Positions 1 through 28,181 of a stretch of 28,181 nt of DNA are shown here, piece after piece. Below the pieces are notes generated by a model that was given only the letters and a program-made list of their open reading frames with translations, did no database searches and had not been told where the DNA came from. The translations under genes and the position numbers were made by a program. This DNA is from a virus: the IMG/VR virus record IMGVR_UViG_3300042691_033664, positions 1 to 28,181 of that record; one strand, written 5' to 3'. Every line of letters begins with the position of its first letter. Within the stretch, counting starts at the first letter, position 1.

Positions 1-2
1 CT

Positions 3-1154
3 CGGTATGTTGTACAACCCCAAATCGTACATGACTGGGCTGCTCAACCGGGTTCTACTGCACGTATGAAGCGCTTTGGCTTCTGGAACGATCCAGGGTC
101 ATACACACTCTCTGCCCGTGCACGCGATAAATCACAAGTCATCGGTACTGGTGGTGGTCGTGGCTTGCCAGAAGAAGCAGTCACCATTACTCTTCAAGAG
201 TTTACTGGCCCATCCACTGGTAATAGCACCAACCCCAATGAACCCGGGGTGTTAAAGATTAATATGTTCGACCTCATGACCATGCAGCGTAACCTGTATG
301 ACATGAGCCGCGCTGACCAGTTCCATCAATCCATCGGTAGTGAAACCCTATTTGAAGACTATCGCCGTTGGAAGGATAGCGTCTACATCGGTCTAGCTCT
401 ATCTGCTAACCCCGCAACAGCAACCACTGGACAAGTTGCTAACAACCTAGTGGGTGGATACTATAACCCCGCAGGTATAGTTAATGGTGGTACTTATAAC
501 ACAGCTACAGGTGCACCTCGACTAGACTTCACTAGAGATGTACTTAAGGTAGTCGCTGATATGCGCTCTCGTTTAGTCCCTCCTTTCCAATCTAACTTCG
601 GTGATGTGTATCATGGATTGGCTAGCCCCGGGTTCATGTTGCAACTACAACAAGACTCACGCTTCTTACAGGTAACACAGTACCCAGGTGTTCCAGTATC
701 CATGCTTCCCATGAGCGCACAATCTGCAACCCTACCTCAGATGATGCCTCTACAAGACTGGACAATGTCACCTAATGACCTTGTCAAGAGTGGTGGCTTC
801 TATGGTCAAACTGGATTCATGCACTCTATGGTTATGCCACTAGGGTTCATCATGGGTGGTGTACGTTGGTTTGAAACAACTAACCTACCTACTATCCCAG
901 TTACCCTAACTACCTCTGGTCTAGCCTCACAAGGTTATGCTGATGGTACTTCTGTAGTACGTCAAGCAGAATGTGCAATCATCATTGGTACTAATGCCAT
1001 TGGTGAAGCTATCTGGGGTGAAGGGCCAAGAGTCAAGCTTAACAACAACACTGACTATGACCGCTTCCTAATGGCTATCTGGCAGGAGTACGGTGGTTAC
1101 TCACTACTCAACTCTAATAACATCACTGTTATGCGTACCTTCCAACCCTTCTAA
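3..1154 (+). CDS. major capsid protein, 5' end outside the window
   Basis: The reading frame is open from base 3, and the 21 codons before the first ATG (base 66) read as protein (QIVHDWAAQPGSTAR), so the gene very likely starts left of the window. At least 383 residues are present. The length, the position at the head of the virion block and the mixed hydrophobic and beta-rich character suit an HK97-fold capsid protein. Segments such as GFYGQTGFMHSMVMPLGF and the C-terminal IWGEGPRVKLNNN are typical of N4 gp56-type capsid proteins. The neighbouring N4 gp49-family gene supports an N4-like head module. The assignment rests on length, context and overall look, not on a catalytic motif. Confidence 0.7.
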   Translation, partial: RYVVQPQIVHDWAAQPGSTARMKRFGFWNDPGSYTLSARARDKSQVIGTGGGRGLPEEAVTITLQEFTGPSTGNSTNPNEPGVLKINMFDLMTMQRNLYDMSRADQFHQSIGSETLFEDYRRWKDSVYIGLALSANPATATTGQVANNLVGGYYNPAGIVNGGTYNTATGAPRLDFTRDVLKVVADMRSRLVPPFQSNFGDVYHGLASPGFMLQLQQDSRFLQVTQYPGVPVSMLPMSAQSATLPQMMPLQDWTMSPNDLVKSGGFYGQTGFMHSMVMPLGFIMGGVRWFETTNLPTIPVTLTTSGLASQGYADGTSVVRQAECAIIIGTNAIGEAIWGEGPRVKLNNNTDYDRFLMAIWQEYGGYSLLNSNNITVMRTFQPF

Positions 1155-1164
1155 ACTCACTTAA

Positions 1165-1195
1165 TTAAGGTTCTCTAGTTTTGCGAGAACCTTAA
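1165..1195 (+). terminator. hairpin after the capsid gene
   Basis: A perfect 11-bp inverted repeat (TTAAGGTTCTC / GAGAACCTTAA) with a 9-nt loop begins 10 nt after the capsid stop codon. No run of T follows, so it is either a weak terminator or an mRNA-stabilising 3' hairpin that keeps capsid transcript abundant while allowing read-through into the next genes. A TATAAT box at 1206-1211 lies just beyond it and could restart transcription. Confidence 0.6.
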
Positions 1196-1227
1196 AACTC
1201 TTGACTATAATTTTTGCTTAAACACTT

Positions 1228-1521
1228 ATGCCAGACTGCAATATTGACTATTCTAGTCACAACTCTAACCGAGTAACTCTTACCCAAATCAAGGAATTGC
1301 TTGACACTGCTGAAACCCAAGAAGCAGTGTTTTGGGATAAAGAAGTCGTGGTGTCCTATAAACTATCTTCAGGCTTTACCCTGCTTGGTAGAGGCGCTTG
1401 TGTTGACCCTGCTAACTTTAATATTGAGATTGGCAGACAAGTAGCGCGAGAACAAGCTGAAAACCAGTTGTGGCAACTAGAAGGTTATCTCCTTCAAAAC
1501 AAACTTGTGGGCAAACTATAG
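1228..1521 (+). CDS. N4 gp49 / Sf6 gene 66 family protein
   Basis: 97 residues. The second half (SYKLSSGFTLLGRGACVDPA, then FNIEIGRQVAREQA and WQLEGYLLQNKL) matches the pattern I know from the Phage_gp49_66 family: a beta hairpin with G-x-A/S-C, a D-P-x-N-F step, an I-A-R-E-x-A helix and a closing LEGYLL. The family is common in phages, and its molecular role is not established. It lies between the capsid gene and another virion gene, 73 nt after the capsid stop. Confidence 0.7.
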   Translation: MPDCNIDYSSHNSNRVTLTQIKELLDTAETQEAVFWDKEVVVSYKLSSGFTLLGRGACVDPANFNIEIGRQVAREQAENQLWQLEGYLLQNKLVGKL

Positions 1522-1558
1522 CTCATCCTTCCCATCACCTCCCTAACCCTAAAGAACT

Positions 1559-2260
1559 ATGTCTGCAACATTTGGAAACTATATTGGTTCTGAGAATGCT
1601 GGTAACCTCGTTAACTCTCCTATCAGTGGCGTAATAGGCGCTATTGATGGAGTATTCCGAGTAACCACCACACCTCAGACCGTCATTACTGCTCGTATCC
1701 CCGCGAACCCTCTAGGCACTGACCAAGTAGCGGGTTCTGAACTCCTCACAATCTCCCCTAACTTAATCATCCCTCTTAACGCTTACGTTACTGAAGTGTC
1801 TTGGATGCTCCCTGGTAGTGCATTTAGCCCTAATCAACAATCCTTTGTATTCAACGTGCTGACTGGTACTTCTACTAACACACTCAAGGTGGCTACGGCT
1901 GCACAAGGTGTTGCTAGTACTGTTGCTAACTCACTTGGCGGTCTATCAGCACAAGTTCAAGCTAATGGCAACTTCCTAGCTGCTGACCACTTCAGCGTAC
2001 TAGGTAAAGTGATTAACCCATTTGCTAATGAAGCAGTGGCGGTAACTGGCTTAGGTGCTTACACTGGTACTGATGCTGACCGTACTGTTAACTTATACTC
2101 TACGGTTACTGCTGGTACATCAGTTGGTAGTGGTATCTCTGTAGCTAACATCCCTGTAGGTTTTGGCTTCCCACAATGGGTAGACATCCCTATCCAAATC
2201 AAGTACTGGTTAGCTCCTACTGTGGATGCACTGTCCTACATCCGTGGTCAAATTATCTAG
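1559..2260 (+). CDS. putative virion protein
   Basis: 233 residues, rich in Ala, Thr, Val, Gly and Asn and very poor in Lys, with no cysteine seen. This composition is usual for beta-sandwich decoration or tail proteins. No signal peptide, membrane segment or catalytic motif is visible. It follows the gp49-family gene by 37 nt and is the last gene before a hairpin terminator at 2291, so it is likely co-transcribed with the capsid gene. Its abundant plus-strand codon style (act, gct, ggt) matches the capsid gene. Exact role unknown; a head decoration protein is one possibility. Confidence 0.55.
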   Translation: MSATFGNYIGSENAGNLVNSPISGVIGAIDGVFRVTTTPQTVITARIPANPLGTDQVAGSELLTISPNLIIPLNAYVTEVSWMLPGSAFSPNQQSFVFNVLTGTSTNTLKVATAAQGVASTVANSLGGLSAQVQANGNFLAADHFSVLGKVINPFANEAVAVTGLGAYTGTDADRTVNLYSTVTAGTSVGSGISVANIPVGFGFPQWVDIPIQIKYWLAPTVDALSYIRGQII

Positions 2261-2290
2261 ATCGCCTCTTAGGTCAAGAAGATTTCAGAA

Positions 2291-2320
2291 AGCCCTATCT
2301 ATTATGGATGGGGCTTCTCT
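2291..2320 (+). terminator. probable rho-independent terminator of the capsid unit
   Basis: AGCCCTATC pairs with GATGGGGCT (9 bp including one G-T) around a 7-nt loop and is followed by TCTCTGT. It lies 30 nt after the stop of the preceding virion gene and 10 nt before the end of the convergent minus gene, where a terminator is expected. Confidence 0.65.
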
Positions 2321-2329
2321 GTATAGACT

Positions 2330-2563
2330 TTAAAAGTCTAGTACCTCAAATGTAGTTGTAGCTTTCATAATTCGATATTTTGCAACAGCCCGACTATTAA
2401 GACAAACAGCACTTTCATTCTCACGCCTTGCCTTTTGAAGAAGCAGCCTAGCATCGTGAATATTATCTATTCTTGGAGTGTTTAAACTGTAATCACTTAG
2501 CAGCCATCTATCATCCTTAAAGCAAACTTCAACAACGTATAAAAAAACTTTAGTCTCACTCAT
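2330..2563 (-). CDS. small hypothetical protein
   Basis: 77 residues, no recognised domain. The pattern is a beta-rich first half (KVFLYVVEVCFKDDRWLLSD), a basic helix (DARLLLQKARRE) and a final strand (AKYRIMK). The same order of hydrophobic strand, R-rich helix and YRI strand recurs in the small protein at 25053-25238. It starts back-to-back with the plus gene at 2640, with a GCGTAGCG element in the shared 76-nt gap, and ends next to the capsid-unit terminator. A weak purine stretch precedes the ATG. Probably an accessory early protein. Confidence 0.5.
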   Translation of the reverse strand: MSETKVFLYVVEVCFKDDRWLLSDYSLNTPRIDNIHDARLLLQKARRENESAVCLNSRAVAKYRIMKATTTFEVLDF

Positions 2564-2580
2564 CTCTTAACCCTAAATCT

Positions 2581-2602
2581 CCCCCATAGCGTAGCGTAGG
2601 GT
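2581..2602. repeat. GCGTAGCG element 1
   Basis: CCCCC-A-TAGCGTAGCG-TAGGG in the divergent gap between 2563 (minus start) and 2640 (plus start). CCC and GGG flank the core as a short dyad. Confidence 0.6.
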
Positions 2603-2639
2603 ATCATTAGAACATCACTATTATTGACCCGATCCCGAT

Positions 2640-3077
2640 ATGGAAAAAGTTATCCACAAAACAAAAGGACTATGTAGTATTTGGTCAGAGTTCTATGACT
2701 ATTTCGTACTGGTAGATGCTAATGGCAAGAAGTTCCAAGCACAAGCTCATGAGTTCACAAGACCTATAGATGTTAATGCTACTGAAGTATCGCCTAATCT
2801 ATCTTTCCTAGAGTCATGCTTTAAAGCTGACGTACAAAGATATCCTATAGATATCAATGACCTATCCATCATTACTGAGGATGTAGTTAAAGCTCTAGGA
2901 GTAGATGAGGATGTAGCTAGAGTGATAGTCATGAATCGCCCCAATCAAGGCTATCTAGACTACCCACATCTAACTACTATCCTCACTACTAATGGCGTAC
3001 ACCTAGACCACAAAACTTTAGAGCATTTCAAGTCTCTGCAATTGGTGGTGTTTGGTGGTGTTGAAGAGTTGTATTAA
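2640..3077 (+). CDS. helix-hairpin-helix protein, first of a tandem pair
   Basis: 145 residues. The N-terminus (HKTKGLCSIWSEFYDYFVLVD) matches the N-terminus of the next gene (HRTRGLCTLLNEFSTYVYLQD). The C-terminal half (IDINDLSIITEDVVKALGVD, then ARVIVMNRPNQGYLDYPHL) follows the ComEA-type helix-hairpin-helix pattern, which binds DNA without sequence specificity, but the central GIG is changed to GVD. It sits between capsid and connector genes and could be a neck or DNA-contact protein; that role is inferred. A GCGTAGCG element lies about 40 nt before the ATG. The next gene follows after 30 nt. Confidence 0.6.
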   Translation: MEKVIHKTKGLCSIWSEFYDYFVLVDANGKKFQAQAHEFTRPIDVNATEVSPNLSFLESCFKADVQRYPIDINDLSIITEDVVKALGVDEDVARVIVMNRPNQGYLDYPHLTTILTTNGVHLDHKTLEHFKSLQLVVFGGVEELY

Positions 3078-3107
3078 GAGTAAGATTAGATAAGCAAATT
3101 ACTATTA

Positions 3108-3545
3108 ATGACAATGAATCCACCAACCGTACAACATCGCACTAGAGGACTATGTACCTTACTCAATGAGTTCAGCACCTACGTGTATCTACAAGACTCT
3201 AGTGGTAATAGGTTTGAATCAGGCTTAGGTGATATCATCCAAACCTTTACCTCAACCACACCCGTCATAGTCACACCTACACCCACTATTGCTGGTAGCC
3301 CTGCACAAGTACAGGTCAACATTAATGATGAGTCCTTAACTGCAACTGACTTAGCTGAGTTAGTTAGAGGAATAGGGCGTGCTATTGCTAAGGGTATTGT
3401 AAACAACCGCCCTAGTGGTGGGTATACAAGTATTGAACACTTAGTTGAAGTACTAACCTTAGCTAAAGTCAACTTCAACCAAGCTACTATTGATGCTATC
3501 AAAGCTGATAATTCTCTTGTGTTTGGGAATGTAGTTTCAGAGTAG
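3108..3545 (+). CDS. helix-hairpin-helix protein, second of a tandem pair
   Basis: 145 residues, the same length as its upstream paralogue and colinear with it. Residues about 70-120 read VNINDESLTATDLAELVRGI, then GRAIAKGIVNNRPSGGYTSI, a good ComEA-like match: a VNIN start, a GIG hairpin, an A-x-x-I-V-x-N-R-P helix and G-G-Y-T-S. The middle carries a short Pro/Thr linker (VIVTPTPTIAGSP) absent from the first copy. Gene duplication followed by divergence is the simplest explanation. A second ATG two codons in (3114) is an alternative start. The 3' end overlaps a convergent minus gene by 47 nt. Likely a virion or packaging-related DNA-binding protein; inferred. Confidence 0.65.
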   Translation: MTMNPPTVQHRTRGLCTLLNEFSTYVYLQDSSGNRFESGLGDIIQTFTSTTPVIVTPTPTIAGSPAQVQVNINDESLTATDLAELVRGIGRAIAKGIVNNRPSGGYTSIEHLVEVLTLAKVNFNQATIDAIKADNSLVFGNVVSE

Positions 3546-3696
3546 CCGCTAAATCAATTTGCTTATAACGTTCTGTGCAAACACCATCAATAACAGGCTC
3601 TACCCAGACAACTCTTTTAACTCTACCTACACGTCTATGGTCAAATATTCCATGTAGGTTTCTATAAAATATTGATTCATCTAAACGATAGGACAT
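3499..3696 (-). CDS. small basic hypothetical protein
   Basis: 65 residues from the ATG at 3696 (MSYRLDESIFYRNLHG); the frame is open 20 codons further up, but those codons cross a plus-strand mini-gene that starts at 3706, so the shorter form is preferred. Rich in Arg, Val and His, no recognised domain. It is divergent with the mini-gene (9-nt gap) and overlaps the end of the second helix-hairpin-helix gene by 47 nt. Confidence 0.45.
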   Translation of the reverse strand: MSYRLDESIFYRNLHGIFDHRRVGRVKRVVWVEPVIDGVCTERYKQIDLAATLKLHSQTQENYQL

Positions 3697-3705
3697 AATA
3701 ACCTC

Positions 3706-3762
3706 ATGGAACTTTCTGAACGTGATAAATCTAGGGTACGCTTCTGCCGTAGGCAATACTAG
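3706..3762 (+). CDS. 18-residue copy of the connector gene's first codons
   Basis: MELSERDKSRVRFCRRQY followed by TAG. The first ten residues are identical to the start of the gene at 3995 (MELSERDKSRTRFHLG), yet the DNA differs at synonymous positions (ctt/ttg, tct/tca, agg/aga). It is therefore not a fresh duplication: either the peptide was conserved or an old copy lost its body. It lies between two minus genes: it starts 9 nt from one and overlaps the end of the other by 4 nt. It may be a decaying remnant of a duplicated module; translation is unproven. Confidence 0.35.
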   Translation: MELSERDKSRVRFCRRQY

Positions 3763-3983
3763 ACAAGGACTGTATCAGTAGTGATAGTTTCTCTTCTAAT
3801 GCCTCTAAACTCAGCATGAACAAACTCGTCTCTAGTAGACAAGAACTCTGCTAGTAATCTACTGTAAGCACCAGTAAAGCTATCATCGTCTTGTGCGCTA
3901 GTAGTCATGACTGTGTACCATCTATCCTCACCCTTATAGGATTCAGTTCTTATATACTTAGACTGTATTAAATATTCTTTCAT
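3759..3983 (-). CDS. small hypothetical protein
   Basis: 74 residues from the ATG at 3983 (MKEYLIQSKYIRTESY). An upstream in-frame start at 4022 would lie inside the plus gene that begins at 3995 and is less likely. The layout is a strand (WYTVMTTSA), a helix (SRLLAEFLSTRDEF) and a strand (HAEFRGIRR), which resembles the small proteins at 2330 and 25053. Only 11 nt separate its ATG from the divergent ATG at 3995. Function unknown. Confidence 0.45.
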   Translation of the reverse strand: MKEYLIQSKYIRTESYKGEDRWYTVMTTSAQDDDSFTGAYSRLLAEFLSTRDEFVHAEFRGIRRETITTDTVLV

Positions 3984-3994
3984 GGTAGTAATTA

Positions 3995-4459
3995 ATGGAA
4001 TTGTCAGAACGTGATAAATCAAGAACCAGATTTCATCTAGGTTATGCAGACTATGCTGGTATCCAAGCGGGGGAGTGCGAGCAGCTAGAAATGGCTATGT
4101 CTACTATCAGGGATGAGGTAGTACTTACCTATATCCGTAGTTACTTAGATACTTTAGATGCAATATTCCTAGCTAAAGATCCTACTAACCCTGATAGCTT
4201 TACTCAGATACAACTCTTTGCTGGTGATATCAACCGTACCCGCACTGACAAATCCCCCATTACCACAATGAAGCAATGGGGTGAGATTTATCGTCAGTAC
4301 TGTGATGAGTTAGCTAACACTCTATTTGTCACAAACTTTAGGAACAAAGACTACGCCTATAGATTCTCTAGGAGTGGTAGCGCCTATATCAACGCAGTCC
4401 CGGGTATGGCAGTGCCAAACATAGGATCGCGTATCTTTATGCACTCTTATTTAGCTTGA
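3995..4459 (+). CDS. probable head-tail connector (neck) protein
   Basis: 154 residues. The start, LSERDKSRTRFHLGYADY followed by AGIQAGE, is the RDK-x-R-x-R-x-HLGY opening I associate with small phage neck/adaptor proteins. An extended helical region follows (about 30-110, including MSTIRDEVVLTYIRSYLDTL), then a Tyr- and Arg-rich C-terminus. The position downstream of the capsid genes fits. The last 23 nt overlap the minus gene ending at 4437. An 18-codon look-alike of its 5' end lies upstream at 3706. Assignment is by pattern and position, so moderate. Confidence 0.5.
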   Translation: MELSERDKSRTRFHLGYADYAGIQAGECEQLEMAMSTIRDEVVLTYIRSYLDTLDAIFLAKDPTNPDSFTQIQLFAGDINRTRTDKSPITTMKQWGEIYRQYCDELANTLFVTNFRNKDYAYRFSRSGSAYINAVPGMAVPNIGSRIFMHSYLA

Positions 4460-4652
4460 CATTAGCCCATAAATATATGCTCATAGTTGGCAAGCAAATA
4501 TATAAAGGGATATTGTCTAAAGGCTGCTCTGGTTCTATTCTCCATTCCCAAGCCCAACTACTAAGCTGATGAAACATAAGTTCAATAGCAAAGGTTTTGG
4601 TAACTAGCTTTATTCCTCTGGAATCCCAGTCTTTTGTTAGTTCAATCTTCAA
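4437..4652 (-). CDS. small Trp-rich hypothetical protein
   Basis: 71 residues, unusually rich in Trp (SSWAWEWRIEPEQPL) and aliphatic residues. It is the last gene of a seven-gene minus cluster (6071 to 4437). Its start overlaps the preceding stop by 11 nt, so translational coupling is likely. It shares the mixed Trp/Leu beta character of its three upstream neighbours. No recognised domain; not a clear membrane protein because charged residues interrupt the hydrophobic stretches. Confidence 0.45.
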   Translation of the reverse strand: MKIELTKDWDSRGIKLVTKTFAIELMFHQLSSWAWEWRIEPEQPLDNIPLYICLPTMSIYLWANVKLNKSA

Positions 4653-4929
4653 AGTTAATGTTCCTCCTTGGATGTTTTGGAAACATCAGACAGTTAAACC
4701 TAAACCAGAAAGTAGGTAGATTAACTGATAATCCAAAACTAAGTTGCGTTTTATAAGACTTGAACTCATTGTTGGTCATATTCCATAAAGATAAGGGGAA
4801 GAAATACATCTGAATTGTTATATGCAGCCATTGACTTAACCCTAGATAAAGCTCAATACAGTCAGCATCATCTGACCCTGAATAAGGGTTAGTTGGATCG
4901 AAACCAATAATGGATGTTCTAAGTTCCAT
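4642..4929 (-). CDS. small hydrophobic/aromatic hypothetical protein
   Basis: 95 residues. The core (ELYLGLSQWLHITIQMYFFP) and tail (LSVNLPTFWFRFNCLMFP) alternate aromatic and aliphatic residues as beta strands do. Its ATG overlaps the stop of the gene before it by one base, and it overlaps the next gene by 11 nt. It is probably a diverged member of the same family as the neighbouring WHLSI proteins, but identity is too low to be sure by eye. Function unknown. Confidence 0.45.
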   Translation of the reverse strand: MELRTSIIGFDPTNPYSGSDDADCIELYLGLSQWLHITIQMYFFPLSLWNMTNNEFKSYKTQLSFGLSVNLPTFWFRFNCLMFPKHPRRNINFED

Positions 4930-5192
4930 CAGTCTTCTCCGTGAACAATGACAAGAAAGTTTAACGATGGCAGTTTATGATAAATCCTAATTAACTCATT
5001 AACAGGTCTAGAGCCAAATACTTGTACCTCCCATTGCCATAGCCAATTATATATAGGTTGAAATGACCATTGGAAGATAACTCTATAGCCCCAAGCCCAA
5101 AGAACAAGAATAACAAGGTCAAAATCGGCAATAGTAAACAACATTTCTTCCTCATCTTTTCGCCAATCAGTAATGGATAAATGCCATCTCAT
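4929..5192 (-). CDS. WHLSI-family small protein, copy 2
   Basis: 87 residues, a clear paralogue of the gene just upstream (5189-5449). Both begin M-R/K-WHLSI-T/D-DW, share DFDLVIL or DCDLVIL, then FQP-I-x-NWLWQW-x-V-x-VF, RP-x-x-E-x-IR and HK-x-PS at the same spacing. Four bases overlap with the upstream gene (ATGA) and one with the downstream gene. The repeated NWLWQW core suggests a compact beta fold with a conserved aromatic face. No family I can name; position in a dense accessory cluster suggests a host-takeover or anti-defence role, which is a guess. Confidence 0.55.
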   Translation of the reverse strand: MRWHLSITDWRKDEEEMLFTIADFDLVILVLWAWGYRVIFQWSFQPIYNWLWQWEVQVFGSRPVNELIRIYHKLPSLNFLVIVHGED

Positions 5193-5449
5193 ACTTTCAC
5201 CTTCTTAACTACTATCCCAAAATCAAAAGACGGGAACTTGTGGTTGACCCGTATTATTTCGCCAAAAGGTCTAGGGTTAAATACATCTACATCCCATTGC
5301 CATAGCCAATTACAGATAGGTTGAAATGATAAAACAATATTGGTGTTATAGCCAAGAGTTCTGATATCAAGAATAACAAGGTCACAGTCACTTGCATTTA
5401 ACCAGTCTTCGGATGTTTGCCAATCATCAATTGATAAATGCCATTTCAC
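5189..5449 (-). CDS. WHLSI-family small protein, copy 1
   Basis: 86 residues, paralogous to the following gene (see the shared WHLSI, DLVIL, FQPI, NWLWQW and HK-x-PS blocks). It begins MKWHLSIDDWQTSEDW and ends in a basic tail, VVKKVKV, that the second copy lacks (it ends VHGED). The ATG overlaps the stop of the gene at 5446 by four bases (ATGA), so the pair is translated from one message. Divergence is high enough to suggest an old duplication or different targets. Confidence 0.55.
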   Translation of the reverse strand: MKWHLSIDDWQTSEDWLNASDCDLVILDIRTLGYNTNIVLSFQPICNWLWQWDVDVFNPRPFGEIIRVNHKFPSFDFGIVVKKVKV

Positions 5450-5781
5450 GGTGTCACCCTCTCCTTAAGAAAGTCCAATGCGCCATTCAGTAAAGCCTTA
5501 AGGTTAGGACTCCATAGAACAGTAGTGTCATTATCCCAAGATATCCTTAGCTTCCAACCATTACCTTTGGTATGACCATCAACACTAACACCACAATCAT
5601 CTAGCTCTGACTTATATCTAATGCCACTGTAGTAGCAAAGATCTGGGTCTAGCTTAGATAGGAATGTGTGCAAGTCGTGATGGAGAGATAATTGATTGTC
5701 TTCAACATTAGCGATAATCAATTCATCTTGTTTAGCTTGTTGCTTATGAATTGCATCATAAAGTACTTGTGCTCTAGTCAT
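5446..5781 (-). CDS. hypothetical protein of the minus accessory cluster
   Basis: 111 residues from ATG 5781 (MTRAQVLYDAIHKQQAKQDE). The frame is open to a TTG at 5814, but the ATG has a good ribosome site (GGGAGA about 9 nt upstream). The first 40 residues form an acidic/Gln-rich helix; the rest looks alpha/beta (GNGWKLRISWDNDTTVLWSP). It overlaps the 25-residue membrane-peptide gene by 8 nt and the following WHLSI gene by 4 nt. No recognised domain. Confidence 0.5.
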   Translation of the reverse strand: MTRAQVLYDAIHKQQAKQDELIIANVEDNQLSLHHDLHTFLSKLDPDLCYYSGIRYKSELDDCGVSVDGHTKGNGWKLRISWDNDTTVLWSPNLKALLNGALDFLKERVTP

Positions 5782-5851
5782 CTTTGTGTTTCTCCCAAAA
5801 TAAAGCTTTTGCAATCCATATTAGGACTATGAGTAGTAGTCGTGCGTCCAT
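5774..5851 (-). CDS. 25-residue predicted membrane peptide
   Basis: The peptide MDARLLLIVLIWIAKALFWE is followed by KHKDD and TAG. It has one hydrophobic segment (about residues 5-19) and a charged C-terminus, so a single-pass membrane peptide is likely. It starts 1 nt after the end of the gene at 5853 and overlaps the next start by 8 nt, so it fills the only gap in an otherwise continuous operon; this packing is the main evidence that it is real. Small membrane peptides in phages act as holins, exclusion factors or toxins; no choice can be made here. Confidence 0.5.
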   Translation of the reverse strand: MDARLLLIVLIWIAKALFWEKHKDD

Positions 5852-5852
5852 G

Positions 5853-6071
5853 TTAAAGCCCTAACTTATCAAGTAAATCTTTAATTGCAACTTTCATCTT
5901 AGGCTCAAGAAGTGCGCTTAGATTATTAATCATTTGCATCATTTCTTTGCGGCATTCAGTAATAGTCTCTAAGGGAATTTCTCGCCTTAAAAAGACTAAT
6001 GCCTCTAACACAGTTTTTGTGTCATCACCAAGCAAGCCAAATAAAGCTAGCGTAATTTCTTTGTCAGTCAT
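5853..6071 (-). CDS. small helical hypothetical protein
   Basis: 72 residues, almost entirely helical: MTDKEITLALFGLLGDDTKT, then two amphipathic helices ending KDLLDKLGL. The opening MTD-K/R-E-x-x-L-x-x-F/I-x-L-x-G resembles that of the 56-residue protein at 8825-8995 (MTDREKALFILGYSQG), which sits in the same kind of divergent slot. First gene of the seven-gene minus cluster; its ATG faces the plus gene at 6121 across 49 nt containing a GCGTAGCG element. Confidence 0.5.
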   Translation of the reverse strand: MTDKEITLALFGLLGDDTKTVLEALVFLRREIPLETITECRKEMMQMINNLSALLEPKMKVAIKDLLDKLGL

Positions 6072-6096
6072 TTAAGTAAGGTACTATAGATATTAT

Positions 6097-6112
6097 CCCC
6101 TAGCGTAGCGTC
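6097..6112. repeat. GCGTAGCG element 2
   Basis: CCCC-TAGCGTAGCG-TC between divergent starts at 6071 (minus) and 6121 (plus). An A/T-rich stretch (ACTATAGATATTAT) lies directly left of it and could hold a -10 box. Confidence 0.6.
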
Positions 6113-6120
6113 CATCCCTC

Positions 6121-6585
6121 ATGGCATCCCCCAACACTGAGCCAATCTTTAAGAAGATACCCTTTAAAGCAGTAGTATCTTTGAGTAATCAAGTCATCCC
6201 TCGTAATGGTGGTGACACAACTAGCTCTGCATTGCTCTTAGTCCAAGCTGGTGAGAATGGACTCATCATAGAATCTATTCAAGCAATACCTGTAGCTACT
6301 AGTGGCACTGTACCTACCACTGTACTTAGACTATTTAAGAAAGGGGCTAACAGTACACGATTAACCCTAGCTCTACCAGAAGTACAGTTAGTATCTATTG
6401 ATAGTGCATCAGTTAATGACGCTACTGCCCTAGTAACCATCAACGTCCCTTTACCTGACTCAATACAAGGAGTGTTAGGAACCAAAGCATTACTACTTGG
6501 CCCTAACGAATCCTTATACGCTGCCCTCTCCCAAAGTGTTAGTCCCAATGGGTATAACATCACTGTTCAGGGTGGGTTCTATTAG
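6121..6585 (+). CDS. putative virion protein
   Basis: 154 residues, beta-rich, no Cys or Trp seen, starting MASPNTEPIFKKIPFKAVVS. Composition and position between connector and tail-appendage genes suggest a structural protein (tail tube, stopper or decoration). ATG lies 9 nt after the GCGTAGCG element. Its last 72 nt are overlapped by the minus gene 6514-6747, so the 3' end is used on both strands if both are real. Confidence 0.5.
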   Translation: MASPNTEPIFKKIPFKAVVSLSNQVIPRNGGDTTSSALLLVQAGENGLIIESIQAIPVATSGTVPTTVLRLFKKGANSTRLTLALPEVQLVSIDSASVNDATALVTINVPLPDSIQGVLGTKALLLGPNESLYAALSQSVSPNGYNITVQGGFY

Positions 6586-6747
6586 GGTTGTATCTACATA
6601 GTTGCAATCAAATGGTTCAATGATTAACTCACTGCCATCCTCAAATAGTATTGATACTTCACCAGCCATATCAGGGTAATACCCGCTATGTTCATTGGTA
6701 AACTTTGCAGATTTAACAACCTTACCTTTTAACTTATCTACTATCAT
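6514..6747 (-). CDS. small acidic hypothetical protein
   Basis: 77 residues. The core KGKVVKSAKFTN then GEVSILFEDGSELIIEPFDC looks like a small beta barrel or sheet: a strand, a turn with D-G-S, then a strand. Its ATG has a strong ribosome site (TAGGAAG) that lies inside the opposite-strand gene beginning at 6746. The two ATGs share bases (CATG). The C-terminal 24 residues lie over the end of the plus gene at 6121, and are the least protein-like part. Confidence 0.5.
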   Translation of the reverse strand: MIVDKLKGKVVKSAKFTNEHSGYYPDMAGEVSILFEDGSELIIEPFDCNYVDTTLIEPTLNSDVIPIGTNTLGEGSV

Positions 6748-7198
6748 GGCTTCCTACCGCTTTAATCGATTTCCTAACGACATTGCTAGAGTCAATGTCA
6801 ACTTACTCTCAGACTCTTTCTACATCGCACTAGTAACCGCACTGCCCTCAACATCAGTATCAACAAGGGCTGATTTGACTAACGAGGTTAGTGGCGGTTC
6901 CTATGTGCGGAAAGACCTAGTTAAATCTAGTGGTACTAATCCCAACACCTATCTTTCTAATGCCTCATCCCTGAGATTTGATAACACCGTATGGACAGCA
7001 CTATGGGCTGCTACTGCTGCCCCCATTGTTGGTGGTGTTATCTTCAAGGGGACTGTAGGGACTTCGGCTAGCACTGACATTGCACTAGGCTTTGTTGAAC
7101 TAGTACCAGCCTACACACCTCCTACATCGCCTAGCCCAAGTCCTGCTACATTTACCTTTGTGTGGAATACGGCTGGGGCTATATTCCTAGGGCAGTAA
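6746..7198 (+). CDS. putative tail or appendage protein
   Basis: 150 residues from ATG 6746 (MASYRFNRFPNDIARVNVNL). The pattern 'MAxYRFNRF, short helix, LxSDxFYIALVT' is one I know from small phage proteins encoded near tail fibres. An upstream TTG (6695) is in frame but unlikely. A short Pro/Ser linker (PPTSPSPSPATF) near residue 130 resembles that of the large appendage protein at 9036, and the DNA word CCTAGCCCAAGTCCT occurs in both. No ribosome site precedes the ATG. It ends directly against the stop of the minus gene 7199. Confidence 0.5.
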   Translation: MASYRFNRFPNDIARVNVNLLSDSFYIALVTALPSTSVSTRADLTNEVSGGSYVRKDLVKSSGTNPNTYLSNASSLRFDNTVWTALWAATAAPIVGGVIFKGTVGTSASTDIALGFVELVPAYTPPTSPSPSPATFTFVWNTAGAIFLGQ

Positions 7199-7531
7199 TT
7201 AAAGGATGATGATAGATTGTTCAGAGGATTGCATCTTGGCTATAACATCATCATTGGTTAACGCCTCAACCCCATCTACCACAACCACATCATCAACATC
7301 ACCTCTAACAAAGCTCTGAACTACAGGCATATCCCACATTTCCTTAGGGATAGGAATGTTCTGGGCTAGGCAAGTGCTGATACTTCCATACATCTCGCCT
7401 AGGACAAAGATGGAGTAGGGAGTGTTAAGCATCTCATCTGTTAGCTCAATATCTTGTGCAGCGCCTTCTTCTAGCAATAGAGGTTTGATATTTTCATCAA
7501 ACACTTCTTGTGGGTCTTTAACTTGTAGCAT
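7199..7531 (-). CDS. acidic hypothetical protein, MLQVKDP start (copy 2)
   Basis: 110 residues, strongly acidic and helical (LLLEEGAAQDIELTDEMLNT; RGDVDDVVVVDGVEALTND). The first seven residues, MLQVKDP, are identical to those of the upstream gene while the rest is unrelated; the identical DNA spans about 20 bases including the ATG. A good ribosome site (GAGGA) precedes the ATG. Overlaps the upstream gene by 14 nt. Function unknown. Confidence 0.55.
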   Translation of the reverse strand: MLQVKDPQEVFDENIKPLLLEEGAAQDIELTDEMLNTPYSIFVLGEMYGSISTCLAQNIPIPKEMWDMPVVQSFVRGDVDDVVVVDGVEALTNDDVIAKMQSSEQSIIIL

Positions 7532-7796
7532 TGGAGTCCTCTGTAATTAGATTGTCTTTAATCCACTGGTCAGCCAATAGGCTTTCAAGTGTTTCTGTTG
7601 ATTGATTTAGCAGCACTGTTGCAACTCCAAGACGGTATGCCATGAGAAACAAAGCACGATTAAATTTCATGACCTTAATATAGCTCTCCTTTGCTTCTTC
7701 GCCAGATGGGACTGGCACTTGATGTAAAATTCCATCTTTGAATGCTTCGTCAACTGTTTTAATTTTCATGTCATGCGGGTCTTTAACTTGTAGCAT
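7518..7796 (-). CDS. hypothetical protein, MLQVKDP start (copy 1)
   Basis: 92 residues. After the shared MLQVKDP opening comes a helical body (FNRALFLMAYRLGVATVLLN; SLLADQWIKDNL). The ATG follows the stop of the zinc-ribbon gene without any gap, so translation is probably coupled. It overlaps the next gene by 14 nt. No recognised domain. The three-gene minus unit 7958-7199 is one of several inserted between plus virion genes. Confidence 0.55.
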   Translation of the reverse strand: MLQVKDPHDMKIKTVDEAFKDGILHQVPVPSGEEAKESYIKVMKFNRALFLMAYRLGVATVLLNQSTETLESLLADQWIKDNLITEDSNATS

Positions 7797-7958
7797 TTAG
7801 TTCACTGTATATTCTGTAATTGATTCAACTTCGTTGACATAACCGCAATGAGGGCAAAACACAAGGCTCCCCTCTTGTGGCTTAATATCAGCACACGTCC
7901 ACCATTTGCTGCAACTGTCGCAGTTGTAGTGGTAAAGAAATTCTAGCGATACTTCCAT
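7797..7958 (-). CDS. small zinc-ribbon protein
   Basis: 53 residues: MEVSLEFLYHYNCDSCSKWW, then TCADIKPQEGSLVFCPHCGY and VNEVESITEYTVN. Two Cys pairs (C-D-S-C at 13-16 and C-P-H-C at about 35-38) make a classic zinc ribbon of the kind found in small phage transcription or nucleic-acid-binding proteins. Its stop abuts the next ATG. It starts 40 nt from the divergent beta-helix gene at 7999, with AGTATA and a GCGTAGCG element between them. Confidence 0.65.
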   Translation of the reverse strand: MEVSLEFLYHYNCDSCSKWWTCADIKPQEGSLVFCPHCGYVNEVESITEYTVN

Positions 7959-7980
7959 GTTCACAGTATATTTAAACTAT

Positions 7981-7995
7981 CCCCTAGCGTAGCGT
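7981..7995. repeat. GCGTAGCG element 3
   Basis: CCCC-TAGCGTAGCG-T, ending 3 nt before the ATG of the gene at 7999; AGTATA at 7965-7970 lies 10 nt to its left and reads TATACT toward the minus gene. Confidence 0.6.
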
Positions 7996-7998
7996 CTT

Positions 7999-8844
7999 AT
8001 GTCCATCATCCCTTGCAGGCAACTTCTTACCTCATCCCTAACGCTCTACGTCAACTGGTGGGGTTCGGATACTAATAATGGACTAGCACCACAAACAGCT
8101 TTTCAAACTATACAAGCAGCAATACTAGCCTTTAGTACTAAGTATGATACTGGAGGCTATGACCACACTATTAAACTAGCTGATGGATACTATAACGGTG
8201 CTACGTTAACTGAAGTAACTGGTGGTGGTAGCATTACAATTACTGGGAATGGGGCAGGCACTATTATCAAGGGTAACATCCAAGTCAATCAAAGACGCAC
8301 TAGATATATCCTCAAGAACTTAACGTTTGCCCCTGAAAACACCTTTGCTGTATCTGCTGTCAATGGATACATAGAACTAGCCGAAGGTATCACCTACAAC
8401 ATTACTCAAGCTACATCGCCAGCACTCCTAGTATCAGAGCTAGATGGTGTGATTAGGGTAATGAATGACTTTGCCCTTACCTATACAACTGGTGTACTAC
8501 CTACCTTAGCCTTTGCTAGAAGCTCTGGGAAGATAGTACTTCAGAATAGGCAAGTAACAGCTACAGGTGCTTTGAACTGGTTAACTGCTACTTTGTGGGC
8601 ACAGAGTTCTGGTATTATAGATGCACGTAACTTTAGACACACTGGCACTGACCCGACATCAGGTTTACGCTCAATCCAAGAATCTAGCGGAATCATAATT
8701 GGAGATAGCGGTACAGACATTCTAGGTACTACCAATGGCTCTACTACTTTAGTAACCCAGACTGAACCTGTAGTAATACCTCAAGCACAACTTGGCTTTA
8801 CGATGCCTATTAGTTTCAGTACTGCTACTTATTCTCTATCCTAG
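7999..8844 (+). CDS. beta-helix tail spike / fibre protein
   Basis: 281 residues. The opening LTLYVNWWGSDTNNGLAPQT, then AFQTIQAAI, is the standard entry to a right-handed parallel beta-helix (pectate-lyase-like), as in tail spikes. Repeating turns follow, e.g. TITGNGAGTIIKGNIQVN, SGKIVLQNRQ and SGIIDARNF. Such proteins form trimers and bind or cut host surface polysaccharide; no catalytic residues can be assigned by eye. It begins 3 nt after a GCGTAGCG element. Its last 20 nt overlap the minus gene 8825-8995. Confidence 0.7.
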   Translation: MSIIPCRQLLTSSLTLYVNWWGSDTNNGLAPQTAFQTIQAAILAFSTKYDTGGYDHTIKLADGYYNGATLTEVTGGGSITITGNGAGTIIKGNIQVNQRRTRYILKNLTFAPENTFAVSAVNGYIELAEGITYNITQATSPALLVSELDGVIRVMNDFALTYTTGVLPTLAFARSSGKIVLQNRQVTATGALNWLTATLWAQSSGIIDARNFRHTGTDPTSGLRSIQESSGIIIGDSGTDILGTTNGSTTLVTQTEPVVIPQAQLGFTMPISFSTATYSLS

Positions 8845-8995
8845 TAAAGATTATTTTCTTTAATTCAGCTATTTCATCATGCCAAGATTCAAGCAAGTCA
8901 ATACTGATACCTAGTAACAACATTAACTTCATTACTGTTTCTTGATTGCCTTGAGAGTACCCTAGGATAAATAAAGCTTTCTCTCTATCAGTCAT
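8825..8995 (-). CDS. 56-residue helical hypothetical protein
   Basis: MTDREKALFILGYSQGNQET, then VMKLMLLLGISIDLLESWHD and EIAELKKIIFTRIENK. Two helices with regular Leu/Ile spacing suggest a small helical bundle or dimer. The opening is similar to that of the gene at 5853. It is divergent from the appendage gene at 9036 (40-nt gap with a GCGTAGCG element) and overlaps the end of the beta-helix gene by 20 nt. Confidence 0.5.
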   Translation of the reverse strand: MTDREKALFILGYSQGNQETVMKLMLLLGISIDLLESWHDEIAELKKIIFTRIENK

Positions 8996-9016
8996 AATCC
9001 GACCCTCTTAATCTTT

Positions 9017-9035
9017 CCCCCATAGCGTAGCGTCC
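9017..9035. repeat. GCGTAGCG element 4
   Basis: CCCC-CA-TAGCGTAGCG-TCC directly before the ATG at 9036, in the divergent gap with the minus gene starting at 8995. Confidence 0.6.
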
Positions 9036-10538
9036 ATGAGTACAATCTCCCCTCAAGAATCCCAGTACTATAAAGAATTTGTCACACCCTTTCAACCACA
9101 GGGGCGCTCTTTCCTTGGCTATGACTTGCGTGGTACTCAGTGCGATAGGTTTGGTAATGGTAATCTAAGGCTAACGGGGTATGGAGATTCTAGCGGTGGA
9201 TATGCTTTCACTCCTGCCAACCAAGATGCTGCTATAGCCCCATCTCTTAGTAGCGCTAATCTATCAAACATAGCTAATTCAATACCTCAACTCACAGAGC
9301 AGCAAGATTTTGCTGGTAAGTGGATAGATACAATAACACTTCATGCCCTTGACGAATTCATTGAGCAAACCGAACCACAATCCTTCATCGCTAATACACT
9401 ACGCATCTTTGCGGGCGGGCAGAAGGGATATAGAGAAGATGGCACTGGTAGAGCCAATGTTCGCAATACCTACACACTCCTAGCTGAGATATCTATACCC
9501 GCACTTACTAGGGCTGATATACCTAGAAGCTTCCCTGTCAAAGCAGGAGTATATGTCCCACCAGCACAGAACCTTTATCTAGGACTAGCAATACCACAAC
9601 CCTATACTTGCAGCTTTGAGATGTGGGATTTACAAGCCAACACTCTAGTCGGTAGTGGCGTATCAGCATCTATAGGAGGATCGCCCACTGTTAGTAGTGG
9701 TAATGATTTGATTGAAGAAAATCCAAATACTCCTGTCGATACACAATTTGTGTTACCCATCTCTTTTGCTTCTGCCACTTGGAAGAAAGGAGTAGCAGAT
9801 TTCACTGTAACTCCGCCTCCTCCTACCCCATTACCAACACCGCCCACGGGCACAAGTTCTCCTAGTCCAGACCCTAACCCGGGATCGCCTAACCCTAGTA
9901 GTCCATCCTCACCTACAGCGCCTAGCCCAAGTCCTAGTGACAGTGTCCCACCTCCTACTGCTGGTGGATGTACCCCTATCCAAAACTGTACTTGGCACAC
10001 CGTGACTAGCGCTCAATCAGCACAGGTAGATATGAACCTCAATGGGGGAACCAACCTATGTCCTGCGGGAACCATAGCTAGAGGGGTGGTCGATTTTGAG
10101 ACTGCTGGCTCGTTTGTCCTTTGTTGCACTCCTGCTACATTCCCACCTAACAATCTAGGGTGTTCTTCTCTTAACAGGTATTCATGCAGTGGAGGTGTCT
10201 GCGTAATTGATGCTTTCGGCTCATACAGTTCGCAAGCACAATGTGAAGCGGCGCTTGTCCGCACTATTACTCTTTCTGCAAACTTTTGGAATCCCATTTG
10301 TGGATGTGCTAATTGTTCCCCAGAAACTTACACTTTTACTTTAAGCCCTTCAGCTGTTGCTCCATTTACCCCAGTCTATACATATTTAGATGGAATTTGC
10401 GGAGGACGATATACGGTGATCGTAGTCGATTCGCTTGGCAATAGAGTAGATCAGGGGGTAACTTGCTTTGATGGAGTAAGTTGTTCTATGATTGGTCAAG
10501 GCGCTGTTAGTATATCTGTTTCTTCTTCCTGTCCGTAG
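9036..10538 (+). CDS. large appendage protein with Pro/Ser stalk and Cys-rich tip
   Basis: 500 residues in three parts. Residues 1 to about 255 are a beta-rich virion-type domain. Residues about 258-312 are a low-complexity Pro/Ser/Thr linker (PPPPTPLPTPPTGTSSPSPD and onward). From about 313 to the end lies a domain with roughly twenty cysteines (CTPIQNC, LCC, CSGGVCV, CGCANC), which is very unusual for a phage protein assembled in a reducing cytoplasm. Part of it, YSCSGGVCVIDAFGSYSSQA then QCEAAL, matches a repeated short module I have seen in phage and cyanobacterial surface proteins. It may be a receptor-binding fibre whose tip is stabilised by disulfides outside the cell. Confidence 0.55.
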   Translation: MSTISPQESQYYKEFVTPFQPQGRSFLGYDLRGTQCDRFGNGNLRLTGYGDSSGGYAFTPANQDAAIAPSLSSANLSNIANSIPQLTEQQDFAGKWIDTITLHALDEFIEQTEPQSFIANTLRIFAGGQKGYREDGTGRANVRNTYTLLAEISIPALTRADIPRSFPVKAGVYVPPAQNLYLGLAIPQPYTCSFEMWDLQANTLVGSGVSASIGGSPTVSSGNDLIEENPNTPVDTQFVLPISFASATWKKGVADFTVTPPPPTPLPTPPTGTSSPSPDPNPGSPNPSSPSSPTAPSPSPSDSVPPPTAGGCTPIQNCTWHTVTSAQSAQVDMNLNGGTNLCPAGTIARGVVDFETAGSFVLCCTPATFPPNNLGCSSLNRYSCSGGVCVIDAFGSYSSQAQCEAALVRTITLSANFWNPICGCANCSPETYTFTLSPSAVAPFTPVYTYLDGICGGRYTVIVVDSLGNRVDQGVTCFDGVSCSMIGQGAVSISVSSSCP

Positions 10539-10612
10539 CTTGTAAGACTTAAAGCCATGCGTACAAAGAGTCCTAGTCTTCGATTCAGTGTTCTACTTGT
10601 AAGGTATTTGCA

Positions 10613-11404
10613 ATGACCTATCGTACTAACGACTATTCCCTTGGCTCTAAGGTTGTCCTTAGCCCAGACCAACAACAGACCATATCTAACCAGTACAAGC
10701 GTTACATGAAAGCGCTTGAGTATACTAGTGACTCTGTTAAGTTTGAGAAGCCTGACCCTGATAGTGGGCTAACTCTAGATGCTAGATTCATTAGACCCGA
10801 CTCTCAACAATTTACTGCCAATGCCGAATCCTTTGACTATCGAGTAACCGCTAGAGTAATTGATAGCTCAACGGTAGCCCTACAATCAACTACCTATGCT
10901 GTTAAGGTCGAAGGGCGTACTGTTAAGTCACTAGGGCGATACTTTTATACGATACCGAATAATCAACCACTAACACCAGAACAACTACTAGAAGCGCAAG
11001 GCAAAGGTATAGATGGACAATATACTGTCCTAAATGACCAAGGGCAATCCATAGCGCTAGTCACCACAGTAGGTGAGATTGTACCGATAGGCACACCAGA
11101 GACAGTAACTCAGTCTATAGCTACTGGTAGGGCGCTAGGCTATAGATGCACTTGCCCTGACTACCTAGGACAACAAGCCGACCTTCTCCCCACACTCTTA
11201 GGTGAACAACAAAAGGTATTTGGTGTACTAGGCTCTAGGGGTATATGCAAACACGTGATGTCTGTAAGGCTAATCAGAGGTGATGTAGTATCAGTGCCAC
11301 AAGCACCTCCAACTCTAGAACCTGAGTCCAATAGAAAGGTCAATTGGACAGGTGTTAAGGAAGTGTCTAATCGTGGTGGCAAGGGTAGAGTTAAATGGGT
11401 TTAA
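10613..11404 (+). CDS. SWIM-type zinc-finger protein
   Basis: 263 residues. Near the C-terminus, CTCPDY (C179, C181) and GICKHVMSVRL (C212, H214) form the CxC...CxH SWIM motif, a zinc-binding module for DNA or protein contacts. The 170 residues before it are a mixed domain with no match I recognise. It lies 74 nt after the appendage gene and before the tail-fibre chain. A second SWIM protein is encoded at 26682. The role in a virion block is unclear: a DNA-contact structural protein, or an early gene on the plus strand. The basic tail (GGKGRVKWV) would suit nucleic acid binding. Confidence 0.65.
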   Translation: MTYRTNDYSLGSKVVLSPDQQQTISNQYKRYMKALEYTSDSVKFEKPDPDSGLTLDARFIRPDSQQFTANAESFDYRVTARVIDSSTVALQSTTYAVKVEGRTVKSLGRYFYTIPNNQPLTPEQLLEAQGKGIDGQYTVLNDQGQSIALVTTVGEIVPIGTPETVTQSIATGRALGYRCTCPDYLGQQADLLPTLLGEQQKVFGVLGSRGICKHVMSVRLIRGDVVSVPQAPPTLEPESNRKVNWTGVKEVSNRGGKGRVKWV

Positions 11405-11437
11405 TCCCACTTCTCCTTACCATCCAACTTAGACTCA

Positions 11438-11524
11438 TCAATTATAGAAGTCCCATAAACCTCTAGCGTACCAGCCCGCAACTACGAAACTACCAGCCAT
11501 AACAATCCAAACGAATAAGGTCAT
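11438..11524 (-). CDS. 28-residue predicted membrane peptide
   Basis: MTLFVWIVMAGSFVVAGWYA then RGLWDFYN. One hydrophobic span (residues 2-20) followed by a short aromatic, charged tail. Its ATG overlaps the stop of the preceding membrane peptide by four bases (ATGA). That, not length, is the reason to accept it. A further 15-codon ORF (11391-11438) starts on its TGA but is too short to call. The pair resembles holin or anti-holin peptides in size only. Confidence 0.45.
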   Translation of the reverse strand: MTLFVWIVMAGSFVVAGWYARGLWDFYN

Positions 11525-11625
11525 AGTTCACCTACTAGAATAAGAATAAACATTCCTAAGCAAATTAGGAAACCTAATGCTGTATATCCAATGATAACTA
11601 GCTTTAGGATTAAGTCGATATCCAT
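11521..11625 (-). CDS. 34-residue predicted membrane peptide
   Basis: MDIDLILKLVIIGYTALGFL then ICLGMFILILVGEL: one long or two short hydrophobic helices with acidic ends and a single Lys. First of a coupled pair of membrane peptides (ATGA overlap with 11438-11524). It is divergent with the plus tail-fibre chain that begins at 11699; the gap holds a GCGTAGCG element. Candidate lysis or superinfection-exclusion peptide; inferred from membrane character only. Confidence 0.45.
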   Translation of the reverse strand: MDIDLILKLVIIGYTALGFLICLGMFILILVGEL

Positions 11626-11645
11626 ATCATCCTCACATATTTCTA

Positions 11646-11661
11646 CCCCATAGCGTAGCGT
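11646..11661. repeat. GCGTAGCG element 5
   Basis: CCCC-A-TAGCGTAGCG-TG, followed by AGTATA at 11665-11670. This is a likely promoter zone for the tail-fibre chain at 11699; the first ATG is 37 nt away, farther than at elements 2-4. Confidence 0.55.
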
Positions 11662-11698
11662 GATAGTATATTGGAATTACAACTATTGCCCTAAACTT

Positions 11699-12034
11699 AT
11701 GAGCTTTACTGGTGGACAACGCGCCCTCTCTAATACCAATGAATTGTCTGGGACTCAAAGAGGTTTAATCCTTGGTTCTCTTCTCCCACTTCAAACAACC
11801 CTAACTTTTCCCTTAATTGCTACCAACGTAACCAATGACCAAACGGCTACAGTATCGGGCGCTTCTCTAGGAGACTTTGTACTAGCAACTCCTACTACTG
11901 CCTTAGTAGCTGGTTTAGAGTTAACTGCTTTTGTAAGCGCTGCTAACACTGTAACTGTTCGTATTGGTAATGCAACTGCTGCTGGTATTACCCCAGGTGC
12001 TTTAGTATTCAATATCTTAGTTCTAAAGCCATAG
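11699..12034 (+). CDS. tail-fibre associated protein
   Basis: 111 residues from ATG 11699 (MSFTGGQRALSNTNELSGTQ). An in-frame GTG at 11660 overlaps the repeat element and is rejected. Ala/Thr/Val-rich beta composition (ATVSGASLGDFVLATPTTAL; VTVRIGNATAAGITPG) is common in short fibre or adaptor proteins of podoviruses and siphoviruses. First of four closely packed plus genes (gaps of 7, -1 and 2 nt). Confidence 0.5.
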   Translation: MSFTGGQRALSNTNELSGTQRGLILGSLLPLQTTLTFPLIATNVTNDQTATVSGASLGDFVLATPTTALVAGLELTAFVSAANTVTVRIGNATAAGITPGALVFNILVLKP

Positions 12035-12041
12035 GTGAATC

Positions 12042-12401
12042 ATGAGCGATATTGTAGGCTCTAATGGGCAAAGATATCTCCTAGTAACAAATGTAAACCC
12101 AAGCACTGGGCAAGTAGTCCCTGGTGGTGCTGCTCCCCAAGCCACGTCTGCCCCTACCACATCAGTAGCTAGTAGTGCGACATCAGTAACTTTGCTAGCC
12201 TTGAATACATCTCGTAAATGGGCATCCTTTAGAAATGACAGCACATCGGTTGCGTACATAGCTAAGAGTGGTACTGCAACTACCTCATCTGTGTATCTAC
12301 TACAACCACAAGGCTATCTCTACTTTGATGATTACACTGGAGTTGTTAGTGCTATATGGGCTAGTGCTAATGGCTTTATGAGAATAGAGGAAGGTACATA
12401 A
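12042..12401 (+). CDS. tail-fibre associated protein
   Basis: 119 residues. The region VTLLALNTSRKWASFRNDST, then VAYIAKSGTATTSS, is a beta-strand-rich motif frequently found in phage virion proteins ('N-x-x-R-x-x-x-x-I-x-N-D-S' type, binding-face domain). Starts 7 nt after the previous gene with only a modest ribosome site (AGGTGA), and its TAA shares one base with the next ATG. Confidence 0.5.
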   Translation: MSDIVGSNGQRYLLVTNVNPSTGQVVPGGAAPQATSAPTTSVASSATSVTLLALNTSRKWASFRNDSTSVAYIAKSGTATTSSVYLLQPQGYLYFDDYTGVVSAIWASANGFMRIEEGT

Positions 12402-12781
12402 TGGCAACACTTCTAGAGAATCGTGTATCAGCCGTTCAACTAGATGGTGGGCAATCTGGATCTGCCCCTGCTTATGCTTGTCGAGCTTGGGTAAATTTCA
12501 ACGGTGGTGGTACTGTTACAATCCGAGGAAGTGGCAATGTAAGCAGCATTACTGATAATGGTTTAGGTGATTACACAGTAAATTTCACTACAGCAATGCC
12601 TAATGTAAATTACGCGGCTGTCATTACTCCTGCCAAGCGTACAGGAAATCCTGCTCAAGGGGCACTTCTCGGGTATTCAACAGCCGATCCTACTACTACT
12701 GCTTTAAGGTTTAATTGCCTTGCTTTTGATGCTTTAACAAATGTTGATATGGATTTTGTAAACGTCGCTATCTTTGGTTAA
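12401..12781 (+). CDS. tail-fibre C-terminal-type protein
   Basis: 126 residues. The core ACRAWVNFNGGGTVTIRGSG, then NVSSITDNGLGDYTVNFTTA and MPNVNYAAV, is a widespread tail-fibre module that I recognise from many marine and freshwater phages. It usually forms the C-terminal receptor-facing domain of a long fibre; here it stands as its own gene. One-base overlap with the previous stop and 2 nt to the next ATG show a single operon. Confidence 0.75.
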   Translation: MATLLENRVSAVQLDGGQSGSAPAYACRAWVNFNGGGTVTIRGSGNVSSITDNGLGDYTVNFTTAMPNVNYAAVITPAKRTGNPAQGALLGYSTADPTTTALRFNCLAFDALTNVDMDFVNVAIFG

Positions 12782-12783
12782 CC

Positions 12784-13242
12784 ATGTCTCAAGTAATTGT
12801 TTTTGAAAATGAAGATGGTGGTGCATCAATTCTTATCCCTATTCCCGACTGCGGACTTTCTATTGAAGAAGTCGCCGCAAAGGATGTCCCTGATGGAAAA
12901 GAATATTTAATTATTGATGATTCCGAATTACCAGATAGGCAATATCGCAATCAATGGAGAATTAGCAATGGCGCTGTAATTGTGGACAACACCATAATCA
13001 ATGAAACGCCTAAGCCTATCAGAGAAATTGATGCTCGTAGGCTTAGGCTTGCATTACTAGAGTTAGGGCTGCTAGATACGGTTGAGTTAGCATTATCTAA
13101 TCTCCCAAAGGCAGCCCAGATAGATTGGGAGTACGCAACAATTATTAGAGAAGATTATCCTTTAGTAGTTAGCTTGTCTGGGGCTTTGGGTTTGGATGTT
13201 ACACAAGTCTTTGACAAAGCCCAAAGTATAGGTAGTGTGTAG
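12784..13242 (+). CDS. phage tail-fibre chaperone-like protein
   Basis: 152 residues. The N-terminal 60 (QVIVFENEDGGASILIPIPD) and the C-terminal helical part (RRLRLALLELGLLDTVELAL; SLSGALGLDVTQVFDKAQ) match a type often found next to fibre genes: a beta N-terminus plus a helical 'ARRxxLxxLGLLDxVExAI' region. These may be assembly chaperones or fibre tips. Last plus gene of the virion block. Its final 81 nt overlap the primase gene tail-to-tail. Confidence 0.5.
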   Translation: MSQVIVFENEDGGASILIPIPDCGLSIEEVAAKDVPDGKEYLIIDDSELPDRQYRNQWRISNGAVIVDNTIINETPKPIREIDARRLRLALLELGLLDTVELALSNLPKAAQIDWEYATIIREDYPLVVSLSGALGLDVTQVFDKAQSIGSV

Positions 13243-14067
13243 CATCAACAACTCATAGCTATCCCATCCTTCCTGCCAATAGACCAACTCTCTAAGGTCA
13301 AGTACCATAGACCAAAGACCAACTTCACGACAAGCCTCTAGCCACTTATCTCTCTTACGCTCACCCGCAAGGTCAGTATCAGGAATAAGTAAAGGATAGA
13401 GGCTTTTGTCTTTGAACTGTTGTGCATATCTCTTAAGGTCTGTGGAAGTCCAACATGAACCTTGAGGGCAAGTAGCTGCTATGCCATGTAACCACCATGC
13501 TTGTACTGACTTCTCACCCTCTGGAACTACAACTAGATTACCCTCGTCCAAAGGGATCTTGTTCCATAAATACATATCCCAAGGCTCATTACCTTTGCCT
13601 ATTCGCCCATTGGAGTACTGCCTAAAAGTCTTATCTCTAACTAACTCACCATCATCCGATACTTGCATAGACTCTATGCGCTCTGTGTATTGAGTGGGGC
13701 TATAGTTATATCTCATCACTCTCTTGCGACCATCCCACCTAAAGCTAGGCGCTCTAGGCTCTACTGGGATAAAGCTCAAATGTTGTGGTGGTATTACAGG
13801 TGGGTATTCTTTAGGTTTAGATGCTTTCCACTTATTAAGAGATACGGTGTTAGAGTTGTAAGTTCTAACACCCATAGCCTCTCGTATCTCATGGCATTGA
13901 CAGCCAGCCCAACATTGGTAAGCTCCTGCAGTAAAGGTAGGGCTAGTATGCTTCTTAACTGTTAAAGTATCGTTATCACATACAGGGCATAGATAACGAT
14001 ACTCACTTGGAGACTCTTTGACTAACCTATGAGTAAGTAAGTCAATGTGGTCAAGCATATTAAACAT
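13162..14067 (-). CDS. DNA primase (zinc-binding domain plus TOPRIM)
   Basis: 301 residues from ATG 14067, preceded by GAGGAAG at 7 nt. The N-terminus carries a primase-type zinc site (C27-P-V-C30, then C52, C56, C58, H59 in CWAGCQCHE). The TOPRIM domain follows at about residues 180-250: VVVPEGEKS supplies the catalytic Glu and LIPDTDLAGERK the D-x-D motif. No helicase domain follows, so the helicase must be a separate gene outside the window. It would synthesise RNA primers for phage replication. The upstream XRE gene overlaps by 8 nt. The last 27 codons lie over the end of a plus-strand gene. Confidence 0.85.
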   Translation of the reverse strand: MFNMLDHIDLLTHRLVKESPSEYRYLCPVCDNDTLTVKKHTSPTFTAGAYQCWAGCQCHEIREAMGVRTYNSNTVSLNKWKASKPKEYPPVIPPQHLSFIPVEPRAPSFRWDGRKRVMRYNYSPTQYTERIESMQVSDDGELVRDKTFRQYSNGRIGKGNEPWDMYLWNKIPLDEGNLVVVPEGEKSVQAWWLHGIAATCPQGSCWTSTDLKRYAQQFKDKSLYPLLIPDTDLAGERKRDKWLEACREVGLWSMVLDLRELVYWQEGWDSYELLMLHTTYTLGFVKDLCNIQTQSPRQANY

Positions 14068-14299
14068 CAATCTTCCTCACTACTGGTTCCTTTTTCCAAG
14101 TAACAGTAATTTGAATATCAAGGTTTAATGCTTCCGCTATCTGTTCAATATCTTCTAAGCCAATGCCTCTTTTTGCGTCTTCTATTAAAGAAATTCTAGA
14201 ATGACCGCATCCTAGCTTACGAGCTAAATCAGATTGAGTCATTCCAGCTTCTATCCTCAACTCCCTAATCAGTTGAGCTACTTGTGTTCTTAAGTTCAT
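14060..14299 (-). CDS. XRE-family helix-turn-helix regulator
   Basis: 79 residues. Residues 7-60 form a Cro/cI-type HTH: IRELRIEAGMTQSDLARKLG, then HSRISLIEDAKRGIGLEDIE. Instead of a dimerisation domain there is only a short basic tail (VTWKKEPVVRKIDV). It is co-transcribed with primase (8-nt overlap). The repeat/hairpin element at 14311-14344 lies directly upstream and could be its own operator. Likely an early/late or copy-control regulator; a lysogeny role cannot be claimed because no integrase is in the window. Confidence 0.8.
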   Translation of the reverse strand: MNLRTQVAQLIRELRIEAGMTQSDLARKLGCGHSRISLIEDAKRGIGLEDIEQIAEALNLDIQITVTWKKEPVVRKIDV

Positions 14300-14310
14300 G
14301 CGTGCAATTA

Positions 14311-14344
14311 AAATAATGTGTTATCTAATTGCGTAGCATTATTT
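14311..14344. promoter_or_regulatory. palindromic element upstream of the XRE gene
   Basis: AAATAATG (14311-14318) pairs with CATTATTT (14337-14344) and encloses TTATCTAATTGCGTAGCATT. Nearly the same word (TTATCTAATCGCGTAGCATT) occurs at 23574, upstream of the lipoprotein gene. Candidate operator or promoter for the XRE-primase unit. Confidence 0.5.
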
Positions 14345-14378
14345 AGAACTCTGTATTAGGTTCTACAAATCCATTAGT

Positions 14379-14639
14379 TCAAAGAATTGAGTAATTTGAT
14401 TGATTTAATAATGGCAATTCCTCTATCTCAGTCTGCTCAACTCCAAACACGTCTTCTATTGCTTCATTAACTACAGCACACCATACTTTATAAGGGTGAT
14501 TGACGCGCTGACCAAAGGGATAGACTTTGTTTAACTCTCTTCTAAGTTCAGAGCGATTCATTAGTCCATCCCTGCAAAATTGCCTGTGTTGAGCAAGAAC
14601 TGGAATGATTACTTCTAAAGCCTTGTCTTTCCAAGTCAC
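14379..14639 (-). CDS. conserved phage/plasmid-type hypothetical protein
   Basis: 86 residues, starting with GTG at 14639 that shares a base with the TAG of the MazG gene and has GAGGA just upstream. The core VYPFGQRVNHPYKVWCAVVN follows the 'AYPFGxRxxHPYKxW' pattern present in many prophage and plasmid genes of unknown function, where it usually appears with a helical N-terminus as here. Probably DNA-metabolism linked given its neighbours. Confidence 0.55.
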   Translation of the reverse strand: MTWKDKALEVIIPVLAQHRQFCRDGLMNRSELRRELNKVYPFGQRVNHPYKVWCAVVNEAIEDVFGVEQTEIEELPLLNQSNYSIL

Positions 14640-14971
14640 TAGTCCTCTCCTAGTATGTCATCATCCTCAACCCTATTAATACTCCTCTCAGCACTAAACT
14701 TGTCGGGATATCTAGCTTTGAGCTTGTCAATATTAGCAATGGCAATGTCTTCTAGAGATAGGTTAAGCCCAGTAGCAATAGCACTGATATACCAAAGCAC
14801 ATCACCTAGTTCCTTGTATAGTTTATGGGGTTCTAGCGGATGTCCATGTGCTATGTGTTTTTTGTACAGTTCCATCACTTCGCCAGCTTCACCACCTAAC
14901 CCTAGAAAGTGTGCAGTTAGATTACCGCCATCAGTGCGAAATGCTTGTTCTTGATATTCTTTAAAGTTCAT
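14639..14971 (-). CDS. MazG-like nucleotide pyrophosphohydrolase
   Basis: 110 residues from ATG 14971 (MNFKEYQEQAFRT), chosen because GAGGAAG lies 5 nt upstream; the frame is open to 15151 but would overlap the previous gene heavily. The all-alpha NTP-PPase metal site is complete: GGEAGEV (E28, E31) and KELGDVLW (E54, D57). The enzyme hydrolyses (d)NTPs or alarmone-like nucleotides to monophosphates. Cyanophages commonly carry MazG and it is thought to retune nucleotide pools during infection. It overlaps the upstream gene by 11 nt and the downstream GTG by one base. Confidence 0.85.
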   Translation of the reverse strand: MNFKEYQEQAFRTDGGNLTAHFLGLGGEAGEVMELYKKHIAHGHPLEPHKLYKELGDVLWYISAIATGLNLSLEDIAIANIDKLKARYPDKFSAERSINRVEDDDILGED

Positions 14972-15275
14972 TCGCTTCCTCAACCACTTGCAAGTCTTTT
15001 TTGTCAAACAGAATTTCTTGTCTTCCGCCTCTTGCCATAGTGCCATCTTTTCTGGCTTTAATGATAGTGTGGTCAATGCGCCCGTCACGGCCAATCTGTC
15101 TGTCAAATACATGACATAACTGACCCGTAAATTGGCAAGAATAACCATCATTTCTTTGAAGAGGAATGACAGGAGTTCCTATAGGCAGTCCATTGGTGTT
15201 AATGTAGTAAGTCCTTAAATCTCTTAACTTCATTTCAAGGTCTTCTTTCAATCTTTTGTACTCATCGTATTCCAT
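14961..15275 (-). CDS. hypothetical protein
   Basis: 104 residues from ATG 15275, with GAGGA 6 nt upstream. A helical N-terminus (YDEYKRLKEDLEMKLRDLRT) is followed by a beta region with two Cys (YSCQFTGQLCHVFDRQIGRD) and a basic Gly/Arg segment (KARKDGTMARGGRQ). Not recognised. First gene of a four-gene run into the XRE gene; a GTA-loop hairpin element lies 17 nt upstream. Confidence 0.5.
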   Translation of the reverse strand: MEYDEYKRLKEDLEMKLRDLRTYYINTNGLPIGTPVIPLQRNDGYSCQFTGQLCHVFDRQIGRDGRIDHTIIKARKDGTMARGGRQEILFDKKDLQVVEEANEL

Positions 15276-15291
15276 TCTCAATCCTCTATAT

Positions 15292-15320
15292 ACTATCCAT
15301 CCCCGTAGGAGATAGATAGT
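15292..15320. repeat. GTA-loop hairpin element (variant)
   Basis: ACTATC and GATAGT enclose ATCCCC-GTA-GGAGAT. On the minus-strand RNA the inner stem is ATCTCC-UAC-GGGGAU with one G-U pair; on the plus strand the same position is a C-A mismatch. The element therefore folds better in the transcript of the minus genes. Confidence 0.5.
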
Positions 15321-15326
15321 TGCGGG

Positions 15327-16058
15327 TTAGAGTCCTAGCGCCCTAGCCACACCATCATAAGCCTTGATTTGGTAATCAACTCCTTTGTGGAGTTTAAATA
15401 CTTCTGTGCAAGCCATCAACATACGCCATGTTCTGCTAGTAGACTTAAACTCTGAGTAGCTAGGCTCATAGAACTCTTTCCAGATAAGGGGGATGTCTGT
15501 GGGAGCAATGACGTTAGATAGAACAAGGTCTACTAATAACTCCTTTGCAGCCCTGTCACTAAGCCCAGTCTCTTTAGCTACAGACAGCCCTTCAAATAGA
15601 GTTTTGCGATTAGGTAGTTGTTGAACTTTAACTAACTCAGAAAACTCCCTACTCAACTCATCTATATTCTCAGCACTGGTATGTTTCCTAGACACAACAC
15701 CACCATTCTCATAAGACGCAAGCACCTTATTAGAACAGACTAGTATCTTAGTTCCTACACACAATCCAGCACTCATAGACTTATCGTATGAGTTGCGTCC
15801 ACCGATACACAATGGCATATCGTTGATCTTAGCATCAGTCTCCAACCACATGAACATTCTATCTCTCTTAGGAGTAAGCCCAAAGGAGTTAGATACTATA
15901 CCAATGCCAAGCTCTGTAAGGACAGTAGCAGCATTCATGTAGAATCCAATATGAGGCAATGGATAGTAAGTAGATGTGCGTCCTACTTGTGGTAGGAACT
16001 CATCATTAGTTAGCTTTGATGCATCTAGTACATCACATCCTTTAAATATCTTTGGCAT
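15327..16058 (-). CDS. DUF932-like phage protein
   Basis: 243 residues from ATG 16058 (MPKIFKGCDVLDASK), which has GAGAAGAAG just upstream; the frame is open to 16094. The centre, CIGGRNSYDKSMSAGLCVGT followed by KILVCSNKVLASY, fits the DUF932 signature (R-N-S-Y-D-x-S then a V-C-x-N segment). DUF932 proteins are frequent on plasmids and phages and have no firm biochemical role. The C-terminal third is helical. Overlaps the gene upstream by 17 nt. Confidence 0.6.
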   Translation of the reverse strand: MPKIFKGCDVLDASKLTNDEFLPQVGRTSTYYPLPHIGFYMNAATVLTELGIGIVSNSFGLTPKRDRMFMWLETDAKINDMPLCIGGRNSYDKSMSAGLCVGTKILVCSNKVLASYENGGVVSRKHTSAENIDELSREFSELVKVQQLPNRKTLFEGLSVAKETGLSDRAAKELLVDLVLSNVIAPTDIPLIWKEFYEPSYSEFKSTSRTWRMLMACTEVFKLHKGVDYQIKAYDGVARALGL

Positions 16059-16491
16059 TATTCTTCTTCTCAAATAGTTTATATGTCTCAGCAAAGATAG
16101 CTGGCATTAACACAGTATTAATGTGGTTAGCATAGTCAGCATCTTTGATTAGCTCTCGACATGGGTTAGTGGTGTAGTTACTACTACCTCTAGTTAGCAC
16201 ATCAGATGCGTCTCTAAGATGGTAGAAAGTTCTTACTAGCTCACAGAATGTCCATAAGTCATTGTCATTGGTAATAGCAAAAGTCTTAAAGTGGGCTTTA
16301 ATACCATCATGCATATTAGTATCTCTGAATAGAGAGTCTAAGTGGTAATGGCAATGATGGTTACCAATCCATCCCCAACTCCAATACCAGCTACAAGACC
16401 AGTTTGGCGGTGTTAAGTATATGCGTTTTCCTTCAATAGAAGTCCCTAGAAATACTCTAGGGTATTTAATGTTGTCCATAGCCTTACTCAT
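16042..16491 (-). CDS. aromatic-rich hypothetical protein
   Basis: 149 residues. The N-terminal motif GKRIYLTPPNWSCSWYWSWG, followed by WIGNHHCHYHLD, is dense in Trp, Tyr, His and Cys. C and HCHYH residues look capable of metal binding, but I know of no family with proof. The remainder is helical (FCELVRTFYHLRDASDVL). It pairs with the DUF932-like gene through a 17-nt overlap. No ribosome site is obvious at its ATG. Confidence 0.5.
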   Translation of the reverse strand: MSKAMDNIKYPRVFLGTSIEGKRIYLTPPNWSCSWYWSWGWIGNHHCHYHLDSLFRDTNMHDGIKAHFKTFAITNDNDLWTFCELVRTFYHLRDASDVLTRGSSNYTTNPCRELIKDADYANHINTVLMPAIFAETYKLFEKKNNAKDI

Positions 16492-16501
16492 AGTTTTATC
16501 T

Positions 16502-16515
16502 ATCAGCGTAGCGTC
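16502..16515. repeat. GCGTAGCG element 6
   Basis: ATC-AGCGTAGCG-TC between the minus ATG at 16491 and the stop of the next minus gene (16503-16838), whose stop codon lies inside it. Flanking dyad weak. Confidence 0.5.
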
Positions 16516-16838
16516 TTAGGCTCTGCAATGGAACGAGCCACTTCCTTCAACACGCACACAACTTCACCCCTAGCCATAACACCACCAGCTTTTCGGAAAG
16601 CGGTACTCATTTGCTTAGAGTTAATTAGAGGTACTAGGTCAACCCAACCACTGATGTTATTGAGCAGAGCATCATTCTTAAGTGATTGCTTCAGTTCCTT
16701 TGTGACAGAACTAAACTTAGTCCCTAGCCACTCACTGACTAACTTCTCTAGTTCTTCATAGTTATAGTGATGAGCTATGCGGGCATAGTAAGTTTTGTAG
16801 TCAATCAGTTTGTTTAAATAATCTTGTCTATCGGTCAT
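16503..16838 (-). CDS. hypothetical helical protein
   Basis: 111 residues from ATG 16838 (MTDRQDYLNKLIDYKTYYAR); the frame is open 25 codons further but those codons run through a repeat element. Helical throughout with a Gly-rich turn near the end (FRKAGGVMARGEVVCVLKEV). That turn echoes RAGGVMTLGALL in the SWIM protein at 26682. Unknown function. Its stop lies inside a GCGTAGCG element. Confidence 0.5.
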   Translation of the reverse strand: MTDRQDYLNKLIDYKTYYARIAHHYNYEELEKLVSEWLGTKFSSVTKELKQSLKNDALLNNISGWVDLVPLINSKQMSTAFRKAGGVMARGEVVCVLKEVARSIAEPKTLR

Positions 16839-16859
16839 TGTTATCCTTATGTATACTGT

Positions 16860-16891
16860 TACCCTATAGCGTAGCGTCTTTAGATAGGGTA
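16860..16891. repeat. GCGTAGCG element 7 with strong hairpin
   Basis: TACCCTAT (16860-16867) and ATAGGGTA (16884-16891) form a perfect 8-bp stem around the AGCGTAGCG core. It overlaps the last codons of the minus gene 16864-17145 and lies 22 nt before the next minus ATG, so it can act as a 3' hairpin for one gene and a leader for the next. GTATACTG sits at 16851. Confidence 0.7.
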
Positions 16892-17145
16892 TAGGAGTTG
16901 AGTAACAGGTCATCTATATCTAGTACACAACCTAGCGCTATATCCCATATCACGTACTTCCAGTAGGGTTCTCTATACTTATCAAGAATATCCCACTCCA
17001 TACCAATGACTTGTACTAAGTCACCATCACTATCCTTGAGCAAGTCACCTATACCAAACTTAGGCTTGTCCATTACTAAAGGTGCTGCGTTGTCTCTACG
17101 ATAGCTAGCCTCAAGTGCATCATACTCAACTACTTGTTCTGACAT
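16864..17145 (-). CDS. hypothetical protein, SH3-like pattern
   Basis: 93 residues. After an acidic N-terminus comes PKFGIGDLLKDSDGDLVQVI, then WKYVIWDIALGCVLDIDDLL. 'F-x-x-G-D-x-v-x-x-x-D-G-x-x-x-x-V' followed by a W-x-Y-x-I strand is typical of small SH3-like beta barrels, which in phages often contact RNA, DNA or proteins. Last codons are part of a hairpin element. It is divergent with the plus gene at 17186. Confidence 0.5.
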   Translation of the reverse strand: MSEQVVEYDALEASYRRDNAAPLVMDKPKFGIGDLLKDSDGDLVQVIGMEWDILDKYREPYWKYVIWDIALGCVLDIDDLLLNSYTLSKDATL

Positions 17146-17170
17146 AGTATACTTAACCTATTATTGTTAT

Positions 17171-17185
17171 CCCGTAGCGTAGTGT
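17171..17185. repeat. GCGTAGCG element 8
   Basis: CCC-GTAGCGTAG-TGT directly before the ATG at 17186. AGTATAC at 17146-17152 lies at the minus-gene end of this 40-nt divergent gap. Confidence 0.5.
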
Positions 17186-18004
17186 ATGTCTAGTCGTATT
17201 GCATTAATGGTTAAAGGTTTGCCGCCTATAGGTATAGATGAAGCTATAGAGAGGTTTGGCAAGTATTATCCCGAACCTAGGTTTGGCGTATGGCATGAAA
17301 GCCCTTCATTTACAGGAAGAGTAGAAAACAATTCTGTGATGTTTACCGATAGTCAAGGAAGCTTAAAAGGTGGGGGAGGGCTTAATGCGCAAGTAATGGC
17401 TGACCTAAGGAAATTGCAGTCAGATTTTAATAACTACACTTCTCAGTACCCAAATATATATACAAATAGTCCAACCTCAGAATCAAGAGCAAAACTATAT
17501 AGAAGAATTGGGTTTAAAGATGTGCCAAATGGTGGGCAAGCAATTGACAGAAGAATTATACTGCCTGAAGACTTGCCGTATGTCCAAGCATTAGACGGAT
17601 TACTTCAAACCAGTGGAGTGAACAAAGCTTTAGGGAATATCAATCCTAGGCAAATAGAAAATATAACTGGGAGGTATGATTTAGAGTCTTGGGTAAACGG
17701 GAGAAGATTTTCATCAAGCGAAACTCCTAGAGAAAGAGAATTGCGTATTATTGATGAAGAAGTCAAGCAGGGGCAGAAACTAGAAGCAGCAAGGTTAGGG
17801 ATGAATTATCCTGACTACCTCACCATGAGGTCAAGACAAGCAGAAGAAAGCATGAGGCAAAGGATGGCTGAAAGGATGAGTAGAGCTAGGCAAAGAACTC
17901 CTGAATCTTTTGCTCCAGAACCTAGCCCATTTGCATTCACAGCTAACATCCCTGCCCCATCAAGACCCTCAGCAATGGATGATTATGATGACATTCCTTT
18001 CTAG
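17186..18004 (+). CDS. possible virion protein with GNAT-like tail motif
   Basis: 272 residues. Residues about 55-115 read SQGSLKGGGGLNAQVMADLR, then a Tyr/Asn-rich stretch and ESRAKLYRRIGFKDVP. The 'SRAxLYxRxGFK' ending is the last helix-strand of GNAT acetyltransferases and is also seen in large phage virion proteins; the acetyl-CoA loop is not evident. The C-terminal 90 residues are a charged helix with many Met, Arg and Glu, then a Pro-rich acidic end (SAMDDYDDIPF). Codon use is more AGA/AAT-rich than in the virion genes. It is co-oriented with the Dps gene 32 nt downstream, as an island in a minus region. Confidence 0.45.
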   Translation: MSSRIALMVKGLPPIGIDEAIERFGKYYPEPRFGVWHESPSFTGRVENNSVMFTDSQGSLKGGGGLNAQVMADLRKLQSDFNNYTSQYPNIYTNSPTSESRAKLYRRIGFKDVPNGGQAIDRRIILPEDLPYVQALDGLLQTSGVNKALGNINPRQIENITGRYDLESWVNGRRFSSSETPRERELRIIDEEVKQGQKLEAARLGMNYPDYLTMRSRQAEESMRQRMAERMSRARQRTPESFAPEPSPFAFTANIPAPSRPSAMDDYDDIPF

Positions 18005-18036
18005 CTATAATACATTTAACTAATACTACCGCCACA

Positions 18037-18540
18037 ATGTCAGCACTACCCCTAGCTCAACAACTATCAACCCTACTAGCTAACACCTTTGTCTTTAGTC
18101 AACAACTACACGGCTTTCACTGGACGTATACTGGTGCTGGTTTCATCTACCTACACCCATTCCTAGGCGAGGACTATGAGAGTGTCAATGCTTCAGTAGA
18201 TACCTACGCAGAAGAAATACTAACCCTCAACTATGAACCACCAACTAGACTATGCGACTACCTAGCCCTATCCACATCTATCAAGGAACTACCCAAGGTA
18301 GATGATGGTGAGAAAATGTTACACATAGCCTACAGTGGACACAATATCTTAGGTGAACTAATCAAGGGCGTATTCCCTATAGCAGAAGAGTGTGGTGCTA
18401 ATGACATTGCCAACTACTTAGCTGAACGTCAGAACTACCACTATAAGAAAGCGTACTTCTATCGTGCTGAGCTAGGCATTAAGATTCCTTCAGTGTTTGA
18501 GGCATCTAAGCCTAGATTGCAGACTAGCCCCCAGTCCTAG
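18037..18540 (+). CDS. Dps-like ferritin
   Basis: 167 residues, the size of Dps. HGFHWTYTGAGFIYLH gives H28 and H40, and VDTYAEEIL gives D55 and E59. The spacing (12, 15, 4) equals that of the ferroxidase ligands of Listeria Dps (H31, H43, D58, E62), so the di-iron site between subunits looks complete. The C-terminal helix (DIANYLAERQNYHYKKAYFY) also fits. Dps dodecamers oxidise Fe(II) with peroxide and can bind DNA. A phage copy could protect the replicating genome from peroxide and iron in a photosynthetic cell, or be packaged; both inferred. The 3' end overlaps the next minus gene by 17 nt. Confidence 0.8.
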   Translation: MSALPLAQQLSTLLANTFVFSQQLHGFHWTYTGAGFIYLHPFLGEDYESVNASVDTYAEEILTLNYEPPTRLCDYLALSTSIKELPKVDDGEKMLHIAYSGHNILGELIKGVFPIAEECGANDIANYLAERQNYHYKKAYFYRAELGIKIPSVFEASKPRLQTSPQS

Positions 18541-18907
18541 CAGTGCTATAACCTAGTAGGTCAGTAGGGATATTCTCATCAAGTAATATCCACTTAAAGA
18601 TAATCCACTGGTCATAAGCACCATTGATACGACACTTATAGATAGGGTACTTAGAACTTTCATCTCTGCGTGGTGGCGGATTGTTCCAGTCCCTAGTTGC
18701 AGGATTAGACTCAGAACCGTAAGGGAAAGGTATAGGTTCATTTAAGTTACCCCATATCTCCTCACTACCATCCCACACTTCTAGTACTTCTAGTAATGTG
18801 TTTTGGATTAAAGGATGGGGTAACACTTCACCTATATACCTAGGGTATCTTTTGATGTCAGACTGAACTGTTACATCGGGGATGAATTGCGTGCGGGTTT
18901 GACCCAT
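18524..18907 (-). CDS. hypothetical protein
   Basis: 127 residues rich in Pro, Trp, Tyr and Asn (EPIPFPYGSESNPATRDWNN; YDQWIIFKWILLDENIPTDL). No domain recognised. Its ATG shares one base with the stop of the gene before it (18907). Last gene of the operon that starts with the RecB-like nuclease at 20834; convergent with the Dps gene. Confidence 0.5.
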   Translation of the reverse strand: MGQTRTQFIPDVTVQSDIKRYPRYIGEVLPHPLIQNTLLEVLEVWDGSEEIWGNLNEPIPFPYGSESNPATRDWNNPPPRRDESSKYPIYKCRINGAYDQWIIFKWILLDENIPTDLLGYSTARTGG

Positions 18908-19134
18908 TAGTTGTTACTGATTTGTATAGCTATCTGCACTATTGTAATCTCTGGGTATAACCTTTGAGCATTATTAGCAGCAAATTCACTAGCCCAACAA
19001 GCTTGATGTAAGGAATGAGCATTACCTTTGTCTATGCAATGTATAGAGCCATCCTCAATCCTAGCCTCTATCATCCAGCTATACTTTTGGCTCTCAGACT
19101 TCAAGCCTTTGTCACTACTCATTGTTGCCATCAT
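18907..19134 (-). CDS. small hypothetical protein
   Basis: 75 residues from ATG 19134; ATGs at 19131 and 19122 (MSSDKGLKSESQKYSWMIEA) are alternatives. A TAGGAT purine stretch is just upstream. YSWMIEARIEDGSIHCIDKG, then AHSLHQACWASEFAANNAQR, reads as strand-strand-helix with two Cys, ending in a beta strand (EITIVQIAIQI). Its start overlaps the end of a truncated gene copy (19131-19226). Unknown function. Confidence 0.5.
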   Translation of the reverse strand: MMATMSSDKGLKSESQKYSWMIEARIEDGSIHCIDKGNAHSLHQACWASEFAANNAQRLYPEITIVQIAIQISNN

Positions 19135-19226
19135 CCTATCCCTACTTCAAGTAAATGTCCTATCAAGTCCAACTTATCTGCATACATATCAAGGTCTACA
19201 TCAACACAACACCAATGTTCACCGCG
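19131..19226 (-). pseudogene. truncated copy of the C-terminus of gene 19431-19700
   Basis: Reading RGEHWCCVDVDLDMYADKLD, then LIGHLLEVGIG and TGA, this aligns with the intact gene's SEHWACIDIDLSVYADKLDM then VSHLLEVG. An in-frame TGA at 19227 lies directly upstream and no start is available, so only the last 30 or so codons survive. It sits on the far side of the ribbon-helix-helix gene from the intact copy. The DNA has drifted (about three quarters identical by eye), so the duplication is not recent. Confidence 0.65.
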
Positions 19227-19234
19227 TCAGCGAG

Positions 19235-19438
19235 TCATCTAAATAGTATCTGTGTTGTCTGCCCATCTTTATACTTAACAACTACAGTAGCGCCTCCTGC
19301 AATAGCTTCTTGTACAAAGTGTTCTACCTTAATAGCTTTATTTATAACTTCATTCTGAGTTATTCCCATATTTTCAGCCATTTTCTTAAGCATAGCCTCT
19401 GCTTGATTATCAAGGCTAATCGACATTCTTTTACTCAT
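19235..19438 (-). CDS. ribbon-helix-helix DNA-binding protein
   Basis: 67 residues from ATG 19438. MSKRMSISLDNQAEAMLKKM then AENMGITQNEVINKAI is a MetJ/Arc/CopG ribbon-helix-helix: a beta strand (RMSISL), helix 1 and helix 2 beginning G-x-T/S-x-N-E-V. The C-terminal GGATVVVKYKDGQTTQILF is an added beta hairpin. Such proteins repress as dimers of dimers or serve as antitoxins; no toxin gene lies beside it. The gene is flanked by the intact and truncated copies of the 19431 gene, so it may have been inserted into that duplication. Overlaps the upstream gene by 8 nt. Confidence 0.7.
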   Translation of the reverse strand: MSKRMSISLDNQAEAMLKKMAENMGITQNEVINKAIKVEHFVQEAIAGGATVVVKYKDGQTTQILFR

Positions 19439-19700
19439 TACTTCCAACCTCTAATAAATGACTTACCATATCTAACTTATCTGCATACACAGACAAATCT
19501 ATATCAATACAAGCCCAGTGTTCGCTTCGCGGTGCTACATGAATACCACCATCCATTAGTCTATAAAGGTATGCCCAATAGCCTATGATTTGATACACAA
19601 CACAAGGCGAATCGTACTGTTTGACCATGCGTGCTAATCCATCACTACCCTTAGTGGCAGTCTTAGCTGGTTTGAATAGTACGATATCACCCTTAGTCAT
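19431..19700 (-). CDS. hypothetical protein (DNA or metabolite role unknown)
   Basis: 89 residues. MTKGDIVLFKPAKTATKGSD has the 'GDIVLFKP' opening of a small SH3/KOW-like barrel. The rest (CVVYQIIGYWAYLYRLMDGG; EHWACIDIDLSVYADKLDMV) is mixed alpha/beta with aromatic residues. Its C-terminal 30 residues have a second, truncated copy at 19131-19226. Its ATG overlaps the stop of the upstream gene (TAATG). Confidence 0.5.
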   Translation of the reverse strand: MTKGDIVLFKPAKTATKGSDGLARMVKQYDSPCVVYQIIGYWAYLYRLMDGGIHVAPRSEHWACIDIDLSVYADKLDMVSHLLEVGSNE

Positions 19701-19909
19701 TATGGTTTAGCGAGAGAGTAGTTGCCTAGCGGGTCTGCGCGCAGGTTAATTAGCCCTGTTACATCAACACCTCTAATAGAGTCCATTGTATAGCATTCAT
19801 CTTTACTTACTCCATACAAAGCCATTAACTTCTCTGCTGTTATCCAATGAAGTTGACCATCATTAATGCTTGTCACATACCCTGGTCTTAGAATGTATTT
19901 CTTCTTCAT
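19700..19909 (-). CDS. conserved small phage protein, YxLRPGYV type
   Basis: 69 residues. MKKKYILRPGYVTSINDGQL, then HWITAEKLMALYGVSKDEC, follows a pattern I know from many phages and mobile elements: K-R/K-Y-x-L-R-P-G-x-V-x-S-x-x-D-G-x-x-H-x-I-x-A-x-x-L-x-x-L-Y-G-V. The middle helix pair could bind DNA, but no function is established. It starts one base after the nuclease stop. Confidence 0.6.
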   Translation of the reverse strand: MKKKYILRPGYVTSINDGQLHWITAEKLMALYGVSKDECYTMDSIRGVDVTGLINLRADPLGNYSLAKP

Positions 19910-19910
19910 C

Positions 19911-20834
19911 TTAAACTCCTAGTTGTGGATACATCTCATAGAACTTAGCTACCTTCTCTAGCCACATCCGATTAAACCAATCCTTCTCCATACCAGCGAT
20001 AGGTAAAGTTTGAATACCTTTAGTTGTGACTACCAAAACAATGTACTGTTCAACATAGATACCTAAAGACTCTTGTAGAGCAAAGTCATAAGCACTCTCT
20101 TGCATCCCTGCTCTACGGAACTTCATGTTAGCTCCATAGTTCTCTCTCCATCCTTCGGGTGGTACAAACTCAATACCTTGAGCACGACACTCGGCTAGCC
20201 TAGCATTGAACGCCTTCCAATCAGGGCTAACCTTTGAATAGTTCTTGTCAGAAGTCTTGAGAGAGATAAGGGATAGTTTAGTTTCACCTTTAGCATTGGT
20301 GTAATTCCCCACAAAGTCAGGGACACCAGCATAGCGATAAGTCTTAGATGAAATGAACTCTTGCTCCCTAGCAATCTTAATGTCAGGTTGGTAGAACTGA
20401 CGCTCACTCCTAGGAATGTCCACACAATCCAATAGCCCTTGACTCCACATCACATCAGTAATCTGAGCTAGGATAGACTTACCCGTAGCCTTCATAGGTT
20501 TAAGGATCGCATCCATGAATGGCTTTACATCCTCTGGTAATCCCCATGTGGTGGGAAGCACGCGATACTCTGGGTCTAAGGCAAAGTACTTAGATAGGCG
20601 CTCATCTATTAATGAACCTCTGTCCTTTGGCTCTGTCTTACCCTTATTCTCTGGGTCAGCTAGCCACTTCTCAGACCAGTTCTCTAGCCTTGTCTGTGCT
20701 GCTCTAGACTCAGTTCCACTTAGGATAGTAGTAACGCTAGGCGCATTGAATCCCCACTTAGTAGGGTAAAATCTAGCACTGTTGGTAAGCTTAGGTTTAG
20801 TCTCAGCTTTCTTCTTAGGCTTAGTTGTAGCCAT
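19911..20834 (-). CDS. PD-(D/E)XK (RecB/Cas4-like) nuclease
   Basis: 307 residues with a Lys-rich leader (KPKKKAETKPK). RecB-family elements in order: DRGSLIDERL (71-80), GVPDFVG with D173, SLKTS with K193, and a C-terminal Q-x(3)-Y type helix (LQESLGIYVEQY). The residue two before K193 is Ser where Asp or Glu is usual, so activity needs checking. Related phage enzymes are exonucleases used in recombination and DNA processing. First gene of a six-gene minus operon; the long non-coding block with the tRNA-like gene lies directly upstream. Confidence 0.7.
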   Translation of the reverse strand: MATTKPKKKAETKPKLTNSARFYPTKWGFNAPSVTTILSGTESRAAQTRLENWSEKWLADPENKGKTEPKDRGSLIDERLSKYFALDPEYRVLPTTWGLPEDVKPFMDAILKPMKATGKSILAQITDVMWSQGLLDCVDIPRSERQFYQPDIKIAREQEFISSKTYRYAGVPDFVGNYTNAKGETKLSLISLKTSDKNYSKVSPDWKAFNARLAECRAQGIEFVPPEGWRENYGANMKFRRAGMQESAYDFALQESLGIYVEQYIVLVVTTKGIQTLPIAGMEKDWFNRMWLEKVAKFYEMYPQLGV

Positions 20835-21173
20835 AATCTATTCAGTTCTCTCTACTCCGAAGAGTCATTAGTAATGAATAGATTATAGCATAGAATGGAC
20901 AGTGGGAATATAAGCAAACCACTTATTAAGTTAGGTTATTAACCCGTTGTCAGTGCAAAGTATTAGCTATTCCTTTGCTTCCCACTTTAATTACTTCCCT
21001 GTAATGAATGGATGATTGATTGCTAGCTAGATACCCCACTTAGCTCCTAGTCAGGGACGACTTGCACTCCCCCATCTCTATTACACTGCCTTTGGATACC
21101 CACAGCATTGTGCAATATAGCAACAAATCATCTACACAGGATAGCCATGTCCTACCTCTATCGGCTATTGGGA

Positions 21174-21193
21174 TTTAAAGTTGCAACTTTAAA
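21174..21193. repeat. perfect 20-bp palindrome
   Basis: TTTAAAGTTGCAACTTTAAA reads the same on both strands. CTATC and GATAG further out extend the symmetry loosely. Candidate binding site for a dimeric protein or a cruciform; no partner identified. Confidence 0.7.
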
Positions 21194-21429
21194 GTTCTAA
21201 CGGATAGGCTTAGCATGAACGAACCCACTTCTTAGGTATTGATTATTCCCTAAGTATCCTGTGTTAATACCCTCCCTTATGTAGACGCCATTTTAATCTG
21301 CACACTGCATTCCTTATGGCAGCTTCATGTTATGGCTTTACCCTGAAAGCAAGGTTCTATTAAGGTTATAACGGGCATTCTTACCGAGGCGTTGGTGGAT
21401 AAGGGTATGATGTTTTCTAGCATTTTGTT

Positions 21430-21453
21430 GTTTCAATCCCTAATAGGGGTTAT
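21430..21453 (-). repeat. degenerate CRISPR-repeat-like half unit
   Basis: On the minus strand it ends CCCCTATTAGGGATTGAAAC. The hairpin loop and the GGGATTGAAAC handle match the complete unit at 21475 (CCCTTTTAGGGATTGAAAC), but the 5' half of the repeat is missing. The two units are 45 nt apart start to start, too close for a normal spacer. Confidence 0.65.
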
Positions 21454-21462
21454 CCACCTAGA

Positions 21463-21523
21463 CCTTATAGATGAGTTTCAATCCCTAAAAGGGTTTTAGA
21501 GGCTTTGAATCCTTATAGATGAG
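21463..21523. repeat. 13-bp direct repeats flanking a CRISPR-like unit
   Basis: CCTTATAGATGAG occurs at 21463-21475 and 21511-21523. The right copy contains the 3' acceptor strand of the tRNA-like gene; the left copy lies across the CRISPR-like unit. This is what an insertion or att-like duplication at a tRNA 3' end would leave. Confidence 0.7.
21475..21510 (-). repeat. solitary CRISPR-repeat-like unit B
   Basis: A 36-nt unit on the minus strand that begins ATTCAAAGCCTC, continues with the hairpin CCCTTTTAGGG and ends ATTGAAAC. From memory this is the form of cyanobacterial subtype I-D/III repeats, whose last eight bases become the crRNA 5' handle. It is identical to the unit at 24726; the identity extends over 41 nt. 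There is no array, spacer series or cas gene. It begins 5 nt after the 3' end of the tRNA-like gene on the same strand. Confidence 0.8.
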
Positions 21524-21642
21524 ACAGGATTTGAACCTGTAAGGAACACTCTGATAGCTGGCAATACAGCCATAGCAGAGGACGGGGTTAATTCCACATA
21601 TTAAGTTCCAGCCTATGCGTTTACCAATTCCGCCACTCATCT
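21516..21642 (-). tRNA. tRNA-Leu-like gene with an enlarged middle
   Basis: Minus strand: acceptor AGATGAG/CTCATCT pairs over 7 bp, followed by TG, a D arm GCGGAATTGGTAAACGC as in Leu tRNAs, and a perfect T arm ACAGG-TTCAAAT-CCTGT with the canonical TTCAAAT loop. No CCA is encoded. The region between the D and T arms is 76 nt, about 40 more than expected. It contains CTTAA (possible UAA anticodon) and a long hairpin (CTCTG...CAGAG enclosing ATGGCTG/CAGCTAT), but no normal anticodon stem. It may carry an insert, a giant variable arm, or be a decoy; the cyanobacterial Leu(UAA) group I intron would be much longer. Confidence 0.6.
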
Positions 21643-22014
21643 TACCGCTAATATATTTCTCGGCCCATAGCTTGCCGTAGTTGTCTTTACAGTTCAACAT
21701 CTGTTGCCATGTTTAGGATGTGGATAGCGCCACTTGCAGTTTAAAGAGCTTAGCAACAACTCTCCATACCTTCCTGTTTAAAGTCTGTTCGGATGCATGG
21801 TTCGATAGACTAATCAAGAGGCAAGGTTAGACATAGACTAACACTACTAAGCAAAGGTCATGACTCCTCTACACTTTCGCCGCTAAATCCAGAGCTTGCT
21901 TGCTGTATGCGCTTGGATGAACAACTGCTAAATCCAAGTGTGACAGTAGAACGGAGCAGTTCCTCGTACAGTGCTGATATGCACCTACTCTTGATAGTGG
22001 TTGAGGTTATCTAA

Positions 22015-22047
22015 CACTATCCCCTAGCGTAGATGCTAGAGGTAGTG
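22015..22047. repeat. GCGTAGCG-type element 9 with strong dyad
   Basis: CACTA-TC-CC-CTAGC-GTAGAT-GCTAG-A-GG-TAGTG: three stem segments pair in order. It ends 66 nt from the stop of the minus gene at 22113, in the non-coding block. Confidence 0.65.
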
Positions 22048-22070
22048 GTCAGGACAATGTGCCGCATCGT

Positions 22071-22090
22071 CCCCCAGTAGCGTAGCGTCC
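22071..22090. repeat. GCGTAGCG element 10
   Basis: CCCCC-AG-TAGCGTAGCG-TCC, followed by TTGAGGATAG, 22 nt beyond the stop of the minus gene 22113-22688. The same longer form (AGTAGCGTAGCGTCCTTGAG) is found at 24998, also just after a minus gene. Confidence 0.6.
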
Positions 22091-22112
22091 TTGAGGATAG
22101 AGTACTAGATGG

Positions 22113-22688
22113 TTAGAAAGATTCAGGCTTTTCTTTCCCATTAAGAATATCGATAGCACCAAGTACTTCAACTAGAGCTTTAGAGAGTTTCCCTTGAGCT
22201 TTGAGTTCTTTAATGCTAGGAGCTTTGCCACCAAGGATTTCAATCTGAACTTTGCGAAGTACATCAACACAACCTTCGATAAGGTCTGTCATGTCAAAGC
22301 GCTTGTCACGCTCTAAATTAGCAGGAGTAAATAGGCTTAGCTGACTAGCTACTTTACTAGCAGCAAACTGATAGTCTTCAAACTTAGTCAATTCGGCTGG
22401 TGGGTTTTCCATAGTTGCTAATGCGCTAGTAATATCAAAGTCAGGGGACTCTTGTACTTTAGATGCTTGGTCGGAATTAGTCATCATGTAACTAGAGCCT
22501 TCACCTTGCTTACCCTTAATAGTCTGTATCTCCCAGCCATCTTTACGAAGCACAGAAATAAAGTGTGATGCTCTATTGGTATGAGCAAATTTCTCAATCT
22601 CTTTCTCATGATGTTGACCACCAGTTGAGAGGAGAGACAATACCAATAGAGCAATAGGGGATGTAGGGGGCGCAATGAATTGTGTCAT
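22113..22688 (-). CDS. hypothetical protein with winged-helix-like N-terminus
   Basis: 191 residues. Residues 10-70 (SPIALLVLSLLSTGGQHHEK, then EIEKFAHTNRASHFISVLRK and DGWEIQTIKGKQGEGSSYMM) fit a winged helix: a helix, a helix-turn-helix with N-R-A-S-x-x-I-S-x-L-R, then a wing with G-x-x-Y. The rest is helical and acidic. Possible transcription regulator or replication accessory. It lies between the 12-bp hairpin at 22696 (upstream) and the element at 22071 (downstream), so it is probably its own transcription or processing unit. Confidence 0.5.
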   Translation of the reverse strand: MTQFIAPPTSPIALLVLSLLSTGGQHHEKEIEKFAHTNRASHFISVLRKDGWEIQTIKGKQGEGSSYMMTNSDQASKVQESPDFDITSALATMENPPAELTKFEDYQFAASKVASQLSLFTPANLERDKRFDMTDLIEGCVDVLRKVQIEILGGKAPSIKELKAQGKLSKALVEVLGAIDILNGKEKPESF

Positions 22689-22695
22689 ACGTTTA

Positions 22696-22727
22696 GCTAT
22701 TAGATAGTTTTAGTTCTATCTAATAGC
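22696..22727. promoter_or_regulatory. 12-bp perfect hairpin with 8-nt loop
   Basis: GCTATTAGATAG (22696-22707) and CTATCTAATAGC (22716-22727) pair fully. The right arm continues into the core GCGTAGCGC and a second TATCTAAT, so two alternative hairpins are possible. It fills the gap between the stop at 22738 and the ATG at 22688 of two minus genes. No T run: a processing site, operator or stability element is more likely than a terminator. Confidence 0.75.
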
Positions 22728-22737
22728 GTAGCGCTAT

Positions 22738-23433
22738 CTAATCTTGCTCAGTGTCATCATCTTCATCATCTTCATCATCTTCATCAATATCATCTAACTC
22801 AGAGTCAGATAACTCATAGGTAGCATCATTGAAGCCAATGGTAGCTGAGACTTCGACAGGGGCAATGTTAGTAAGCAAGGGTCTATCACGCATTGACTCA
22901 GTGACTCTAGCTACATCATTAGCAATAGATGCTGAGACTTCGTCAGCAGTAACTACTCGTTGAGCAGCGCGTAAAGTATTTGCCTGCTCTACTTCAACAT
23001 CCATGCCAGCAACCTTCACCGTATCACCACAACCACCACCACAAGGAGTAGGCGCTGTGATTTGGGTAAATGCACCACGGGCTACATCAAGGATCATGGA
23101 TAGTTGCTGTGTTGTGAGAGCGCTAAAGTCAATGGATAGAACTTCATTAACTAGGAATAGCTTAGTCTCAGCGTCTAGTACCATAGCCTTAGTTACTGAT
23201 GTGTAGGGGTATAGATAACCTTCATTCCCACGGGTAATCTCTCTACCTGTGGTAGGGTTAAAACGCTTACCATTGTCTAGGATAAAGGACTTGTCATCAC
23301 TCACCATTACCTTAGTAGTCTGTAAACCGTGAAGGTATTGATTACCATGAGTGTGAGAGTCTGCATAATAAACTACAGCACCAGCGTGGACTTCGGAAGG
23401 ATGTAGTGGGTCAGTTTCAAATAGATTTGTCAT
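22738..23433 (-). CDS. hypothetical protein with polyacidic tail
   Basis: 231 residues. Residues 15-110 look like a beta-rich domain (SEVHAGAVVYYADSHTHGNQ; LDNGKRFNPTTGREITRG). A CGGGCGD loop near residue 135 may bind metal. The end is a run of Asp and Glu (DDIDEDDEDDEDDDTEQD) encoded by a 9-base repeat (tcatcttca on the plus strand). Acidic tails of this type occur in phage SSBs and in DNA-mimic proteins. Its ATG overlaps the stop of the lipoprotein gene by four bases. Confidence 0.5.
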   Translation of the reverse strand: MTNLFETDPLHPSEVHAGAVVYYADSHTHGNQYLHGLQTTKVMVSDDKSFILDNGKRFNPTTGREITRGNEGYLYPYTSVTKAMVLDAETKLFLVNEVLSIDFSALTTQQLSMILDVARGAFTQITAPTPCGGGCGDTVKVAGMDVEVEQANTLRAAQRVVTADEVSASIANDVARVTESMRDRPLLTNIAPVEVSATIGFNDATYELSDSELDDIDEDDEDDEDDDTEQD

Positions 23434-23555
23434 TTAGATTCACGTGGTTGAGGCTTAGTTGGACAGTCTGGATAGCCGGGAACACAAGAATCATCCTTTG
23501 CGTCACAGCTAGCCAACAGCACAACTATGACGCAAAGGATGCTAAGTATTCTCAT
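23430..23555 (-). CDS. small predicted lipoprotein
   Basis: 41 residues: MRILSILCVIVVLLASCDAK, then DDSCVPGYPDCPTKPQPRES and K. A basic start, a hydrophobic stretch and the lipobox LASC (Cys17) predict cleavage by signal peptidase II and an N-terminal lipid anchor; Asp at +2 would suggest inner-membrane retention by the E. coli rule. The mature 25 residues are Pro/Cys-rich. Stop overlaps the next ATG (ATGA). Small phage lipoproteins act as Rz1-type spanins or superinfection-exclusion factors; the early-gene setting favours exclusion, but this is inferred. Confidence 0.7.
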   Translation of the reverse strand: MRILSILCVIVVLLASCDAKDDSCVPGYPDCPTKPQPRESK

Positions 23556-23562
23556 GGTCTCG

Positions 23563-23594
23563 GATTAGTTGTTTATCTAATCGCGTAGCATTAA
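23563..23594. promoter_or_regulatory. palindromic element upstream of the lipoprotein gene
   Basis: GATTAG (23563-23568) pairs with CTAATC (23577-23582), followed by GCGTAGCATTA. The word TTATCTAATCGCGTAGCATTA nearly repeats that upstream of the XRE gene at 14320. About 125 nt of sequence to its right (to 23718) hold no gene I can see. Confidence 0.5.
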
Positions 23595-23718
23595 TTGAGT
23601 GTTGAGAGGTAAATCCTTACTCCAAGTGGTTAGCTTAGGTAGATTATTTATAGCTCCCGTTTGACTACCACACTAAACTGTTAGCGCATGGTGTTGACGG
23701 ATTGCGAACCTCATTATC

Positions 23719-24450
23719 CTAAACGTCTACAGTAGTATCAAAGTCAGCGCCATCATCTACAGCAGCAGATAGCATTACGGGTGCATTACCCTTAAGTGCA
23801 TGGTACTGAGAGATAGCAGCAGCATCAATAGTTGCATTACCACTAATGGGAACTAGACTACCATCGTAAGCTTGTTCACCAATCTTAGATACAACATCCC
23901 TGCCTTCGCCTTCAATCCAAGCTGCTACCTTCTTCATGTATTCCTTAGTAGCCTTGTCAACCTTAGCGTCATCAACAATAGCAAACTCTAAAGTGTCAAT
24001 ACCCTTACGAGTTTTTGTTTCGTACTTAGCTGGCTTGAATGTGGTGACAACTTCATAGAGAGCTTTACCAGAGTTCTGAACTACTGCCATGTGCTTCTCA
24101 AAGTTCTGTTGAGCCTTTGTGACAAGGTACGTTGCGATGAGGTTACCAACTGGGAGAAACTCATGCTTGTTCTTAGCAGTGGGAAGGACAATCCAATACA
24201 ATACCCAAATCTTCTCAGTGATGGGAGTTACTTCTTTGGTCTGTTCATCTTCTCTAGTACGAAGTTCACCATAGAAGTGAGAGAGTCCTACGACAGCCGC
24301 ATCAGGCATGATAGGATTCTCGTTCTCATCACGAATAAATCCATCAGCTTGAAAAGCAAAACATCTTTCCTTATTGTTATAACGCAAAGGAAATGGTGGC
24401 ACTGATACCTTAATGTCACCAGTGCTGGGCTTGGTAAATACAATGGTCAT
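23719..24450 (-). CDS. hypothetical early protein
   Basis: 243 residues. Starts MTIVFTKPSTGDIKVSVPPF and has a beta-rich middle (KIWVLYWIVLPTAKNKHEFL), then alternating helices; ends acidic (DDGADFDTTVDV). Not recognised. Length, lack of membrane segments and a place between the SSB-like gene and nuclease units suggest a DNA-metabolism or replication accessory. The 602-nt non-coding block lies directly upstream of its ATG. Confidence 0.5.
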   Translation of the reverse strand: MTIVFTKPSTGDIKVSVPPFPLRYNNKERCFAFQADGFIRDENENPIMPDAAVVGLSHFYGELRTREDEQTKEVTPITEKIWVLYWIVLPTAKNKHEFLPVGNLIATYLVTKAQQNFEKHMAVVQNSGKALYEVVTTFKPAKYETKTRKGIDTLEFAIVDDAKVDKATKEYMKKVAAWIEGEGRDVVSKIGEQAYDGSLVPISGNATIDAAAISQYHALKGNAPVMLSAAVDDGADFDTTVDV

Positions 24451-24546
24451 ACTGTTACTGTTAAGTTAGTTGAACTGGAAACTGATGTTATACACCAGAC
24501 TCATTGGCGTTGCTATTGTATAACACCACAATGGCTTATAAGCATC

Positions 24547-24630
24547 CCTTTGCGTAGCACAAGCGCCATAGCACGGTCTGTCGCCGCGAGCTAGCTCAGA
24601 CTCTGGTGATAACTGCGAGGTACGCAAAGG
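24547..24630. ncRNA. 84-nt closed-stem structure, candidate small RNA
   Basis: CCTTTGCGTA (24547-24556) pairs perfectly with TACGCAAAGG (24621-24630). The 64-nt interior includes the palindrome GAGCTAGCTC and GTCTG/CAGAC arms. The size is tRNA-like, but no T arm or D arm can be found. Strand cannot be decided from the sequence. Confidence 0.4.
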
Positions 24631-24637
24631 ACGCACG

Positions 24638-24651
24638 GCTTAACGTTAAGC
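24638..24651. repeat. perfect 14-bp palindrome
   Basis: GCTTAACGTTAAGC. It lies 7 nt after the 84-nt structure and 2 nt before a GCGTAGCG hairpin. Candidate protein-binding site. Confidence 0.6.
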
Positions 24652-24653
24652 AT

Positions 24654-24675
24654 TCCCTAGCGTAGCGCTTTGGGA
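24654..24675. repeat. GCGTAGCG element 15
   Basis: TCCC-TAGCGTAGCG-CTTT-GGGA; the four outer bases pair. Confidence 0.55.
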
Positions 24676-24725
24676 GATGATGTTACGAGAAAGGGAGAAC
24701 TCTAATCTGTCCTCTGCTGAATTGA

Positions 24726-24761
24726 GTTTCAATCCCTAAAAGGGTTTTAGAGGCTTTGAAT
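24726..24761 (-). repeat. solitary CRISPR-repeat-like unit C
   Basis: Identical over 36 nt (41 nt with flanks, 24723-24763) to the unit at 21475, 3.25 kb away. On the minus strand it ends CCCTTTTAGGGATTGAAAC. No second repeat or spacer follows; a GTA-type element variant (CCCCTAACGTAG) abuts it on the plus-strand right side. Conservation of the whole unit, in contrast to its surroundings, argues for function in both places. Confidence 0.8.
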
Positions 24762-24845
24762 CCCTATCCCCTAACGTAGTAGCCATGACTCTTATCGAAC
24801 TACTGTTAAGTAGATGCGCTTGTGGGGCATTGACGGCACACTCGT

Positions 24846-24925
24846 TATGAGGACTATACATTAGAGGATAAGGATGTGGTGTGAGACGGAGAGCAAAGGA
24901 GTAGGCTGACTAAGTTGTCCTCATA
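24846..24925. ncRNA. 80-nt closed-stem structure, candidate small RNA
   Basis: TATGAGGAC (24846-24854) pairs perfectly with GTCCTCATA (24917-24925). The interior is purine-rich on the plus strand (GAGGATAAGGATGTGG and onward). Similar in size and design to the 84-nt unit at 24547 but unrelated in sequence. Confidence 0.35.
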
Positions 24926-24991
24926 GAGGCTTACCCAACCTTTCAACCCTTTGCGAAGAAACTAGGAGTTGAGTAAGGCAATCCTATCTTC

Positions 24992-25023
24992 TTCCCCTAG
25001 TAGCGTAGCGTCCTTGAGGGGAG
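24992..25023. repeat. GCGTAGCG element 17
   Basis: TTCCCCT (24992-24998) pairs with AGGGGAG (25017-25023) around AGTAGCGTAGCGTCCTTG. Located 30 nt beyond the stop of the minus gene at 25053, so a 3' hairpin for that unit is plausible. Confidence 0.65.
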
Positions 25024-25052
25024 AGCGCTAGAAGGTTAGCCTTTAGGCAGAG

Positions 25053-25238
25053 TCATTCTATAACAGTAGTCACAAGTTCTTGGGTAACGATTCTGTATTG
25101 TACGATAGGATCTCTTTTCTTTAAAGAAGCCAGTTGGTCTCTGGCAAACTCTAATGATAGATGCTCACTTTCGTGACTCCATGAGTCGCCCCAATGTTCA
25201 CCTCTGTTCTTAGGATTACCTTGAATAATGTATTTCAT
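25053..25238 (-). CDS. small hypothetical protein
   Basis: 61 residues. MKYIIQGNPKNRGEHWGDSW, then SHESEHLSLEFARDQLASLK and KRDPIVQYRIVTQELVTTVI plus E. A strand, a loop with His/Trp, a helix (SLEFARDQLASLKKR) and a strand (QYRIVTQEL). I have seen similar 'K-Y-x-I-Q, then YRIV' small proteins in phages; their function is unknown. It follows the upstream gene by 3 nt. Confidence 0.55.
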   Translation of the reverse strand: MKYIIQGNPKNRGEHWGDSWSHESEHLSLEFARDQLASLKKRDPIVQYRIVTQELVTTVIE

Positions 25239-25241
25239 GGC

Positions 25242-25835
25242 TTAACCTTTGGGTAAAGACTTTGGATTCTGTGAGCGCCTAACTCTTATGTGTTTGCCTT
25301 GAGTAAAGTTAAAGTACTTGTGCACTTCTGGTTTATCTTGGTTAGCTTTGACGTATGCACTGTCATAGGAATATTCCACTATCACCTTCTTCTTAAAGAT
25401 GTGTGGATACTCTGCACATAGACGCTCCATTTCTTCAGAGTCAGAAATATCAAATAGTGGTTGAGCTTTAACAGGATTGTTCTGAATACACAATGACTCA
25501 GCACTACCTTCTAATCGGTTAGGGATTTCGCCAACTTCATAGAGTTCAAGGATGGACTCATTAACGAAGGACAAAGCACCAGCCATTTGAGTAGAGAACT
25601 CTCGATAGGCTTCTGCTCGCTCATTGTAGAATACGCTATTTGCTTCTAGCTTGTTTCTTAACTCAATGAGTAAGTCTACTCCTGCTTGGTTTTGTTCAAG
25701 GATAGAATGTATTTGATTAAGGAGTTGAGATTGGTCTGTATCTTCATCGCTTAGCAACTCTACCAACTCATCGGCTTGATGAATGGTAGAGCGTACTAGG
25801 GCTAGTTCATGGATGTATTGTGGCATTACCGTCAT
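25242..25835 (-). CDS. hypothetical protein, possibly Gp157-like
   Basis: 197 residues. The first 130 are a long helical, coiled-coil-like region (SQLLNQIHSILEQNQAGVDL; NERAEAYREFSTQMAGAL), and the last 60 are strands with basic residues (KKKVIVEYSYDSAYVKANQD; GKHIRVRRSQ). A helical half with A-x-x-Y-R-E-x followed by a 'P-x-x-F/I-K-K-x-V-x-V' end is reminiscent of siphovirus Gp157 proteins, which are linked to phage resistance and recombination. The match is loose. A second ATG at 25826 is an alternative start. Confidence 0.45.
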   Translation of the reverse strand: MTVMPQYIHELALVRSTIHQADELVELLSDEDTDQSQLLNQIHSILEQNQAGVDLLIELRNKLEANSVFYNERAEAYREFSTQMAGALSFVNESILELYEVGEIPNRLEGSAESLCIQNNPVKAQPLFDISDSEEMERLCAEYPHIFKKKVIVEYSYDSAYVKANQDKPEVHKYFNFTQGKHIRVRRSQNPKSLPKG

Positions 25836-25852
25836 CTTTAAAGTTATCCCAC

Positions 25853-25861
25853 CCCGTAGGG
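25853..25861. repeat. minimal GTA-loop hairpin
   Basis: CCC-GTA-GGG, 18 nt upstream of the minus ATG at 25835. The rest of the 163-nt gap to 25998 contains one further stem (TCCGA / TCGGA, about 25939-25974 within GTCCGA and TCGGAC) and no gene. Confidence 0.45.
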
Positions 25862-25998
25862 ACTAGGTACGGATTGCTCCATACCTAATTACAGCACGTC
25901 TCTGCTAGGACATCATCACGGTCATAACAAGCCTTGCGTCCGAGTGCCACACGAGTCTAGGAATCGTTCGGACTAAAGATGACATCGGCTTGATTTAA

Positions 25999-26265
25999 TT
26001 AACCTACACCTGATAACAGGGCTTCAACTGGGATGTTTGGTAGCTCTACAGTGGACTTAGTGATAGCACTGAACTGAGTGCTTAGGTCTTGAACCTTCTC
26101 AATAGGGCTATCATGCATTGGGAGCTTAAATACAATGCATAGGTTCTCTGCATAATCAACAGCATTCTTAGCAGCATCAGTTTGATAGTATTCACCAGAG
26201 TAAAATACTTTTGTCCCGTGATGGGGATGCTCTACTAGGTAGCAGTACTTTTGTTCTTCAGTCAT
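25999..26265 (-). CDS. hypothetical protein
   Basis: 88 residues. MTEEQKYCYLVEHPHHGTKV, then FYSGEYYQTDAAKNAVDYAE. A strand with C-Y-L-V-E, a Tyr-rich turn, a helix, and a hydrophobic C-terminus (NIPVEALLSGVG). No recognised family. It stands as a single gene between hairpin elements (26284 upstream). Confidence 0.5.
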   Translation of the reverse strand: MTEEQKYCYLVEHPHHGTKVFYSGEYYQTDAAKNAVDYAENLCIVFKLPMHDSPIEKVQDLSTQFSAITKSTVELPNIPVEALLSGVG

Positions 26266-26283
26266 TACTTTAATCTCATAAGT

Positions 26284-26315
26284 TCTATCCCCTAGCGTAG
26301 CGCTTTGAGGATAGA
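26284..26315. repeat. GCGTAGCG element 19 with hairpin
   Basis: TCTATCC (26284-26290) pairs with GGATAGA (26309-26315) around CCTAGCGTAGCGCTTTGA. Lies between the stop at 26326 and the ATG at 26265 of two minus genes. Confidence 0.7.
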
Positions 26316-26325
26316 TACTTGAAGG

Positions 26326-26685
26326 TTAGGGTGAGTTGATAGCGCGTAGGTTAATGGCATCTACAGCCAATGCTATAGCCCTGTGGTAGATAGGTTCTAG
26401 ATAGTCCTTACCTTCCATGATTCCTTGCTTGAGATAGCAAATCATGTCTACTATCTCTTCAATAGCATCAGTCTCGCAATCACGACCATTGAAAGCCTGT
26501 AGATAAGTACCGTACTCTGCTAGTCCAATCTTCTTCCTATCATCAATCTCCTTAGCTAGAAGATGATTACCAGTTGTGTAGGTAATTAGGTCAATGATTA
26601 CCAAGTCATGGATAGGTGTGGTAGTTCTTTTAATAGGCGCTGGTTGCGGTGTATAGCCTGTATCAATAGCTTCAGTTGGTTTCAT
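26326..26685 (-). CDS. MazG/all-alpha NTP pyrophosphohydrolase-like protein
   Basis: 119 residues, ribosome site AGAGGAAAGAG upstream. After a Pro/Thr-rich start, KKIGLAEYGTYLQAFNGRDC, then ETDAIEEIVDMICYLKQGIM. 'R-x-x-G-L-x-x-Y-G-x-x-L-x-x-F-N-G-R-D, then D-A-x-E-E-x-x-D' is a pattern I know from phage all-alpha NTP-PPase relatives of MazG; E76/E77 and D80 would bind metal. If so, the phage has two such enzymes (with 14639-14971) for different nucleotides. Its ATG overlaps the SWIM gene stop by four bases. Confidence 0.55.
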   Translation of the reverse strand: MKPTEAIDTGYTPQPAPIKRTTTPIHDLVIIDLITYTTGNHLLAKEIDDRKKIGLAEYGTYLQAFNGRDCETDAIEEIVDMICYLKQGIMEGKDYLEPIYHRAIALAVDAINLRAINSP

Positions 26686-27245
26686 CTTCTCTTTCCTCTA
26701 CTTGTTGTTTGTAGTACTTCCAATCCATTCTGATTTTTCCTAATAAAGTTCCAGCCAGCAGCAATGGACTTTACTTTATTAGTAGCAAAGTCTCTGATGT
26801 CAAAGGTCTTATCCTTTAACTCAGTAACAGTTCTATTATCTCGCGTAGCCCATACCTTAACCTTATCGCCGTCTAATTCCCATAGGATAGAGTGCGCTGG
26901 CTTACGTGGTAGTTGATTAGATAGACCTATGGCTAACATCATTTGATGTTTGCATATGGGACTGTACTCAATACCTTCATTGAGTAACCATTCACTAAGG
27001 GATACTTGCTCAGTCCAACTACCGCAAGTGCATGAGGTTTGACAAGTGATGTACTCCTTAGCTATGGATTGACAAAGGTATATGTTCTTAGCATGAGTCT
27101 CAGTGAATTGATACTGTTGCTGCCAACCCATGGGTAAGCGAGTACGAAACTCTATGTGTGCTGAGAGTAAAGCACCCAAGGTCATTACACCCCCTGCTCG
27201 TTTAACATTGGTAGGTGTAGTCAGTAGAGGGTGTAGTTCAGTCAT
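26682..27245 (-). CDS. SWIM-type zinc-finger protein
   Basis: 187 residues from ATG 27245 (MTELHPLLTTPTNVK), with GGGAG upstream; a GTG at 27254 is in frame. The SWIM motif CxC...CxH is present as CTC (C72, C74) and ICKH (C98, H100), with a helix between them. The C-terminal half is basic with KVKVWATRDNRTVTELKDKT and a GKRR end. Second SWIM protein in the window. Its ATG shares a base with the TGA of the membrane peptide upstream (TGATG), and its stop overlaps the NTP-PPase-like ATG. Confidence 0.65.
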   Translation of the reverse strand: MTELHPLLTTPTNVKRAGGVMTLGALLSAHIEFRTRLPMGWQQQYQFTETHAKNIYLCQSIAKEYITCQTSCTCGSWTEQVSLSEWLLNEGIEYSPICKHQMMLAIGLSNQLPRKPAHSILWELDGDKVKVWATRDNRTVTELKDKTFDIRDFATNKVKSIAAGWNFIRKNQNGLEVLQTTSRGKRR

Positions 27246-27364
27246 CACTTCCACTCCCTACGGCTATCATATACAGTCAATGCAATCACAGCTAACCCTA
27301 GTGGTGGATTAAAGGGAATTAGGATTACTCCTACGGTTAACGCAATTTTGTGTCCTTGTGTCAT
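27245..27364 (-). CDS. 39-residue predicted membrane peptide
   Basis: MTQGHKIALTVGVILIPFNP, then PLGLAVIALTVYDSRREWK. Two short hydrophobic segments split by FNPP form a helical hairpin, with a charged C-terminus (YDSRREWK). Coupled to the SWIM gene (TGATG). Unknown role; membrane-associated early peptide. Confidence 0.5.
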   Translation of the reverse strand: MTQGHKIALTVGVILIPFNPPLGLAVIALTVYDSRREWK

Positions 27365-27394
27365 TACTTTAATACTTCCTTATTCCATTAATAT

Positions 27395-27420
27395 CTATCC
27401 CCTAGCGTAGCTAGAGATAG
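27395..27420. repeat. GCGTAGC element 20, fully paired
   Basis: CTATC-CCC-TAGC-GTA-GCTA-GA-GATAG: CTATC pairs with GATAG and TAGC with GCTA, leaving the loop GTA. It is the clearest example of the family's fold. Located 31 nt upstream of the minus ATG at 27364. Confidence 0.7.
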
Positions 27421-27492
27421 ACTTGTTTCCAGTATTCGGACTCAAAGGGATGCCTGCGGCGCTGGACTCACTTCACAGAACTCGCTAGTAAA

Positions 27493-27505
27493 GACGCTAC
27501 GCTAT
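27493..27505. repeat. GCGTAGCG element in reverse orientation
   Basis: GACGCTACGCTAT, the complement of ATAGCGTAGCGTC; the only copy I saw in this orientation. A stretch of seven A follows 5 nt later. Confidence 0.5.
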
Positions 27506-27520
27506 TGGGAAAAAAAGGGA

Positions 27521-27579
27521 GCTATCCTCACAGAACACTCCCATAAAGTCACTACGTTATGGAGTGGGCTTTAGATAGC
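27521..27579 (-). terminator. two-tier stem-loop after the SSB-like gene
   Basis: GCTATC/GATAGC enclose ACTCC-C-ATAA/TTAT-GGAGT (9 bp with one bulge). It begins 16 nt beyond the stop at 27595 on the minus strand. The stem could stop or protect the upstream transcript; the minus strand reaches a run of seven T only about 13 nt after the stem (27510-27516), so termination is possible but loose. Confidence 0.45.
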
Positions 27580-27594
27580 CACACCCCTATAACA

Positions 27595-28179
27595 TTAGAA
27601 CACTTCGTTATCAGCGCCAAAGACCTTGACCTTAACTGGCTCACTACGAACACCAGTCTGAGCTAAGATGCCCTGAAGAAAGTCGTGAGCGCCACCAACA
27701 AACACTGTTGTATAGATCTTGCCTTTAGAGCCACTAATACTTAGAGAGCCAGTAGCAAAGATGTGTTGCCCTGCTAAGTAAGGGAATAAGCTAGAAGACT
27801 TGCCCTTGCCATTCTCATCAGCATTAGCACTGATGTTGAAGAACACGCTCTCTGACTGAGTGTAGCTACCATCTTCTAACTTTTTAGAGCCAGTCTTTTC
27901 AACTGCAAACTTCATGCGATGTACGCTTTGACCATTGCGGTTAGGCTTAGAAGCATAGACCTCAAACAAAGGAGTACCATCTTTCTTAGTAGCTGGTAGA
28001 GCTTTACCAAAGAGAGTTACCTTGTTAAAATGTTTGTGCGCTGTGTGCTGATAGACATTGTGTGCGCGAATCTTGATGTATGGATGATAGACATTGTAAT
28101 CACCCTTGATATCACCCATTTCTAGGTCGCCATCAATATCGAACAACTGTCCTTCCTGAGCTTGAGAGATGACTACTGT
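27595..28179 (-). CDS. single-stranded DNA-binding-like protein, 5' end outside the window
   Basis: The frame runs off the right edge (codons before 28146 read TVVISQAQEGQ, and 28146 is TTG, not a good start), so at least 195 residues with the N-terminus missing. The order KVTLFGKALP, RMKFAVEKTG, SVFFNISANADENGKG, PYLAGQHIFATGSLSISGSK and GKIYTTVFV follows the OB-fold strands of SSB: a basic strand, an aromatic strand, the 'YLxxGQxxxxxGxL' turn and 'GKxYTxVxV'. The expected acidic tail is weak (FGADNEVF). An SSB would fit the replication set. Confidence 0.5.
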   Translation of the reverse strand, partial: TVVISQAQEGQLFDIDGDLEMGDIKGDYNVYHPYIKIRAHNVYQHTAHKHFNKVTLFGKALPATKKDGTPLFEVYASKPNRNGQSVHRMKFAVEKTGSKKLEDGSYTQSESVFFNISANADENGKGKSSSLFPYLAGQHIFATGSLSISGSKGKIYTTVFVGGAHDFLQGILAQTGVRSEPVKVKVFGADNEVF

Positions 28180-28181
28180 AC

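What the first reader, a model, noticed from the sequence alone, without database searches (positions are those of the whole stretch)
21430..21510. Solitary CRISPR-repeat mimics: candidate RNA anti-CRISPR
A 36-nt unit with the form of a cyanobacterial CRISPR repeat (hairpin CCCTTTTAGGG, end ATTGAAAC on the minus strand) stands alone at 21475 and is followed by a degenerate half copy at 21430. There are no spacers or cas genes. Phages are known to encode solitary repeat units that make small RNAs which capture Cas proteins (Racr RNAs). Here the unit is on the strand of the early genes and appears next to a tRNA-like gene. Seen: the repeats and their isolation. Known: the cyanobacterial repeat form and the Racr principle. 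Inferred: the function.
Basis: partly seen in the sequence, partly recalled or inferred. Interest (0 to 1): 0.92.

Follow-up and report, generated by a model that had tools for sequence, protein, structure and literature searches.

The report
Phage copies of host CRISPR repeats
A freshwater cyanophage carries two perfect single copies and one worn copy of the CRISPR repeat used by Pseudanabaena bacteria, with no CRISPR array or detected cas genes, which fits an RNA decoy that ties up the host's type I-D CRISPR machinery, although no RNA or effect has been shown.

Summary
A degenerate copy that keeps only the Cas6 module (hairpin plus ATTGAAAC) lies at 21430-21453. No array was found in the virus, and Cas6 and Cas1 profiles found no cas gene. 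Sequences downstream of the units match no tested protospacer. Two related phages also carry such units, each at a different intergenic place. Here the 21475 and degenerate units lie just behind a tRNA-like gene, where the relatives have tRNA-Tyr. One sister contig lacks exactly the 21475 unit. Best reading: an RNA anti-CRISPR (Racr) candidate against Pseudanabaena type I-D, bound and cut by host Cas6 and starving Cascade assembly. Expression, Cas6 binding and inhibition are untested. By the published criteria the 24726 copy is a solitary repeat unit; the reported 21475 copy is not, because of its degenerate neighbour. New member of a known kind.

The parts
21475..21511 (-). Full repeat unit 1 (37 nt). 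Predicted Cas6 cut between 21483 and 21482, leaving ATTGAAAC (21482-21475) on the downstream piece.
   Evidence: 36/37 identical to P. galeata and ABRG5-3 array repeats; same predicted fold as host repeats; CRISPR-DR5 31.1 bits.
24726..24762 (-). Full repeat unit 2, identical to unit 1 over 37 nt and truly solitary. Predicted Cas6 cut between 24734 and 24733.
   Evidence: no similar sequence in the 100-bp flanks; 65.9 bits to the host repeat.
21430..21453 (-). Degenerate unit: hairpin CCCTATTAGGG plus ATTGAAAC handle only. Predicted Cas6 cut between 21438 and 21437.
   Evidence: first 19 nt identical to a DR5-type repeat.
21454..21474 (-). 21-nt linker between unit 1 and the degenerate unit; too short for a normal spacer (host spacers about 35 nt) and without a protospacer match.
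21463..21475 (.). 13-bp direct repeat CCTTATAGATGAG, left copy.
   Evidence: sister contig L012 lacks 21463-21510 exactly.
21511..21523 (.). 13-bp direct repeat CCTTATAGATGAG, right copy; includes the tRNA 3' end.
21516..21642 (-). tRNA-like gene (Leu-like, with an insertion in the anticodon region) 4 nt upstream of unit 1 on the same strand.
   Evidence: Rfam RF00005 40.4 bits; not called by ARAGORN; in relatives a tRNA-Tyr follows here, where the window has the units.
24451..25052 (-). About 600-nt non-coding stretch between minus-strand genes that holds unit 2.
   Evidence: No ORF of 60 aa or more lies wholly inside it.

Best explanation
The units are RNA anti-CRISPR (Racr-type) decoys against the type I-D CRISPR-Cas system of the likely host, Pseudanabaena. 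Transcribed from the minus strand with the early genes and tRNA, each unit would fold like a host repeat and be bound and cut by host Cas6d 8 nt from its 3' end. The Cas6d-bound upstream fragment would then trap Cas6 (and perhaps Cas7/Csc2) in a dead-end complex without a spacer guide. Two perfect copies plus one Cas6-module copy would raise the dose. Shown: the sequences, their number, strand, matching host repeat and I-D operons, shared predicted fold, and separate placement in related phages. Inferred: transcription, Cas6 binding and cutting, sequestration, and benefit to the phage.
For: 36/37 identity to array repeats and the same 37-nt length as the host repeat; type I-D operons with cas6, csc2, csc1 and cas10d/csc3 beside the cognate arrays; 37 nt equals the 29+8 nt handles of type I-D Cas6 processing (PMC10212523); same predicted fold as host repeats; no array, Cas1 or Cas6 found; intergenic, and all three window units on the early-gene strand; decayed copies in the window and in L045 keep the hairpin-handle module; units present in 3 of 3 phages of the group at different places; RacrIF1 precedent, with Cas6 processing and dose dependence (PMC10651486).
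Against: No RNA, binding or inhibition evidence. No recognisable promoter: scans at shuffle level. No spacer against this phage in the host arrays or genomes searched, so CRISPR pressure by this host is not shown. One L045 unit runs antisense to late genes. Unit 1 has a degenerate neighbour, which the published solitary-repeat definition excludes.
Confidence: 0.64

Rival explanations
1. The units are passengers or relics: CRISPR repeats picked up by recombination with host arrays or plasmids and copied within the phage, with no function.
For: Places differ between related phages; unit 1 looks like a recent copy between 13-bp direct repeats and is absent in L012; degenerate copies exist; solitary repeats also occur as debris on host plasmids, for example beside a Tn3 transposase in P. 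galeata pPg_02.
Against: Decay spares the Cas6 module in both the window and L045; two copies remain perfect over 37 nt; five of the six units in the three phages lie on the early-gene strand; every related phage found has at least one.
Confidence: 0.22
2. The units are a minimal CRISPR mini-array: they use host Cas proteins to make a guide RNA from the downstream sequence against competing phages, as viral mini-arrays do.
For: The 21475 and 21430 units are neighbours and would yield a 45-nt RNA with a true 5' handle; viral mini-arrays and the CRISPR array of cyanophage N-1 are precedents (PMC11656645, PMC4916379). L045 has a second hairpin about 60 nt after one unit.
Against: Start-to-start spacing of 45 nt against about 72 nt in host arrays; the 24726 unit has no second repeat in its flanks; downstream sequences of the 24726 unit and of one L045 unit have no good match among phage records, and none of the segments tested has one in the loci held.
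Confidence: 0.1
3. The repeats are attachment or recombination sites that let the phage integrate into host CRISPR arrays, or sites for Cas-dependent regulation.
For: CRISPR-repeat-like sequences used for viral integration and Cas-dependent repression are mentioned as alternatives in PMC10651486. Unit 1 sits at a tRNA 3' end, a classic attachment place.
Against: No tyrosine integrase or resolvase family member in sister records up to 44.8 kb or in relatives. Several copies at unrelated places, and different places in related phages, do not suit an attachment site. Records may be incomplete.
Confidence: 0.04

Closest known systems
Solitary repeat units / Racr RNA anti-CRISPRs, e.g. RacrIF1 (Camara-Wilpert et al. 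2023, PMC10651486)
   Same: Single copies of a host-type repeat, intergenic, in a phage without cas genes; Cas6 hairpin and cut site preserved.
   Different: Targets type I-D, while the paper's tests named in its text are I-C, I-E, I-F and V-A. Two perfect copies plus a degenerate one, beside a tRNA-like gene. No acr neighbour was recognised. Function untested.
CRISPR array of cyanophage N-1 (Chenard et al. 2016, PMC4916379)
   Same: DR5-type cyanobacterial repeats in a cas-less cyanophage.
   Different: N-1 has five repeats, four spacers and a leader, and is transcribed during infection. Here there is no array, spacer or leader.
Viral CRISPR mini-arrays (reviewed in PMC11656645)
   Same: Host-matching repeats in viral genomes.
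   Different: Mini-arrays carry spacers, most of which match related viruses; none is seen here.
AcrID1, the type I-D anti-CRISPR protein of SIRV3 (reviewed in PMC10212523)
   Same: Would inhibit the same CRISPR subtype.
   Different: A protein of an archaeal virus that binds Cas10d. Here a non-coding RNA would target Cas6d/Cas7d in a cyanobacterium.

Membership tests
Solitary repeat unit (SRUFinder definition, PMC10651486) | At least 90% identity over at least 90% of a known CRISPR repeat, bit score at least 41.1 | tested here: met
   97.3% over 37/37 and 65.9 bits for both full units, by blastn-short against array repeats taken from L004 and L005; the SRUFinder program itself was not run.
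Solitary repeat unit (SRUFinder definition, PMC10651486) | Intergenic, and no other full or partial repeat in the 100-bp flanks: unit 24726 | tested here: met
   Non-coding stretch; no similar sequence in the flanks.
Solitary repeat unit (SRUFinder definition, PMC10651486) | No partial repeat in the 100-bp flanks: unit 21475 (the one reported) | tested here: not met
   18/19 match in the flank, which is the degenerate unit 21430.
Racr RNA anti-CRISPR | Repeat matches the CRISPR subtype of the phage's host | tested here: inconclusive
   Repeat is Pseudanabaena type I-D; that Pseudanabaena is the host is inferred only.
Racr RNA anti-CRISPR | Transcribed and processed by Cas6 | not testable with these tools
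   No RNA data; hairpin and cut site conserved.
Racr RNA anti-CRISPR | Inhibits CRISPR interference | not testable with these tools
   Needs an interference assay.
CRISPR mini-array | Two or more repeats at normal spacing with a spacer that matches a related virus | tested here: not met
   45-nt spacing against about 72 nt in arrays; no protospacer match found.
Attachment site in CRISPR arrays | Integrase in the phage | tested here: not met
   No PF00589 or PF00239 member in sister records and relatives, which may be incomplete.

The most novel reading that the evidence does not exclude
The unit at 21475 is a tRNA-coupled decoy. It occupies the place of a lost tRNA-Tyr gene, is cut free by tRNA 3' processing 4 nt before the repeat, and together with the degenerate unit yields a short Cas6 trap plus a 45-nt stunted crRNA. 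The phage amplified the decoy by copying it within its genome to raise the dose. [quoted passage not shown]
Probability: 0.2. Interest if true: 0.75.

Novelty: new member of a known kind. Interest (0 to 1): 0.58.

Why it matters
The type I-D review read here (PMC10212523, 2023) names a single anti-CRISPR, an archaeal viral protein (AcrID1). A cyanophage RNA decoy with a near-identical cognate repeat, host genus and operon would extend RNA anti-CRISPRs to this hybrid type I/III subtype and gives a concrete, cheap test in cyanobacteria. The separate units in three related phages, and a strain pair differing by one unit, offer natural material for asking whether phages tune decoy dose.

Tried and rejected
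(1) Chance: rejected by shuffles. (2) Guide-producing array: spacing and downstream sequences do not fit. (3) Attachment site: no integrase or resolvase. (4) Host confirmation by spacers: 958 spacers from held arrays gave at most 15-nt exact matches to this phage in the part of the output that was printed; searching 12 host genomes or records with the window gave the repeats themselves, a small related gene and one weak 43-nt match (the listing was cut). (5) Promoter and terminator scans were at or below the shuffle level. (6) Acr, aca or cas genes nearby: none recognised among the proteins scanned with PHROGs, Pfam and NCBIfam. (7) A conserved place across relatives: rejected, because L045 and L046 carry units elsewhere. 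(8) One script with a fuzzy regular expression timed out. (9) The precise 48-bp absence in L012 rests on one metagenome contig, and other indels occur in sister contigs, so it is treated as suggestive only.

Full report
WHAT IS THERE. The window is a 28,181-nt viral record. At 21475-21511 lies GTTTCAATCCCTAAAAGGGTTTTAGAGGCTTTGAATC. Read on the minus strand it is GATTCAAAGCCTCTAAAACCCTTTTAGGGATTGAAAC, the form of a cyanobacterial CRISPR repeat ending in the ATTGAAAC handle. A second copy, identical over all 37 nt, lies at 24726-24762. A third, degenerate copy at 21430-21453 keeps only the hairpin CCCTATTAGGG and the handle. All three are on the same strand. The 19-nt core was never found in 100 dinucleotide shuffles even with three mismatches, and the best 37-mer in 200 base shuffles still had 12 mismatches.

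WHOSE REPEAT IT IS. A scan of one genome per species for a degenerate form of the repeat returned 20 stretches, all from Pseudanabaena, from Phormidium tenue FACHB-1050 or from uncultured cyanobacterial MAGs, nearly all of them arrays. The phage unit differs at one position of 37 from the array repeats of Pseudanabaena galeata CCNP1313 and, at another position, from those of Pseudanabaena sp. ABRG5-3. The exact phage combination was not seen among the host repeats held, so it combines natural variants or belongs to an unsampled host. Both arrays lie on plasmids beside type I-D genes: csc3/cas10d, cas7d/csc2, cas5d/csc1, cas3', cas6, cas4, cas2, with cas1d annotated in ABRG5-3. The stretches read hold 74 and 83 repeats, mostly 70-80 nt apart.

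STRUCTURE. The predicted fold of the phage unit equals that of the host repeats, and the paired variable positions of host and phage keep the pairing. The unit of related phage L046 has a more stable predicted fold (-10.7 against about -7.5 kcal/mol). In type I-D, Cas6d cuts after the stem-loop to leave an 8-nt 5' and a 29-nt 3' handle (PMC10212523; 8-nt tags in Synechocystis, PMC3575380). 37 = 29 + 8 places the cuts at 21483|21482 and 24734|24733, with the equivalent cut in the degenerate copy at 21438|21437. Cuts at both neighbouring units would release a 45-nt RNA, against about 72 nt for a normal crRNA. This step is inferred. In the longer 87-nt transcript the minimum-energy prediction pairs the two neighbouring units with each other instead, so the unit hairpins are not certain there.

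SURROUNDINGS. Unit 1 begins 4 nt after the 3' end of a tRNA-like gene (21516-21642 minus, Rfam 40.4 bits). In the related phages L045 and L046 the same stretch, between a conserved upstream block and a small reading frame beginning MLE, holds a tRNA followed by tRNA-Tyr. In the window the unit pair stands in the tRNA-Tyr slot. The 24726 unit lies in a 600-nt non-coding stretch between minus-strand genes; about 15% of the window is non-coding by a hand-picked gene set. No array was found, and no Cas1 or Cas6 in the sister or related records; Cas6 was also absent from the window record itself. Proteins recognised by profile include a major head protein, a primase-like protein, MazG, a Dps/ferritin-like protein and an exonuclease. 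The only isolate with related proteins found is Synechococcus phage S-EIV1 (35% and 28% identity), which has no hairpin-handle module of this form.

VARIATION. Several IMG/VR contigs are the same virus at about 99.9% identity and keep the units they cover. One, L012, lacks exactly 21463-21510: unit 1 plus one copy of the 13-bp direct repeat CCTTATAGATGAG that flanks it. One reading is that unit 1 was copied in from the 24726 copy, with short homologies (TGAG, CC) at both ends. Loss by recombination between the 13-bp repeats, or an assembly error, is not excluded. L046 carries one full unit between two co-directional genes. L045 carries two units reduced to hairpin plus handle, one upstream of its tRNAs and one against the late genes. 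No place is shared between the three phages. The group thus appears to gain and lose units repeatedly, and decayed copies keep the Cas6 module.

MECHANISM. The best-supported account is a Racr-type decoy. RacrIF1 is bound and cut by Cas6f, its upstream product (not the 5' handle) inhibits by holding Cas6 and Cas7, and the effect is dose-dependent (PMC10651486). The anatomy here suits that: intact Cas6 module, no spacer, several copies. Whether upstream RNA long enough for a Cas7 filament is present is open. If the tRNA is processed, only 33 nt would remain before the cut at unit 1, which would favour trapping Cas6 over a long Cas7 filament. This is a testable difference. Everything from transcription onward is inferred.

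RIVALS. Passenger copies (22%) are the main rival. The shifting places suit it; the keeping of the Cas6 module in decayed copies and the same-strand placement of five of six units speak against it. A guide source (10%) is disfavoured by spacing and by absent protospacers. Attachment or regulatory sites (4%) are disfavoured by the absence of an integrase or resolvase.

WHAT IS NOT ESTABLISHED. The host is inferred from repeat identity and a small zinc-ribbon reading frame resembling one in P. biceps O153. No convincing spacer against this phage was found among 958 spacers or in 12 host genomes or records. No promoter is evident. By the published definition the 24726 unit qualifies as a solitary repeat unit, while unit 1 does not because of its degenerate neighbour.

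NOVELTY. Over two thousand solitary repeat units are already catalogued in viruses (PMC10651486), so this is a new member of a known kind. What is less usual is the type I-D target, the duplicated unit, the tRNA slot and the separate units in related phages. I could not check whether this very contig is in the published supplementary tables.

Noticed in passing
21516-21642 (-); L046 about 3364-3550: Leu-like tRNA genes with unusual insertions (the window one is 127 nt, with an insert in the anticodon region); ARAGORN misses both. An intron or a decayed tRNA is possible.
   Followed up: partly
7800-7960 (-): Reading frame of about 53 aa with two CxxC pairs (zinc-ribbon-like), not in the 60-aa ORF list, resembling a small protein in Pseudanabaena biceps O153 (77% DNA identity over 84 nt); a weak sign of host.
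   Followed up: partly
22067-22116 and 24990-25039, also near 7980, 26290 and 27400: Dispersed non-coding element rich in GTAGCGTAGCGTCC or CCCCTA-GCGTAGCG, shared between intergenic regions and with related phages.
   Followed up: no
L045 14661-14760: A hairpin-handle unit followed about 62 nt later by a second hairpin AATCCCTTTTAGGGAT without the full handle: a possible degenerate one-spacer mini-array, running antisense to late genes.
   Followed up: partly
L017, L019, L020, L021, L053: Other viral contigs carry one to three DR5-type repeat units 67-71 nt apart, i.e. likely mini-arrays in other cyanophages.
   Followed up: no
L006 3002-3038: A single Pseudanabaena CRISPR repeat on P. galeata plasmid pPg_02 beside a Tn3-family transposase whose end also sits in the first repeat of the pPg_01 array: transposon insertion in or by an array.
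   Followed up: partly
L052 1338-1463: Microcystis phage Ma-LMM01 has annotated 56-bp repeat units that contain the same CCCTATTAGGGATTGAAA core.
   Followed up: no
18037-18540 (+): Phage gene for a Dps/ferritin-like protein (PF00210, 49.9 bits), on the plus strand within the early region.
   Followed up: no
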